Shown piece by piece: positions 1 to 52,758 of a stretch of 52,758 bases of DNA. This DNA is from an uncultured Bacteroidia bacterium (GTDB lineage Bacteria; Bacteroidota; Bacteroidia; Bacteroidales; UBA932): NCBI GenBank assembly GCA_902784435.1, contig CACZUR010000016.1:1-52758 (forward strand), given 5' to 3'. The translations under genes and the position numbers were made by a program. The stretch's first letter is position 1, and each line of letters opens with the position of its first letter. Under the pieces are notes generated by a model that saw only the letters and a program-made list of their open reading frames with translations, ran no database searches and had not been told where the DNA came from.

Positions 1-63
1 GACTTGCATGTGTTAAGCCTGCCGCTAGCGTTCATCCTGAGCCAGGATCAAACTCTTCATTGT
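1..63 (-). rRNA. rrs: 16S rRNA gene, 5' end (partial)
   Basis: The reverse complement of the first 60 bases contains AGAGTTTGATCCTGGCTCAG, the conserved 5' primer region of bacterial 16S rRNA, followed by the usual continuation to ACATGCAAGTC. Counting back from the conserved site (E. coli position 8 at base 56) puts the mature 5' end near base 63. The rest of the gene runs off the left edge of the window. Confidence 0.98.
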
Positions 64-241
64 ATATTCTATAATTCTTAGCTTGTTCCCGACGCTCTTT
101 TGGTTTCCTAGTTTCCTAAAGAAACTGACGCTCGTTTGTACTTGCTTCTTGTACTTTCCTTTCAGTCTTTTCAAAGATCTTTTTACGGCCCCAGCCTTTC
201 GGCTTTTGGGCGTTAAAAACCCGCTCGTTTCCGAACGGGAC
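64..241 (-). other. 16S rRNA leader; bases 64-379 contain no protein gene
   Basis: This is the transcribed leader between the rrn promoter and the 16S 5' end, about 175 bases. It holds short self-complementary segments, such as AAAGCCGAAAGGCT around 190-205, typical of pre-rRNA processing leaders. Open frames here have no credible start or composition. The remaining bases to 379 are AT-rich and hold the rrn promoter and the start region of the divergent mannosyltransferase gene. Confidence 0.75.
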
Positions 242-243
242 TG

Positions 244-273
244 CAAAGGTACTACCTTTTTTTGATTCTGCAA
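244..273 (-). promoter_or_regulatory. Promoter of the rRNA operon
   Basis: On the minus strand TTG (273-271) is followed by 19 bases and TACCTTTG (251-244), an excellent match to the Bacteroidetes -33/-7 consensus. It faces the 16S gene. The surrounding A/T tracts are typical of strong rRNA promoters. Confidence 0.8.
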
Positions 274-331
274 ATTTTTTACAACTTTTTTTGCATTTTT
301 TTTAAAATTTTTTCTTTTCGGAATTTATCCT

Positions 332-339
332 TATCTTTG
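332..339 (+). promoter_or_regulatory. Possible -7 box of the mannosyltransferase gene
   Basis: TATCTTTG fits the -7 consensus and lies about 40 bases before the ATG at 380. No TTG is found at the expected -33 distance, so this is only a candidate. Confidence 0.4.
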
Positions 340-379
340 AGGATTATATATATCTATTAATGTAGTTGCATTTACGCCC

Positions 380-1108
380 ATGGACAAGAAACTGGTCATT
401 ATCCCTACCTACAACGAAAAGGAGAACATAGAGGATATCATCCGGGCCGTGTTCGCCCTGCCGGGAAACTTCCACATCCTTGTCATCGACGACGGCTCCC
501 CCGACGGAACGGCTGCCATCGTAAAATCGCTCCAGGCTACGGCGGAGCAGCGGCTGCACCTGATTGAACGCAGCGGCAAGCTGGGCCTGGGCACGGCCTA
601 CCTCACGGGGTTCCGCTGGGCCCTGGAACAGGGATACGACTACATCTTCGAAATGGACGCCGACTTTTCCCACGACCCCAAGGACCTCCTCCGCCTGCAC
701 AACGCCTGTACGGAAGGCGGCGCAGACCTCTCCGTGGGCTCCCGCTACTGCAACGGCGTGTCGGTGGTAGACTGGCCCATGAGCCGCATCATCATGTCCT
801 ATTTTGCATCGGCCTATGTAAGGGGCGTGCTGCGCATGCACGTATACGACACCACCGCGGGCTTCGTGTGCTATAGCCGTAAGGTATTGGAAACCATGAA
901 TTTGGAAGACGTCCGCATGAAAGGCTACGGCTTCCAGATAGAGATGAAATACACCGCCTGGAAACTGGGTTTCAAACTCCAGGAAGTGCCCATCATCTTC
1001 ACCAACCGCCAGAAAGGCAGCTCCAAGATGAGCAGCGGTATCTTCGGCGAGGCCTTCTGGGGCGTAATAGGCCTCCGATTCCGCAAATTCGTTACTTCAA
1101 AAGCCTGA
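380..1108 (+). CDS. Polyprenol monophosphomannose synthase (GT2, DPM1-like)
   Basis: This 242-residue protein is a family 2 glycosyltransferase of the dolichol-phosphate mannosyltransferase type. The family moves mannose from GDP-mannose to a polyprenyl phosphate on the cytoplasmic face of the membrane. PTYNE (9-13), DDGSPDGT (37-44) and the metal-binding DAD (93-95) form the nucleotide-sugar site, and GYGFQIEM (182-189) and the QKGSSKM region (211-217) are typical of DPM1-like enzymes. There is no C-terminal membrane domain, so it is the short soluble form. The window also encodes ManC, which makes GDP-mannose. Its 3' end overlaps the convergent tex gene by 17 bases. Mannose as donor sugar is inferred from the family. 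Confidence 0.9.
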   Translation: MDKKLVIIPTYNEKENIEDIIRAVFALPGNFHILVIDDGSPDGTAAIVKSLQATAEQRLHLIERSGKLGLGTAYLTGFRWALEQGYDYIFEMDADFSHDPKDLLRLHNACTEGGADLSVGSRYCNGVSVVDWPMSRIIMSYFASAYVRGVLRMHVYDTTAGFVCYSRKVLETMNLEDVRMKGYGFQIEMKYTAWKLGFKLQEVPIIFTNRQKGSSKMSSGIFGEAFWGVIGLRFRKFVTSKA

Positions 1109-3230
1109 GGCCAATCCGCTTCCGCTCCAGATCCACGGAGAGGACCTGCACCTGCACCGCCTGGTGCAGTTTGAGCACTTTGGACGGGACCGCCATACCG
1201 CGTACGCCCATCTGCGAGGCGTGAATGAGGCCGTTTTCGTGCAGGCCGATGTCTACGAACGCCCCGAAAGCCGTGATGTTGGTCACCAGGCCCGGCAATT
1301 CCATCCCCACCTTCAGGTCTTCCAGGTCCCGGATATCGTCGGCAAAAGAGAATTCGCGTGCGCTTTCACGCGGGTCCCGTCCCGGCTTCTGCAGTTCCAG
1401 GATGATGTCGTTGATGGTGGGAAGGCCGAAGTCGCCCTCCACATAGTCGGCCGCCACAATCTTTTTGCACAGCTCCGCGTTGCCAACGAGCTCCCTGGTG
1501 GAAAGCTTCAGGTCCCGGGCCATCTTGTCCACAATATGGTAGGCTTCCGGATGCACGGCCGAATTATCCAGCGGGTTGGCGGCCCCGGCGATGCGCAGGA
1601 AGCCCGCGCACTGCTGGAACGCCTTGGCACCCAGGCGAGGTACCTTCTTCAGCTCTTCCCTGCTCCGGAAGTTGCCGTTCTTGGCCCGGTAATCCACGAT
1701 GGCCTTGGACAGGGCAGGGCCGATGCCGCTGACATATTGTAACAGGTAGGGGCTGGCGGTATTCAGGGCCACGCCCACGCTGTTCACACAGCTTTCCACG
1801 GTGTTGTCCAGCTTCTCCTTCAAAAGGCCCTGGTCCACGTCGTGCTGATACTGTCCCACCCCCAGGGACTTGGGGTCAATCTTCACCAGTTCCGCCAGCG
1901 GGTCCATCAGGCGACGGCCGATGGAAACGGCGCCGCGCACCGTGACATCATATTGCGGAAACTCTTCGCGGCCCACCTCCGAGGCGGAATAGACGGAAGC
2001 CCCGTCTTCGCTCACCGAAAACACACGTACAGCCTCCGGCAGGCCCACTTTTCGGATAAAACCCTCCGTTTCGCGGCCCGCCGTCCCGTTACCGACGGCA
2101 ATGACCTCGATCTCATACTTTTCCACCAGGTCCGCCACCTTGGTAATGGCCTCTATCTTCCTGGCCACCGGCGGATGCGGGAAGATGACATCGTGGCACA
2201 GGAGGTTACCCTGGGCATCCAGGCACACCACCTTGCAGCCGGTGCGGAAGCCCGGATCGATGGCCATCACCCGCTTCTGCCCCACGGGCGGGGCCAGCAG
2301 CAGCTGGCGCAGGTTGTCGCCAAAGACTTGGATGGATTCCTTGTCGGCCTTTTCCTTGGCTTCCCGGATGACCTCACCCGTGATGGAAGGATCCAGCAGG
2401 CGTTTCCAGGCATCGTCCACGGCCTGTCGGATCTGTTCGCCGGCTTCCCGGCTGGGATAGCCCTGCGCCTGGCAGTAATCGTAATAGAGTTTGTTGCCGC
2501 ACTTCTCCCCGTCGGCGTCGATGTCCACCTTCAGGAAGCCTTCTTCCTGGGCACGGAGCATGGCCAGCAGGTTGTGGGCAGGGATTTTGCCGATGGGCTG
2601 GCTGAAGCTGAAGTAGCTGCGGTATTTGGCTGCCTCGGGGTTCTCCTGGCCCGCCTTGGTCACTTTGGACTGTACGCGGCGGGTACGGTAAATGCTCCGG
2701 AGGGTCTCGCGGTTGGCGGCGGTTTCGCTGATGCGCTCCGCCAGGATGTCCCGGGCGCCCTGCAGGGCTTCGTCGGCATCTGCCACCTCTCCCTTCACAA
2801 ACTTCTGCGCCTCCTGACGGGGACGGGTGGTCTTTCCGCTCCAGAGTAAATCGGCCAGCGGCTGCAGCCCTTTGCCGATGGCCACCGTGGCGCGCGTCTT
2901 CCTTTTGGGCCGATAAGGAAGGTACAGGTCTTCCAGCTCACTGCCGCTCACACAGTTCTCTATCTGCCTCTGCAGCTCCGGGGTGAGCTTTTGCTGCTCC
3001 CCGATGGTCTTGAGGATGGAAGCCTTGCGCTTCTCCATTTCCGAAAACACCTCGGTCCAGTGCTTGATTTCGGCCACGTCCACATCGTTCAGCCCGCCGG
3101 TGCGCTCCTTGCGGTAACGGCTGATGAAGGGCACCGTGCAGCCATCGGCAAACAATTCCGCGCAATTCTCCACCTGCCAGGCCTGCACGCCCAACAGCTG
3201 CGCTATATACTTGATATACAGTTCTTTCAT
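1092..3230 (-). CDS. tex: Tex family S1 RNA-binding transcription accessory protein
   Basis: The 712-residue product is Tex, a conserved nucleic-acid-binding protein linked to transcription. It has the Tex N-terminal helical region, a YqgF/RNase H-like domain beginning near AIDPGFRTG (Asp325), a helix-hairpin-helix segment (VSGIGPALSKAIV), and a C-terminal S1 domain over the last 75 residues. I start at the ATG at 3230 (MKELYIKYIAQLL), because the 37 residues that an upstream start would add do not look like Tex and lie inside the upstream ClC gene. The start is 2 bases after the ClC stop, so it is the last gene of the YgiQ-unknown-ClC-Tex operon. Confidence 0.95.
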   Translation of the reverse strand: MKELYIKYIAQLLGVQAWQVENCAELFADGCTVPFISRYRKERTGGLNDVDVAEIKHWTEVFSEMEKRKASILKTIGEQQKLTPELQRQIENCVSGSELEDLYLPYRPKRKTRATVAIGKGLQPLADLLWSGKTTRPRQEAQKFVKGEVADADEALQGARDILAERISETAANRETLRSIYRTRRVQSKVTKAGQENPEAAKYRSYFSFSQPIGKIPAHNLLAMLRAQEEGFLKVDIDADGEKCGNKLYYDYCQAQGYPSREAGEQIRQAVDDAWKRLLDPSITGEVIREAKEKADKESIQVFGDNLRQLLLAPPVGQKRVMAIDPGFRTGCKVVCLDAQGNLLCHDVIFPHPPVARKIEAITKVADLVEKYEIEVIAVGNGTAGRETEGFIRKVGLPEAVRVFSVSEDGASVYSASEVGREEFPQYDVTVRGAVSIGRRLMDPLAELVKIDPKSLGVGQYQHDVDQGLLKEKLDNTVESCVNSVGVALNTASPYLLQYVSGIGPALSKAIVDYRAKNGNFRSREELKKVPRLGAKAFQQCAGFLRIAGAANPLDNSAVHPEAYHIVDKMARDLKLSTRELVGNAELCKKIVAADYVEGDFGLPTINDIILELQKPGRDPRESAREFSFADDIRDLEDLKVGMELPGLVTNITAFGAFVDIGLHENGLIHASQMGVRGMAVPSKVLKLHQAVQVQVLSVDLERKRIGLRLLK

Positions 3231-3232
3231 AA

Positions 3233-5008
3233 CTAGTCCTGTGAAAAGTCTTTGAGTTCTTCCCGGTAGGCGCTGAAAATCTTGGATTTGGACAGGAACC
3301 CCACATAGGTGCGGTCCTCGGCCACCACCGGCAGGTTCCACGCGCCGGTTTTCTCGAACTTCCGCATCACGGAATCCATGGCCTCACCGGGATGGATGTA
3401 TTCCGGTGCCGACCGCATATAATTGTAAACGTGGCGTTTTGTATACAGCTCCGTGCAGAACATGTCTTTCCGGATGTCCGAGAGTGACACATAGCCCTGG
3501 AACCGTCCACGGCCGTCCAGCACCGGGAAAATGTCCCGCCGGGAACGCGAGACGGCATTCACCAGTTCCCCCAGCGTGGCGTCTATATCCACCGCCACGA
3601 AGTCCTTTTCCAGCAGGCCGTCGGTTTTCAGGAGCGTGAGCACCGCCTGGTCCGAGTCGTGCGTGAGCAGTTCTCCGCTGGCCGCGATGCGCTTGGTGTA
3701 AATGGAATATTTCTCGAAGATGCGGGTAAAGCCGTAGGAAATGGCCGATGTAAAGATGAGCGGCACCAGAAGCTCGTACCCGCCGGAAATCTCGGCAATG
3801 AGGAAGATGGCGGTGAGGGGGGCCTGCATGACGCCGGCCATGAGCCCGGCCATGCCCACCAGCACAAAATTGGACACCGGGACGATGGCCGGAGAGAGGA
3901 GGTTGAGCGTGGTGGCTACCACAAAACCGGCGAGGGCGCCCATGAACAGTGTAGGGCCGAAGGTACCGCCCACGCCCCCGCCCGCATTGGTGAAGGTCAT
4001 GGAGAACACCTTCAGGAGCAGCACCAGGAGGAAGAAAAGGGGCACCGCCCAAGGCAGATGCTGGAAAAAGCGAAACGGCGTGGCGCCGAAATCGGCCTGC
4101 ATGCCATTCAGCAGCGGGGAAAGGAAGCCGTAGCCTTCCCCGTGCAGCGGCGGGAACAGGAAGATGAGGATGCCCAGCATCAGGGCCGACACAACCCACC
4201 TCAGATAGGGATTCTGCAGTTTGCCCAGCCGGTCTTCCATCTCCAGCGTAGTGCGGATGAAATAGATGGAAAAAAGCCCGCAGAGGATGCCCAGAACCAG
4301 GTAGAAGGGCAGATTCCCCAGGTGGAAAGGCACCACATAGGCGGCGAAGGGGCTCTCCCGGCTCAGGATCAGGTAACTGACCAGGGTGGCCGATATGGAG
4401 CTGAGCAGCAGCGGCAGGATGCCGGACATGGACAGGTTGAACAGCAGGATTTCCAGCGTGAAGAGCACGCCGGCGAGCGGAGCGTTGAAAATGCCTGCCA
4501 CGGCCCCGGCGGCTCCGCAGCCCAGCAGGAGGGTCATGCCCCGGTAGGACATGCCGCTGTACTTGCCCAGGTTGGAGCCGATGGCCGCGCCCGTATACAC
4601 GATGGGAGCCTCCGCACCCACCGAACCGCCGAAGCCGATGGTGAGGGCGCTGGTGAGGAGCGAACTCCAGCAGTTGTGCCCCTTGATGCGGGATTCGTTC
4701 TTGGAAACGGCCTGCAGCACCTTGGTAACGCCGTGGCCGATATTGTCTTTTACCAGGTAACGGACGATGACCAGGCTCAGGAGCATGCCCACGCCGGGGA
4801 GCACCAACTCCCAGAGCGGCTGGCCGCCGGTGAGCGAGGCCAGGCCTCCCTGGATGGCATGGATGGCGAGTTTGAGCGTGACGGCGGCCAGCCCGCACAG
4901 GATACCGGTGACGACGGACAGCCCCAGGAGGGCGTGACGCTCCGGTACCTTACGCAAAAGGGCCCGCAAAGGGGCCCAAATAAGCTTTATGCCGCCGCGG
5001 TGCGCCAT
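3233..5008 (-). CDS. ClC family chloride channel/transporter with two CBS domains
   Basis: This 591-residue inner-membrane protein belongs to the voltage-gated chloride channel family. About ten to twelve hydrophobic helices fill residues 1-430. GAEAP carries the putative gating Glu133, and GTFGP (348-352) matches the GxFxP filter motif. The family's first filter motif, GSGIP, is not obvious. Two CBS domains, which bind adenosyl ligands, fill the C-terminal part. The ATG at 5008 was chosen because the preceding gene ends there: TAATG makes a one-base stop/start overlap, and residues upstream of it are low-complexity Arg/Gly. Whether it is a channel or a proton antiporter cannot be decided from sequence. 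Confidence 0.92.
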   Translation of the reverse strand: MAHRGGIKLIWAPLRALLRKVPERHALLGLSVVTGILCGLAAVTLKLAIHAIQGGLASLTGGQPLWELVLPGVGMLLSLVIVRYLVKDNIGHGVTKVLQAVSKNESRIKGHNCWSSLLTSALTIGFGGSVGAEAPIVYTGAAIGSNLGKYSGMSYRGMTLLLGCGAAGAVAGIFNAPLAGVLFTLEILLFNLSMSGILPLLLSSISATLVSYLILSRESPFAAYVVPFHLGNLPFYLVLGILCGLFSIYFIRTTLEMEDRLGKLQNPYLRWVVSALMLGILIFLFPPLHGEGYGFLSPLLNGMQADFGATPFRFFQHLPWAVPLFFLLVLLLKVFSMTFTNAGGGVGGTFGPTLFMGALAGFVVATTLNLLSPAIVPVSNFVLVGMAGLMAGVMQAPLTAIFLIAEISGGYELLVPLIFTSAISYGFTRIFEKYSIYTKRIAASGELLTHDSDQAVLTLLKTDGLLEKDFVAVDIDATLGELVNAVSRSRRDIFPVLDGRGRFQGYVSLSDIRKDMFCTELYTKRHVYNYMRSAPEYIHPGEAMDSVMRKFEKTGAWNLPVVAEDRTYVGFLSKSKIFSAYREELKDFSQD

Positions 5009-5376
5009 TATTCGTCGTCCGAACCGTTGGAGTACTGGGCGATGTTGTCGTCCGGGAGGGTTTCTCCGGCGGCGTCCGATGCATCGGCGCTGCCTCCGGC
5101 CACGGCTTCGTTCTCCGCGTCTTCCTCTCCCTCCAGCCAACGGGCCACATCCTCCAGGTCATCCGTTTTCACGTTGATCTTGACCAGGTAAATAGCGTCG
5201 GGAATTTCTACGGTTACGGCATAGAAGGACGTCCCGTCCGGCTTGGGATACTTGACCAGGTCTGTAAGATAATCGCTGAAGCCGCGGGGATATTTTTCCT
5301 GAAAAGCGGCATTCAGGTCCGGATGCCCTGCCATCTTCTCATAGCTTACCACATGTCTTTTCTTGCTGTCTGCCAT
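5008..5376 (-). CDS. Small conserved-looking protein of unknown function with acidic tail
   Basis: A 122-residue protein I do not recognise as a named family. Residues 1-85 look like a compact alpha/beta domain (RHVVSYEKM near the start, then an amphipathic stretch with AVTVEIPDAIYLVKINV). Residues 86-122 are acidic and low in complexity (EEDAENEA, ends SDDE), so probably disordered. It has no signal peptide or membrane segment and is likely cytosolic. It sits between ygiQ (20-base gap) and the ClC gene (one-base TAATG overlap), so its translation is probably coupled to the channel. A link to the ClC protein is inferred only from that coupling. Confidence 0.8.
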   Translation of the reverse strand: MADSKKRHVVSYEKMAGHPDLNAAFQEKYPRGFSDYLTDLVKYPKPDGTSFYAVTVEIPDAIYLVKINVKTDDLEDVARWLEGEEDAENEAVAGGSADASDAAGETLPDDNIAQYSNGSDDE

Positions 5377-5396
5377 AGGGTATAGGTTATAGATTG

Positions 5397-7205
5397 CTAT
5401 TTTCTCTTCTTTATTCCGGCTGCAATATTAGGCTTTTGTTTTGAACCTTGCAAGGGCTTGCCGCTTTTTTTCGCAGAATTTTTAAAGAAAAACGACTTTT
5501 GCCGCTGTTTTTTCTCCGGATCACGTTCCGTGAAAACCGGCGTCATGTCCCGTGGATCCAGCCCGGTATAGAACATCACCGAAGAAGTGGTCATGGGGGT
5601 GGGCGTAAAATCCTGCACCTGGTCCATCCAGATGCCCTTCAGCGCCGGATGGCTGGCCAGTCTTTCCATGTCTTTCATGGTGCAGCCGGGATGGGACGAT
5701 ATAAAATAAGGTACCAGTCCCACGTGCGTCCCCGCCCGGCGGTTTACCCCGTCAAACTCCTTGCGCAGGCGCTCGAACAGGCGGAAACTGGGTTTGGCCA
5801 TCTTCTGCAGCACATGGTCTTCCGTGTGCTCGGGAGCCACTTTCAGGCGGCCCGACGTATGGTTGAGCACCAAGGTTTCCAGGTAAGGCCGGGAACTCGG
5901 GTCCACGAAACCGTCCTCCGTGAGAAACAGGTCGTAGCGGATGCCGCTGCCGATATAGCTGTGCCGGATGCCCTTGGTGCTGTCGATGCGCCTGTACAGT
6001 TCCATCAGCCGGGTATGGTCGCACTCCAGGTTGGGGCAGCGCTTGGGGAAAAGGCAGCTGCGGCGCCTGCATTTGTCGCACAGTTCCAGGTTCTTGCCGT
6101 GCATGCCGTACATGTTGGCCGTGGGGGCCCCCACATCCGAAATGTTGCCCGCAAAGTCCGGCAAGTTGTTCAGGGCCGACACTTCCTTCAGGATGGATTT
6201 CTCGCTGCGGCTCTGGATGAACTTCCCCTGATGCGCCGCAATGGTGCAGAAATTACAGCCCCCGAAACAGCCCCGGTGCGTGTTCACGCTGAATTTGATC
6301 ATATCGTAGGCGGGGATGCGCTTTCCCTTGTACCGCGGATGCGGCAGCTTGGTGAACGGCAGGTCCCAGAAACTGTCCATCTCTTCCGTCGTGGCCGGCG
6401 GATACGGCGGATTGATCTGTACATACCCTTCCCCCACCGGCTCCAGGATGGTGTCCGGATGCATCATGTTGGCATGCGTCTCAATCCAGTGGAAATTCTC
6501 CGCGAACGCCCTTTTATCCTTGCAGCACTCCTCAAACGAATGCAGCACCAAGGTTCCGGAGCAGGTTTCCGGAGCCGTCCCTTTGACAAAGAAGGCAATC
6601 TGGGGAATCTGGTGCATACGGTGCTGGGACCAGCCCTTTTCGATGCCTTTGGTGAGTTCCAGCATGGGGCGCTCACCCATGCCGTAGCACAGATAATCGG
6701 CCCCGGAGCTGACCAGGACGGAGGGCAGCAGGCAATCTTTCCAGTAGTCGTAGTGGGTAAGGCGCCGCAGGGAGGCCTCGATGCCGCCGATGACCACCGG
6801 CACCTCGGGAAACAGCTTTTTCAGGATTTGGGTATACACCGTGACGGCGTAGTCCGGACGGGCGCCGGCCTTGCCGTCCGGGGTGTAGGCATCGTCGTGG
6901 CGCAGGCGTTTGGAGGCCGTGTAATGGTTGACCATGGAGTCCATGGCGCCAGCATTCAGGCCGAAATACAGCCTGGGAGTGCCCAGTTTCCGGAAATCCC
7001 GCAAGTCGTCCCGCCAGTTAGGCTGAGGTACCACGGCCACGCGGTAGCCCCATTTCTGCAGCCAGCGGGCGATGACAGCCGTGCCGAAGGAGGGATGGTC
7101 GATGAAGGCATCTCCGGAAAAGAGGATGATGTCTATGTAATCCCAGCCCAAAACTTCCACTTCCTTGACCGAAGTGGGGAACATATATGCCCTGTCGTCT
7201 GCCAT
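5397..7205 (-). CDS. YgiQ family radical SAM protein
   Basis: This 602-residue protein is a YgiQ/UPF0313-type radical SAM enzyme. The iron-sulfur motif CxxxCxxC is seen as CFGGCNFC (Cys313, Cys317, Cys320), with the B12-binding-like N-terminal region (DIILFSGDAFIDHPSFG) and the long C-terminal region typical of the family. The reaction of the family is not established. An ATG 14 codons upstream (7247) is in frame, but those codons overlap the promoter -7 box at 7213-7220, so the ATG at 7205 is preferred. It is the first gene of a four-gene operon ending with tex. Confidence 0.93.
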   Translation of the reverse strand: MADDRAYMFPTSVKEVEVLGWDYIDIILFSGDAFIDHPSFGTAVIARWLQKWGYRVAVVPQPNWRDDLRDFRKLGTPRLYFGLNAGAMDSMVNHYTASKRLRHDDAYTPDGKAGARPDYAVTVYTQILKKLFPEVPVVIGGIEASLRRLTHYDYWKDCLLPSVLVSSGADYLCYGMGERPMLELTKGIEKGWSQHRMHQIPQIAFFVKGTAPETCSGTLVLHSFEECCKDKRAFAENFHWIETHANMMHPDTILEPVGEGYVQINPPYPPATTEEMDSFWDLPFTKLPHPRYKGKRIPAYDMIKFSVNTHRGCFGGCNFCTIAAHQGKFIQSRSEKSILKEVSALNNLPDFAGNISDVGAPTANMYGMHGKNLELCDKCRRRSCLFPKRCPNLECDHTRLMELYRRIDSTKGIRHSYIGSGIRYDLFLTEDGFVDPSSRPYLETLVLNHTSGRLKVAPEHTEDHVLQKMAKPSFRLFERLRKEFDGVNRRAGTHVGLVPYFISSHPGCTMKDMERLASHPALKGIWMDQVQDFTPTPMTTSSVMFYTGLDPRDMTPVFTERDPEKKQRQKSFFFKNSAKKSGKPLQGSKQKPNIAAGIKKRK

Positions 7206-7212
7206 AACGGGA

Positions 7213-7220
7213 CAAAAATA
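7213..7220 (-). promoter_or_regulatory. -7 box of the ygiQ-ClC-tex operon
   Basis: TATTTTTG on the minus strand lies 7 bases before the chosen ygiQ ATG, which predicts a very short leader. No clear TTG is seen at -33. Confidence 0.5.
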
Positions 7221-7339
7221 CAAAATAATTTCATCTAAAACGCCCATTCGTGCACGTAAAACGGCATTTTCAGGAAGGAAGGGTTTTGAATAATACGCGT
7301 AAATTAATGACTATCAGTGAATTATATTGACACAAAAGA

Positions 7340-7362
7340 CCTCCTCCATTTTTTGGAGGAGG
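7340..7362 (-). terminator. Hairpin downstream of rlmI
   Basis: CCTCCTCCA (7340-7348) and TGGAGGAGG (7354-7362) form a 9-bp stem with a five-base loop. In the minus direction it is followed by TCTTTTG. It lies about 105 bases after the rlmI stop and before the ygiQ promoter, so it probably ends the lipoprotein-exonuclease-rlmI transcript. Confidence 0.55.
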
Positions 7363-7383
7363 CTTGGCGGGATGGTAATTTTG
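7353..7383 (+). promoter_or_regulatory. Orphan plus-strand promoter
   Basis: TTG (7353-7355), 20 bases, then TAATTTTG (7376-7383): a full -33/-7 match pointing right, although no plus-strand protein gene follows. It fits the candidate RNA at 7389-7470. Confidence 0.45.
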
Positions 7384-7388
7384 TGCGG

Positions 7389-7470
7389 CGATTCCGCGTA
7401 CCGGAACTGATCCGTCGGCCGCCGGAAACTGCCTTTTTGCAATGCCGCTTACCGGAGGCGGCATTGTTTA
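7389..7470 (+). ncRNA. Candidate small RNA (about 80 nt)
   Basis: Between the orphan promoter (7353-7383) and a hairpin at 7440-7466 lies about 80 bases without a plausible protein gene. The predicted transcript contains a small hairpin CGGA-ACTGA-TCCG (7402-7414) and ends with a 9-bp stem followed by TTTATTCT. It shows no match that I recognise to SRP RNA, 6S RNA, tmRNA or RNase P RNA. The prediction rests only on promoter plus terminator geometry. Confidence 0.35.
7440..7470 (+). terminator. Terminator-like hairpin after the candidate RNA
   Basis: CAATGCCGC (7440-7448) and GCGGCATTG (7458-7466) form a perfect 9-bp stem with a nine-base loop. On the plus strand it is followed by TTTATTCT. 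On the minus strand the following bases are CAAAAAGG, so the T-rich side favours plus-strand termination. It also lies immediately after the rlmI stop codon. Confidence 0.5.
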
Positions 7471-8664
7471 TTCTACATACAGCAGCAGGCCTTTCAGGTA
7501 CTCCCCTTCCGGATGATAGATGTTCACGGAATGGTCTGCAGGCTGGTTCAGACGGTCCAGGATGCGCACGCTGCGGCCGCTCTCTGCGGCGGCCGAGAAA
7601 ATGGCCAGGGCAAAGGCCTCCTTGTCCACTACCTGCGAACAGCTGAAAGTGAACACGAAACTGCCCGGGGCTACCTTGGCCAGCACGGCGGCATTCAAGC
7701 GCTGATAGGCACGCAGCGCGTTTTTCAGGGCGCCCCGGTGCTTGGCGAATGCCGGCGGATCCACGATGACAAGGTCGTAGGAACCGTCCGGGATGTTTTT
7801 CACGAAGTCCAGGGCGTCTTCACAGTAGGAAGTATGCTGCTCCGGGGTGAATCCGTTCAGGGCCACATTGCGGTCTACCATGTCCATGGCACGGCGGGAA
7901 CTGTCCAGGGAGTCTACGTGCAGGGCGCCGCCGGAGAGGGCGTAGATGGAAAAACCGCCCGTGTAGCAGAACAGGTTCAGGACGCGGCGGCCGCGGGCGA
8001 GTTCCCCTACCCGGCGGCGGTTGTCCCGCTGGTCCAGGAAAAAGCCGGTCTTCTGGCCTTCGGCCCAGTTCACCAGGAAACGTTTGCCGTTTTCCAGCAC
8101 CGACTGTTCTGCGCTGCCGTCGTAGGAAGGGGCGCACCAGAGGTAGCCGTCCACCAGTTCCAGGCCGGCCTTGAAAGGCGCCGTCCCGGAGCTCTTGTCG
8201 TATACCGCCTTCAGCCGGTCCCCGTACAGGGAACGCAGGGCATCGGCGATGGCCCCCTTGGCGCGGAACATGCCCACGGAATGCGCCTGGAACACGCACA
8301 CGCCGTCGTAATAGTCGATGATCAGGCCGGGGAGGCCGTCCCCTTCCCCGTGCACCAGCCGATAGCAGTTGGTATCGGGGCTGTCCGTAAGCCCATAGGC
8401 TTCCCGCAGGCGGTAGGCCCGCGTGAGCATCCGCAGCCAGAAATCCGGCTGGGTGGGGTCCTCGTCAAAGCTCAGGATGCGGACGGCGATGGAGCCCACC
8501 TGGTAGTGGCCGCAGGCCAGGAGCTGCCCGTCGGAAGACTGGACACTGACCAGGTCTCCCTCCGCGGGGTGGCCCACTATCTGGGCGATGGCCCCGGAAA
8601 ACACCCAGGGATGATAACGCAGGAGGGATTCCTCCCGGTGAGGTTTCAGGATGACTTTATCCAT
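7468..8664 (-). CDS. rlmI: Class I rRNA methyltransferase, RlmI-like (23S rRNA m5C)
   Basis: The 398-residue protein has an N-terminal PUA RNA-binding domain (about 1-75) and a C-terminal Rossmann methyltransferase. GQKTGFFLDQRDNR (203-216), the SAM-binding FCYTGGFS (232-239), DPPAF (302-306) and FSCSQ with the catalytic Cys342 match the RlmI/YccW family, which makes 5-methylcytosine in 23S rRNA. Its start overlaps the exonuclease gene by 8 bases. It is the last gene of the operon and both partners point to RNA metabolism. The exact rRNA position is inferred from the family. Confidence 0.92.
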   Translation of the reverse strand: MDKVILKPHREESLLRYHPWVFSGAIAQIVGHPAEGDLVSVQSSDGQLLACGHYQVGSIAVRILSFDEDPTQPDFWLRMLTRAYRLREAYGLTDSPDTNCYRLVHGEGDGLPGLIIDYYDGVCVFQAHSVGMFRAKGAIADALRSLYGDRLKAVYDKSSGTAPFKAGLELVDGYLWCAPSYDGSAEQSVLENGKRFLVNWAEGQKTGFFLDQRDNRRRVGELARGRRVLNLFCYTGGFSIYALSGGALHVDSLDSSRRAMDMVDRNVALNGFTPEQHTSYCEDALDFVKNIPDGSYDLVIVDPPAFAKHRGALKNALRAYQRLNAAVLAKVAPGSFVFTFSCSQVVDKEAFALAIFSAAAESGRSVRILDRLNQPADHSVNIYHPEGEYLKGLLLYVE

Positions 8665-9292
8665 TTTCTGTAAAACGTTCGGGGTGAAGTTCTTGGGGCG
8701 TAAGGGGATGCTTTTCCGAGCCCAGTAGTTTCAGGTACATTTCCCGGCACACCCAGGCATCGGTGGCTGCATAGCGGCGCTGGCCGTCCGACAGATGCTC
8801 CGCCTCCCAGTTGGACAGTTGCTGGGCCTTGGAAATCTTGACGCCCAGGATGATGGCGGCCATCTTTTTCACGCTTTTGTCGCGGATACCGTATTCCCAT
8901 ACGATATTCTGCAGGTCGATAAACCCTTTGGGGGCGAACCCCGCCACCTTCTGCAGGCCGCGGACATCGTCCTGGGTGGCGGCCCCCACCTTCAGGATGC
9001 GCGGATTGGCCAGGATGGAAGCCAGGGGCCGCGGCAGACCGCATTTCTTGATGCGGAACAGGTAGGCTTTCCCGCTGCCGGAAAGCTGCAGCAGGGCCGT
9101 TCCGTTGGAATGCTGGTCCGGCGAAAACGTTGGGCGCGACTCCGTGTCAAAGCCCAGGACCGTCTGCTTTTTCAGATAGCGCAGGGCCTGGTCCATCACG
9201 GGACCTTCTTCTTCTACCACCACAATCTCCCCGGGGAAAGAAGCCAGTTCCAGGGCAGCTATTTCGTCCGGGTTAATTGAGATCTGGAACAT
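8657..9292 (-). CDS. DEDDy 3'-5' exonuclease domain protein (RNase D-like)
   Basis: A 211-residue protein made of one DnaQ-like exonuclease domain. The acidic residues are visible as FDTE (Asp49, Glu51), DD (108-109) and YAATD (Tyr174, Asp178), which is the DEDDy arrangement of RNase D and WRN exonuclease. The HRDC domains of full RNase D are absent, so it is the short form common in Bacteroidetes. The ATG at 9292 (MFQISIN) is used because the frame upstream lies inside the lipoprotein gene, which it overlaps by 20 bases. The substrate, tRNA ends or DNA, cannot be decided; the rlmI partner favours RNA. Confidence 0.88.
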   Translation of the reverse strand: MFQISINPDEIAALELASFPGEIVVVEEEGPVMDQALRYLKKQTVLGFDTESRPTFSPDQHSNGTALLQLSGSGKAYLFRIKKCGLPRPLASILANPRILKVGAATQDDVRGLQKVAGFAPKGFIDLQNIVWEYGIRDKSVKKMAAIILGVKISKAQQLSNWEAEHLSDGQRRYAATDAWVCREMYLKLLGSEKHPLTPQELHPERFTENG

Positions 9293-10403
9293 AGGTAGAC
9301 AGTGCGTAAGAAGCTGTGGTTTCGATGATGACGTTATTGCCATATTCCCCCTCGTCCGTTTCGTAGAAATGGATGGCAGGCCGGGCAATCTTGTGGGTGA
9401 ACAAGTGGTTCTCCCGCAGAAGCCGGTAGGTGGTGCCGATGAGCGAATGGATGGGGTCCAGGATCTGGAAGCCGGGGCTGAGCATCTGGCTGAAGGCGGT
9501 ATCCTCTTCCGTACCCTGGATGCGGATGAGCTTGAGTTCCGACAGCAGCGGATTGACATCGATGGTATAACTGTCCAGCAGCAGGGCGTCCAGCGGCCGC
9601 CCGGTGGAGCGGTACTGCCGGAGGAAACTGCGGAATTCCGTACGCACGTCCAGGGCGGCTTCCGGGGCCACTACGGCCAGTCGGGCGTCCGGATAATCCC
9701 CCTCCGCAAAAACGGCCTGCCAGGCCCCGCTGCTGCGGATGTCGCGGCTGGTCCAGACGGCGATGTTGCGGGCGCCGGCGGCATAGGCATCGGCCAGCAG
9801 GGTATGCACCGGCGACAGGATGCGGCTTTGTCCGCCGCACAGCTGTTGCAGGGTGTCTACGTCGAACAGTCCCCAGCGGGCATTCAGGGAAGAGGTGTAT
9901 ATCAGGATTTTAGCACGCTGCTTATGAAGGAAAGCTTCGGGGTCCAGGGCCTGCCGGTAGCAGGTGCTGTCCCAGGCGAAGAGGGCATTCTGGACGGCCG
10001 CTTCGCGCAGGCTGTCCAGGACCTGGTGCCGAAGGCTGTCGGCCAGGGGCTCCGCCACCTGCCAGAAATGGGCGTAAGGCGCATTGGCGGCATCCATCAC
10101 TACGTCGAAGCTTTCCCCGGCGAAGTCCTGCAGGGAATCCCGCCCAGCCCCTCCGTCTATGTTGTCCACGAAATCGGCTCCCTGGAAACGGCGGGCCAGG
10201 AGGATGGCATTTTCCGGTTCGCCGATGATGGCGATGGAGCCCTCCGCCCCCCGGCGGCCGGCCTGGGCGGCCAGACGGTACAGCCCCGCGGTGTCTGCCA
10301 CCACGGCATGTACTAGGCCGATGGCAGGACGCGGCTGCGCCACCGGCCTCTTGCAGGAAGCGGCAGCCACAAGGGCCAGCAGCAGAAGGATATATTTTTT
10401 CAT
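9273..10403 (-). CDS. Unrecognised lipoprotein, first gene of an RNA-enzyme operon
   Basis: A 376-residue protein with a lipoprotein signal: basic MKK, a hydrophobic stretch and lipobox AAASC, with Cys17 as the predicted lipid site. The mature part has alternating strands and helices (GLVHAVVAD, SIAIIGEPENA, ARNIAVWTSRDIR, ALLLDSYTID), reminiscent of a two-lobed periplasmic-binding fold, but I cannot assign a family. The ATG at 10403 follows a good promoter closely and gives the signal peptide; upstream in-frame codons overlap that promoter. Its 3' end overlaps the exonuclease gene by 20 bases, an odd pairing of an envelope protein with RNA enzymes. Confidence 0.85.
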   Translation of the reverse strand: MKKYILLLLALVAAASCKRPVAQPRPAIGLVHAVVADTAGLYRLAAQAGRRGAEGSIAIIGEPENAILLARRFQGADFVDNIDGGAGRDSLQDFAGESFDVVMDAANAPYAHFWQVAEPLADSLRHQVLDSLREAAVQNALFAWDSTCYRQALDPEAFLHKQRAKILIYTSSLNARWGLFDVDTLQQLCGGQSRILSPVHTLLADAYAAGARNIAVWTSRDIRSSGAWQAVFAEGDYPDARLAVVAPEAALDVRTEFRSFLRQYRSTGRPLDALLLDSYTIDVNPLLSELKLIRIQGTEEDTAFSQMLSPGFQILDPIHSLIGTTYRLLRENHLFTHKIARPAIHFYETDEGEYGNNVIIETTASYALSTYVPDLN

Positions 10404-10421
10404 AACGGTCCGATTATTCTG

Positions 10422-10452
10422 CAAAAATACACAATTCTGCCTGTATTTGCAA
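10422..10452 (-). promoter_or_regulatory. Promoter of the lipoprotein-exonuclease-rlmI operon
   Basis: TTG (10452-10450), 20 bases, then TATTTTTG (10429-10422) on the minus strand, 18 bases before the lipoprotein ATG. Confidence 0.75.
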
Positions 10453-10481
10453 AGACCGGCCCCGACAGCAGGCCCGGAGCT

Positions 10482-10512
10482 TTGCAAATTAATGATATTC
10501 TTTTTACATTTG
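10482..10512 (+). promoter_or_regulatory. Promoter of the C1 peptidase-pssA operon
   Basis: TTG (10482-10484), 20 bases, then TACATTTG (10505-10512), 27 bases before the ATG at 10540. It is divergent from the promoter at 10422-10452. Confidence 0.75.
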
Positions 10513-10539
10513 TCCAGGAAGAACAATTTATGATATAAT

Positions 10540-11736
10540 ATGAAAAGAATCCTCGTAATCGCAGCCCTGGCAAGCCTCTGCCTCTGCGCCGGCGCCCAGA
10601 CCCGCCCGGTACCCGTCTCCACCAAGGACTATCAGTTCACCGTGGTGAAGGAGAATCCCATCACGTCTGTCAAGAACCAGAACCGCAGCGGCACCTGCTG
10701 GTGCTTCAGCGCCCTTTCCTTCCTGGAGAGTGAGGTTATCAAGGCCAAGGGCCTCAAGGATCCGGCCCAGTATCCGGATTTCTCGGAAATGTTCATCGTA
10801 CGCAAATCCTATTTCGACCGCGCCGTATATTATGTGCGCATGGACGGAAACATGAACTTTGCCGTGGGCTCGGATTTCGGAGATGCCATCGAGACCGCCC
10901 GGAAATACGGCCTGGTAGACCAGAAGGCCTATACCGGCATGCAGTACGGTTACGACCTTCCCGTACAGGGAGAGTTGGACGCCGGTCTCAAGGGCTATGT
11001 ATCGGCCATCGTGAAAAACCCCAACCGCAAACTCACGCCCGTTTGGCCCAAGGGCGTAGACGGCATCCTGGATGCCTATATGGGTCCCGTTCCGGAAACC
11101 TTCGTAGTGAACGGCGTCACCTACACCCCGGAAAGCTACCGCGACGCCCAGGGCCTCAACCTGGACGACTACATCGGCTTCACCTCCTATACCCACCATC
11201 CCTTTTACACGGCTTTTGCCATGGAAGTGTGCGACAACTGGCGCCAGAGCCCGTCCTGGAACCTTCCGCTGGACGAATTCATGTCCATCTTCGACTATGC
11301 CGTGAACAACGGTTACACCGTAGCCTGGGGCGGTGACGTGTCCGAAGCCGGCTTCACCCGCGACGGCCTGGGCATCCTCCTTGACACCGAGGTAAAAGCC
11401 ACCAGCGGCTCGGACCAGGAGCGCTGGGTGGGCAAGGCCGATGAAAAGCCGGCGGAAAAACCCGCCGCCAAGGAAATCCAGGTCACCCAGGAACTGCGCC
11501 AGCAGTGGTACGACGAAAAGACCTCCACGGACGACCACGGCATGCACCTGTATGGCATTGCCAAGGACCAGAACGGCACCAAGTACTATATGATCAAGAA
11601 TTCCTGGGGAGAAAGCGGCGCCTACAAGGGCCTGTGGTACATGTCCGAGGAATTCGCCAAGGGCAAGACCCTGAACATCGTGGTGAACAAGAAGGCTGTT
11701 CCCAAGGAAATCCTCAAGAAACTGGGCATCAAGTAG
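10540..11736 (+). CDS. Secreted C1 family cysteine peptidase (bleomycin hydrolase/aminopeptidase C-like)
   Basis: The 398-residue precursor starts with a cleavable signal peptide (about 1-20, ending AGAQ). The papain-type catalytic set is present: QNRSGTCWCFS with Gln47 and Cys53, DDHGMHLYGIA with His333, and KNSWGE with Asn354. The wide spacing between Cys and His and the overall layout fit the C1B bleomycin hydrolase/PepC group, which acts as an aminopeptidase. A Lys/Glu/Ala-rich insert near residues 300-320 lies before the His. Export suggests peptide trimming in the periplasm. It is followed by pssA after 3 bases. Confidence 0.92.
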   Translation: MKRILVIAALASLCLCAGAQTRPVPVSTKDYQFTVVKENPITSVKNQNRSGTCWCFSALSFLESEVIKAKGLKDPAQYPDFSEMFIVRKSYFDRAVYYVRMDGNMNFAVGSDFGDAIETARKYGLVDQKAYTGMQYGYDLPVQGELDAGLKGYVSAIVKNPNRKLTPVWPKGVDGILDAYMGPVPETFVVNGVTYTPESYRDAQGLNLDDYIGFTSYTHHPFYTAFAMEVCDNWRQSPSWNLPLDEFMSIFDYAVNNGYTVAWGGDVSEAGFTRDGLGILLDTEVKATSGSDQERWVGKADEKPAEKPAAKEIQVTQELRQQWYDEKTSTDDHGMHLYGIAKDQNGTKYYMIKNSWGESGAYKGLWYMSEEFAKGKTLNIVVNKKAVPKEILKKLGIK

Positions 11737-11739
11737 TTC

Positions 11740-12441
11740 ATGGGCCTCATCAAACACATTCCCAACGGCATCACTTCCATGAATGTCCTCTCGGGCAGCA
11801 TGGGAGTGGTGTTCGCTTTGCAGGGGCGCCCGGACATCGCCTTTCCGCTCATGCTTGCCGCCGCCCTCTTCGATTTCTGCGACGGACTGGCCGCCCGCCT
11901 GCTGGGGGCATATTCCCCCATCGGCAAGGAACTGGATTCCCTGGCCGATATGGTGAGCTTCGGCCTGCTGCCGTCCGTACTGTTGGTAAAGACCATGCAG
12001 ATGCACGGGGTGGACAGCTGGATCAGCTTCCTGCCGCTGTTCCTGGCGGTGATGAGCGCCCTCCGGCTGGCCAAATTCAACGTGGACGAACGTCAGGGCA
12101 CGGATTTCATTGGCGTGGCCACCCCTACGGCCGCTATGATCTGCGGTTCCCTCTGTTATTTCATTTTCGTGCAACCGGATACCTTCGTGGCCCGCTGGGC
12201 CGGCACCGTCTGGTTCCTGCCGGCCGTGGCGCTTGTACTGGGACTGCTGCTGGTGAGCGAGATTCCCATGTTCGGGATGAAGGTGGCCAAGGGGCATAAG
12301 CTGCTGGATACCAAACGCATCGTCTTCCTGGTGCTGGCAGCGGCCGCCATCGTGTTCACCCTGGTCATGGGCCTCAACTGGAGCCTGGCGGTTCTCCTGG
12401 TCTTCGTCCTGTACATCCTGGAGAACCTGGTGGTAAGATGA
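11740..12441 (+). CDS. pssA: CDP-diacylglycerol-serine O-phosphatidyltransferase
   Basis: A 233-residue integral membrane protein of the CDP-alcohol phosphatidyltransferase family, which makes phosphatidylserine, the precursor of phosphatidylethanolamine. The full signature DG-x2-AR-x8-G-x3-D-x3-D is present: Asp48, Gly49, Ala52, Arg53, Gly62, Asp66, Asp70. The last acidic residues bind the metal. About six to seven hydrophobic helices follow. The family resemblance (IPNGITSMNVLSG near the N-terminus) is to the serine-specific group. Its stop overlaps the next start (ATGA, 12438-12441). Confidence 0.93.
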   Translation: MGLIKHIPNGITSMNVLSGSMGVVFALQGRPDIAFPLMLAAALFDFCDGLAARLLGAYSPIGKELDSLADMVSFGLLPSVLLVKTMQMHGVDSWISFLPLFLAVMSALRLAKFNVDERQGTDFIGVATPTAAMICGSLCYFIFVQPDTFVARWAGTVWFLPAVALVLGLLLVSEIPMFGMKVAKGHKLLDTKRIVFLVLAAAAIVFTLVMGLNWSLAVLLVFVLYILENLVVR

Positions 12442-13250
12442 GCGCTGCACCCCGGCGGAAACCGGCCCCGAAGAAAAAGAAACGGAAAACCCGGAAATAC
12501 AGACTCCAGCCCTGGTGGATAGCCGCTTTCCTGGGACTGGTGCTGCTGGTCCAGCTGGGCATTTCGCTGGCCCCTTACCTCAAATACCGGCGCAATCTGG
12601 AACATGGGGCGGCCGTTCCCGCAGGGTATCGGCATTTTGTAGTGGACATTTCCCATTACAATCCGCGGGAAGTGGTGTGGGATTCCCTCCGCGTCATGCT
12701 CCGGCCTGGCGGCATCACGGCCCGGCATCTGCACGAGGCGAAGGAGGTTTACCCACCCAGCCACGTGGTGATGAAAGCGACGGAAGGCGAAAAGAGCCGG
12801 GACGCACACTTTGCCCAGTGGTGGGAGCAGGCCGGCGAGGCCGGGATTTCCCGCGGTGCCTACCACTTTTACCGTACGTCCAAAGACCCTCTGCGGCAGG
12901 CGGCCAACTACATCCGCACCGTACAGCTCACCCACCGCGACCTGGCTCCGGTGCTGGACATAGAGACCACCCACAGCGGGCTGGACCGGGAGAAGTTGAA
13001 CCGGGACTTGCTGGTGTGGCTGCAGGAAATAGAGAAACATTACGGGCGCAGGCCCATCGTCTATACCGGCGATTCGTTCGCCCAGGACTGGCTGCTGCCG
13101 GAAATCAAAGAGCATTATCCGCTGTGGATAGCCCGCTATAACACCCAGCCACCCCGCTGCAAGGGATGGAAATATTGGCAGTTCACGGACGGTGCTGTCA
13201 TTTATGGAATCAAAGGATTGGTAGATTTATCTGTAATATGCGAAAAATAG
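12438..13250 (+). CDS. Membrane-anchored GH25 lysozyme-like muramidase
   Basis: A 270-residue protein with a very basic cytosolic N-terminus (about 25 residues, Lys/Arg-rich), one membrane helix (about 27-47) and a GH25 catalytic domain outside. FVVDISHYNP (Asp70) and VLDIETTH (Asp174, Glu176) carry the expected acidic residues, with VMKATEG and GAYHFYR as family motifs. GH25 enzymes cut the beta-1,4 bond after N-acetylmuramic acid. With a membrane anchor and no phage neighbours, a housekeeping wall-remodelling role is more likely than lysis. It overlaps pssA by 4 and the S9 peptidase gene by 13 bases. Confidence 0.9.
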   Translation: MSAAPRRKPAPKKKKRKTRKYRLQPWWIAAFLGLVLLVQLGISLAPYLKYRRNLEHGAAVPAGYRHFVVDISHYNPREVVWDSLRVMLRPGGITARHLHEAKEVYPPSHVVMKATEGEKSRDAHFAQWWEQAGEAGISRGAYHFYRTSKDPLRQAANYIRTVQLTHRDLAPVLDIETTHSGLDREKLNRDLLVWLQEIEKHYGRRPIVYTGDSFAQDWLLPEIKEHYPLWIARYNTQPPRCKGWKYWQFTDGAVIYGIKGLVDLSVICEK

Positions 13251-15961
13251 TTATTTCCCTGCTGTGCATCTCCTGCGGCCTTTCCCTGCAGGCCCAGAAA
13301 AAAGTATTGGACCACAGCGTATTTGACAGCTGGCAGTCGGTTTCCCACACGGCCGTTTCGCCCGGTGGAAATGTCATCAGTTACGAGGTCAATCCCCAGG
13401 AAGGCGACGGTACGCTCACCTTCCGCATAGCCGGAAAGAAAGCGGAACGCATCATCGAAATCCCTCGCGGTTACAAAGCCACGGTGCTGGATGACGAGCG
13501 TTATGCCGTGTGCCTGATCAAGCCCTATTTCCAGCAGACGCGCCGGGCCAGGATCGACAAGAAAAAGCCGGACCAGATGCCCAAGGATTCGCTGGCGGTG
13601 ATAGACCTGCGCAGCGGAAACGTGGTAAAATTTCCCGATGTCAAAAGCTACAAAAGCGGGAAACACGCCCTGCAGGCCTTTGCCTTTGCCACGGCCGACA
13701 CCACCTTCATTCCCAAGAAGGAGCGGAAGGACAAGGATATGGGCGGTCCGCTGGCCGTGTATTATTTTGCCGACGGCCGCCTGGACACCCTGCGGAATGT
13801 GAGCGACTACGCCTTCTCCCAAGATGGCCTGCAGCTGGCCCTGGTGCGTGAGCTGGGCAAGCAGAAGATGAATCCCGGATTCTACGACGTAACAGCCCAC
13901 AAGGCCGTTTTCGGGGCCGATACCACCGCCTGGATGGGCCTTCCCGTCTTTGACGAGCCCGGGGCCCGCGCCCTGTATCTGAGCGCCGCCGACACCGTGA
14001 AAACGGGCAGCAAGCACGCCAGCCTGCACCTGTGGGACATCGGCTCCGGAAGCGAACGGCTCCTGGTGGGTGAAGCGGGTCTCCGGCAGCTCCCGGAAAA
14101 CTGGGGCCTGACGGAAAACAGCAAACCTTCCTTCAGCCACAACGGGCAGCATATCTTTGTGGGCGTACAGGAATTCGTTCCGCCCAAGGACACTTCGCTG
14201 GTACCCTTCGAAACGCCCGGTCTGGACATCTGGAACTGGGATGCGCCCCAGCTTCCGCCCTTCCAGAAAGCCAACCTGAAGCAGGAAGCCTCCCGCACGT
14301 ATCTTTGCAAAGTTGTTGACGGACAATTGGTTCCGTATTCCGTCAATCCCTTCACCCGCATTTCCCTGGCCAACCGGGGCGACGAAGGAAAGGCTCTCCT
14401 GGTTACCGAAGACAATCCGGTGGAAACCCAGTGGAACATCCAGAACACCCGCACCGCACAGGTGAGCGGCACGGCGCCCGTTACGGGAAAACTGAGCGAA
14501 ATCCGCCTCTCTCCTCTTGGCAAGTACTTGAGCTGGTGGAACTTAGAAGATCGACAATGGTATGTCCAGCAGCTGCAGGATGGAGCTGTCAAGCAGCTGG
14601 CCCATGCCGCAGACGTTATCTGGTGGGACGAAGAGCACGACACCCCCAGCGTGCCGGATGCCTATGGCATGGGCGGCTGGCTGGAAGGTGACAGTGCAGT
14701 TCTCCTGTACGACCGCTTCGACGTGTGGAAGGTCCCCATGGACGGCAGCGCCCCTGTGCGCCTCACCGCCGGCCGGGAAAGCGGCCTCACCTACCGTGTC
14801 ATCAACTTGAAAGATGCTTCGGAAGAGCGGCACATCGGCCTGGAAGAGGACATTCTCCTGAGCGTTTTCAACCACAGCACCAAGGAAAACGGCCTGGCCA
14901 TGGTGAATGTGGGCAAGAAGCCCGCTTTCCGCACGCTGGTGAGCGGCGGCTTCACCTGGTCCGGCGTCAAGAAGGCCCGGAAAGCGCCCGTGTACATTTA
15001 TCAGAAAGGCAATTTCCGCCAGCCGATGGATGTTTTCACGGCCGCCGTTCCCGGCAACAAGGAGCGCAGACTCACTGCCATCAACCCGCAAATCGAAGAC
15101 TACAACTGGGGCACGGCGGAATTGTATCACTGGACAGCCTTTGACGGAACCCGCCTGGACGGCCTGCTGTACAAGCCGGAGAACTTCGATGCCGGCCAGC
15201 GTTATCCGGTCATCATTTACTTCTACGAGCGCAATTCCGAAACCCTGTACAGCCACATTCCGGTGCAGCCCATGTGGTCCATCATCAATATCCCCTTCTT
15301 CGTGTCCCGCGGTTATGTGGTCTTTGTCCCGGACATCGTGTACAAAGCCGGCATTCCCGGCGAATGCGCCTACAACTGCGTTGTGAGCGGAGCGGAGTCC
15401 CTGAAGCAGTTCCCCTGGATAGACGATGCCAACATGGCCATCCAGGGACAGAGCTGGGGCGGTTACCAGGTGGCCTATCTCATCACCCGCACGGGCCTGT
15501 TCAAGGCGGCCGGCGCAGGGGCTCCGGTGGCCAATATGACATCGGCCTATGGAGGAATCCGCTGGGAAAGCGGCATGAGCCGCCAGTTCCAGTACGAGCA
15601 GACGCAAAGCCGCATCGGCCGGGACCTGTGGAACGGCGTGGAACTGTACATGGAGAACTCTCCCCTGTTCAAACTGCCCAACGTGACCACACCGGTGCTC
15701 ATCATGCACAACGACAACGATGGCGCCGTGCCGTGGTACCAGGGAATCGAACTGTTCATGGGACTGCGCCGCCTGGGCAAACCCGCCTGGCTGCTGGAAT
15801 ACAACAACGAGGCCCACAACCTGCGGGAGCGCCGCAACCGCAAGGACCTGAGCATCCGCCTGCAGCAGTTCTTCGACTATTACCTCAAGGGCGCGCCGGA
15901 GCCCGCCTGGATGCGTGACGGCGTTCCCACTGCCAAAAAGGAGTACTATTTCGGGTATTAA
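13238..15961 (+). CDS. S9 family prolyl oligopeptidase-like serine peptidase, exported
   Basis: The 907-residue precursor has a signal peptide (MRKIVISLLCISCGLSLQAQ), a long N-terminal beta-propeller region (about 30-620) and a C-terminal alpha/beta-hydrolase domain. The catalytic triad is visible: GQSWGG (Ser739), NDNDGAVP (Asp828) and NEAHN (His860). This fits the prolyl oligopeptidase/acyl-aminoacyl peptidase family acting on peptides in the periplasm. The ATG at 13238 gives the signal peptide; an upstream in-frame ATG adds 24 residues that belong to the GH25 gene. It is the last gene of the C1-PssA-GH25-S9 operon. Weak tandem hairpins without a T-tract lie at 15976-16007. Confidence 0.93.
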   Translation: MRKIVISLLCISCGLSLQAQKKVLDHSVFDSWQSVSHTAVSPGGNVISYEVNPQEGDGTLTFRIAGKKAERIIEIPRGYKATVLDDERYAVCLIKPYFQQTRRARIDKKKPDQMPKDSLAVIDLRSGNVVKFPDVKSYKSGKHALQAFAFATADTTFIPKKERKDKDMGGPLAVYYFADGRLDTLRNVSDYAFSQDGLQLALVRELGKQKMNPGFYDVTAHKAVFGADTTAWMGLPVFDEPGARALYLSAADTVKTGSKHASLHLWDIGSGSERLLVGEAGLRQLPENWGLTENSKPSFSHNGQHIFVGVQEFVPPKDTSLVPFETPGLDIWNWDAPQLPPFQKANLKQEASRTYLCKVVDGQLVPYSVNPFTRISLANRGDEGKALLVTEDNPVETQWNIQNTRTAQVSGTAPVTGKLSEIRLSPLGKYLSWWNLEDRQWYVQQLQDGAVKQLAHAADVIWWDEEHDTPSVPDAYGMGGWLEGDSAVLLYDRFDVWKVPMDGSAPVRLTAGRESGLTYRVINLKDASEERHIGLEEDILLSVFNHSTKENGLAMVNVGKKPAFRTLVSGGFTWSGVKKARKAPVYIYQKGNFRQPMDVFTAAVPGNKERRLTAINPQIEDYNWGTAELYHWTAFDGTRLDGLLYKPENFDAGQRYPVIIYFYERNSETLYSHIPVQPMWSIINIPFFVSRGYVVFVPDIVYKAGIPGECAYNCVVSGAESLKQFPWIDDANMAIQGQSWGGYQVAYLITRTGLFKAAGAGAPVANMTSAYGGIRWESGMSRQFQYEQTQSRIGRDLWNGVELYMENSPLFKLPNVTTPVLIMHNDNDGAVPWYQGIELFMGLRRLGKPAWLLEYNNEAHNLRERRNRKDLSIRLQQFFDYYLKGAPEPAWMRDGVPTAKKEYYFGY

Positions 15962-16029
15962 ACTCCCAGGTATTAGCCAGCCCGCCTGGCGCACAAACGC
16001 TCCGTGCGGCTTTCTCCGGAAAAAGTTGT

Positions 16030-16037
16030 ATTTTTGC
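16030..16037 (+). promoter_or_regulatory. -7 box upstream of the manA-like gene
   Basis: TATTTTTG lies 7 bases before the ATG at 16045. There is no good TTG at the expected distance. It implies a very short leader. Confidence 0.5.
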
Positions 16038-16044
16038 AGACGAT

Positions 16045-16989
16045 ATGGATAACGAGAACAAGAAATTAACCCCGATGCGCTTTCTGCCGGATGTTAAGCA
16101 GATGCCCTGGGGTACCGCAGAATACAAGCTGGCCGATCTGGGCTTTGTAGATTCGATGGCCTGCGAGGGCTGGCTCAAAGGGAACTCCCTGAGCGACATC
16201 ATGCAGACCTATCTGGAGCGTGTGGTGGGAGAGACCTCCTTCAATTGGTACGGAACGCAGTTTCCGGTGCTGGTGAAGCGGCTCACGGTGAAGGGCCGCA
16301 CATCGCTGCACATTACCACGGACGACGAAACGGCCGAGCAGCGCTACGACGCCTTTGGAAAAACCGCCCTCTGGTACGTGCAGGAAGCCGGGGCCGATGC
16401 CCGCCTGTATCTGGGGTTCAAGAAAGACGTGACGGCCGAACAGTTCTACAACGCCTGCCAGGACGGCAGCGTGAGCGCCCTGCTGCACAGCGTGAAACCC
16501 CAGCCCGGGGAGTGCTACCTGATAACGCCGGGCATGGTGCATGCCGCCAAAGACGTGACCCTGCTGGAGATTGCCGAGGGTTCGGAGCTGTGGTTCCGCC
16601 TGTACGACTGGGGAAAGACAGACCGGGAACTTCATCTGGAAGAGGCATTTGACCTCATTGACCTGAAGCGTTGCAACATATCGGCCTCCCAAGGAAATAC
16701 CCTGGCCACCACGCCGCAGTTCACCGTGAACCGGATTGCCCTGGACCAGCCGCTGAAAAGCCACCGGGACGAAGATGATACTTTTCTCCTGTATATCTGT
16801 ACCCGGGGAGCGGCCGTCATTCAGGAAAACGGCACCAACTACAACCTTCGGCAGAATGACGTCGTGCTGGTGCCTGCCGAATGCTCCGACTTCTTCCTGC
16901 TTCCCGCCGAGAAAGATGCAGAACTCCTGGAAGTGCGGATGGACCCCCGCGAGGAGAATGACATCGTTTCGGAACCCGTAGAAGAATAG
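16045..16989 (+). CDS. Class I mannose-6-phosphate isomerase-like protein with altered zinc site
   Basis: A 314-residue cupin protein of the ManA family (Bacillus-type length). FPVLVKRL, GKTALWYV, the ITPGMVHA turn and FRLYDWG all align with ManA landmarks. The family binds zinc with Gln, His, Glu and His. Here the usual QVHPND segment reads HITTDD (about 95-100) and the usual KTExWY reads KTALWY, so only the His in PGMVHA is clearly kept. Activity as an isomerase of fructose-6-phosphate and mannose-6-phosphate is therefore uncertain, although ManC and a mannosyltransferase in the window would need mannose-6-phosphate. It is followed by hslR after 4 bases. Confidence 0.8.
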   Translation: MDNENKKLTPMRFLPDVKQMPWGTAEYKLADLGFVDSMACEGWLKGNSLSDIMQTYLERVVGETSFNWYGTQFPVLVKRLTVKGRTSLHITTDDETAEQRYDAFGKTALWYVQEAGADARLYLGFKKDVTAEQFYNACQDGSVSALLHSVKPQPGECYLITPGMVHAAKDVTLLEIAEGSELWFRLYDWGKTDRELHLEEAFDLIDLKRCNISASQGNTLATTPQFTVNRIALDQPLKSHRDEDDTFLLYICTRGAAVIQENGTNYNLRQNDVVLVPAECSDFFLLPAEKDAELLEVRMDPREENDIVSEPVEE

Positions 16990-16993
16990 TACC

Positions 16994-17431
16994 ATGGCCG
17001 AAGTCCGCATAGACAAATACCTCTGGGCCATCCGTGCATTCAAAACCCGCACGGACGCCACGGACGCCTGCAAGGGCGGAAAAGTGAAAATCGGCCAGGT
17101 GAATGCCAAACCGTCCAAGGCCGTGCAGCCGGGAGACGTTATCCAGGTGCGCAAAGGCTCGGTTACTTTCACTTACAAGGTGGTCCAGCCCACGGAACAC
17201 CGGGTGGGGGCCAAACTGGTTCCGCAGTTCGCCGAGAACCTGACGCCCCAGGCCGAACTGGAAAAACTCCGCGCCCCTGTCGAAAGCTTCTTCTTTACCC
17301 GCGACCGGGGTGCCGGCCGTCCTACCAAGAAAGACCGGCGGGAGATAGAACAAGTCTGGGATGCTATCGATTTCAATGACATCCCGGACGATGTAGCCGC
17401 TCATTTTGGCCTTACGGACGAAGAACAGTAA
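16994..17431 (+). CDS. hslR: S4 domain RNA-binding protein, Hsp15-like
   Basis: A 145-residue basic protein with an N-terminal S4 domain: RIDKYLWAIRAFKTRTDA (about 5-22) and GKVKIGQVNAKPSKAVQPGD continuing the fold. This matches Hsp15/HslR, which binds 50S subunits that carry a stalled nascent chain and helps recycle them. The C-terminal 60 residues include a basic segment (GRPTKKDRREI) and an acidic end. It follows the manA-like gene by 4 bases and ends 5 bases from the convergent addB stop. Confidence 0.9.
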   Translation: MAEVRIDKYLWAIRAFKTRTDATDACKGGKVKIGQVNAKPSKAVQPGDVIQVRKGSVTFTYKVVQPTEHRVGAKLVPQFAENLTPQAELEKLRAPVESFFFTRDRGAGRPTKKDRREIEQVWDAIDFNDIPDDVAAHFGLTDEEQ

Positions 17432-17436
17432 ATCCC

Positions 17437-20295
17437 CTACCTGCCACAGATATCCTTGAAGTCGCACAGCTCGCATGTGCGACTTTCGTCCGTGCGATAG
17501 AACGGAACGGCGGGGTCTACGATCTGGTCCAGCAGGGCTTTGAGGCGCTCGGTGGTCAGGCGCAGGAATTCCGGGCTTTCGGGGGCGTCCGGCAGGGCCT
17601 GGGAGTAGAAACGGCCCGTACTGTAAATGGAATTGACAATGCGGAAGCCGCTCCAGGCAGGGTCTGCATGGGCCAGCAGGTCGTAGATGAACAGCTGCAG
17701 AGCAATCTTGGGCCTGTTCTTGTTGCTGGGGCCGAAGAGCCTTTCCACCACGTCGGCGGCGTTGGCGTCCGTAATCAGGATTTCGTCATCCTCTACCCGG
17801 CCGGTCTTGTAGTCCACGATGCGGAGTTCACCGCTCTTGTAGGAATCTATCCTGTCCAGGAAGCCCTTGAAACGGAAACCGTGGAATTCCATCCGTTTTT
17901 TCTTCTCCAGCCCGTAAATCTGCAGTTCTCCGGTAGAATCCGGGCTGGCCAATAAGGCGGCATCGTGCCGAAGGGTGCTTTGCACATAGTCCAGGATCAC
18001 TTCTTCCAGCACCAGGTTGCGGCCGGACACCTCCAGGCCGTTCATCTGGTACAGGACCTCTTCCCGCACCATTTTCCGCAGGCGGGCGGTGTCCTTGAGC
18101 CAGGCATGCAGATGCGCAGGCGTGATGCGGGTATCCTCGCTGTAGAGCTTTTGCATGATGCGGTGGAAAGCCTTCCCGATCATGCTCTGGTCCAGCGATT
18201 CCGCCACCTCCTCTTCCGCCTTCAGGCCCTGCACGGCCTGGTAATAGAATTTGGCGGGGCAGGCCAGGTAGCTTTGCAGCACACTGGCCGACAGTTCCTT
18301 CTCCCGGATGGTGCGGATATCGGCCTCCGTCTTGGGAATGGGAGCGTCTTCCTTGACGGGCATCAGGGCCGATGCCGCCACCTGCCGCCGGAGCTTGATA
18401 CCGAAGCTGTATTCCAGCTGCTTGATGTAGCGGCTTTCCTCCCCGGACTTGAGGCCTTCCGTGCGGCTGTCGTACAGGAGCCACACCTTTTCCGGCCGCT
18501 GGATCATGCGGTAAAAATAGTAGGCCCACACGGCGTCCTGATACTCATACGTGGGCAGGCCGAAGCCCTTCCGCAGCTCCGGCGGAATGAACGAGGAACT
18601 CACGCTGCGCCGGGGAAACACGCCTTCGTTGGCGCTGAGGATCACCAGGTTCCGGAAATCCAGCGTACGGGTTTCCAGCGGCCCCATCACCTGCAGCCCC
18701 TGCAGCGGTTCTCCGCGGAACGGTACGGAAATGCCCTCCAGGATGCGTTCCAACAGCCGGAGATGGGTAGCGGGAAGCACCGCCAGGTCTATCTCCTGCA
18801 GGATGTTCAACTGCGTATGGCAGCGTTTGGCGAAATCCAGTTCCAGCAGCATTTCTCCCCCGGCGCTGAGGCGCTGGCCCAGAAAGGCAACCACCTCTGA
18901 CAGATAGCTTTCCATCCGGTGGTTCTGCCCGGCCGATGCTTCCTTGGGCGCGGTAATCACTGGCCTGAAAACCAGGTCCATCAAAGGACCGGCACCGCGG
19001 AGGTCCTCCTCCGGTATGTAGTACTTGCCGCCGGCCTTGATGCGGCGGATGCGCTCCGTTTCCTCCTGGGTAGCCAAGGCTTTCAGCAGGCCCGAGGAAA
19101 AGATTTCCCGCACCCGGCGATGGTAAAAACACCAGCCGTCGGCCCGCCCGCGCAGGCTGAGCTGCAACTGCCCCAGGGCGCTCACAAAACTATAGACGGC
19201 GCTCTGGGACATGGGATATCCCATGGTTACGTTTACGCTGTCCTGCGACAGCGGAATGGAGTTCAGCAGCGGCAGGAGCAGGTTTTCGTCCGGCAGCACG
19301 AAGGCGGTCTCCACCGGGTCGGAGCCCTGGGCCTGCGCCAGGATTTGCGGGGCCAGTTTGGCCTGTCCCACCGAAGACGGCACGCTGATGACGGTCACTT
19401 CCGGAACAGGGCCGATGTTCTCCAGCGGAAACGCCTGGGGAAATTCCTCTACATTCCGCTGCATGAAGAAGGAAGACTTGTTGGCCTTGTCCCGGATGAG
19501 GGGGCTCACATAATCCCAGACAAACTGGGCCAGGCCGGCATCCCGCATCTTTTTCATAACCAGGCGTTCGCATTCGTTCAGGGCATTCAGTCCCACAAAC
19601 ACATAGCCCTTTACATCGGGGAAATCTTCCTGCAGGATATCGGCCACGGGCACGCCCTCCTGCAGCCGGGAGGCCAGCATCCGGTACACCCGCCCCTCAT
19701 AGGCCATGCCGCTCTCCTGCAGGCTGGCGTTGAAATTCCTGTACAGGGGGTACAGCAGGTTCCACAGTTTGAGGAAGCGGGACTTCACATTGTCCCCGTC
19801 CTGGTTGACGGTCAGGGTGCCCTTGGCGTCCCGGAAATGGCCCAGAAAATGCCGGATGGCGTTTTGCTGATTCTCTGACAGATAGTCCAGGGAATCCTGC
19901 AGCGCCTTGAAATCCGACACATTCTGCAGCAGGTCCTCCGCGTTCACCAGGTATTTGTCTATGTCGTCAAAATCGGAGAGCATGACGTCGCCCCAGAACA
20001 CGAAGTCGTCCAGGGGTTCCGCCTGCGGATTCAGTTCTTGATACAAGCGGTACAGTTCCAGGAGCAGACGCAGTTTATCCGTTACCGACGCATGGTTTAT
20101 CTTGTAAAAGAAATCGTTGATGGTGAACAGTTTGGGAAGCGGAAGCGGGATGCCGGCGCCACTGTCCCGCACCAGTTCCGACAGGTATTTCTTGAAGAAA
20201 ACCAGCGACCGGCGGTTGGGAAAAAGCAGACACAACGCCTGTATGTCTCCGCCCTGGAAGTAGTGGGCGGCCACTTGTTTCAAAAAGGGCTCCAT
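17437..20295 (-). CDS. addB: AddB-like PD-(D/E)XK nuclease subunit
   Basis: A 952-residue protein of the AddB/RexB type, the second subunit of a RecBCD-like helicase-nuclease that processes double-strand breaks. The N-terminal part resembles a helicase fold without a good Walker A. The C-terminal nuclease has GKAFHRIM, the strand with RID, and VDYKTG (Asp828, Lys830). Four cysteines, Cys679 in YLACPAKF and Cys941, Cys944 and Cys950 in CELCDFKDIC, match the AddB iron-sulfur staple. The AddA partner is at 38539-41523, not adjacent. It is divergent from the rubrerythrin gene. Confidence 0.9.
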   Translation of the reverse strand: MEPFLKQVAAHYFQGGDIQALCLLFPNRRSLVFFKKYLSELVRDSGAGIPLPLPKLFTINDFFYKINHASVTDKLRLLLELYRLYQELNPQAEPLDDFVFWGDVMLSDFDDIDKYLVNAEDLLQNVSDFKALQDSLDYLSENQQNAIRHFLGHFRDAKGTLTVNQDGDNVKSRFLKLWNLLYPLYRNFNASLQESGMAYEGRVYRMLASRLQEGVPVADILQEDFPDVKGYVFVGLNALNECERLVMKKMRDAGLAQFVWDYVSPLIRDKANKSSFFMQRNVEEFPQAFPLENIGPVPEVTVISVPSSVGQAKLAPQILAQAQGSDPVETAFVLPDENLLLPLLNSIPLSQDSVNVTMGYPMSQSAVYSFVSALGQLQLSLRGRADGWCFYHRRVREIFSSGLLKALATQEETERIRRIKAGGKYYIPEEDLRGAGPLMDLVFRPVITAPKEASAGQNHRMESYLSEVVAFLGQRLSAGGEMLLELDFAKRCHTQLNILQEIDLAVLPATHLRLLERILEGISVPFRGEPLQGLQVMGPLETRTLDFRNLVILSANEGVFPRRSVSSSFIPPELRKGFGLPTYEYQDAVWAYYFYRMIQRPEKVWLLYDSRTEGLKSGEESRYIKQLEYSFGIKLRRQVAASALMPVKEDAPIPKTEADIRTIREKELSASVLQSYLACPAKFYYQAVQGLKAEEEVAESLDQSMIGKAFHRIMQKLYSEDTRITPAHLHAWLKDTARLRKMVREEVLYQMNGLEVSGRNLVLEEVILDYVQSTLRHDAALLASPDSTGELQIYGLEKKKRMEFHGFRFKGFLDRIDSYKSGELRIVDYKTGRVEDDEILITDANAADVVERLFGPSNKNRPKIALQLFIYDLLAHADPAWSGFRIVNSIYSTGRFYSQALPDAPESPEFLRLTTERLKALLDQIVDPAVPFYRTDESRTCELCDFKDICGR

Positions 20296-20300
20296 AGTTG

Positions 20301-20332
20301 TTGCTAAGATACAAAAAATTTACTTATATTTG
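20301..20332 (+). promoter_or_regulatory. Promoter of the reverse rubrerythrin gene
   Basis: TTG (20301-20303), 21 bases, then TATATTTG (20325-20332), followed by a leader of about 30 bases to the ATG at 20371. Confidence 0.75.
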
Positions 20333-20370
20333 TGAAGTATCATAAACTAACAACCTTAAAAGAATACTTT

Positions 20371-20928
20371 ATGAAAAAGAAATTCAGATGCCTGGTTTGC
20401 GGATATGTCCACGAAGGAGACAGCGCCCCCGAAAAATGCCCCGTGTGCAAAGCCCCGGCCAGCAAATTCGTAGAAGTGAAGGAAGAAGCCGGTGACAAAC
20501 CCCAGTGGGCCTGCGAGCACGAACTGGGTGTCGCCAAAGGCTGCGACCCGGAGGTCTGGGCCGGCCTCCAGGACCACTTCGCCGGAGAATGCTCAGAGGT
20601 GGGCATGTACCTGGCCATGAGCCGTCAGGCAGAGCGCGAAGGCTATCCGGAGATTGCCGATGCCTTCAAGCGCTATGCCTTTGAAGAGGCAGACCATGCC
20701 GCCCGCATCGCCGAACTGCTGGGAGAAGTAGTCTGGGACACCAAGACCAACCTGAAGAAACGCTACGAGGCAGAAGCCGGTGCCTGCGAAGGAAAACTGG
20801 CCATTGCCGTCAAAGCCAAACAGCTGGGCTACGATGCCATCCACGACACCATCCACGAAATGGCAAAAGACGAAGCCCGCCATGGCGCAGGCTTCCTGGG
20901 ACTGTACAAACGCTTCTTCGAGAAGTAG
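20371..20928 (+). CDS. Reverse rubrerythrin (rubredoxin-ferritin-like peroxidase)
   Basis: A 185-residue protein with the rubredoxin iron site first (CLVCG at Cys7/Cys10 and CPVCK at Cys23/Cys26), then a ferritin-like four-helix domain with [21 protein letters not shown] and DEARHGAG supplying the diiron Glu/His ligands. Classical rubrerythrin has the opposite order, so this is the reverse type, which reduces hydrogen peroxide in anaerobes with electrons from NAD(P)H through a reductase. The ATG at 20371 is chosen because an earlier in-frame ATG (20332) overlaps the promoter. It is monocistronic and ends at a strong bidirectional terminator. Confidence 0.92.
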
Positions 20929-20947
20929 TTCCGGCCCTTCTGTCAAA

Positions 20948-20984
20948 AAAAGTGGTGACCCCGTCAATCTGGGCCACCACTTTT
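20948..20984. terminator. Bidirectional terminator between rubrerythrin and sppA
   Basis: AAAAGTGGTG (20948-20957) pairs with CACCACTTTT (20975-20984), with an inner CCC/GGG pairing. It has A/T flanks on both sides, so it serves both converging genes. Confidence 0.85.
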
Positions 20985-20986
20985 AT

Positions 20987-22765
20987 TTAGCGGATATCCA
21001 GCGCGTAAGGAAGCCGCGCGTACACTTTTCCGGGCTCATTGGCCTTGAGGGAAGTTACCGCCGGGGCCAGGCCCGCAAAGGGCGTTCCGGACAGGATAGT
21101 GGGTTCTTCCGTGGTTTGTCCCAGCTGCAGCATCAGTTCCTGGAAGAAGGTGAGCGGTTCGGGGTAATCCACGACTTTGTACAGGTCGCTGGAGGGAAGG
21201 TCTGCCAGGGCAGCGGCATAGGCGATGGCATCCTGCAGGGTACCAATCTCGTCTACCAGGCCAATTTCCAGGGCATCGGCCCCTGTCCACACACGACCCT
21301 GGGCAATCTCGTCCACCCGGGCGGATTCCATGCCGCGGCTGGTGGCCACCAGGTTCACGAAGGAATCATAGATATCCTCTACCGAAGCCTGCATATAGGC
21401 CAGTTCGGCCTTGTCAAAGGGACGCATCAGGGAGAACATATCGCTATGCTTGTTGGAGCTCACGGACTCCATACCCACGCCCACTTTCTTGGTCACCTCG
21501 GAGAATTCGGGAATCATGGAGAACACGCCGATGGAGCCGGTGATGGTGGTGGCATCGGCATAAATCTTCTGACAGCCGTTGGAAATCCAGTAACCGCCGG
21601 AAGCGGCATAATTGCCATAGGAGGCCACCAGGGGCTTCTCTTTCTGGAGCAGGTCCAGGGCCGAACGGATTTTCACGGAAGCGCTCACGCTGCCGCCGGG
21701 AGAATTCACGCGCAGTACGACGGCCTTTATGCTATTGTCCTTCCGAACCTGGTCGATGATCTGGACAAAGCGGTCTCCGGCTACATTCACGTAATCCTTC
21801 CCTTCCACGATGTCTCCGTCTACGTGGATGACGGCCACATTGGTGCGGCCGGGTAGGCTACCCTCCACCTTGGAGAGGGTATAATCTACGAAGGGAACCA
21901 GATGCATGTGCTTCACCTCGTCTACCTGTGCCAGGGTGCAGAGCTTGGCAACCAGGGTCTCGTGATCGACCAGTTCGTCTACCAGGCCGTTAGCCAGGAA
22001 ATCTTCCGGGAAGTTCAGGGCAAGGTCGTCGATGAGGGCATTGAACTTCTCCACGGGAATCTCCCGGGCCTGGGCCATTTCCCCGCTGAAGGCCTTCCAG
22101 ATGGAATTGACCATCACCTGGTTCTGCTCCCGGTTTTCGGGCGACGAGCTGGAACGGATGAACATTTCGCCGGCGCTCTTGTATTTGCCGTGCCGAATGA
22201 GCTGCACGTTCACGCCCAGCTTATCCAGAATATCCTTCAGGAAGGTGAGTTGGGCCGAAATGCCGATGAGCATGTTATTGCCGCCGTGCTGGGAAGCCAT
22301 GTAAATCTTGTCGGCCACCGAGGAAAGGAAATAGGAACCGTTACTGGGGCTCTCCGTATAGGCGATGACAGGCTTGCCGCTGAGACGGAAGGCCTGCAGC
22401 GCCTTGCGAAGCTCCTCTACGTCGGCGATTCCGGCACTCATGCCGTCGGCCCGCAGGAGGATATATCGGATGGACGGATCCGAAGCGGCCTGCTGGATGG
22501 TGGTGACGGCGTCTCGCACACCCAAGGCGGGCAGCATGCCTCCCATCTGGAAGGACATCATATCCGGGGCAGGCATCTCCTGAGTCTGCTCCGCGAGCGT
22601 GAACGTGGACATGTCCAGATCCAGCACGCCGCCCTTGGTAATGCGGGTGCGGCCGCCGGTAGCAAAGGCGCTGCCCAGCACTATCAAGAGAAAAAGGAAG
22701 CCGATAATCCTTAACACAACATAGCCGCAAATCACGGCCAGCATGGTTTTTACAAAATCTTTCAT
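20987..22765 (-). CDS. sppA: Signal peptide peptidase SppA, 67-kDa type
   Basis: A 592-residue membrane-anchored S49 peptidase that degrades signal peptides left in the inner membrane. One N-terminal membrane helix (about 8-36) is followed by two tandem ClpP-like domains. The catalytic dyad is seen as Lys196 in GKYKSAGE of the first domain and Ser389 in NYAASGGYW of the second, as in the E. coli enzyme. It follows the C11 peptidase gene by 14 bases on the same strand, so the two are probably co-transcribed. Confidence 0.95.
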   Translation of the reverse strand: MKDFVKTMLAVICGYVVLRIIGFLFLLIVLGSAFATGGRTRITKGGVLDLDMSTFTLAEQTQEMPAPDMMSFQMGGMLPALGVRDAVTTIQQAASDPSIRYILLRADGMSAGIADVEELRKALQAFRLSGKPVIAYTESPSNGSYFLSSVADKIYMASQHGGNNMLIGISAQLTFLKDILDKLGVNVQLIRHGKYKSAGEMFIRSSSSPENREQNQVMVNSIWKAFSGEMAQAREIPVEKFNALIDDLALNFPEDFLANGLVDELVDHETLVAKLCTLAQVDEVKHMHLVPFVDYTLSKVEGSLPGRTNVAVIHVDGDIVEGKDYVNVAGDRFVQIIDQVRKDNSIKAVVLRVNSPGGSVSASVKIRSALDLLQKEKPLVASYGNYAASGGYWISNGCQKIYADATTITGSIGVFSMIPEFSEVTKKVGVGMESVSSNKHSDMFSLMRPFDKAELAYMQASVEDIYDSFVNLVATSRGMESARVDEIAQGRVWTGADALEIGLVDEIGTLQDAIAYAAALADLPSSDLYKVVDYPEPLTFFQELMLQLGQTTEEPTILSGTPFAGLAPAVTSLKANEPGKVYARLPYALDIR

Positions 22766-22779
22766 ATGGAAGAAATCAA

Positions 22780-24117
22780 TTATTGAACAAGTCCCGTAGC
22801 CTGGTTCCAGGCCAGATTATCTTTATAATAATGGTCCAGGTAGGCCGACCCCATGGAGGGCAGATACATGGAAAAGCCGGAATGGCACTGGATGGCAAAG
22901 CCGTACTGAGTGCCCTGCATAAAATAAGGTGTGGCGCCCTTGAATATCACGCATTTAGCCAGCGCTGCATCCAGCTGCGCCTCTTCTTCTGCAGAAATAC
23001 CCGCCTTCACGAGAATGTCCTTGAGGTCGTAGAAGAAATGGCGTTCGTAGCGGAAATAGCCCTGTACGCTGCTTCCCTGCAACATAGCCAACGGATAACG
23101 GTATTTTTGGAAAAGGGTACGGCAAATGCCGGAGAGATCCTCCATTTCCCGGAGGTTGATGGCCGAGAACACCGCCGACTTGTTGATCCCGGTCTGGGCG
23201 GCATAATAATTATAGGCATCCCGGCACGCAGCCACAGGATCCGGGTCGGACACCAGCAGACGGGACATCAAGGTTTCATAATCGAAACCCTCCGCGAGGA
23301 GTTCGGTCTGGGAGAATCCCAGGACATCCACTTTTTCCCGGAGTTCATAGGCTACTTCTACGCCACCGCTCAGGCAGGCGTCCAGCAGCAGATAATCCAG
23401 GTGGAATGGCAAGGCGTCCCGGAAGGCCACGAGATCCATTTCCACGGCATTGGAGCCATCCTTGTCCTGGCCGATGCTCTTAACCGGCGCACCATCTTCT
23501 ACGATTTCCGGGAAATACCACTTCCCCGTCCGCCGGGCAGGAGCGTTCCAGACATTCCCGCCGGAAGACGAAGCGTTGGTTTCAAATTTGGAAGGGTCGA
23601 AATAATACTCCTCCGGGAGCCAGCCGGAACCATGGGAAGAGAGGACCATCCCATAACCCTTGGCCGGGAAACGGTCGTAGGCGAACTGCAGGGCATCCCT
23701 CAGGGTGGTTCCCCCGAAAAGCTGGGTGCCCTGCGGCCAGATTTTCAAGGTATCCCGCACAACTCCTTCCTCTTCCCGGTACATCCGGTACAGGACAGGG
23801 GCCGATGTGGTGGCAAAGCTTCCGTCTGCGGGCAGGCGGGACAGGACCAGTAGCACATGGGCTGTCCGGTACCCGCCGGGCAGGTAATTCTCCGACAGGT
23901 CCATGAGGTCCTGGCGCAGGTAAGAAGACAGGGAATTGAAGCCCCCCGACACCATGATAACCACGTTACGGATTTCCTCCGACTCAATGCGGGCGGGCTT
24001 GGTAACGGGCGTGGTGGTTTCCGCGGAGACGGTCCAGGGGGTGAAATTATCGTCCCGGCAGGAAACCGCAAAAACGATTCCCAGCAGGCAGGAAAATATG
24101 AATCCGAGTCTTCTCAT
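22780..24117 (-). CDS. Clostripain-like (C11) cysteine peptidase lipoprotein
   Basis: A 445-residue lipoprotein (MRRLGFIFS..., lipobox AVSC, Cys20). The mature protein has the clostripain/caspase-like catalytic pair: LSSHGSGW (His162) and LLDACLSGG (Cys248). The family cleaves after Arg or Lys and often needs self-processing. A Ser/Gly-rich stretch (NASSSGGNVW, about 180-190) could be a linker or processing site. The ATG at 24117 is preferred; the ATGs at 24132 and 24129 lie next to the -7 box at 24134-24141. It is followed by sppA and divergent from the DPP III gene. Confidence 0.88.
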   Translation of the reverse strand: MRRLGFIFSCLLGIVFAVSCRDDNFTPWTVSAETTTPVTKPARIESEEIRNVVIMVSGGFNSLSSYLRQDLMDLSENYLPGGYRTAHVLLVLSRLPADGSFATTSAPVLYRMYREEEGVVRDTLKIWPQGTQLFGGTTLRDALQFAYDRFPAKGYGMVLSSHGSGWLPEEYYFDPSKFETNASSSGGNVWNAPARRTGKWYFPEIVEDGAPVKSIGQDKDGSNAVEMDLVAFRDALPFHLDYLLLDACLSGGVEVAYELREKVDVLGFSQTELLAEGFDYETLMSRLLVSDPDPVAACRDAYNYYAAQTGINKSAVFSAINLREMEDLSGICRTLFQKYRYPLAMLQGSSVQGYFRYERHFFYDLKDILVKAGISAEEEAQLDAALAKCVIFKGATPYFMQGTQYGFAIQCHSGFSMYLPSMGSAYLDHYYKDNLAWNQATGLVQ

Positions 24118-24133
24118 GTAAAACCCCATCATG

Positions 24134-24160
24134 CAAAGTTAAGAAAAATTCCTATATTTG
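24134..24160. promoter_or_regulatory. Back-to-back -7 boxes for the C11 and DPP III genes
   Basis: TAACTTTG on the minus strand (24141-24134) faces the C11 peptidase and TATATTTG on the plus strand (24153-24160) faces the DPP III gene. Only 11 bases separate them, so polymerases must compete or share a regulator. Neither has a clear TTG at -33. Confidence 0.6.
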
Positions 24161-24200
24161 CATCATTGGGAGTATATAGTACTCTTGAAAACGGATTATT

Positions 24201-26207
24201 ATGAAAGCTTTTTGGAAAATGACCATGCTGGCAGGAATGGCCGCCCTGGTGGCCGGATGCGAAAATCCCGAACGGGAATCTGACACGGAAAAATTCAAGT
24301 ACACCATAGACTCCTTCGCAGACCTGAAGGTCATGCGCTACCGGATTCCCGGCTGGGAAAACCTGAGCCTGCAACAGAAGGAATATGCCTATCACCTGGC
24401 CGAAGCCGCCAAATACGGCCGCGACATCCTCTGGGACCAAAACTGCAAGGAGAACCTGCGCGTTCGCCACGCTCTGGAGGCCATCCTCACCTCGGAAGGG
24501 ATAGACACGCAAACAACTGAGTATCAAGATTTCCTCATTTATGCCAAACGGGTGTTCTTCTCCAACGGCATCCATCATCATTACGCGGAGGACAAGCTTT
24601 TCCCCGCCTGCAGCCGGGCGTATTTCGAGAGCCTGCTCGCCGCCGCCGGAATCGATGACCCCGGCCTTTCGGAAATCATCTACAACCCCGCCATCTATCC
24701 CCAGCGCCGTTCTACGGAAACTTCCGGAGACCTGGTCAAGCTGTCGGCCGTGAACTATTACGAAGGCGTCACCCGGGAAGAAGTGGAGAAGTACTACGCC
24801 GCCCTCATGGACCCGTCAGACCCCGAACCCGTTTCCTGGGGCCTGAACACCAAGGTGGTGAAAGATAAAAACGGCAGAATTGTGGAACTGCCCTGGAAAG
24901 TGGGCGGGCTGTACTCCGAGGCCATCGCCAAAATCTGCGAAGAGCTGGCCAAAGCCCGTGAAGTGGCCGAAAACGACATCCAGAAGCGTGCCCTGGGGCT
25001 CCTGATCGAATACTACAACACCGGAGACCTGAAAAAGTGGGACGAATTCAACATCGAATGGGTGAAGGATACCGTGGGCACGGTAGATTTCATCAACGGT
25101 TTCATCGAGGATTACAACGACCCGCTGGGCCGCAAGGCCTCCTGGGAAGGCTACGTGAACATCAAGGACTTCGAAGCCTCCAAGCGCACGGAAATCCTGA
25201 GCGCCAACGCCCAGTGGTTCGAGGACAACTCCCCGGTAGACCCGCGCTTCAAAAAAGCCAAGGTCAAAGGCGTATCGGCCAAGGTCATCAATGCCGTATG
25301 CCTGTCCGGCGACAGCTATCCGTCCACGCCCATCGGCATCAACCTGCCCAACGCAGACTGGATCCGCAAAGAGCATGGCTCCAAGAGCGTGACCATCGCC
25401 AACATTACGCACACTTACGACTGGGCGGCGCAGGAACTGCCCACCAGCACCCTGCAGGAGTTCGCCTACAACCAAAAAGAGATAGACCTCGCGAAGAAAT
25501 GGGGCACCGTGGCCGATGAAATCCACACCGACCTGCACGAGTGCCTGGGACACGGCTCCGGCCAGCTGCTGCCGGGCGTGAGTACCACCGCCATGGGAGA
25601 ATATGCATCGGCCCTGGAAGAAGCCCGCGCAGACCTCTTCGGCCTGTATTATACCGCCGATCCCAAGATGGTGGAACTGGGCATCATGCCGGACCCGGAG
25701 GCCTACAAGGCAGAATATGCCAATTACATCCGCAATGGGCTCATGGTGCAGTTCACCCGCGTGGAACTGGGCCGGCCCAATACGGAAGCCCACATGCAAA
25801 ATCGCAAACTCATAGCCGAATGGTGCTTTGAAAAGGGCGCCCAAGACAAGGTTATCGTTAAGAAGATCAAGGGCGGCAAGACTTATTTCGTCGTCAACGA
25901 CTATGTGAAGCTCCGCGCCCTGTTCGCCCAGCTGCTCGCAGAAATCCAGCGCATCAAGAGCGAAGGAGACTACGAGGCCGGCAAACAGCTCATCGAGACC
26001 TATGCCGTACACATCGACCCTGCCCTGCACAAGGAAGTGAAGGAACGCTACGAAGCCCTGAACCTGAAGCCTTACGGCGGCTTCGTGAATCCGGAAATCC
26101 AGCCCGTTGTGGCTGCCGACGGCACCGTGACGGATTATGTTCCCGTGTATACGGACGACTACTTGGGACAGATGCTGCTCTACGGCAAAAAGTACGGTAC
26201 GCTTTGA
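24201..26207 (+). CDS. Dipeptidyl peptidase III-like lipoprotein (M49)
   Basis: A 668-residue protein with a lipoprotein signal (lipobox LVAGC, Cys20). It is an M49 zinc peptidase that removes dipeptides from the N-terminus of short peptides. The zinc motif is HECLGH (446-451), the six-residue form with Cys known from Bacteroides rather than the eukaryotic HELLGH. The downstream EEARADL supplies the third ligand (Glu474). Its placement outside the cytoplasm, inferred from the lipobox, suits uptake of dipeptides. Its stop overlaps the xerD TTG start. Confidence 0.94.
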   Translation: MKAFWKMTMLAGMAALVAGCENPERESDTEKFKYTIDSFADLKVMRYRIPGWENLSLQQKEYAYHLAEAAKYGRDILWDQNCKENLRVRHALEAILTSEGIDTQTTEYQDFLIYAKRVFFSNGIHHHYAEDKLFPACSRAYFESLLAAAGIDDPGLSEIIYNPAIYPQRRSTETSGDLVKLSAVNYYEGVTREEVEKYYAALMDPSDPEPVSWGLNTKVVKDKNGRIVELPWKVGGLYSEAIAKICEELAKAREVAENDIQKRALGLLIEYYNTGDLKKWDEFNIEWVKDTVGTVDFINGFIEDYNDPLGRKASWEGYVNIKDFEASKRTEILSANAQWFEDNSPVDPRFKKAKVKGVSAKVINAVCLSGDSYPSTPIGINLPNADWIRKEHGSKSVTIANITHTYDWAAQELPTSTLQEFAYNQKEIDLAKKWGTVADEIHTDLHECLGHGSGQLLPGVSTTAMGEYASALEEARADLFGLYYTADPKMVELGIMPDPEAYKAEYANYIRNGLMVQFTRVELGRPNTEAHMQNRKLIAEWCFEKGAQDKVIVKKIKGGKTYFVVNDYVKLRALFAQLLAEIQRIKSEGDYEAGKQLIETYAVHIDPALHKEVKERYEALNLKPYGGFVNPEIQPVVAADGTVTDYVPVYTDDYLGQMLLYGKKYGTL

Positions 26208-27067
26208 TCCGGGATTACAGGAATTACCTGCGCATCGAGAGAAGGATGTCACCCAACACGGTGGCATCCTATTGTCATGATGTAGAGGGGTTCCTGGCAT
26301 TCTGCGACCTCTCCCCTTCCGTCATCACGCCCGCAGACATCGAACGGTATCTCAGCGAGGTATCGGCCCGCGGACTGGCCAAGAGGAGTTCGGCCCGTCT
26401 GCTGAGTGCGCTGCGCAATTTCTTTGACTGGTGCGTGCAGGAGGGCGAAGTGAAAGAGAACCCTTGCGACCGCGTGGATACGCCCAAACTGGGAAAATAC
26501 CTGCCGGAGGTGCTGTCGGTGGACGAAGTAACCGCCATCCTGGAATCCGTCGACCTGAAAAAGCCTTATGGCAAACGGGACAGGGCCATTCTGGAAGTGC
26601 TGTACGCCTGCGGACTGCGGGTGAGCGAAGCGGCGGGGCTGCGCATCTCCCACGTGCACCTGGACGAGGGGTTCGTAGACGTGATCGGCAAAGGCGACAA
26701 ACAGCGCCTGGTACCACTGGGAGACATTGCGGCCGATGCCATCCGCGCCTATCTGCCGGAGCGCCCCTGCCCTGCCGGACGCCAGTGGGAAGACATCCTG
26801 TTCCTCAACCGTTTCGGGAAGCCCCTCAGCCGCGTTTCCATCTTCAAGCTGGTCAAGGACCAGGCCATGGCCGCCGGCATCCGGAAAGAGATATCGCCCC
26901 ATACCTTCCGCCACTCCTTTGCCACGCATCTCATCGAAAACGGGGCCGACCTCCGCATCGTCCAGGAGATGCTGGGGCACGAAAGCATCCTGACCACGGA
27001 AATCTACACGCACATAGACTCTTCCACCTGGTACAAGACCATTCTGGAGCACCATCCGCGGAAATAA
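26204..27067 (+). CDS. xerD: Tyrosine recombinase XerD-type
   Basis: A 287-residue site-specific recombinase, close in length to XerC/XerD, which resolve chromosome dimers at dif together with FtsK. All active-site residues are seen: Arg139 (ACGLR), Lys163 (GKGDK), His233 and Arg236 (HTFRH), His259 (LGHES) and Tyr268 (EIYTH). The start is taken as TTG at 26204, overlapping the DPP III stop as TTGA. The next ATG (26246) would remove the conserved N-terminal helix RDYRNYLRIERR. There are no phage or integron neighbours, so a housekeeping role is likely. XerC versus XerD cannot be settled. Confidence 0.88.
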   Translation: MIRDYRNYLRIERRMSPNTVASYCHDVEGFLAFCDLSPSVITPADIERYLSEVSARGLAKRSSARLLSALRNFFDWCVQEGEVKENPCDRVDTPKLGKYLPEVLSVDEVTAILESVDLKKPYGKRDRAILEVLYACGLRVSEAAGLRISHVHLDEGFVDVIGKGDKQRLVPLGDIAADAIRAYLPERPCPAGRQWEDILFLNRFGKPLSRVSIFKLVKDQAMAAGIRKEISPHTFRHSFATHLIENGADLRIVQEMLGHESILTTEIYTHIDSSTWYKTILEHHPRK

Positions 27068-27078
27068 CGCCGGAATAT

Positions 27079-27109
27079 TTGACGGATTCAAAAAAAATTC
27101 CTACCTTTG
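27079..27109 (+). promoter_or_regulatory. Promoter of the L25-pth operon
   Basis: TTG (27079-27081), 20 bases, then TACCTTTG (27102-27109), the same -7 sequence as the rRNA and tRNA-Lys promoters in this window. The leader is about 80 bases. Confidence 0.8.
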
Positions 27110-27115
27110 CGCGCT

Positions 27116-27196
27116 TTAAAAAGCCGTAAAGGTTTTTTGGTGCAATGGGGTGCTTGAAAAAGAGCACTGAGTAACACATTTTTATTTTATACACAC
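27116..27196 (+). promoter_or_regulatory. Structured leader of ribosomal protein L25 mRNA
   Basis: AAAAAGCC (27118-27125) pairs with GGTTTTTT (27131-27138) to form an 8-bp hairpin followed by GG and no long T-tract. A second hairpin, GTGCT (27150-27154) with AGCAC (27163-27167), follows. The placement just before a ribosomal protein gene suggests autoregulation or attenuation, by analogy with other ribosomal leaders. This is inference only. Confidence 0.35.
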
Positions 27197-27784
27197 ATGA
27201 AGCATTTTACGCTTAAAGGCGAAATCCGCCAGAAGGGCAACAAGGCCGTCATGAAGGCCTTCCGCCGCCAGGGCCTGGTTCCTTGCAACCTCTACAGCCT
27301 GGGAATGGAGAACATCCTTTTCACCGTCAATGAGAAAGAGCTGAAGGGTCTCACCCACACGCCCGCTTCTTATATCGTAGACCTGGAACTGGATGGCAAG
27401 ACCTACACCGCCGTGGCTCACGAGTATCAGTGGCACCCGGTAGAGGACAACTGCCTGCACGCGGACTTCCTCGCCGTCAACGAAACCAAGCCCATCGTCA
27501 TCAGCGTCCCGCTCAACATTACGGGTCACCCGAAAGGTGTTCAGGCCGGTGGTAAGTTCACCCAGAGCGCCCGCAGCCTGAAGGTTTGCGCCCTCATGAA
27601 GGACCTCCCGGACCAGCTGGACATCGATGTCACTCCGCTGGAGCTGGACAAGCGCATGGTGGCCGGCGACCTCAAATTCGAAGGTCTCCAGATTGTCTCC
27701 GACAAGAACACCATCATCTGCTCTGTCAAGACCACCCGCGCCATGCAGCAGGCTGCTCAGGAAGCCGCCAAGAACGCTCAGTAA
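27197..27784 (+). CDS. rplY: 50S ribosomal protein L25 (CTC family)
   Basis: A 195-residue protein of the long L25/TL5/CTC form: an N-terminal 5S rRNA-binding L25 domain (about 1-90) and a C-terminal beta domain (about 95-190, ending with an Ala/Gln-rich tail). L25 binds 5S rRNA in the large subunit; the long form is a general stress protein in some bacteria. pth starts 2 bases after its stop, a pairing found in many genomes. Confidence 0.95.
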   Translation: MKHFTLKGEIRQKGNKAVMKAFRRQGLVPCNLYSLGMENILFTVNEKELKGLTHTPASYIVDLELDGKTYTAVAHEYQWHPVEDNCLHADFLAVNETKPIVISVPLNITGHPKGVQAGGKFTQSARSLKVCALMKDLPDQLDIDVTPLELDKRMVAGDLKFEGLQIVSDKNTIICSVKTTRAMQQAAQEAAKNAQ

Positions 27785-27786
27785 GG

Positions 27787-28419
27787 ATGGACTACCTGGT
27801 TGTAGGGCTGGGAAATATTGGTGCAGAATATGCCCATACCCGCCACAACATGGGATTTATGATATTGGATGCCTGGGCTCAGGCATCCAATGTCCTTTTC
27901 AAGACAGACCGTTACGGGGATGTCGCGGAAATCTCTTTCAAGGGCCGCTGGTTCGTGCTCCTGAAACCCTCTACCTATATGAACCTCAGCGGCAATGCCG
28001 TCCGTTACTGGATGCAGAAGCTGAACCTTCCCCTGGAAAACCTCATTGTCATCTCCGACGACCTCAATCTTCCCTTCGGCACCATCCGCATGCGGGGCAA
28101 CGGGTCGTCCGGCGGCCACAACGGCCTGGAGGACATTACCCGCAAACTGGAGTCGGAGCAATGGACCCGGATCCGGGTGGGTATCGGAAACGGTTTCCCG
28201 CACGGAGGGCAGATAGACTATGTACTGGGAAACCTCTCCCGGGAGGAGTTGGAGCAGATTCCGGAACTGTCCGCCCGCATTGCGCAGGGTATCCGGGACT
28301 ATTCCACCATCGGCCTGCAGCGGGCCATGAGCGGCATCAATGCCAAACCCAAACCGACAAATAAGGCCGAACCGGAGCAAAATCCAGGGAAAAATAGCCC
28401 GGAAGTGCCTGAAAGGTAA
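27787..28419 (+). CDS. pth: Peptidyl-tRNA hydrolase
   Basis: A 210-residue Pth enzyme that frees tRNA from prematurely released peptidyl-tRNA. The active-site residues are in place: Asn10 (GLGN), His20 (TRHNMGF), Asn66 (STYMN), Asp92 (DDLNLPFG) and Asn112 (GGHNG). The tail after about residue 190 is rich in Lys, Pro and Asn and looks disordered. The ATG at 27787 is 2 bases after the L25 stop. Confidence 0.96.
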   Translation: MDYLVVGLGNIGAEYAHTRHNMGFMILDAWAQASNVLFKTDRYGDVAEISFKGRWFVLLKPSTYMNLSGNAVRYWMQKLNLPLENLIVISDDLNLPFGTIRMRGNGSSGGHNGLEDITRKLESEQWTRIRVGIGNGFPHGGQIDYVLGNLSREELEQIPELSARIAQGIRDYSTIGLQRAMSGINAKPKPTNKAEPEQNPGKNSPEVPER

Positions 28420-28438
28420 TTTTTTCCACAAAAATATT

Positions 28439-28468
28439 TTGGCTTTTTGTTTTTTTTGTCTAAATTGC
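28439..28468 (+). promoter_or_regulatory. Possible promoter of the H1-like gene
   Basis: TTG (28439-28441), 19 bases, then TAAATTGC (28461-28468), a degraded -7 box inside a very T-rich region. This would give a leader of about 45 bases. Confidence 0.35.
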
Positions 28469-28520
28469 ACCAAAGTTTGACACTTAAACGTTTAACGAAC
28501 CAATAAAACAAAAAACCATT

Positions 28521-28694
28521 ATGAAAGAGCTTGTCGAAAAAATCAACGCTTGCTACGCAGAATTTGCAAAGAACGCCGAAGCACAGGTAGTAAAGGGTAA
28601 CAAAGCCGCTGGCGCCCGCGCCCGCAAGGCTGCTCTCGAACTCATGAAAGACCTCAAGGAGTTCCGCAAAGTGTCCGTAGACGCTGCCAAGTAA
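28521..28694 (+). CDS. Histone H1-like protein (Hc1-type), Bacteroidetes form
   Basis: A small gene encoding 57 residues, starting MKELVEKINACYAEF and containing KGNKAAGARARKAALEL. It resembles the short histone H1-like nucleoid proteins that are common in Bacteroidetes: an amphipathic helix, a basic Ala/Lys/Arg middle (GNKAAGARARKAA) and a final KEFRKVSVDAAK. It probably binds DNA and compacts the chromosome. An AT-rich leader and a very strong terminator immediately after it suggest a short, abundant monocistronic mRNA. The DNA-binding role is by family analogy. Confidence 0.85.
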   Translation: MKELVEKINACYAEFAKNAEAQVVKGNKAAGARARKAALELMKDLKEFRKVSVDAAK

Positions 28695-28715
28695 GCAAAA
28701 TCCCCACTGAAAAGA

Positions 28716-28760
28716 AAAATGTTGCAGAAATTTCATTTTTTCTGCAACATTTTCTTTTTT
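28716..28760 (+). terminator. Strong intrinsic terminator of the H1-like gene
   Basis: A perfect 15-bp stem (28716-28730 with 28739-28753, core TGTTGCAGAAA) and an 8-base loop are followed by CTTTTTTT. Confidence 0.9.
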
Positions 28761-28802
28761 TCTGCATCTTTATAATAGGTTTAGGTTTTAGTACACGTCA
28801 AG

Positions 28803-28841
28803 AAAACCGGCTCTCCAAGCTAGCTTGAAGGCCGGTTTTTT
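28803..28841. terminator. Bidirectional terminator, tpiA side
   Basis: AAAACCGGC (28803-28811) pairs with GCCGGTTTT (28831-28839). The loop region contains the palindrome CAAGCTAGCTTG (28816-28827). T-runs follow on both strands. It ends the ackA-ptb-tpiA transcript and backs up the H1 terminator. Confidence 0.85.
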
Positions 28842-28857
28842 TGTATGAATACGTTGT

Positions 28858-29613
28858 TTAGAAGCTGGTGGCAATGCCCAGGAAGTCATCGGCCTTGAGG
28901 GCGGCGCCGCCGATGAGGCCGCCGTCGATATCTTTTTCCGCGAAGAGTTCCTTGGCGTTGGACGGCTTGCAGGAGCCACCATACAGGATGGTCATGTCCT
29001 GGGCCACCTGGGCGCCGAACTTGGCCTCGATGACACTGCGGATGCAGGCATGGATTTCCTGAGCCTGGGCGGCCGTGGCAGTTTTACCGGTGCCGATGGC
29101 CCAGACGGGCTCATAAGCGATGACCACATTCTTCATATCCTCGGCCGTGAAGTTGTAGAGGACATTCTTGGTCTGGGCGGTAACTACTTCGAAGTGTTTG
29201 CCGGCCTCGCGCTCCTCCAGGTTTTCACCAACGCAGAGAATCACTTTCAGACCAGCCTCCAGGGCCAGCTTGGTTTTGACCACCAGTTTCTCGTCCGTCT
29301 CTCCATAATACTGACGGCGCTCGGAGTGACCCAGGATGGTGTATTCACAGCCAATGGAAGTGAGCATATTCACGGCAACCTCGCCGGTGTAAGCGCCTTT
29401 CTCATGGTCTGCGCAGTTCTGGGCGCTGAGCTTTACCTTGGAACCCTTCAGGGCCTCTGCTACGGGGCACAGGTGGGTGAACGGCGGAGCCACGATCAGT
29501 TCTACGTTTGCGGGGAGATTCTTGGCCTTCTCTACGACGGCCTTTGCCAGTTCTACGCCTTCGGGAACGGTGGTATTCATTTTCCAGTTCCCGGCTACAA
29601 TATACTTTCTCAT
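28858..29613 (-). CDS. tpiA: Triose-phosphate isomerase
   Basis: A 251-residue TIM-barrel enzyme of glycolysis that interconverts dihydroxyacetone phosphate and glyceraldehyde-3-phosphate. Asn9/Lys11 (GNWKM), His96 (GHSERR) and Glu168 (AYEPVWAIGTG) are all present, as is the phosphate-gripping YGGS loop. It is the last gene of the ackA-ptb-tpiA operon, with a 3-base gap after ptb. Confidence 0.98.
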   Translation of the reverse strand: MRKYIVAGNWKMNTTVPEGVELAKAVVEKAKNLPANVELIVAPPFTHLCPVAEALKGSKVKLSAQNCADHEKGAYTGEVAVNMLTSIGCEYTILGHSERRQYYGETDEKLVVKTKLALEAGLKVILCVGENLEEREAGKHFEVVTAQTKNVLYNFTAEDMKNVVIAYEPVWAIGTGKTATAAQAQEIHACIRSVIEAKFGAQVAQDMTILYGGSCKPSNAKELFAEKDIDGGLIGGAALKADDFLGIATSF

Positions 29614-29616
29614 ATT

Positions 29617-30522
29617 TTATTTAACGGATATTACTGCAGAAGCAATGGAATTGAGTTTTACGTCTACGGAGTCTGCGCGGGAGGCCAGGATGCAAGGGAC
29701 CTTGGTGCCTACCAGGAAACCGGCCTGACGCACGTCGTTGGCCAGTTTGGAATTGGTTTTCCAGAATACGTTGGCGCTTTCGATGTTGGGGAACAGCAGG
29801 CAGTCGGCGTCGCCGGCCACGGGGCTGGTGAGCTTCTTGATCTGGACCGATTCCTGGTCGATGGCCACATCCAGGGCCAGCGGACCGTCGCCGATGGCTT
29901 TGATTTGGCCGCGGTCGCACATCTTGGCCAGCATGGCGCCTTCGATGCAGGCGGGCATGCTGTCCAGCATTTGTTCGGAAGCGGCGATGAAGGCAATCTT
30001 GGGCATGGCGATTCCGAAGTTGCGGGCCACACCGGTCACGAAACCGGCCAGCTTCACCTTCTGACGGAAGTCCGGAGCCGGGATAACGGCCATGTCCGTA
30101 ATGAACAGGAGCTTATGGTAGTTGGGGTTCTCGATTACGCCCACGTGGCTGAGGAGGCCCTTGGGAGGCAGCAGACCGCACTCTTTGTTCAGGATGGCGC
30201 GCAGGAACTTGTCCGTGGAGCAGAGACCCTTCATGAGCACGTCTCCTTCCCCGTCATGGACCATCCGGACGGCCTCGGCCACCGCCTTGAGCTCTTCCTT
30301 GATGTCCACGATGGTGAACTTGCCCATGTCAATCTTGCACTCCTCGCAAACCTTGGCGATGAGATCCTGGTCTCCCACCAGGGTTACCTTGACGAAACCC
30401 ATGTCCGAAGCCAGGGATGCAGCCTCGATGGTGTGGGAATCCACGCCCCAGGCGGCTACCATTTTCTTACAGATGCCTTTTGCCTTCAGTTCGGCAAACA
30501 GTTCATTAAAATTGCTGATCAT
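29617..30522 (-). CDS. ptb: Phosphate acyltransferase, Ptb type
   Basis: A 301-residue member of the phosphate acetyl/butyryltransferase family. The length and motifs (DVLMKGLCSTDKFLRAI, LLFITDMAVI, DRGQIKAI.DGPLALD, SPVAGDADCLL, ASRADS) fit phosphotransbutyrylase-type enzymes more than the longer Pta. It converts an acyl-CoA and phosphate to acyl phosphate and CoA. ackA lies 3 bases upstream and would turn the product into acid and ATP. Whether acetyl, propionyl or butyryl-CoA is the true substrate cannot be read from the sequence. Confidence 0.9.
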   Translation of the reverse strand: MISNFNELFAELKAKGICKKMVAAWGVDSHTIEAASLASDMGFVKVTLVGDQDLIAKVCEECKIDMGKFTIVDIKEELKAVAEAVRMVHDGEGDVLMKGLCSTDKFLRAILNKECGLLPPKGLLSHVGVIENPNYHKLLFITDMAVIPAPDFRQKVKLAGFVTGVARNFGIAMPKIAFIAASEQMLDSMPACIEGAMLAKMCDRGQIKAIGDGPLALDVAIDQESVQIKKLTSPVAGDADCLLFPNIESANVFWKTNSKLANDVRQAGFLVGTKVPCILASRADSVDVKLNSIASAVISVK

Positions 30523-30525
30523 AGT

Positions 30526-31740
30526 TTATTCCTGATTATCAAGTACAATATGCATGGTGTCGCGGGCGATGACCAGTTCCTCGTTGGTGCAGATGAGGGC
30601 AGCCTTTACCTTGGAATCTTCCGTGGAGATGATGGCGTCCTCGCCGAAGGCCACGTTGGCCTCGTAGTCCACCTTCAGGCCCAGATAGGAGAAGTTTTCC
30701 AGGACGCGGCGGCGCAGGCGGCTGTTGTGTTCGCCGATACCGCCCGTGAAAATAATGAGGTCTACGCCGTTCATGGCAGCGATATAGGAGCCGATGTTCT
30801 TGATGATGTCGTAGGTGTATTTCTTAAACACGAGCTTGGCCTTAGGGTCTCCGTTATTGGCCAGCTCGTCCAGTTCGCGGGCGTCTGAAGTTTTGGTGGA
30901 GATGCCCAGGAAACCGGATTTGCGGTTGAGGATGGTGGTCATTTCGTCGGCGTCTACACCCAGTTTCTTTTCCAGGTACAGAACGGCGTTGGCGTCGATG
31001 TTGCCCACGCGGGTGCCCATGATCATGCCCTCCAGCGGAGTGAAGCCCATGGAAGTGTCTACACACTTGCCGTTCTGGATGGCGCAGATGGAACTGCCGG
31101 CGCCCAGGTGGCAGGTGATGATTTTGGCATTGTTGATGTCCAATCCGGCGAGTTTGGCACCTACCCCGGCCACGAACTGATGGGACGTTCCGTGGGCGCC
31201 GTAACGGCGTACGCGGTATTTCTCGTAATACTCATAGGGCAGGCCATACATGTATGCATAGGAAGGCATGCTCTGGTGGAAAGCGGTGTCGAAGGTGACC
31301 ACCTGCGGAACGGAAGGAAGGACTTCCTGCATGGCACGGATGCCCAGCAGGTGGGCCGGGTTGTGCAGGGGAGCAAAGTCTGCGCAGAAGGTAATTTTGT
31401 CGATGACGTCGTCGTTGACCAGGACGGAACCGGAGAAGAAGTCGCCGCCCTGCACGATACGATGCCCCACGGCCTCAATGTCTTCCAGGGACTTGAGCAC
31501 ACCGGTCTTGGGGTCTGTGAGGGCCGCCAGGATGAGCTGCATACCCACTTTGTGGTCCGGGATGGGCACGTCCGTAACAATTTTGTCCTTGCCCGTAGGG
31601 GCATACTGAAGGATACCGGCAGGCAGGCCGATTTTCTCTGCGATGCCCTTGGCGATGATGTCATAGACATCGTCGCTTTTCATATCCAGCAACTGATACT
31701 TGATACTGGAGCTTCCGCAGTTGATGACGAGAATGATCAT
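30526..31740 (-). CDS. ackA: Acetate kinase
   Basis: A 404-residue enzyme of the acetokinase family that makes ATP from acyl phosphate. Asn7 (NCGSSSIKY), Arg in GHRIVQGG, the catalytic Asp in TFDTAFHQSMP, RRYGAHGTSH, GAGSSI and the final CTNEEL with the metal-binding Glu are seen. These are acetate kinase signatures rather than those of the shorter butyrate kinase. In GHRIVQGG the family's usual His-Gly is Gln-Gly, and in RRYGAHGTSH the usual Phe is Ala, so the acyl pocket could differ from standard AckA. It is the first gene of the operon. Confidence 0.93.
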   Translation of the reverse strand: MIILVINCGSSSIKYQLLDMKSDDVYDIIAKGIAEKIGLPAGILQYAPTGKDKIVTDVPIPDHKVGMQLILAALTDPKTGVLKSLEDIEAVGHRIVQGGDFFSGSVLVNDDVIDKITFCADFAPLHNPAHLLGIRAMQEVLPSVPQVVTFDTAFHQSMPSYAYMYGLPYEYYEKYRVRRYGAHGTSHQFVAGVGAKLAGLDINNAKIITCHLGAGSSICAIQNGKCVDTSMGFTPLEGMIMGTRVGNIDANAVLYLEKKLGVDADEMTTILNRKSGFLGISTKTSDARELDELANNGDPKAKLVFKKYTYDIIKNIGSYIAAMNGVDLIIFTGGIGEHNSRLRRRVLENFSYLGLKVDYEANVAFGEDAIISTEDSKVKAALICTNEELVIARDTMHIVLDNQE

Positions 31741-31783
31741 AGAATTGAGTTATTGTTGTTAATAAGATTCGGCTTATCTTGGG

Positions 31784-31791
31784 CAAAGATA
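31784..31791 (-). promoter_or_regulatory. -7 box of the ackA-ptb-tpiA operon
   Basis: TATCTTTG on the minus strand, about 44 bases before the ackA ATG. There is no clear TTG at -33. The divergent comEC-like gene begins 26 bases away, with a weak TAATTTCG at 31804-31811. Confidence 0.6.
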
Positions 31792-31817
31792 CGAAATTAT
31801 TACTAATTTCGCACTAG

Positions 31818-32900
31818 ATGGAGAAGGTGAAAAACATAGAATGGCTGTCGGTGCTGTTTACAGCCGGGGTGGGAGCCGGTACCCTGCTTTCCACGGGGGC
31901 AGGAGGACTGCTTCCGAGCCTGCTTTTACCCCTGCTCTGCCTCCCCGTCCTGTTTCGGCGCAAACTACTGAGTCTGAATGAAAAAGCCTCCGTAAGCCTG
32001 GTGTTGGGCACCTTCCTCCTGCTGGGCTTTTTCTGCGCGCGGATGGCCGCCTTCCCGGCTGCGCATCTCCCGGGAATGCTGGAAACGGTGGCCGGCAGGG
32101 CGGCTCAGGGGCTTCGCGCGTTTATCGGAGCGTTCCCCTTCCGGGCCGACGATACAGCTCCTCTTCTGACCGCCCTTCTCACCGGAGACCGCAGCGGCCT
32201 TCCCCCTGAAACGGTGGCTGTGTTCAGAAACAGCGGAGCTTCGCACCTGCTGGCCCTTTCCGGACTGCACATGGGCATCATCTACCTTCTGTTCGACCGC
32301 CTTACCCGTGTGATGGGGCATTCCCCCGCCGCCCGTCGCATCCGCTTTGCCGCCATCCTCGCCGCAGCGGGGTTTTTCACCCTCATGACCGGCGCGGGCC
32401 CTTCCGTCGTACGCGCCTTCCTCTTTATCGGCATCAACGAGAGCCTGCGCCTCCTGGGAAGGCGCCGGAAGGCCTCCCGGGTGCTGTGCCTGGCGCTCCT
32501 TGTCCAACTGGCCATGGACCCGTCCGTCATCCGGAGCCTGGGGTTCCAGCTCTCCTACCTGGCCATGGCCGGCATCGTCCTGCTGTATCCCGTGCTGGAA
32601 AAATGGTATCCGGAAGGACTCCGGCAAGACCCGCTGCGCTGGATTTGGAAAACGGCGGCCCTCAGCATCAGCTGCCAGGTGTTCACCGCTCCCCTGGCCT
32701 GGCTGCGCTTCCACAGTTTCCCGCGCTATTTCCTGCTCACCAACCTCATGGCCATTCCCCTGACCACCGCTCTGATGGCCGTAGCCGTCGTTACGCTGGT
32801 CCTGGGCAGCCTGGGCCTGTGCCCCGGCTTCCTGATATCGGCCACAGACGGCCTGTGCCGCCTGCTGTTGTGGGTGCTGGGAATTATCGCCGGACTGTGA
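31818..32900 (+). CDS. Minimal ComEC/Rec2-like membrane protein
   Basis: A 360-residue membrane protein that carries the Competence domain of ComEC, the channel for single-stranded DNA in natural transformation. LTGDRSGLP and SGASHLLALSGLHMG (about 145-155) are typical. About nine to ten hydrophobic segments are present. The N-terminal OB-like domain between the first helices and the C-terminal metallo-beta-lactamase-like nuclease domain of full ComEC are absent, so it is about half the usual length. The frame is intact with no sign of a frameshift. Its tail overlaps convergent apbE by 17 bases. Function in DNA uptake is inferred from the family. Confidence 0.85.
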   Translation: MEKVKNIEWLSVLFTAGVGAGTLLSTGAGGLLPSLLLPLLCLPVLFRRKLLSLNEKASVSLVLGTFLLLGFFCARMAAFPAAHLPGMLETVAGRAAQGLRAFIGAFPFRADDTAPLLTALLTGDRSGLPPETVAVFRNSGASHLLALSGLHMGIIYLLFDRLTRVMGHSPAARRIRFAAILAAAGFFTLMTGAGPSVVRAFLFIGINESLRLLGRRRKASRVLCLALLVQLAMDPSVIRSLGFQLSYLAMAGIVLLYPVLEKWYPEGLRQDPLRWIWKTAALSISCQVFTAPLAWLRFHSFPRYFLLTNLMAIPLTTALMAVAVVTLVLGSLGLCPGFLISATDGLCRLLLWVLGIIAGL

Positions 32901-33912
32901 ATCCCGGGGACGCCCATTCCTGCATGGTGCCGTCCGGTCCGTCGTAAATGAGATAGCCTTCCAGATCGGGATTGTCCAGAATGAGCTTCCTGGCCTCTTC
33001 CAGGCCCACCACCATGCACCAGGTGGCCATGGCGTCCGACTCGGCGGCGCTCACGGAAGACACCACGGTGGCGCTGAGCAGGTTGTGCGTCACGGGATAG
33101 CCCGTCCGGGGATTGATGGTATGGGCATACTTGCGCCCATCCCTAATGTAAAACTTCCGATAATTTCCGGAAGTAACTATTCCACAGGGCTTTCCGCCAG
33201 AAAGCCAGATGCCTTCCAGGGCCGACGGCTGGTCGGTGGACGCCTGGTCTTCGGGGCGGTCGATACCCACCGTCCAGGGCGCGCCGGCCGGGTTGAGCCC
33301 GTCGCACCAGATTTCCCCGATATCCACCAGCATATCCTTTACGCCGATGCTGTACAGGTAACGGGCGATGATATCACAGCTGTACCCCTGGGCGATGGCG
33401 TTGTAATTCAGGCGGGGATATCCCAGGAGGGCAGGGTCTGTGAAGCCGCCGCTTACCGGCAGCTGCGCCGGCAGACGGCCCATCCCGCAGCTTTCCAGCA
33501 GGTCCCGGACGGTCTGGTCCGAGGGAAATGAACTGTTTTTGAATCCGAAACCCCAGGCGTCGTACAGCGGACCGGCCGCAAAATCCAGTGCCCCGCCGGA
33601 ACGCTCCCATAACTGGTAACTGACCCGGTACATGTCCAGGAAAAGAGGCGTGGCCGGAACGACCTCTCCCGCGTTATAGCGGGAAAGAAGGGATTTTTTG
33701 TTGTAACCGGAGAGCGTGGTGTCTATCTGGAACAGCAGAGCGTCTATGCTGTCCCGGATGGTCTCTACCGGGACCTGGACACCGCTCAGGTTCATCTTCA
33801 CGGTATAAGTTCCCCCTTGCGCAAATCCTTGAATCTGTATGAACTGACGGGACGGGCTCTTGCAGGAGACGACCACGAGCAGAACCCAGGCAATGAGGAG
33901 GAGTTTTCTCAT
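32884..33912 (-). CDS. apbE: FAD:protein FMN transferase, lipoprotein
   Basis: A 342-residue lipoprotein (MRKLLLIAWVLLVVVSC, Cys17). ApbE covalently attaches FMN to Ser/Thr of exported flavoproteins such as NqrB, NqrC and RnfG. The family motifs FAQGGTYTV, LDFAAGPL, NAIAQGYSCD, YAHTINPRTGYPV and AESDAMAT (magnesium site) are seen. The ATG at 33912 is preferred; a TTG three codons upstream sits close to the expected transcription start. No Nqr or Rnf genes are in this window, so the targets lie elsewhere. Confidence 0.95.
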   Translation of the reverse strand: MRKLLLIAWVLLVVVSCKSPSRQFIQIQGFAQGGTYTVKMNLSGVQVPVETIRDSIDALLFQIDTTLSGYNKKSLLSRYNAGEVVPATPLFLDMYRVSYQLWERSGGALDFAAGPLYDAWGFGFKNSSFPSDQTVRDLLESCGMGRLPAQLPVSGGFTDPALLGYPRLNYNAIAQGYSCDIIARYLYSIGVKDMLVDIGEIWCDGLNPAGAPWTVGIDRPEDQASTDQPSALEGIWLSGGKPCGIVTSGNYRKFYIRDGRKYAHTINPRTGYPVTHNLLSATVVSSVSAAESDAMATWCMVVGLEEARKLILDNPDLEGYLIYDGPDGTMQEWASPGFTVRR

Positions 33913-33931
33913 AATTGGCAAGAAATTTGCG

Positions 33932-33939
33932 CAAAATTA
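33932..33939 (-). promoter_or_regulatory. -7 box of apbE
   Basis: TAATTTTG on the minus strand, 19 bases before the apbE ATG. On the plus strand a similar GATATTTG (33952-33959) lies ahead of the FISUMP gene, so the 68-base gap probably holds two divergent promoters. Confidence 0.6.
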
Positions 33940-33980
33940 TAAAAAAATACCGATATTTGTGGGTTATATCCAAGGAAAAG

Positions 33981-34928
33981 ATGAAGAAAGCATTCAGATA
34001 TTGCATCGTCGCCCTTCTTGCCGGCTCTGCCATATGGGGCTGCAAAAAGGATGACGAAACCGTCAATACCCCCAGCCTAAACGGCCTGTATCTGTCTTCG
34101 GTCCCCAGCTTCGTAGCGGTGGCCGATGTATTGAAAGTAGACGCAGACATTACCTCGCTCACCACCAGCGACAGAAGCAAGCCCGGTCCCGTCAGCCTGA
34201 TCTGGCAGGTGAACAGCGCACAAAAAGATACCCTTACCAAAGACGCCGGAAAAACCAATCCCCAGTTCAGCTACCGGATCGACACCCTGGGCAGCTACAC
34301 CATTTTCTGCTACGCTTACGCCAAGGATTATTACAGCGCCAGCGCCACGGCCAGTTTCAAGGCCATCGCCCCGGACACGGCCCTGGAGGGCGTAGAACAC
34401 AAAGACGTGGTTAACCTGGACGGGCAGGACTACGGCACCGTGGCCATCGGCGGAAAAACCTGGCTTTCCCAGAATCTGTACAAAACGGGCCTCGGGGCCA
34501 GTTTTGAGAATTCTCCGGTGGTAGATGTCGTCTTCGGCCGCCTGTACAACTGGAAGGAAGCCCAGACCGCCTGCCCCGCCGGCTGGCACCTGCCCACCGC
34601 CGCGGAGTTTGACCAGTGCCTGGGCACGGACGCCGGCGCCCTCATGGCAGACGCCTCCTTCCTGAAAGAGAAAATGTGGGAATACTGGCCCGGTGTCACC
34701 CCCACCAACAGCCTGGGATTCAACGCTATTCCCGTAGGCTATTGGGACAAGAACAACAAGGTGGACCCTTATGGAAGCTACAGCTCTTACGCCGCCTGGT
34801 GGACGGCCTCGTCAGCAGACCAAAAGGGTGGAGAATACCGCTACATCTACGAAGACCTAGCCCAGGTACAAAAGGCCTGGGGAGACAAAGAGACACTGTA
34901 TATGAGCGTACGCTGCGTTCAGGACTAA
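33981..34928 (+). CDS. FISUMP-domain lipoprotein
   Basis: A 315-residue lipoprotein (lipobox AIWGC, Cys21). The middle part (about 35-130) looks like a beta-sandwich of PKD/Ig type, with a strand pattern ending SYTIFCYAYAKDYYSASA. The C-terminal part (about 150-314) is a Fibrobacter succinogenes major paralogous domain: IGGKTWLSQNLY, ACPAGWHLPTAAEF, the Trp-rich AAWWTASS and the final SVRCVQD. The domain is related to formylglycine-generating/C-type-lectin-like folds and its role is unknown. It is monocistronic, divergent from apbE and convergent with the LolA-like gene (4-base overlap). Confidence 0.88.
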   Translation: MKKAFRYCIVALLAGSAIWGCKKDDETVNTPSLNGLYLSSVPSFVAVADVLKVDADITSLTTSDRSKPGPVSLIWQVNSAQKDTLTKDAGKTNPQFSYRIDTLGSYTIFCYAYAKDYYSASATASFKAIAPDTALEGVEHKDVVNLDGQDYGTVAIGGKTWLSQNLYKTGLGASFENSPVVDVVFGRLYNWKEAQTACPAGWHLPTAAEFDQCLGTDAGALMADASFLKEKMWEYWPGVTPTNSLGFNAIPVGYWDKNNKVDPYGSYSSYAAWWTASSADQKGGEYRYIYEDLAQVQKAWGDKETLYMSVRCVQD

Positions 34929-35452
34929 CGCAGGTCTGTGATCACATAGGAAGAAGGAAGCGATTTTTCGTCCAGCGAGAAATCGCTTTTTCCTTGTTCG
35001 GGGAGATAGACGATGTCCCTCAGGAGGAAACGCGCCTGGGTTTCGTCGTCCAGGGTTAAGGTAACATCCAGGGAATCGTCGCCCATGCTGTTGACTTTGA
35101 TCTTATCCAGATAATTCCGGTAAGAGCCGATAAAAAGGGCCGGATTGGTGAAAAGGTTCTCTTTTTCTACGGTTTCCACCACCATTTCCTTTGCCTCAGG
35201 GTCTTCCGTCCAGCGGGTGACGCCGTCGCTCACCACCTTCAAGCCCAGGCCGTTCAGGAGATAAGCGTTGCCCTCCACGGTAACGTCGCCGTCCGTGACG
35301 GTATTGAACGCACTCCCTTTCTGGGAAAGGCTGTAGGTATAGTGAAAAGTGACACGGTGCCCCTGGACCCGGTCCAGCAGGGCAATGCCCTGCGCTCCCG
35401 CCGGCAGCACCAGGGAGCACAGGAAAAGCACCAAAGAAAACAATCTATTCAT
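34925..35452 (-). CDS. LolA-like periplasmic lipoprotein carrier
   Basis: A 175-residue exported protein with a signal peptide (about 1-20, ending LPAGAQ). The beta-rich mature part (VTFHYTYSLSQKGS, GDVTVEGNAYLL, DGVTRWTEDPEAKEMVV) matches the LolA-like family, which ferries lipoproteins across the periplasm. It follows ftsK with an 8-base overlap, an arrangement found across Bacteroidetes. The lolC/E-like permease in this window (46791-47978) is a possible pathway partner, by inference. Confidence 0.82.
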   Translation of the reverse strand: MNRLFSLVLFLCSLVLPAGAQGIALLDRVQGHRVTFHYTYSLSQKGSAFNTVTDGDVTVEGNAYLLNGLGLKVVSDGVTRWTEDPEAKEMVVETVEKENLFTNPALFIGSYRNYLDKIKVNSMGDDSLDVTLTLDDETQARFLLRDIVYLPEQGKSDFSLDEKSLPSSYVITDLR

Positions 35453-37853
35453 TGCGTACGCGCTGAAGGATCTCTTCCAGTTCTGCCAAATCCTTTACCA
35501 GGACCTCCCTGGGTTTGGAGCCATTCTGCGGCCCCACGATTCCGGCAGCTTCCAGCTGATCCATCACCCTACCTGCCTTTGCATAACCCATGCCAAGCTT
35601 GCGCTGCAGGTCCGAGGTAGAGCCGCGCTGGTTGAGCACGATGGTACGGGCGGCTTCCTCGAAGCGCTCGTCCAGGGCCTTCATGTCCACCATTCCGCCA
35701 CCGCCTTCCTCTCCCTCCGCAGGAGCGGGTTCCGGCAGGTAATAAGGGGTATTGTAGCTCTTCTGATAACCCACTTGATCTCCCACGGCATTGGTCAGGG
35801 CCACGATTTCGTCATTCCCGATGTAGGCGCACTGGACACGTTCCATTTCCACGCCGCTGTACAGGAGCATATCGCCCCGGCCGATGAGTTTGTCGGCGCC
35901 GGGCTGGTCCAGGATGGTGGCCGAGTCTATGCGCGAAGTGACGCGGAAGGCGATGCGCATGGGGAAATTGGCCTTGATGAGGCCGGTGATGACATCCACC
36001 GTAGGACGCTGGGTGGCCAGGATCACGTGCAGGCCGGCTGCACGACCCTTCTGGGCCAGGCGGATGACCGAAGTGGTGATGCTGCGGGCCAGGGCCTTGG
36101 ATTCCGGACCGGCGCCCACGGACATGGTGAGGTCTGCGTATTCGTCGATGACCGTGACGATGTACGGCAGGAAGTGATGACCTTCGTCCGAGCGCAGGTG
36201 ATGTTCCTTCCACTTGCTGTTATACAGTTTGATATTATTCACGAAGGCGCGGGACAGCAGCTCGTAACGGGCATCCATTTCCACGCACAGGGACTGCAGG
36301 ACGGCGGCCGCATCCTTGGCGTTTTTCACGATGGCGCGGTCTTTTTCCTCCTGCTCGCTGCCGGCGTTGGGCAGCACCGCCAGATAGTGGTGCAGCAGGC
36401 TGGCATAGGACGAGAATTCCACCATCTTCGGATCCACGAACACGAATTTGAGTTCCGAAGGGTGCTTGGAATACAGCAGCGAAGCCACGATGACGTTCAG
36501 ACCCACGGATTTACCCTGTTTGGTAGCGCCGGCCACCAGGAGGTGGGGAGCATCGGCCAGGTCGAACACCTTGACCTGCTGGGAGATGGTATAGCCGATA
36601 GCCACCGGCAGTTCCGCCTTGCTGTCGCGGAAGGAAGGGTCGTTCAGGAGGGCCTTCAGCGGCACGATGGATGCCTTGTCGTTGGCCACCTCGATGCCCA
36701 CGGAATCTGACAAGGTGGTGATGCGGACCCCCCTGGCGTTCAGGTTGATGCCGATATCCTCCTGCAGCTGCTTGATGGCCGATATCTTGACGCCGGGGGC
36801 GGGATACACCTTGTACAGCGTAACGGTGGGGCCCACCACGGCCGTCACATCCCGCACCTGGATCTTGTAGCTGGCCAGGGTGTTGCGGATCTTGGTATTG
36901 TTGCGCACCAGTTCGTCTTCCGACACCTCGTGGCGGGAACTGGTGTAGTCTCCTAGGATGCTGAGGGCGGGCGTCTTGTACTTGGGCAGGCCGTCCGGCG
37001 GGTCCAGGCGGTTGTCAATGGGTTTCAGGGGTTCTTTCACCTCCTGTTCCAGGGTATCGTCCGTGATGACGGTGATACCGCCTTCTTCCTGCTCTTCGGC
37101 AGGCTTCTCCCCCTCTTCTTTCACGCGGCGGGGACGGGGTTTGCGCTCCGGCTGGGGATTCTCTTCCTCTGCGTCTTCCTCTTCAGGCATCTGTTCTTCC
37201 TCCACTTCCTCCTCCGGTTCCAGCGTATCGGTGGTTTCTACCGGGAGTTCGCTCACCGGATCGGGCTCCGGAATCTCCTCCGGCTCAGGCCGCCGGCCCA
37301 TGATGAGGTCCGAGAAACGCCGGCTCAGGCAATACAGCCAGGCGGCGGCAAGGGCCAGCAGAAGGGCAATGGTCACGATTTCTCCGGTCTTGGACAGCAG
37401 GAAGCCCACGAAAGCGGCGCCGGCACGGCCGCCCAGGCCACCGCCAAAAGCATATTCCCAACCGGCCAGGTCTCCTGCCAGCGACAGGATCCAGGACAGG
37501 AGGAATGTGCCCGTCAGGGAGCCATAGAACCATTTTTTCAGGCTCCAGGGGCAGTCTTTCCACAGGATTTTGATGCACCAGACCAGCAGGAACGCCAGGA
37601 TGCAGAAAGCAGCCAGGCCAAACGAATCCGTGACCAGGAAATGCCCCAGGGACAGACCGGAAGAGGCGGCAGCATTCTGTACCTGCCCTTCCCCGCCCAG
37701 AGCGCTTTGGTCGTAGCGCCAGGAGCCGATATACGAAATGACAGACACCCCCACCCACAGGGTGAGGATGAAGACCAGGCCGATGCCTGCGAAACGGATA
37801 CCGGCCTGTTTGCGCTCACTCAGGCCTTCCCAATATTTCTTGAATGAAATCAT
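35445..37853 (-). CDS. ftsK: DNA translocase FtsK/SpoIIIE family
   Basis: An 802-residue septal DNA pump. Four N-terminal membrane helices (about 15-175) are followed by an acidic, Pro-rich linker (about 185-270), then the motor: Walker A GATKQGKS (442-449), Walker B VTVIDEYADL, and a C-terminal winged-helix gamma domain over about the last 65 residues (LNQRGSTSDLQRKLGMGYAKA begins it) that reads orienting DNA motifs and activates XerCD. XerD is encoded at 26204. It overlaps the DUF4290 gene by 4 bases and the LolA-like gene by 8. Confidence 0.96.
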   Translation of the reverse strand: MISFKKYWEGLSERKQAGIRFAGIGLVFILTLWVGVSVISYIGSWRYDQSALGGEGQVQNAAASSGLSLGHFLVTDSFGLAAFCILAFLLVWCIKILWKDCPWSLKKWFYGSLTGTFLLSWILSLAGDLAGWEYAFGGGLGGRAGAAFVGFLLSKTGEIVTIALLLALAAAWLYCLSRRFSDLIMGRRPEPEEIPEPDPVSELPVETTDTLEPEEEVEEEQMPEEEDAEEENPQPERKPRPRRVKEEGEKPAEEQEEGGITVITDDTLEQEVKEPLKPIDNRLDPPDGLPKYKTPALSILGDYTSSRHEVSEDELVRNNTKIRNTLASYKIQVRDVTAVVGPTVTLYKVYPAPGVKISAIKQLQEDIGINLNARGVRITTLSDSVGIEVANDKASIVPLKALLNDPSFRDSKAELPVAIGYTISQQVKVFDLADAPHLLVAGATKQGKSVGLNVIVASLLYSKHPSELKFVFVDPKMVEFSSYASLLHHYLAVLPNAGSEQEEKDRAIVKNAKDAAAVLQSLCVEMDARYELLSRAFVNNIKLYNSKWKEHHLRSDEGHHFLPYIVTVIDEYADLTMSVGAGPESKALARSITTSVIRLAQKGRAAGLHVILATQRPTVDVITGLIKANFPMRIAFRVTSRIDSATILDQPGADKLIGRGDMLLYSGVEMERVQCAYIGNDEIVALTNAVGDQVGYQKSYNTPYYLPEPAPAEGEEGGGGMVDMKALDERFEEAARTIVLNQRGSTSDLQRKLGMGYAKAGRVMDQLEAAGIVGPQNGSKPREVLVKDLAELEEILQRVRNE

Positions 37854-38521
37854 TTCTTACCCTTTTTGCCGCGGTAATTCCGGTTGAACTTGCCGCCCTT
37901 TCCATTCCCGCCGAAGCCCAGGTTCATGCCCGGGCGGGCAAAGGAAGCATCGGCCGAAAGTTTGGACAGTTCCAAGCCCTCCGGCACCTTGACGCGGCCT
38001 TCCGAAAGGCGCTCGATGTCCTGGAAGATGGTGGCGTCCGCCACCGTGTCCTTGTTCCAGATCAGGTACTGCTGGCGCATGTAGATGGCCAGGGAGCGAA
38101 TCATGGCGGTTTTCACCTCCCCTTCCGGCTCCGAGGCAATGAGGTCCAGGATACTTTCAATGTTGCGGCCGTAGTGGCGCGCCCGGATGGGTTTGGTATT
38201 GAGCGGAATGGGGTCCGGTTTGCTGTTGATGACCTCCGGGACGGGCTTGGGATAGGGAGCGTCTACGTCCAGGTCGTAGCCGGCGATGATAAAAAGGTGG
38301 TCCCACAGTTTCTGGGCATAGTTTTCCTGCTGGTGAACCTGGGGATTCAGGCTTTCCATCACCTTGACCACGGCATAGGCCTGCTCCGTACGCTTGGCCT
38401 TGTCCGGGATTTCTTTCAGCTGCTCTACCATGTGCAGCACGTTGCGGCCGTATTCCGGCATCTGGAGTTTCTCAACTTCAGTGTTGTAGTATAGTTTGAT
38501 GGTATTTTCGTTGGCTTCCAT
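37850..38521 (-). CDS. DUF4290 domain protein
   Basis: A 223-residue cytosolic protein that matches DUF4290, a family largely limited to Bacteroidetes and without known function. The helical core (LYYNTEVEKLQMPEYGRN near the start, RHYGRNIESILDLI in the middle) ends in a Gly/Lys/Arg/Asn-rich tail (NGKGGKFNRNYRGKKGKK) that could bind nucleic acid. It lies between addA (17-base gap) and ftsK (4-base ATGA overlap), so co-expression with chromosome maintenance genes is likely. Confidence 0.88.
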   Translation of the reverse strand: MEANENTIKLYYNTEVEKLQMPEYGRNVLHMVEQLKEIPDKAKRTEQAYAVVKVMESLNPQVHQQENYAQKLWDHLFIIAGYDLDVDAPYPKPVPEVINSKPDPIPLNTKPIRARHYGRNIESILDLIASEPEGEVKTAMIRSLAIYMRQQYLIWNKDTVADATIFQDIERLSEGRVKVPEGLELSKLSADASFARPGMNLGFGGNGKGGKFNRNYRGKKGKK

Positions 38522-38538
38522 AGAAATCAGGAATGTAT

Positions 38539-41523
38539 TTAGTTTACAAAGGTAATCAAATTATCTTCCAAATACCAGAGATATCCCGCAACTTTTGCAT
38601 ATCCCATCTTCCTGAACAGGTTGCAATAGCGTTGAACCTGACGGACATAAGCGGGCTTGGGCTCTCCGAATTTGTAGTCTATCACGTCTACGGAACCGTC
38701 CGGGCGCAGGACCACGCGGTCCGGCCGGTATTCCGCCCCGTCCGGGGCCAGGATGGCCGACTCGCTCAACACGGTGCATGCTGCGCTGAACCAGCCGCGC
38801 TCCTCCACGGACGCGATGCGCTCCGACAGCAGTTCCAGGGTTTCGTCCCGCATGGAGGCGGGCAGTTCTCCCGTGCCGATAGCCGCCTCTACGGCGTCGT
38901 CCAGGTCTTCCGGGATATTCACGTGCTCCAGGATGCCATGCAGGATACTGCCGCGGATGCGGCGGCTGGCAGCAGCCCCAAAACTGCCGTCTTCCCCGAA
39001 ATAGTCCATCGCTTCCGGCGAGAAACGCAGGCGGTTGCCGCTGTCGGCCGGAAAAGAGGTGTAAGTGGCCTTGACGGGCTCCTGGTCCGAAGTCTCGCGC
39101 CGGAGCTGGCGCCAGGGGTAGGGTTCTCCCTGGGTGAAATGCGCCGTGTTGACAAAAGTATACAGCAGCTGGGCCATGTTCTTGGGCTCCGAAAAATTCT
39201 TGGGCATGGGGGCGGCAATCACCTTCAGGCCGTACTGTGCCCGCGTCAGGGCCACGTAGAAGATGTTGATATTGTCGATGGCCTGGCGCAGGCGCTCCCG
39301 GCGGTAATCGGCCTCGAAGAAAGTGTCGGCCGCACCGCCGTCCAGCTGCACGCGGTAAGTTCCCTCCGCCCTGTTTTCCAGCGGGCTGCCCTCCAGGGCC
39401 GGTGAGCACCAGTACGGGCTGCCTTTGAACAGGGTCACTTTTTCCGCGAACGGGACAATCACGAAGGGGAACTCCAGTCCCTTGGACTTGTGCACCGTCA
39501 TCACGCGCACGGAATTGCCGCGCTGGGGAGAGGCAATCTTGGGGCTGGCATCTGACCAGGCCCGGAGGAAGGCCTCCAGGTTATTGCCATTGAGGGATAC
39601 CCAGTCCTGCAGGAAATCCATAAAGGACTGTATATAAGGTGTCTCTGCATCGAATAAAGCAGGATCCGCCTCTCTGATTTCCCGCAGCAGGGCCTCTGAC
39701 AGGTCTGTCAGCGAATGGTAGCCGCCGGGAATCCGGATATCCAGCGACCGGGCCAGGAAACCGGCCACGGAAGGAGCCTCCGGACTGGGCGGCGCCTCTA
39801 CCAGCGACAGTTGGGACACCAGCCGGCGCACGGTCACGGAAGACTTCACGAAAAGGGAATCGTCCGACACCACCGGAATGCCGTTTTCCAGCAGCTGGGC
39901 AGCCACGGCGGCACCCTCGGCATTTCCCCTCACCAGGACGGCCATATCGGACCAGGCTCCCCCGCTCTCATGAATCTGCTGCACAGTCTGCAGGATTTCT
40001 CCCATCTGGTCTTCGGTGAAAAGCACTTCCACGGATCCCGGGGCCGGATCCCGGAATTGGGCTTCCTGCTCTACATCGGCATACAGTTTTCCCACCACGT
40101 CCGTTTCCAGCAGGCGGTCCAGTTCCCCGGCGGCATGCACGAAGAAACGGTTGTTAAAGGAGACGATTTGCCGGCAAGTGCGGTAATTCCGGTCCAGCGG
40201 AACGGTTTTCGCGCGGGGGAATTCCCCTTCCAGTCCACTGTGCAGCAGGTTCCAGTCACTGCCCCGCCAGCGGTAGATGCTCTGCTTGACATCGCCCACC
40301 ACCAGCGAATCCTGTCCGGCAGCGTCGCTGTTATGGAGGAGCGGCCGGAAGTTGTCCCACTGGATTTCAGACGTGTCCTGGAACTCGTCCAGCAGGAAAT
40401 GCTCGTAGCGAACGCCCAGTTTTTCGTAAATGAAGGGGGCGTCCGTTCCGTCGATGATGCCTTTCAGGATGGTGTTGCTATCGTCCAGGCACAGCAGGTT
40501 TTTCTCTTTCTGGATGGCGGTGAAGGCGGTGCGCAGTTCCCCGGCCACCCCCAGGGCATACAACTGCCCTTGAATGGTGCGCGCGGTGTTATAGGCCTTG
40601 AATGGCAGGCCGAAGCAGTCCTGAAACGCCTGCAGCGGCCCGTCCAGGGCGCCGCCCAGCTGGTCCAGAAGACGGGCATGGGCCTTGGAGAACCATAGCT
40701 CCGGGTTGGCGGCCTTGCTCATGAAGGAATCCGTGGGGCGTTTGATGGGTTCCTCCGGATCCAGATAGTTGTACAGGGCTTTGAGGAAACCGCGGTTGCT
40801 TTGCGAAGGGTCTACGCCGGCCCCTTCCAGGGCTTTCACGCAGGCCGATGCCGCCTCTTTCACCCGCGTCAGGAAGTTCTGCTGCACCTCCCGGCAATAC
40901 CGGCGCAGTCCGTCCAGTTTTTCCCGCGGAAAATCCTTTCCTTCCGGTAAATCCCTGAGGCTCAGGGCCATTTCCTGCAGACGGGCCTCCAGGGAAAAAT
41001 AGCCGCGCTGATGAAGGTCTTCCTGTACGCCATCCGTGAGCCACCGGAGGAGCTGGGGATCCCCGTCCTCGGTGAGGCCGTCCAGTACGCGGTCTACGCT
41101 TTCCGCCACCAGGGCCTCCCGGTCCAGCTGCACCTGATAGGCCACAAACTGGCCGATCTCGCGGGAAAAGGCCCGCAACGTCTGCTGGAAAAAGCGGTCG
41201 ATGGTACTGACCGCAAAGGCCGAATAGTCGTGCAGGATGCCGGAAAGCTGCTGCTGCGCCCGCCGGCGGATAGTCTCCTCCGTCATCTTCAGACCAGCCT
41301 TCAGGTCTTCCAGATAAGGAGACTCTCCGGGCGTGGTTGCCAGGATGTTCAGCTCCTTGAGGATGCGCCGCTTCATCTCGTCCGTGGCCTTGTTGGTGAA
41401 GGTCACGGCCAGCACATGCCTGTACGCATCGGCCTGCCCGCTGCCGATAACCAGGCGGATGTACTCCTTGGCCAGATTGTATGTTTTGCCGGAACCGGCC
41501 GACGCCTTCAGGATCTTGATCAT
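38539..41523 (-). CDS. addA: AddA-like UvrD/RecB helicase-nuclease
   Basis: A 994-residue superfamily 1A helicase with a C-terminal RecB-type nuclease, the AddA subunit of a break-processing helicase-nuclease. Walker A ASAGSGKT (7-14), VTFTNKATDEMKRR (motif Ia region), LLDEFQDTS (motif II), GDVKQSIYRWRG (motif III), VMTVHKSKGLEFPFV (motif V) and VALTRAQYGL (motif VI) are all visible. The nuclease carries LHGILEHV and VIDYKFG (Asp949, Lys951). Its likely partner AddB is 18 kb away. It starts the operon addA-DUF4290-ftsK-lolA-like. Confidence 0.94.
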   Translation of the reverse strand: MIKILKASAGSGKTYNLAKEYIRLVIGSGQADAYRHVLAVTFTNKATDEMKRRILKELNILATTPGESPYLEDLKAGLKMTEETIRRRAQQQLSGILHDYSAFAVSTIDRFFQQTLRAFSREIGQFVAYQVQLDREALVAESVDRVLDGLTEDGDPQLLRWLTDGVQEDLHQRGYFSLEARLQEMALSLRDLPEGKDFPREKLDGLRRYCREVQQNFLTRVKEAASACVKALEGAGVDPSQSNRGFLKALYNYLDPEEPIKRPTDSFMSKAANPELWFSKAHARLLDQLGGALDGPLQAFQDCFGLPFKAYNTARTIQGQLYALGVAGELRTAFTAIQKEKNLLCLDDSNTILKGIIDGTDAPFIYEKLGVRYEHFLLDEFQDTSEIQWDNFRPLLHNSDAAGQDSLVVGDVKQSIYRWRGSDWNLLHSGLEGEFPRAKTVPLDRNYRTCRQIVSFNNRFFVHAAGELDRLLETDVVGKLYADVEQEAQFRDPAPGSVEVLFTEDQMGEILQTVQQIHESGGAWSDMAVLVRGNAEGAAVAAQLLENGIPVVSDDSLFVKSSVTVRRLVSQLSLVEAPPSPEAPSVAGFLARSLDIRIPGGYHSLTDLSEALLREIREADPALFDAETPYIQSFMDFLQDWVSLNGNNLEAFLRAWSDASPKIASPQRGNSVRVMTVHKSKGLEFPFVIVPFAEKVTLFKGSPYWCSPALEGSPLENRAEGTYRVQLDGGAADTFFEADYRRERLRQAIDNINIFYVALTRAQYGLKVIAAPMPKNFSEPKNMAQLLYTFVNTAHFTQGEPYPWRQLRRETSDQEPVKATYTSFPADSGNRLRFSPEAMDYFGEDGSFGAAASRRIRGSILHGILEHVNIPEDLDDAVEAAIGTGELPASMRDETLELLSERIASVEERGWFSAACTVLSESAILAPDGAEYRPDRVVLRPDGSVDVIDYKFGEPKPAYVRQVQRYCNLFRKMGYAKVAGYLWYLEDNLITFVN

Positions 41524-41530
41524 ACGTTTA

Positions 41531-41538
41531 CAAAGATA
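41531..41538 (-). promoter_or_regulatory. -7 box of the addA-ftsK operon
   Basis: TATCTTTG on the minus strand, 7 bases before the addA ATG. There is no TTG at -33. Confidence 0.55.
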
Positions 41539-41611
41539 ATAAAAAAACAGATGCTCACGAATCCTTTTTGCCAGCTGGCACTTAAATCACCTTCTACCAA
41601 AAACTTACAGT

Positions 41612-41651
41612 ACTGGACGGGTACTTATCGGCCACCCGTCCGATGACGTAA
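41612..41651 (-). repeat. Hairpin repeat, copy A, after the LytTR gene
   Basis: On the minus strand, TTACGTCATCGGACGGGT (41651-41634), 11 variable bases and ACCCGTCC (41622-41615) begin 1 base after the LytTR stop. GGACGGGT pairs with ACCCGTCC to form an 8-bp stem. The same 37-base pattern (33 of 37 bases identical) occurs in reverse orientation after the ExbB-like gene (copy B). The copy is flanked by the 8-base direct repeat AACTTACA (41602-41609 and 41650-41657). Confidence 0.85.
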
Positions 41652-41652
41652 C

Positions 41653-42366
41653 TTACAATCTGTCAAGAGTTTTAGTGCCAGAGGCCACCTTATCTCTATA
41701 CTTTCTGGACACCGGAAGGCGGACGCCATTCACCAAAACGCATTCCGGCGATTCCGGAACCAGCAAACTGAGGTTCACCAGATAGGAACGGTGAATTCTG
41801 AGGAAGCCTTCTCCCAACAGATTCTCCCACTGGCCGATACCGGTTTTATTGCGGTACGCCGCACCGTCCGCTGTTACAATGCGTACCTCGGTATCGTTGG
41901 ACTCCACGTAAGCAATCTCGGCAAGAGGCAGCGAAACACTTTTCCGGTCAGAGAAGAAAGTGACCGTACGGGGTCTGGCTTTGATATGGTTTCCTATCCA
42001 TCGGCCCCAGAAATAGTCTCCCAGAGAGAGGGTGGTAAGAATCATTCCCAGAAAGGCCGGATTAATGAGCATAGGAGAGATGCTCTTTCTGCTTTGATGA
42101 AACCCTTCCGGGGTTAGCGATGTCCACACCCCGAAATGAAGGATAATCACCAGCAGGATGACAGCTGTCAAAACGGCAAGAGACAGATACACCTTGTCCC
42201 TGGGCCGCTGCGCTTTGGGCATCCAGAACTCCAGGGCTAAAGCACAGGGACAGAAAACGAGGCCGATAAGAACAGCCTGGGCCAGGGTATAGTCCAAACT
42301 GGTAAGGATGGCAGCCTGTAATGCCACGGCAGCCAGCCAGTAAGCTATGCGGAATAAGACTCTCAT
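41653..42366 (-). CDS. Membrane-bound LytTR-family transcription regulator
   Basis: A 237-residue protein with four predicted membrane helices (about 4-25, 29-48, 58-82, 98-118) fused to a LytTR DNA-binding domain (about 135-235; PLAEIAYVESNDTEVRIV, FLRIHRSYLVNL, LPVSRKYRD). LytTR domains bind direct repeats and control secreted or membrane systems. Here the sensor is the membrane part itself and no response-regulator receiver domain is present. The ATG at 42366 follows an excellent promoter by a few bases; an upstream in-frame ATG (42408) would precede that promoter. It is divergent from the ExbB-like gene with 143 bases between. Confidence 0.9.
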   Translation of the reverse strand: MRVLFRIAYWLAAVALQAAILTSLDYTLAQAVLIGLVFCPCALALEFWMPKAQRPRDKVYLSLAVLTAVILLVIILHFGVWTSLTPEGFHQSRKSISPMLINPAFLGMILTTLSLGDYFWGRWIGNHIKARPRTVTFFSDRKSVSLPLAEIAYVESNDTEVRIVTADGAAYRNKTGIGQWENLLGEGFLRIHRSYLVNLSLLVPESPECVLVNGVRLPVSRKYRDKVASGTKTLDRL

Positions 42367-42373
42367 CAGTACG

Positions 42374-42404
42374 CAAAAATAGGGAAAAAGTCTCTCTTGA
42401 ACAA
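42374..42404 (-). promoter_or_regulatory. Promoter of the LytTR gene
   Basis: TTG (42404-42402), 20 bases, then TATTTTTG (42381-42374) on the minus strand. The predicted leader is almost zero, since the ATG is 7 bases downstream. Confidence 0.75.
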
Positions 42405-42454
42405 GCATATAGGCCTTGCAGAGGGTTTTGACAGGGCTATGGTGGGTTTTAACT

Positions 42455-42486
42455 TTGGATTATACTCCCGGATTGGAGTACCTTTG
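42455..42486 (+). promoter_or_regulatory. Promoter of the ExbB-like gene with internal dyad operator
   Basis: TTG (42455-42457), 21 bases, then TACCTTTG (42479-42486). Within the spacer, TACTCC (42463-42468) and GGAGTA (42475-42480) form a 6+6 dyad with a six-base gap that reaches into the first two bases of the -7 box. A protein bound there would block polymerase, so a repressor site is plausible. Confidence 0.7.
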
Positions 42487-42509
42487 CAGCAAACCAAAAC
42501 ACATCCGTT

Positions 42510-42899
42510 ATGAAAGAGGAAGTCTATTACGTTGTGGACTCTTTGGGCGTATCACAGCCTGAGACCATCGAAACGGCTCGTGAACCCATCACGAACCTGT
42601 TTGTTGCAGGCGGACTGGCCGGCATGATTGCCATTACCGTTCTGCTCATCTGCCTGTTCCTGGCAGCCTGGAAAGCGCCCAAGTGGGTGAAAGAAATCGG
42701 CCTGGGCGCTCTTGTCATTGGAATTTTCTGGTCTATCCGCGGCCTGACCCAGATGCTGGGTGTGCTCCAACTGTTTGGAGATATAAGCCCTGCCGTTATC
42801 TGCGGTGGCCTGAAAGTGACACTGATTTCCACCTCCTACGGGCTGATTGTCTACTTCTTATCGCTCGTCATCCGGATTATCCAGAAACCCCGGATTTGA
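42510..42899 (+). CDS. Small ExbB/MotA/TolQ-like membrane protein
   Basis: A 129-residue protein with three predicted membrane helices (about 29-52, 61-78, 96-121). The last one, GGLKVTLISTSYGLIVYFLS, resembles the conserved helix of ExbB, TolQ and MotA, where Thr residues line the proton path. The cytoplasmic domain of a full ExbB is missing and no ExbD-like partner is adjacent. It may be a stripped-down channel or a regulator of the divergent membrane-bound LytTR protein. The ATG at 42510 follows a strong promoter. Assignment to the ExbB group rests on this helix only. Confidence 0.7.
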   Translation: MKEEVYYVVDSLGVSQPETIETAREPITNLFVAGGLAGMIAITVLLICLFLAAWKAPKWVKEIGLGALVIGIFWSIRGLTQMLGVLQLFGDISPAVICGGLKVTLISTSYGLIVYFLSLVIRIIQKPRI

Positions 42900-42929
42900 G
42901 CGCTGGCAGACAAGTCATTTATTTTCACT

Positions 42930-42982
42930 GCTTTACGTCATCGGACGGGTAACTGACAAGTACCCGTCCGATGACGTAAAGC
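42930..42982 (+). repeat. Hairpin repeat, copy B, perfect 22-bp palindrome
   Basis: The two 22-base arms (42930-42951 and 42961-42982) are exact reverse complements, with a nine-base loop ACTGACAAG. The arm core is TTACGTCATCGGACGGGT. It lies 30 bases after the ExbB-like stop and has no T-tract. Bases 42933-42969 match copy A in inverted orientation. The following bases, 42983-43132, contain no gene or repeat that I can recognise. Confidence 0.95.
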
Positions 42983-43132
42983 GCAATTAATCAGTAGGTT
43001 AGCCGCCAGTTCCAAATTCGCAGGAACTTGGCTATCTGCCTTTCCGAAGCGGCCGCTATCGCTTCCATTGCGACGCCAGGGGAACAGAACTCACTGCAGA
43101 ATAAAAATTTTTCAAGATTTTGTAAAAATTTA

Positions 43133-43162
43133 TTGCAACTCGGTAAATTATTACTATATTTG
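43133..43162 (+). promoter_or_regulatory. Promoter of the NfeD-flotillin operon
   Basis: TTG (43133-43135), 19 bases, then TATATTTG (43155-43162), 23 bases before the ATG at 43186. Confidence 0.75.
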
Positions 43163-43185
43163 CAAAAACCAAACACTGAAGTCCT

Positions 43186-43800
43186 ATGATCGCATCCTGG
43201 TGGGCAGAACTTAGCCCGGTCATGAAAATCCTGTGGAGCGTCACGCTCACAGCCTCCCTCATCTTCCTCATCCAGAGCATCCTCACCTTCATCGGGGCCG
43301 ATGCAGACTCGGCCGCCGACTTTGACCTGGATGTGGATGCTTCCATGGACGGGTCGGACCTTTCCAACATCGACGGCGGGTCCAACCTGTATACTTTCCG
43401 CAACTTCGTCAACTTTATCCTGGGATTCGGCTGGAGCGCCATCCTGCTGCAGGAGAGCGTCCCGTCGGTAGCCCTGCGCATCACGCTGTCGGTCCTGGTG
43501 GGTATCGGACTGGTTGTCGCCGTCATGTATATGTTCAAGTGGCTGGCCGGTATGCAGCAGAGCGGAAACATCAACCTGCAAAGGTCTGCCGCCGGCTGTG
43601 AAGGAAAGGTCTATCTGACCATCCCTGCGGCCCGGAGCGGCTCCGGCAAGGTCCAGATTACCATCTCCGGTGCGGTCCGTGAGTACGATGCTGTCACCGA
43701 GAATGAGGCTCCGCTCAAGACCGGCACCTCCATCCGTGTGGTAGACGCCCTGGACGCCAATACCCTGTTAGTAGAAGAAAGTAACTCTTATACCGTATAA
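43186..43800 (+). CDS. NfeD/YuaF-like membrane protein
   Basis: A 204-residue protein with an N-terminal membrane helix (about 13-36), an acidic Asp/Ser-rich loop (about 38-68), two further helices (about 72-92 and 95-117) and a C-terminal OB-fold (about 133-204; CEGKVYLTIPAARSGSGKV, GTSIRVVDALDANTLLVEE). This is the layout of NfeD-family partners of flotillin. The flotillin gene starts 2 bases after its stop. The partners form membrane microdomain assemblies in other bacteria. Confidence 0.87.
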   Translation: MIASWWAELSPVMKILWSVTLTASLIFLIQSILTFIGADADSAADFDLDVDASMDGSDLSNIDGGSNLYTFRNFVNFILGFGWSAILLQESVPSVALRITLSVLVGIGLVVAVMYMFKWLAGMQQSGNINLQRSAAGCEGKVYLTIPAARSGSGKVQITISGAVREYDAVTENEAPLKTGTSIRVVDALDANTLLVEESNSYTV

Positions 43801-43802
43801 TT

Positions 43803-45185
43803 ATGTCTCATCTGTATCTGATCCTCATCATCGTGGCCGTGGTGTTCGTAACCCTGTCGGCCATCCTCAAGCGCTATCGCCGCTGCCCCTCGGACAAGAT
43901 TCTTGTCATCTACGGTAAAACCGGTAAGAATGCCACCGGAAGCATCTCTTCGGCCCGTTGCGTACACGGCGGAGCCGCCTTCATCTGGCCCGTGTTCCAG
44001 GATTATGCCTTCCTGGACCTGAAGCCCATCTCCATCGAGTGCAACCTCACCAACGCCCTGTCCAAGCAGAACATCCGCGTCGACGTTCCCTGCCGCTTCA
44101 CCGTGGGTATCTCCACCGAACCGGAGAACATGACCAACGCCGCCGAGCGCCTGCTGGGCCTGAGCGTAGACAGCATCCAGAACATCGCCACCGATATCCT
44201 CTTCGGCCAGCTGCGTCTCGTGATCGCCACCATGGACATCGAGGAAATCAACGCAGACCGTGACAAGTTCCTGGCCAACGTGTCCACCAACGTGGAGGCG
44301 GAACTCCGCAAAATCGGCCTCAAGCTCATCAACGTGAACGTGACCGATATCCGCGACGAATCCGGCTACATCGAGGCCCTGGGTAAGGAAGCCGCCGCCA
44401 AAGCCATCAACGACGCCAAGAAGAGCGTGGCCGAGCAGAACCGTTACGGTGAAACCGGCAAGGCCAACGCCGACAAGGACACCCGTATCAACGTGGCTGC
44501 CGCCAACGCCGACGCCGTGAAGGGTGAGAACGACGCCAAGATCGCCATCGCCAACTCCGACGCTCTCCGCCGCCAGAAGACGGCAGAAGCCGACCGCGTG
44601 GCCGTGGCCGCAGAAAAGGTGCAGGCCGCCAAGGCCCTGGAAGAAGCCTACCAGAGTGAGCGTGACGCCGAACTGGCCCGCGCCGAGCGCGAACAGGCCA
44701 CCCAGAAAGCCAACATCGTGGTGGCTGCGGAAATCGACAAGCAGAAGAAGATCATCGAGGCCGAGGCCGAAGCCGAGCAGATCCGCCGCAAGGCCAAGGG
44801 TGAGGCCGACGCCATTTTCGCCAAGATGGACGCCCAGGCAAAGGGTATGCTGGAAATCCTGACCAAGCAGGCCGACGGTTTCAAGAACCTGGTCAGCGCC
44901 GCGGAAGGCGACGCCCAGAAGGCCGTCCTCATGATGATCGCCGACAAACTGCCCGAACTGGTGAAGACCCAGGTAGAGGCCGTGAAAGGCATCAATATCG
45001 ACAAGGTCACCGTGTGGGATACCGGGAACGGCGCCGACGGAAAGACCGCCACGTCCAACTTCATCTCCGGCATGATGAAATCCGTACCTCCGCTGGAAGA
45101 CCTGTTCAAGATGGCCGGTATGGAACTCCCCTCCTACCTGAAGGGTAAGCCCGATGAGCAGCCTCAGCCGGAGGCAGAAAAGTAA
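43803..45185 (+). CDS. Flotillin (SPFH domain) family protein
   Basis: A 460-residue protein with an N-terminal membrane helix (about 4-22), an SPFH domain (about 28-190) and a long Ala/Glu/Lys-rich coiled coil (about 195-350, with repeated EAEAEQ and AEADR segments), then a helical C-terminus. Flotillins scaffold lipid microdomains and influence membrane fluidity and secretion. The NfeD-like partner is immediately upstream. The coiled-coil region is compositionally extreme but in frame throughout. Confidence 0.94.
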   Translation: MSHLYLILIIVAVVFVTLSAILKRYRRCPSDKILVIYGKTGKNATGSISSARCVHGGAAFIWPVFQDYAFLDLKPISIECNLTNALSKQNIRVDVPCRFTVGISTEPENMTNAAERLLGLSVDSIQNIATDILFGQLRLVIATMDIEEINADRDKFLANVSTNVEAELRKIGLKLINVNVTDIRDESGYIEALGKEAAAKAINDAKKSVAEQNRYGETGKANADKDTRINVAAANADAVKGENDAKIAIANSDALRRQKTAEADRVAVAAEKVQAAKALEEAYQSERDAELARAEREQATQKANIVVAAEIDKQKKIIEAEAEAEQIRRKAKGEADAIFAKMDAQAKGMLEILTKQADGFKNLVSAAEGDAQKAVLMMIADKLPELVKTQVEAVKGINIDKVTVWDTGNGADGKTATSNFISGMMKSVPPLEDLFKMAGMELPSYLKGKPDEQPQPEAEK

Positions 45186-45191
45186 GCGCTT

Positions 45192-45404
45192 ATGCCGATT
45201 ATCACCAATATCGATGTCATGCTGGCCCGCCGGAAAATGTCCTCCGGCGAGCTGGCGGAAAAAGTCGGCATCACCCCCGCCAACCTTTCCATCCTGAAGT
45301 GCGGCAAGGCAAAGGCCATCCGCCTGAGTACGCTGGATGCCCTCTGCCACGCGCTGGACTGCCAACCGGCCGATCTGCTGGAATATAAACCCGAAGGGTC
45401 CTGA
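45192..45404 (+). CDS. Small XRE/Cro-type helix-turn-helix regulator
   Basis: A 70-residue protein consisting of one Cro/CI helix-turn-helix: MLARRKMSSGELAEKVGI gives helices 1-2, TPANLSILKCGKAKAIRLS the recognition helix, and LDALCHALDCQPADLLEY the end. This is the YozG-like short form. It starts 6 bases after the flotillin stop and is the last gene of that operon, ending before a 13-bp terminator. It may regulate the operon, but no operator can be shown. Confidence 0.9.
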   Translation: MPIITNIDVMLARRKMSSGELAEKVGITPANLSILKCGKAKAIRLSTLDALCHALDCQPADLLEYKPEGS

Positions 45405-45430
45405 CGACATTCGGGCGTACGAAGAACGAG

Positions 45431-45460
45431 AAAAGGCTTCCGGAAAACCGGAAGCCTTTT
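45431..45460. terminator. Bidirectional terminator between the HTH gene and the tRNAs
   Basis: AAAAGGCTTCCGG (45431-45443) and CCGGAAGCCTTTT (45448-45460) form a perfect 13-bp stem with an AAAA loop and T/A runs on both sides. Confidence 0.92.
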
Positions 45461-45461
45461 G

Positions 45462-45534
<73 letters not shown>

Positions 45535-45546
45535 TGGTAACTCTTG

Positions 45547-45619
45547 TGACCCGTTCGGGGCTCGAACCCGAGACCCCAACATTAAAAGTGTTGTGCTCTA
45601 CCAACTGAGCTAACGAGTC
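45547..45619 (-). tRNA. tRNA-Lys (anticodon TTT)
   Basis: The acceptor arm GACTCGT/ACGGGTC (one T-G pair), the D arm TTAGCTCAGTTGG, the anticodon loop CTTTTAA (anticodon complement 45584-45586) and the T arm GGGTTCGAGCCCC give a 73-base tRNA without encoded CCA. It is upstream of the CTT gene by 12 bases and co-transcribed with it. Together they read both lysine codons. Confidence 0.95.
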
Positions 45620-45639
45620 CTCCGTCCCAAATGGGATTG

Positions 45640-45669
45640 CAAAGGTAGTAACTTTTTTGGAATCTGCAA
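45640..45669 (-). promoter_or_regulatory. Promoter of the two tRNA-Lys genes
   Basis: TTG (45669-45667), 19 bases, then TACCTTTG (45647-45640) on the minus strand, identical in spacing and -7 sequence to the rRNA promoter at 244-273. Confidence 0.8.
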
Positions 45670-45721
45670 AAGAAATTTTAAAAATTTTTGAGACTCCGGA
45701 GACAGTCCGGAAAAACCGGCT

Positions 45722-46762
45722 CTACGCCGAGTATTCCTTGATGTGCTGCTCCTGGGACAGACGGCAAACCAGCAGGCGGTCCCTGGACTCTGCAACAATG
45801 TATCCGTCAAGTCCTTCCACCACAACCGTCTTCTCGGAGGAAGTGTGCACCAGGCAGTTCCGGCACCCAAACAGACGGATGTCCGGCCCCACGACGGTAT
45901 TCCCCTCTTCATCGGCTTTTAGGTGGGTCATCACCGAGCCCCAGCTGCCCAGGTCGCTCCAGGCCAGGTCTTCTGCAATCACGAAAATGCGCGGGCTCTT
46001 CTCCATCACGGCGTAGTCGATGGAAATCTTGTCGCAGGTGGGGAACAGCCTGTGCAGCTGTTCGTTTTCCTGCTCCGTAAAAAAGAACGGAGCCAGCGAG
46101 TCCATCACCCCGGCAATCTGCGGGGCATAGGCACGCAGCTCCTGGACGATGGTATTCACATTCCAGACGAAAATGCCCGCATTCCAGAAATAATGGCCGT
46201 CTTCCAGATAGCCGATGGCCGTGTCCAGATCCGGTTTTTCACGGAATTCGCTCACCTTTACCAACTGTCCGTGCAGGGCTTCCGCAGCATGGATGTAGCC
46301 GTAGCCGGTTTCCGGACGCGTGGGGGCGATGCCTACCGTCACGATGGCATCCCTGTCTTCCGTAAACGCCAGGGCCTTGCCGATGGTGTCCACAAAAGCG
46401 TCCGTCTTGAGCACCAGGGCATCGGCGGGCGTGACCACGATATTGGCCTGCGGGTCCTTCTGCTGGATTTTCCAGGAGGCATAGGCAATGCAGGGAGCTG
46501 TGTTGCGGCCTTCCGGTTCTGCCAGGATCTGTTCTGCCGGAATGGCGGGGAGCTGTTCACGAACCAGCTGCACGTACCGCTCTCCGGTAACCACCCAGAA
46601 ATTCTCTGGCCGGCATAGGGGGGCAAATCGGTCTGCCGTCAGCTGGATCAGGCTGCGGCCCACGCCCAGCACGTCGATAAATTGCTTGGGAACATCCGGA
46701 GTGGAAAGCGGCCACAGTCTGCTGCCGATTCCGCCGGCCATAATGACAACGTGAGTATTCAT
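45722..46762 (-). CDS. manC: Mannose-1-phosphate guanylyltransferase
   Basis: A 346-residue nucleotidyltransferase that makes GDP-mannose from mannose-1-phosphate and GTP. MAGGIGSRLWPLS (8-20) is the nucleotide-binding loop, and EPEGRNTAPCIA, TGYGYIH, FREKPD and YFWNAGIFVW are hallmarks of the family. The isomerase domain found in fused ManC/AlgA is absent. The ATG at 46762 is preferred because upstream codons overlap the promoter. Its product would feed the polyprenol-phosphate mannose synthase at 380-1108. Confidence 0.95.
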   Translation of the reverse strand: MNTHVVIMAGGIGSRLWPLSTPDVPKQFIDVLGVGRSLIQLTADRFAPLCRPENFWVVTGERYVQLVREQLPAIPAEQILAEPEGRNTAPCIAYASWKIQQKDPQANIVVTPADALVLKTDAFVDTIGKALAFTEDRDAIVTVGIAPTRPETGYGYIHAAEALHGQLVKVSEFREKPDLDTAIGYLEDGHYFWNAGIFVWNVNTIVQELRAYAPQIAGVMDSLAPFFFTEQENEQLHRLFPTCDKISIDYAVMEKSPRIFVIAEDLAWSDLGSWGSVMTHLKADEEGNTVVGPDIRLFGCRNCLVHTSSEKTVVVEGLDGYIVAESRDRLLVCRLSQEQHIKEYSA

Positions 46763-46781
46763 GGTAATCAAACTTGATATG

Positions 46782-46789
46782 CAAAGATA
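46782..46789 (-). promoter_or_regulatory. -7 box of manC
   Basis: TATCTTTG on the minus strand, 19 bases before the manC ATG and just beyond the stop of the permease gene. There is no clear TTG. Confidence 0.55.
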
Positions 46790-46790
46790 A

Positions 46791-47978
46791 TCATATTTTC
46801 CGAGAAGGGACATACGCCATCAGCAGCCCCACCCCGGACACGCCCAAAGCCGTCCAGAGAATGTCTGCGGCCTTCAGGCTTACAGGATAGGCCGTAATGG
46901 CAAAGTTGCCGGGCATGCCGACAAAACCGAAACGCTGCTGCAGCAGGACCAGCACGATGCCCGCCACCAGGCCGATGCCCATGCCCAGGAGCGACACCAG
47001 GAAACCCTCCAGGAGGAAGATGCGCCGGAGCATGGGTTCCGGGGCGCCCAGGCTCCGGAGCGTTCCGGTATCGGCCTGCTTTTCGATGATGAGCATCCGG
47101 AGAGAGCTATAAATATTAAAGGCCACGATGAGGATGATGAACACCAGGATCAGGTAGATGGCCAGTTTCTCGTAGCGCATCATCCGGAAAACGGATTCAT
47201 TCTGCTGATAGCGGTCCAGGACGCGGAATCCCGGACCCAGGCGCTCCTGCAGGATTTTCTGCACCTGAGGAGCCTTGTCGGTCTCGATTTCCAGGGCCGA
47301 CACTTCCTTTTCGTATTCCAGCAGCTCCCGCATGAGGCCGATGGGAACCACCAGCAACTTGGCATCCAGCTCCGCGTTCACGGACACGACCCCGGAGAGC
47401 TGCACTTTCACGCTGCGGAGCGACGCCGCGGGATTGCTCAGCGAAACGGCCTCCGTACGGGAGGGATAATGGATTTCCAGCGGCTGCACGAAACGGGGAT
47501 TCAGGCCCAGCGAATAGGCCAGGCTGGAGCCGGCCACGGCCCTGGGCAGCGAACCGGCGTGCAATTGCCAGGAGCCGTCGATGAGATGGTCCTGCAACGG
47601 CGAGCTTTCCTCCGCCACGGCATCTACGCCTTTGACGCGGGCAAGGCTCTGGCGCCCGTCGTACGACAGGAAGGCCTGCTCTTCCAGCACGCTGGACAGG
47701 GACAGGATATCGTCCGATTCCATCATCCAGTCGAAGGCCTCCCCTTCCGGCACAAACACTTTCCCCGCCGCAGGCCGCACCACCAGGGTGGCGCCGGCAT
47801 CCGAAAGGGATTCCGAAACCAGCTGTTTGAAGCCGTTGAAGACGGAAAGGACGATGACCAGGGCCGCCGTTCCCACCGCCATGCCCGCAACGCCGATGCC
47901 CGAAATGAGATGGATGACGTTGTAGGACTTCCGGGCAAAGAGGTACCGGAGGGCGAATTGGAACGGCAGCAGGGACAT
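46791..47978 (-). CDS. LolC/LolE-type ABC transporter permease
   Basis: A 395-residue inner-membrane protein of the FtsX/MacB-like permease family, closest to LolC/LolE that extract outer-membrane lipoproteins. There is one N-terminal helix (about 19-47), a large periplasmic domain (about 48-265) and three C-terminal helices (about 272-395). The motif LRMLIIEKQADTGTLRSLGA is the coupling-helix region that contacts the ATPase. No ATPase gene (LolD) is nearby. It follows rbfA by 4 bases. Confidence 0.9.
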   Translation of the reverse strand: MSLLPFQFALRYLFARKSYNVIHLISGIGVAGMAVGTAALVIVLSVFNGFKQLVSESLSDAGATLVVRPAAGKVFVPEGEAFDWMMESDDILSLSSVLEEQAFLSYDGRQSLARVKGVDAVAEESSPLQDHLIDGSWQLHAGSLPRAVAGSSLAYSLGLNPRFVQPLEIHYPSRTEAVSLSNPAASLRSVKVQLSGVVSVNAELDAKLLVVPIGLMRELLEYEKEVSALEIETDKAPQVQKILQERLGPGFRVLDRYQQNESVFRMMRYEKLAIYLILVFIILIVAFNIYSSLRMLIIEKQADTGTLRSLGAPEPMLRRIFLLEGFLVSLLGMGIGLVAGIVLVLLQQRFGFVGMPGNFAITAYPVSLKAADILWTALGVSGVGLLMAYVPSRKI

Positions 47979-47982
47979 TAAG

Positions 47983-48330
47983 CTATTTTTTCAGGAGCTC
48001 TTCGATGTGCTCTGCATAGTCCAGGGTGGTATCCAGCAGGAAGATGAGTTCCGGTACGATGCGGAACTGCTTGGCCACGACGCGGCCCAGTTCTCCGCGC
48101 AGCGCCTTGTTGTTCTCTTCCAGGATCTGCATCACCGGGCCCTGTTTTTCGGAGGGGAAAATGCTCACGAACACCTTGGCCACAGAAAGGTCCGGGCTCA
48201 CGCGGACCTCACTCACCGTCACCAGGGCACCGCCGAAGGCAGCCATTCCCTTGGAACGGATGATTTCGGCCAGGTCCTTCTGGATTTCCCGGGCCACCTT
48301 GAGCTGACGGGTACTTGCAGGTTTTTCCAT
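47983..48330 (-). CDS. rbfA: 30S ribosome-binding factor
   Basis: A 115-residue RbfA protein with a KH-like fold, needed for late 16S rRNA maturation and cold growth. RQLKVAREIQKDLAEIIRSKG, VTVSEVRVSPDLSVAKVF and the closing LIFLLDTTLDYAEHIEELL are typical. Its ATG directly follows the tyrS stop with no gap. Confidence 0.94.
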   Translation of the reverse strand: MEKPASTRQLKVAREIQKDLAEIIRSKGMAAFGGALVTVSEVRVSPDLSVAKVFVSIFPSEKQGPVMQILEENNKALRGELGRVVAKQFRIVPELIFLLDTTLDYAEHIEELLKK

Positions 48331-49617
48331 TTACACGATCTTTACGATGAAGTAATTCTTCTTGCCCTTCTGGGCCAGGATATAGTGGCCGTTCACGATG
48401 TCATTCTCCGTGACCATGGCGGCGATATCCGTCACTTTGTCCTTGTTGATGGCAATGCCGTTGCCCTGCACCATCTTCCGGGCTTCTCCCTTGGAGGGCA
48501 GGATGGGCGTATTCACGGCCAGGAAGTCCAGGATGTTCAACGGAAGGGCGGCACGGGGAAGGTCGAAGGAAGGGACATCTCCGAAAACGGCCAGGAACGT
48601 GCGCTCGTCCAGCTTTTTCAGGGCTTCCGAATTGCCGCCGAAGAGCATCTGGGAGGCCGCCACCGCATTGTCGTAGGCTTCCTGTCCGTGGCACATGACG
48701 GTAACCTCGCGGGCCAGGACTTTCTGCAGTTCGCGGGCGCCGGGATTCTCCCGGTGACGGGCGATGAGGCTCTCGATGGTCTCGCGGTCCAGCAGGGTGA
48801 AGATCTTGATGTAGCGCTCTGCGTCGTCGTCGGCCACATTGAGCCAGAACTGGTAGAATTCGTAGGGCGAGGTGCGCTCCGGGTCCAGCCAGATATTGCC
48901 CTTTTCGGTTTTGCCGAACTTGGTGCCGTCCGCCTTGCGGATGAGCGGGCAGGTAAGGGCGAAGGCGGTGCCCCCGTCCATGCGGCGGATGAGTTCCGTA
49001 CCGGTGGTGATGTTGCCCCACTGGTCGCTTCCGCCCAGCTGCAGCACGCAGCCCTTGTTCTTCCAGAGCCAGTAGAAATCGTAGCCCTGCATGAGCTGGT
49101 AGCTGAATTCGGTGAAGGACATGCCTTCGGACGAGTCGCGGGACAGGCGCTTTTTCACGCTGTCCTTGGCCATCATATAGTTAACGGTGATGTGCTTGCC
49201 GATGTCGCGGATGAAGTTGATGAAGGTATAGTCCTTCATCCAGTCGTAGTTGTTTACCAGTTCCGCCTTGTTGGGGGCGTCCGATTCGAAGTCCAGGAAA
49301 CGGGCCAGCTGGGCCTTGAGGCAGGCCACGTTGTGGGCGAGGGTTTCCTCGTCCAGCAGGTTGCGCTCTGCGCTTTTCATCGAAGGGTCTCCGATCATGC
49401 CGGTGGCCCCGCCCACCAGGGCATAGGGCTTGTGGCCGCAGCGCTGGAAATGCTTGAGGATCATCACGCTTACCAGGTGGCCGATGTGCAGGGAGTCTGC
49501 CGTAGGGTCAATTCCCACGTAGGCGGCCTGCGGGCCTTCCATCAGTTTTTCTTCCGTCCCGGGCATGATGTCCTGGATCATTCCCCTCCAGCGGAGTTCT
49601 TCCACGAAATTCTTCAT
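48331..49617 (-). CDS. tyrS: Tyrosyl-tRNA synthetase
   Basis: A 428-residue class I aminoacyl-tRNA synthetase that charges tRNA-Tyr. HIGH is exact at 44-47 (SLHIGHL), the KMSKS loop is KFGKT (233-237), and GGSDQWGN is the tyrosine/ATP site. The C-terminal S4-like RNA-binding domain (about 350-428) is complete. It heads the operon tyrS-rbfA-lolC-like. Confidence 0.97.
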
Positions 49618-49648
49618 ATCTGTGTTGCAACTAATTAAATATATCGTG

Positions 49649-49676
49649 CAAAGATACGAATTTTTGTGTATTTTTG
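49649..49676. promoter_or_regulatory. Divergent -7 boxes for tyrS and the M16 peptidase gene
   Basis: TATCTTTG on the minus strand (49656-49649) faces tyrS and TATTTTTG on the plus strand (49669-49676) faces the M16 gene. Neither has a good TTG. Confidence 0.6.
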
Positions 49677-49705
49677 CCCTTTGTATTCCTTAACGGACAA
49701 AGAAG

Positions 49706-52594
49706 ATGAAAAAATCACTCCTGTTTTTCGCGGCGGCCCTCCTGCTCGCCGTCACTGCATGCTCCCGCTACCAGAGCGTAAAAGGAGATCCTCTGCAGGC
49801 CAAAATTTACACCCTGGACAACGGGCTCAAGGTCTATATGACCGTGAACAAGGACGAGCCCCGCATCCAGACCTACATCGCCGTCCATGCCGGCGGCAAG
49901 GACGACCCCGCAGACAATACCGGTCTGGCCCACTACCTGGAGCACATGATGTTCAAGGGCACCGAGCAGTTCGGCACCCAGGACTATGAGGCCGAAAAAC
50001 CGCTCCTGGCCCGAATCGACTCCCTGTACGAGGTATACCGCACCCTCACGGACCCCGCAGAACGGGAAGCCCTGTACAAGCAGATCGACGCTGTGAGCTA
50101 CGAAGCCTCCCGCATCGCCATTCCCAACGAGTACGACAAGCTCATGTCCATCATCGGCTCGGAAGGTTCCAATGCCTATACTTCCAACGACGTTACCTGC
50201 TACGTAGAGGAAATCCCCTCCAACCAGATCGAGAACTGGGCGCGCATAGAGGCCGACCGCTTCATGAACTGCGTATTCCGCGGTTTCCACACGGAGCTGG
50301 AAGCGGTGTATGAGGAAAAGAACATGGGTCTTACGGACGATTCCGAAAAAGCCATCGACGCCCTGGATTCCATGCTCTTCGTCCATCACCCCTACGGCAC
50401 CCAGACGGTCATCGGCACGCAGGACCACCTGAAGAACCCTTCCCTGAAGGCCATCCGCTACCAGAAAGACACCTACTACGTACCCAACAACGTGGCCATC
50501 TGCCTGTCCGGCGACTTCGACCCGGACTATATGGTCAAGGTCATCAAGAAATATTTCGGTGCGTGGAAACCCAACCCTGAGCTTCCGGAGCGCAGCATCG
50601 CCCCCGAGGGCCCCATCACCGCCCCCAAGGTGAAGGACGTGCTGGGCAACGAGGCCGAATTCGTGATGATGGGCTGGCGCACCCCCGGTGAATCTTTCCC
50701 GGAGAGCGAACTGGCCGCCATCGTGGGCGCCGTGCTGTACAACGGCCGCGCCGGCCTGGTGGATACGGACCTCATCCAGAGCCAGAGCCTGCTGGGCGGC
50801 GGATTCATGAACTACGGCCGCTCGGACTGGGGCCTCATGATCGCCCAGGGCATGCCCAAGGAAGGCCAGAGCCTGGAACAGGTGCGTGACCTGCTGCTCC
50901 AGGAAGCGGAAAAACTGCGCAGCGGAGACTTCTCCGAAGAGCTGGTAGAGGCTGCCAAGGCCAATTGGAAACTGCGCCAGATGCAAAGCCTCACCTCCAA
51001 CCGTTCCCGTGCCGACGCCTTCGTGGACTCCTTCATCAACGGCACTTCCTGGGAATGGGAAGCCGGCCGGATGGACCGCATCGCCAAGGTTACCAAGGCC
51101 GACGTGGTGGACTGGGCCCGGAAATACCTGGGGCCCGACAGCTACGCCGTGGTGTTCAAGCGCCTGGGCGAAGACAAGAGCATCAAGAAGATTGAAGCCC
51201 CGAAGATTACCCCCATCCTCACCAACCGCGACAAGCAGAGCGCTTTCCTGCAGGAGATTGCCGCGACTGAACCCGCTCCCATCGAGCCCGTGTTCGTGGA
51301 CTTCGACAAAGACATGACCGTGTCGGAATTCGCCGGGCTGCCGCTCCTGTACAAGAAGAATGTACAGAACGACATCGCATCCCTGAGCTTCCGCTACGAC
51401 TGCGGTTCGGACAACAATCCCCTCCTGACGGTGGCCGAGTATTACTTCGATTACCTGGGCTCTGACAAGTACAGCGCCGAGGCCTTCTCTTCCCTGCTGT
51501 ATGGCCTGGCCTGCAACGCCGGTCCCCGCGTGGGCGGCAATACCACCTCCCTGAACATCGGCGGCCTGAGCGAGAACCTGCCGGCCGCCCTGGAAGCCTT
51601 CGAGTATCAGTTGCGCAATGCCCGGCCCAACGAGGAGGTCCTCTCCGAACTCAAGGCCGACCTGCTGCGCAGCCGCGTGGACAGCAAGAAGAACCAGCGT
51701 GCCTGCAACAGTGCCCTGCAGAACTACCTGATGTACGGTCCCGAATACATCCAGGCCGGGACGCTCACCAACGCCCAGGTATCGGCCCTCACTTCCGAAG
51801 ACCTGCTGGGCTCCCTGAGGGACCTGCTGGGCAAGGAGCACAAGATCCTGTACTATGGTCCCGCTTCCCTGGAAGAGGTAAAGGCCATGCTGGAAAAACT
51901 GCATCCGGCCAAAGACCTGCAGCCCCTGCAGAAAACCTACGCCCGGAAGCGCCTGACGCCCGAGTCCAAGGTGTACCTGGCCCAGTACGAATCCCGCCAG
52001 TTCAACTATGTGCAGTACTCGGACCGCGGAGAAACCCTGGACCTTGCCCAGGATCCGTACATCAACCTCTTCAATGAGTATTACGGCGGCGGCATGAATG
52101 CCATCGTCTTCCAGGAAATGAGAGAGTCCCGCGCCCTGGCTTACAGCGCCGGTGCCTGGCTGTCGGATCCCACTTTCCAGGGAGATACCTATTCCTTCCG
52201 CGCCTATATCGGCTCGCAGAACGACAAACTCCAGAAAGCCGTGAACGGTTTTGACGAGATTATCTCCACCCTCCCGGAAGCCCCGGAGAACCTGGAAATC
52301 GCCAAGGCCTCCATCCTGGGCAAGCTGCGCACGCAGCGCACCCTGGGAGAAAGCGTGCTGTACAGCTACCTGAACGCCCAGGAACTGGGCCTGAAGGAGC
52401 CCCGTGAGAAGCAGGTGTTCCAGCAAGTGGAAGGCCTTACCATGGAAGACCTCAAGGCCACCCACGCCAAGTGGATTGCCGGCCGCACCTACCAGTACGC
52501 CATCCTGGGCGACGCCAAGGACCTGGATCTGAATTTCCTCAAGACCCTGGGCCCCGTTCAGATGCTTTCCCTGGAAGAAATCTTCGGATACTAA
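49706..52594 (+). CDS. M16 family zinc metallopeptidase lipoprotein (two-module, pitrilysin-like)
   Basis: A 962-residue lipoprotein (lipobox AVTAC, Cys19). The inverted zinc motif HxxEH is HYLEH (His76, Glu79, His80) in LAHYLEHMMFKGT, with the distal Glu region FHTELEAVYEEKN (about 195-206). The second half (about 530-962) is a further M16 repeat without the zinc motif, as in pitrilysin, and contains YYGGGMNAIVFQEMRESRAL. It degrades oligopeptides, most likely in the periplasm. It is monocistronic. Confidence 0.94.
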   Translation: MKKSLLFFAAALLLAVTACSRYQSVKGDPLQAKIYTLDNGLKVYMTVNKDEPRIQTYIAVHAGGKDDPADNTGLAHYLEHMMFKGTEQFGTQDYEAEKPLLARIDSLYEVYRTLTDPAEREALYKQIDAVSYEASRIAIPNEYDKLMSIIGSEGSNAYTSNDVTCYVEEIPSNQIENWARIEADRFMNCVFRGFHTELEAVYEEKNMGLTDDSEKAIDALDSMLFVHHPYGTQTVIGTQDHLKNPSLKAIRYQKDTYYVPNNVAICLSGDFDPDYMVKVIKKYFGAWKPNPELPERSIAPEGPITAPKVKDVLGNEAEFVMMGWRTPGESFPESELAAIVGAVLYNGRAGLVDTDLIQSQSLLGGGFMNYGRSDWGLMIAQGMPKEGQSLEQVRDLLLQEAEKLRSGDFSEELVEAAKANWKLRQMQSLTSNRSRADAFVDSFINGTSWEWEAGRMDRIAKVTKADVVDWARKYLGPDSYAVVFKRLGEDKSIKKIEAPKITPILTNRDKQSAFLQEIAATEPAPIEPVFVDFDKDMTVSEFAGLPLLYKKNVQNDIASLSFRYDCGSDNNPLLTVAEYYFDYLGSDKYSAEAFSSLLYGLACNAGPRVGGNTTSLNIGGLSENLPAALEAFEYQLRNARPNEEVLSELKADLLRSRVDSKKNQRACNSALQNYLMYGPEYIQAGTLTNAQVSALTSEDLLGSLRDLLGKEHKILYYGPASLEEVKAMLEKLHPAKDLQPLQKTYARKRLTPESKVYLAQYESRQFNYVQYSDRGETLDLAQDPYINLFNEYYGGGMNAIVFQEMRESRALAYSAGAWLSDPTFQGDTYSFRAYIGSQNDKLQKAVNGFDEIISTLPEAPENLEIAKASILGKLRTQRTLGESVLYSYLNAQELGLKEPREKQVFQQVEGLTMEDLKATHAKWIAGRTYQYAILGDAKDLDLNFLKTLGPVQMLSLEEIFGY

Positions 52595-52602
52595 ATAAAT
52601 AT

Positions 52603-52633
52603 TTGCATTTGGCGGAAATAATTTCTATCTTTG
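52603..52633 (+). promoter_or_regulatory. Promoter of ribosomal protein L31
   Basis: TTG (52603-52605), 20 bases, then TATCTTTG (52626-52633), with a leader of about 30 bases to the ATG at 52671. Confidence 0.75.
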
Positions 52634-52670
52634 CAGCCCAAAATTGTTGACAATTTAATTTTTACGTAAA

Positions 52671-52758
52671 ATGAAGAAAGGAATTCATCCCGAAACCTAC
52701 CGTCTTGTAGCTTTCAAGGATATGTCCAATGACACCGTCTTCGTCACCCGCAGCTGCG
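52671..52758 (+). CDS. rpmE2: 50S ribosomal protein L31, type B (partial, runs off the window)
   Basis: The first 29 residues, starting MKKGIHPETYRLVAFKDMS and continuing into the edge, match the type B L31 family. The zinc-ligand cysteines of the C+ form are not seen in the expected place, so this is the C-minus form. The 3' end lies beyond the window. Confidence 0.9.
   Translation, partial: MKKGIHPETYRLVAFKDMSNDTVFVTRSC

Follow-up and report, generated by a model that had tools for sequence, protein, structure and literature searches.

LytTR regulatory systems (LRS) are described, in the sections of PMC6193735 devoted to them, as LytTR regulators under the restraint of a membrane protein, with direct repeats at the regulators' own promoters as their targets, the repeats being 9–11 bp long, 11–13 bp apart and upstream of the promoter. 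The same source records LRS-like operons with transmembrane regulators in Bacteroides and gives Bacteroides promoter box types in its Table 3. RAYT (TnpA_REP) transposases and the TIRYT genes of "TIRtrons", as treated in the relevant parts of PMC6006769 and PMC3733652, have HUH and tyrosine residues and lie between palindromic or terminal inverted repeats; these repeats recur elsewhere in the genome, and some of the terminal ones are partly self-complementary. The ExbB/TolQ/MotA family (PF01618) is the third known group of concern here.

The locus studied lies in a window of 52,758 nt (the whole stretch of DNA analysed; contig CACZUR010000016.1 of an uncultured Bacteroidia bacterium, order Bacteroidales) and resembles all three. 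It contains two divergent genes, a LytTR regulator and a small ExbB-like gene, each followed by a hairpin. We consider it probable, at roughly 0.8, that the hairpins are RAYT-type repeats and that the gene pair is a separate, conserved divergent regulatory unit, two independent things that happen to overlap. The features are as follows.

41575..41681, no strand: palindromic unit A, 107 bp, best read as a solo RAYT-type repeat (RNA fold z -3.5)
41653..42408, minus strand: membrane protein with C-terminal LytTR DNA-binding domain, 251 aa (PF04397, E 1.5e-13)
42422..42453, plus strand: LytTR-type direct repeats AGGGTTTTGAC-N10-TGGGTTTTAAC (42422-42432 and 42443-42453)
42454..42486, plus strand: Bacteroides-type promoter-like pair TTTG (42454) ... 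TACCTTTG (42479), toward the ExbB-like gene
42510..42899, plus strand: short MotA/ExbB-family-like membrane protein, 129 aa (MotA_ExbB, 22.6 bits)
42903..43009, no strand: palindromic unit B, 107 bp, corresponding to the unit 3' of the RAYT-like gene of locus L037 (RNA fold z -9.9)
42930..42982, no strand: inner hairpin of unit B, 22-bp perfect stem with 9-nt loop
43010..43056, minus strand: 3'-end remnant of a RAYT-like transposase gene, of which about 14 codons align (L037 alignment)

The divergent LytTR/ExbB-like pair

Both gene assignments of the initial annotation, a LytTR regulator and an ExbB-like partner, hold. The ExbB-like protein falls just short of the MotA_ExbB (PF01618) cut-off (22.6 against 22.9 bits), and 16 of 24 relatives match the MotA/ExbB family at E<=0.01. 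It aligns with the full-length ExbB of its own genome except in the stretch between the first two helices. It shares the core formed by the last two helices with that ExbB and with the ExbB of another family of the order, but differs from ExbB/TolQ/MotA in lacking the long stretch from the first to the second helix, in having no adjoining ExbD-type gene (none was found among the five window genes scanned) and in being paired with a regulator. An AF2 model of the protein showed three helices (mean pLDDT 62.5, pTM 0.43) and was too weak for a fold search; a PDB search with the family profile gave a single match, with E 0.31, which was taken as chance.

A divergent ExbB-like gene was found at 54 of 60 LytTR loci (L007-L066, window included; the loci are related, not independent), so that separation of the two genes in most relatives, a possibility raised by the initial annotation, is contradicted. 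Of the loci without a counted pair, three (L034, L064 and L066) are truncated at contig ends, two (L035 and L036) match only in part or distantly, and L053 has no ExbB-like gene within 10.6 kb. At L053, a Y1/HUH transposase-like gene occupies the position of the missing gene. Of the window's neighbour genes, none reappeared in the flanks (about 1.5 to 5 kb) of any pair locus other than L037. Recurrent neighbours at the 30 loci L037-L066 were thioredoxin-like (6), M56/BlaR1-type (6) and BlaI-type (3) genes. In L040, a thioredoxin-like gene (3828-4961) lies between the LytTR and ExbB-like genes, on the strand of the latter, and BlaI-type repressor and M56 peptidase/TonB_C genes are seen near the pair, e.g. 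at L042 64-1811 and L055 2341-4481. Among the publications listed by a literature search, none concerned a LytTR-ExbB (or LytTR-TolQ) pair, and the pair is apparently a conserved type of membrane sensor that had not been described before.

Two 11-bp repeats with period 21 (10 bp apart), of the type xGGR(T/A)TTYnAC, were detected in 52 of 53 intergenic regions (L029 included, the 1.2-kb region of L040 excluded), compared with 0 to 25 regions at the other periods from 12 to 33 (25 at period 20 and 12 at period 22). Since the half-site consensus was written after the sequences had been viewed, shuffles overstate its strength; the distance to the TAnnTTTG box, which follows 23–25 bp further on in 49 of the 53 regions (not found in 4), was no part of the consensus.

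As the initial annotation suggested, the locus resembles an LRS: a LytTR regulator adjoins a membrane protein, direct repeats are located at a promoter-like sequence, and the LRS-like regulators of Bacteroides likewise have transmembrane segments (PMC6193735). It differs from the systems treated in that source in that the genes are divergent rather than in an operon, the partner is ExbB-like instead of NfeD/DUF2154, and the repeats are 10 bp apart, one base under the published range, and abut the TTTG, whereas those of the LRS described there are 11 bp apart and 11 bp upstream (PMC6193735). By analogy, we read the pair as a sensory system of the LRS-like kind in which an ExbB core takes the place of the membrane partner: the membrane LytTR protein would bind the direct repeats beside the ExbB-like promoter and set expression of the ExbB-like gene, and the product may in turn influence the regulator's membrane module, in the way that LRS membrane partners do.

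Short ExbB-like genes outside the genus

When 295 genomes from the order were searched with a profile, the matches listed were mostly full-length ExbB, and at least 20 open frames shorter than 170 aa were present among those listed outside the window. Nineteen were taken (G315, 59 aa with a stop, was left out); with L165, L169 and L170, situated at contig ends, set aside, 16 were testable. Among these listed matches, 6 of the 16 are divergent to a membrane LytTR gene (L151-L155 and L159) and 8 to a membrane LytS-type kinase gene, recognized by Pfam His_kinase in L156, L157, L158 and L160 and by tblastn in L163, L164, L166 and L167 (in two frames in L164); the other 2 (L162 and L168) have neither partner. 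All 6 kinase loci of enough length carry a further LytTR gene downstream on the kinase strand. The membrane module of the LytTR form shares homology with that of the kinase form (hhalign 99.6%, E 7e-25; BLAST to 2.8e-20), and the module of the window's genus matches these two forms only weakly (hhalign 33%, E 5e-4, and 19%, E 1e-3). Eight of 9 short ExbB-like proteins of other families score above the Pfam cut-off. By eye, a site like GGATTCGACCTTG precedes the ExbB-like gene in L151-L154 and L159, with a less similar one in L155; a repeat search found no clear second repeat half in these LytTR forms (L151-L155, L159).

Since the ExbB core accompanies the membrane module whatever its output domain, contact between the two in the membrane is suggested. 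The same observation bears on a simpler scheme, in which the ExbB-like protein is a regulated effector of LytTR, either an ion channel or an energy transducer, that exerts no feedback. Although the protein belongs to the ExbB family and the direct repeats and promoter face its gene, as such a scheme would have it, the lack of an ExbD-type gene among the five genes scanned and the pairing of the protein with a membrane module bearing two different output domains make a mere effector the less likely case. A membrane partner that acts back on the sensor module is the reading we prefer.

The palindromic units and the RAYT-like genes

The inverted hairpin repeats reported by the initial annotation are real. 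The 37-nt arms (41615-41651 and 42933-42969) are complementary at 33 of 37 positions (89%), and the arms of hairpin B (42930-42951 and 42961-42982) form a stem of 22 bp, 100% complementary, around the 9-nt loop. Two features go beyond that annotation. A longer alignment places the arms at the centre of palindromic units of 107 bp, A and B, which start with CTGGC and end with GCCAG (A against the reverse complement of B scored 31, compared with a maximum of 16.5 in 200 shuffles), and a transposase gene has left a remnant next to B, as alignment with L037 shows. Unit B starts 4 nt past the ExbB-like stop codon, and the right arm of unit A overlaps the last 8 or so codons of the LytTR gene; the C-terminal end of the LytTR protein is variable among relatives. 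Rfam matches in the window were limited to rRNA and tRNA: the contig opens within a minus-strand 16S rRNA gene (window 1-63), and tRNA genes are located at 45462-45534 and 45547-45619.

Allowing up to 3 mismatches, the 18-mer TTACGTCATCGGACGGGT has 3 matches in the window against 0.03 expected, and assembly-wide these 3, all at the two hairpins, plus one 3-mismatch site on another contig. The hairpin core GGACGGGT-N3..20-ACCCGTCC was found only in A and B in the whole assembly (2.23 Mb in 42 contigs, 82.6% complete, so copies may be missed). Two copies are few for a REP family.

The closest relative is L037, from uncultured Bacteroidales RUG720. It shares the window's gene order (LytTR 88% and ExbB-like 91% identical), but the stretch from the ExbB-like gene to gene 43186 is about 1 kb longer. 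This space contains a 300-aa open frame (L037 3495-4397), the 3' end of which abuts unit B. Its product matches NF047646 (REP_Tyr_transpos) with 28.4 bits (E 1.3e-6) and Y1_Tnp with 14.2 bits (cut-off 23); since the former score is below the cut-off of 80, the protein is labelled RAYT-like. The HUH histidines H57 and H59 and the tyrosine Y116 are invariant in all 49 aligned relatives (short matches and sequences with stops left out), and such relatives were found in 55 of 150 genomes searched, all from the window's genus, with three in the window's own genome. The protein lies outside TnpA_Y1 subclass 2.6 of Bacteroidetes, which PMC6006769, in its account of the subclasses, defines by NH[LIV]H, YIH[QN]NP and a median HUH-Y distance of 82 aa; here DHLH, YLGNNG and about 57 aa from H59 to Y116 are found. 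RAYTs 62% identical to that of L037 are also present near the 43186/SPFH genes in two further species (L205, G005:C155; L206, G037:C1), on the opposite side of these genes compared with L037.

The alignment of the window with L037 runs through unit B and the last 14 or so RAYT codons, ending at 43056; the remainder of the gene is absent from the window. Because a piece of the coding end is retained, we infer from the alignment that the RAYT-like gene was lost in the window rather than gained by L037. In L037 the left half of hairpin A is better kept and much of the right half is lost, and hairpin A was thus probably complete before the two lineages split. A flank comparison found no significant matching unit on the 5' side of the L037 RAYT. 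BLAST with the L037 unit found only B in the window's genome and only the unit itself in that of L037; a pattern scan of the latter lacked specificity, giving 106 and 113 matches where a reversed control gave 199 and 203. AT-rich hairpins are seen about 42–64 nt upstream of the RAYT starts in L037 (about 3390-3450), L067, L068 and L099, and these are unlike the 3' units of the RAYTs concerned.

Within the genus, the 5' and 3' flanks were alike beyond 60 shuffles at 30 of 48 RAYT loci, compared with 3 of 90 control ORFs (of these three, the one in L056 turned out to encode a Y1-type transposase); by this test 18 of the 48, L037 among them, lack matching flanks. The hairpin sequence changes from one RAYT to another. 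The unit of the RAYT on contig 10 of the window's genome occurs at seven further places (E <1; six at E <0.01), six of which are wholly between ORFs (mechanical ORFs of >=110 aa), with the copy on C32 overlapping an ORF end by about a dozen bases. By eye, outer arms near (G/C)CGTTTTT...AAAAACG were seen in the six of these seven units that were viewed. An automatic outer-arm test was mixed and gave, of 200 shuffles, 4 for unit A, 2 for L146 and 0 for L148, then 43 for unit B, 53 for L141 and 36 for L145, and 178 for L142 and 177 for L147, where the script had picked another hairpin.

Since solo units between genes exist in the window's genome, unit A is most simply one too, and is best read as a solo copy 3' of LytTR. 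Occurrence of the repeat at many unrelated gene ends, which the initial annotation named as the mark of a general REP or terminator family, is not literally found for this sequence with its two copies, although similarly built units of another RAYT do lie between unrelated genes of the same genome; its fallback of REP-like elements is supported by the RAYT-like gene at unit B in L037 and the remnant in the window.

Hairpins A and B would thus be two copies of a 107-bp repeat unit belonging to a RAYT-like Y1/HUH transposase, with B as the 3'-end unit of a gene open in L037 and cut to about 14 codons in the window, and A as a solo copy where the LytTR gene ends. If it behaves like the studied RAYT and IS200-type enzymes, the transposase would recognize the hairpins in single-stranded DNA and copy or move them. 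The likeness to RAYTs and TIRtrons covers the HUH and tyrosine residues, the inverted repeats around the genes (matching flanks at 30 of 48 loci; in L037 a clear unit on the 3' side alone), the copies elsewhere and the partial self-complementarity. In contrast to the 20–40 bp tagged REP of the portions of PMC6006769 and PMC3733652 concerned with these systems, the unit here is about 107 bp, with outer arms and an inner hairpin; the protein of about 300 aa is far under the NCBI RAYT cut-off, the hairpin sequence is RAYT-specific, and by eye no GTAG/GTGG guide, as in PMC6006769, was seen at the feet of A or B.

Relation of the hairpins to the gene pair

Whatever their origin, the hairpins might serve as transcript 3' ends of both genes, as terminators or RNA-stabilizing stems. 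Each is located directly at a gene end, and the folds beat shuffles (see the z values above), but B has no directly following T run, A has TTTTT only after 11 further bases (by eye), and conservation of the hairpin sequence does not extend to the ends of other pairs, which together render such a role unlikely. The empty list of the terminator scan is no test, since the scan allows loops of 3-8 only and is blind to A and B.

The initial annotation had proposed a 1.3-kb portable unit bounded by the hairpins. This is not borne out: of the 53 pairs that could be tested, just two, the window (27 against 10) and, by a smaller margin, L037 (12.5 against 10), have inverted matching ends that exceed 60 shuffles. 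The loci are not independent, and 53 of the 54 divergent pairs had enough flank (L029 was left out). Judged from these comparisons, A and B probably do not bound a portable LytTR/ExbB transposon. Empty sites were looked for through gene 43186, which had matches in 60 of 91 genomes; in the 30 loci taken from these, within flanks of about 1.5 kb, no clean empty site was found, and only G019 has the helicase. There, the helicase and gene 43186 are neighbours, with another gene replacing window 41548-43128, which comprises A, B and the LytTR and ExbB-like genes; homology is lost 27 bp outside A and about 119 bp outside B. The small gene filling this gap, at L176 808-1377, is different from those of the pair.

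A larger element, in which A, the pair, B and the RAYT moved jointly with the pair as cargo, was also considered. Y1/HUH genes were found near the pair at 7 of 60 loci (about 5 of them independent; L042, with a 25-aa match that overlaps the LytTR gene, is not counted), compared with 0 of 30 control loci of gene 43186. Given a background of 138 Y1_Tnp matches across 61 genomes (about 2.3 per genome), a rough estimate puts the expected number of such cases below one. This excess and the replacement in G019 leave room for a past composite element, with which the absence of the window's neighbour genes from pair loci other than L037 would also agree. Against it, matching ends are confined to the two pairs, the nearby transposases are of differing kinds, and G019 offers no clean empty site, with homology breaking off beyond both units, so that we hold such an element to be quite unlikely. 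The Y1/HUH-like genes near the pair are those at L053 3657-4859, L055 5668-6837, L056 3360-4244 and L057 3722-4891 and in L009, L027 and L037.

An invertible switch, suggested by the inverted repeats flanking the 1.3 kb, is highly improbable, as the window and L037 assemblies keep the same orientation all the way from A across the gene pair to B, without the inversion that had been envisaged, the repeats belong to RAYT-type units, and inverting divergent genes offers no obvious gain.

RAYT-type repeats framing an independent regulatory pair are therefore our preferred reading, and the analysis separates the footprint of a mobile element from a gene pair merely framed by it. The RAYT part provides a Bacteroidales example of long double-palindrome units whose sequence varies with the transposase. 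For the pair, the presence of a related sensor module beside a minimal ExbB-family protein at 14 of 16 testable places listed outside the genus offers short orphan ExbB-like genes a testable role in signalling in place of transport. We tentatively propose that in Bacteroidales a stand-alone ExbB/MotA core may serve as the dedicated partner of one sensor module, either in a one-component form fused to LytTR or in a two-component form fused to a LytS-type kinase with a downstream LytTR gene, and that the core would enable this module to sense proton-motive force or envelope state, with several paralogs in some genomes; proton-motive-force sensing is the boldest part, drawn from family resemblance alone. 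If true, this would represent an energy-coupled LytTR sensory system in Bacteroidales.
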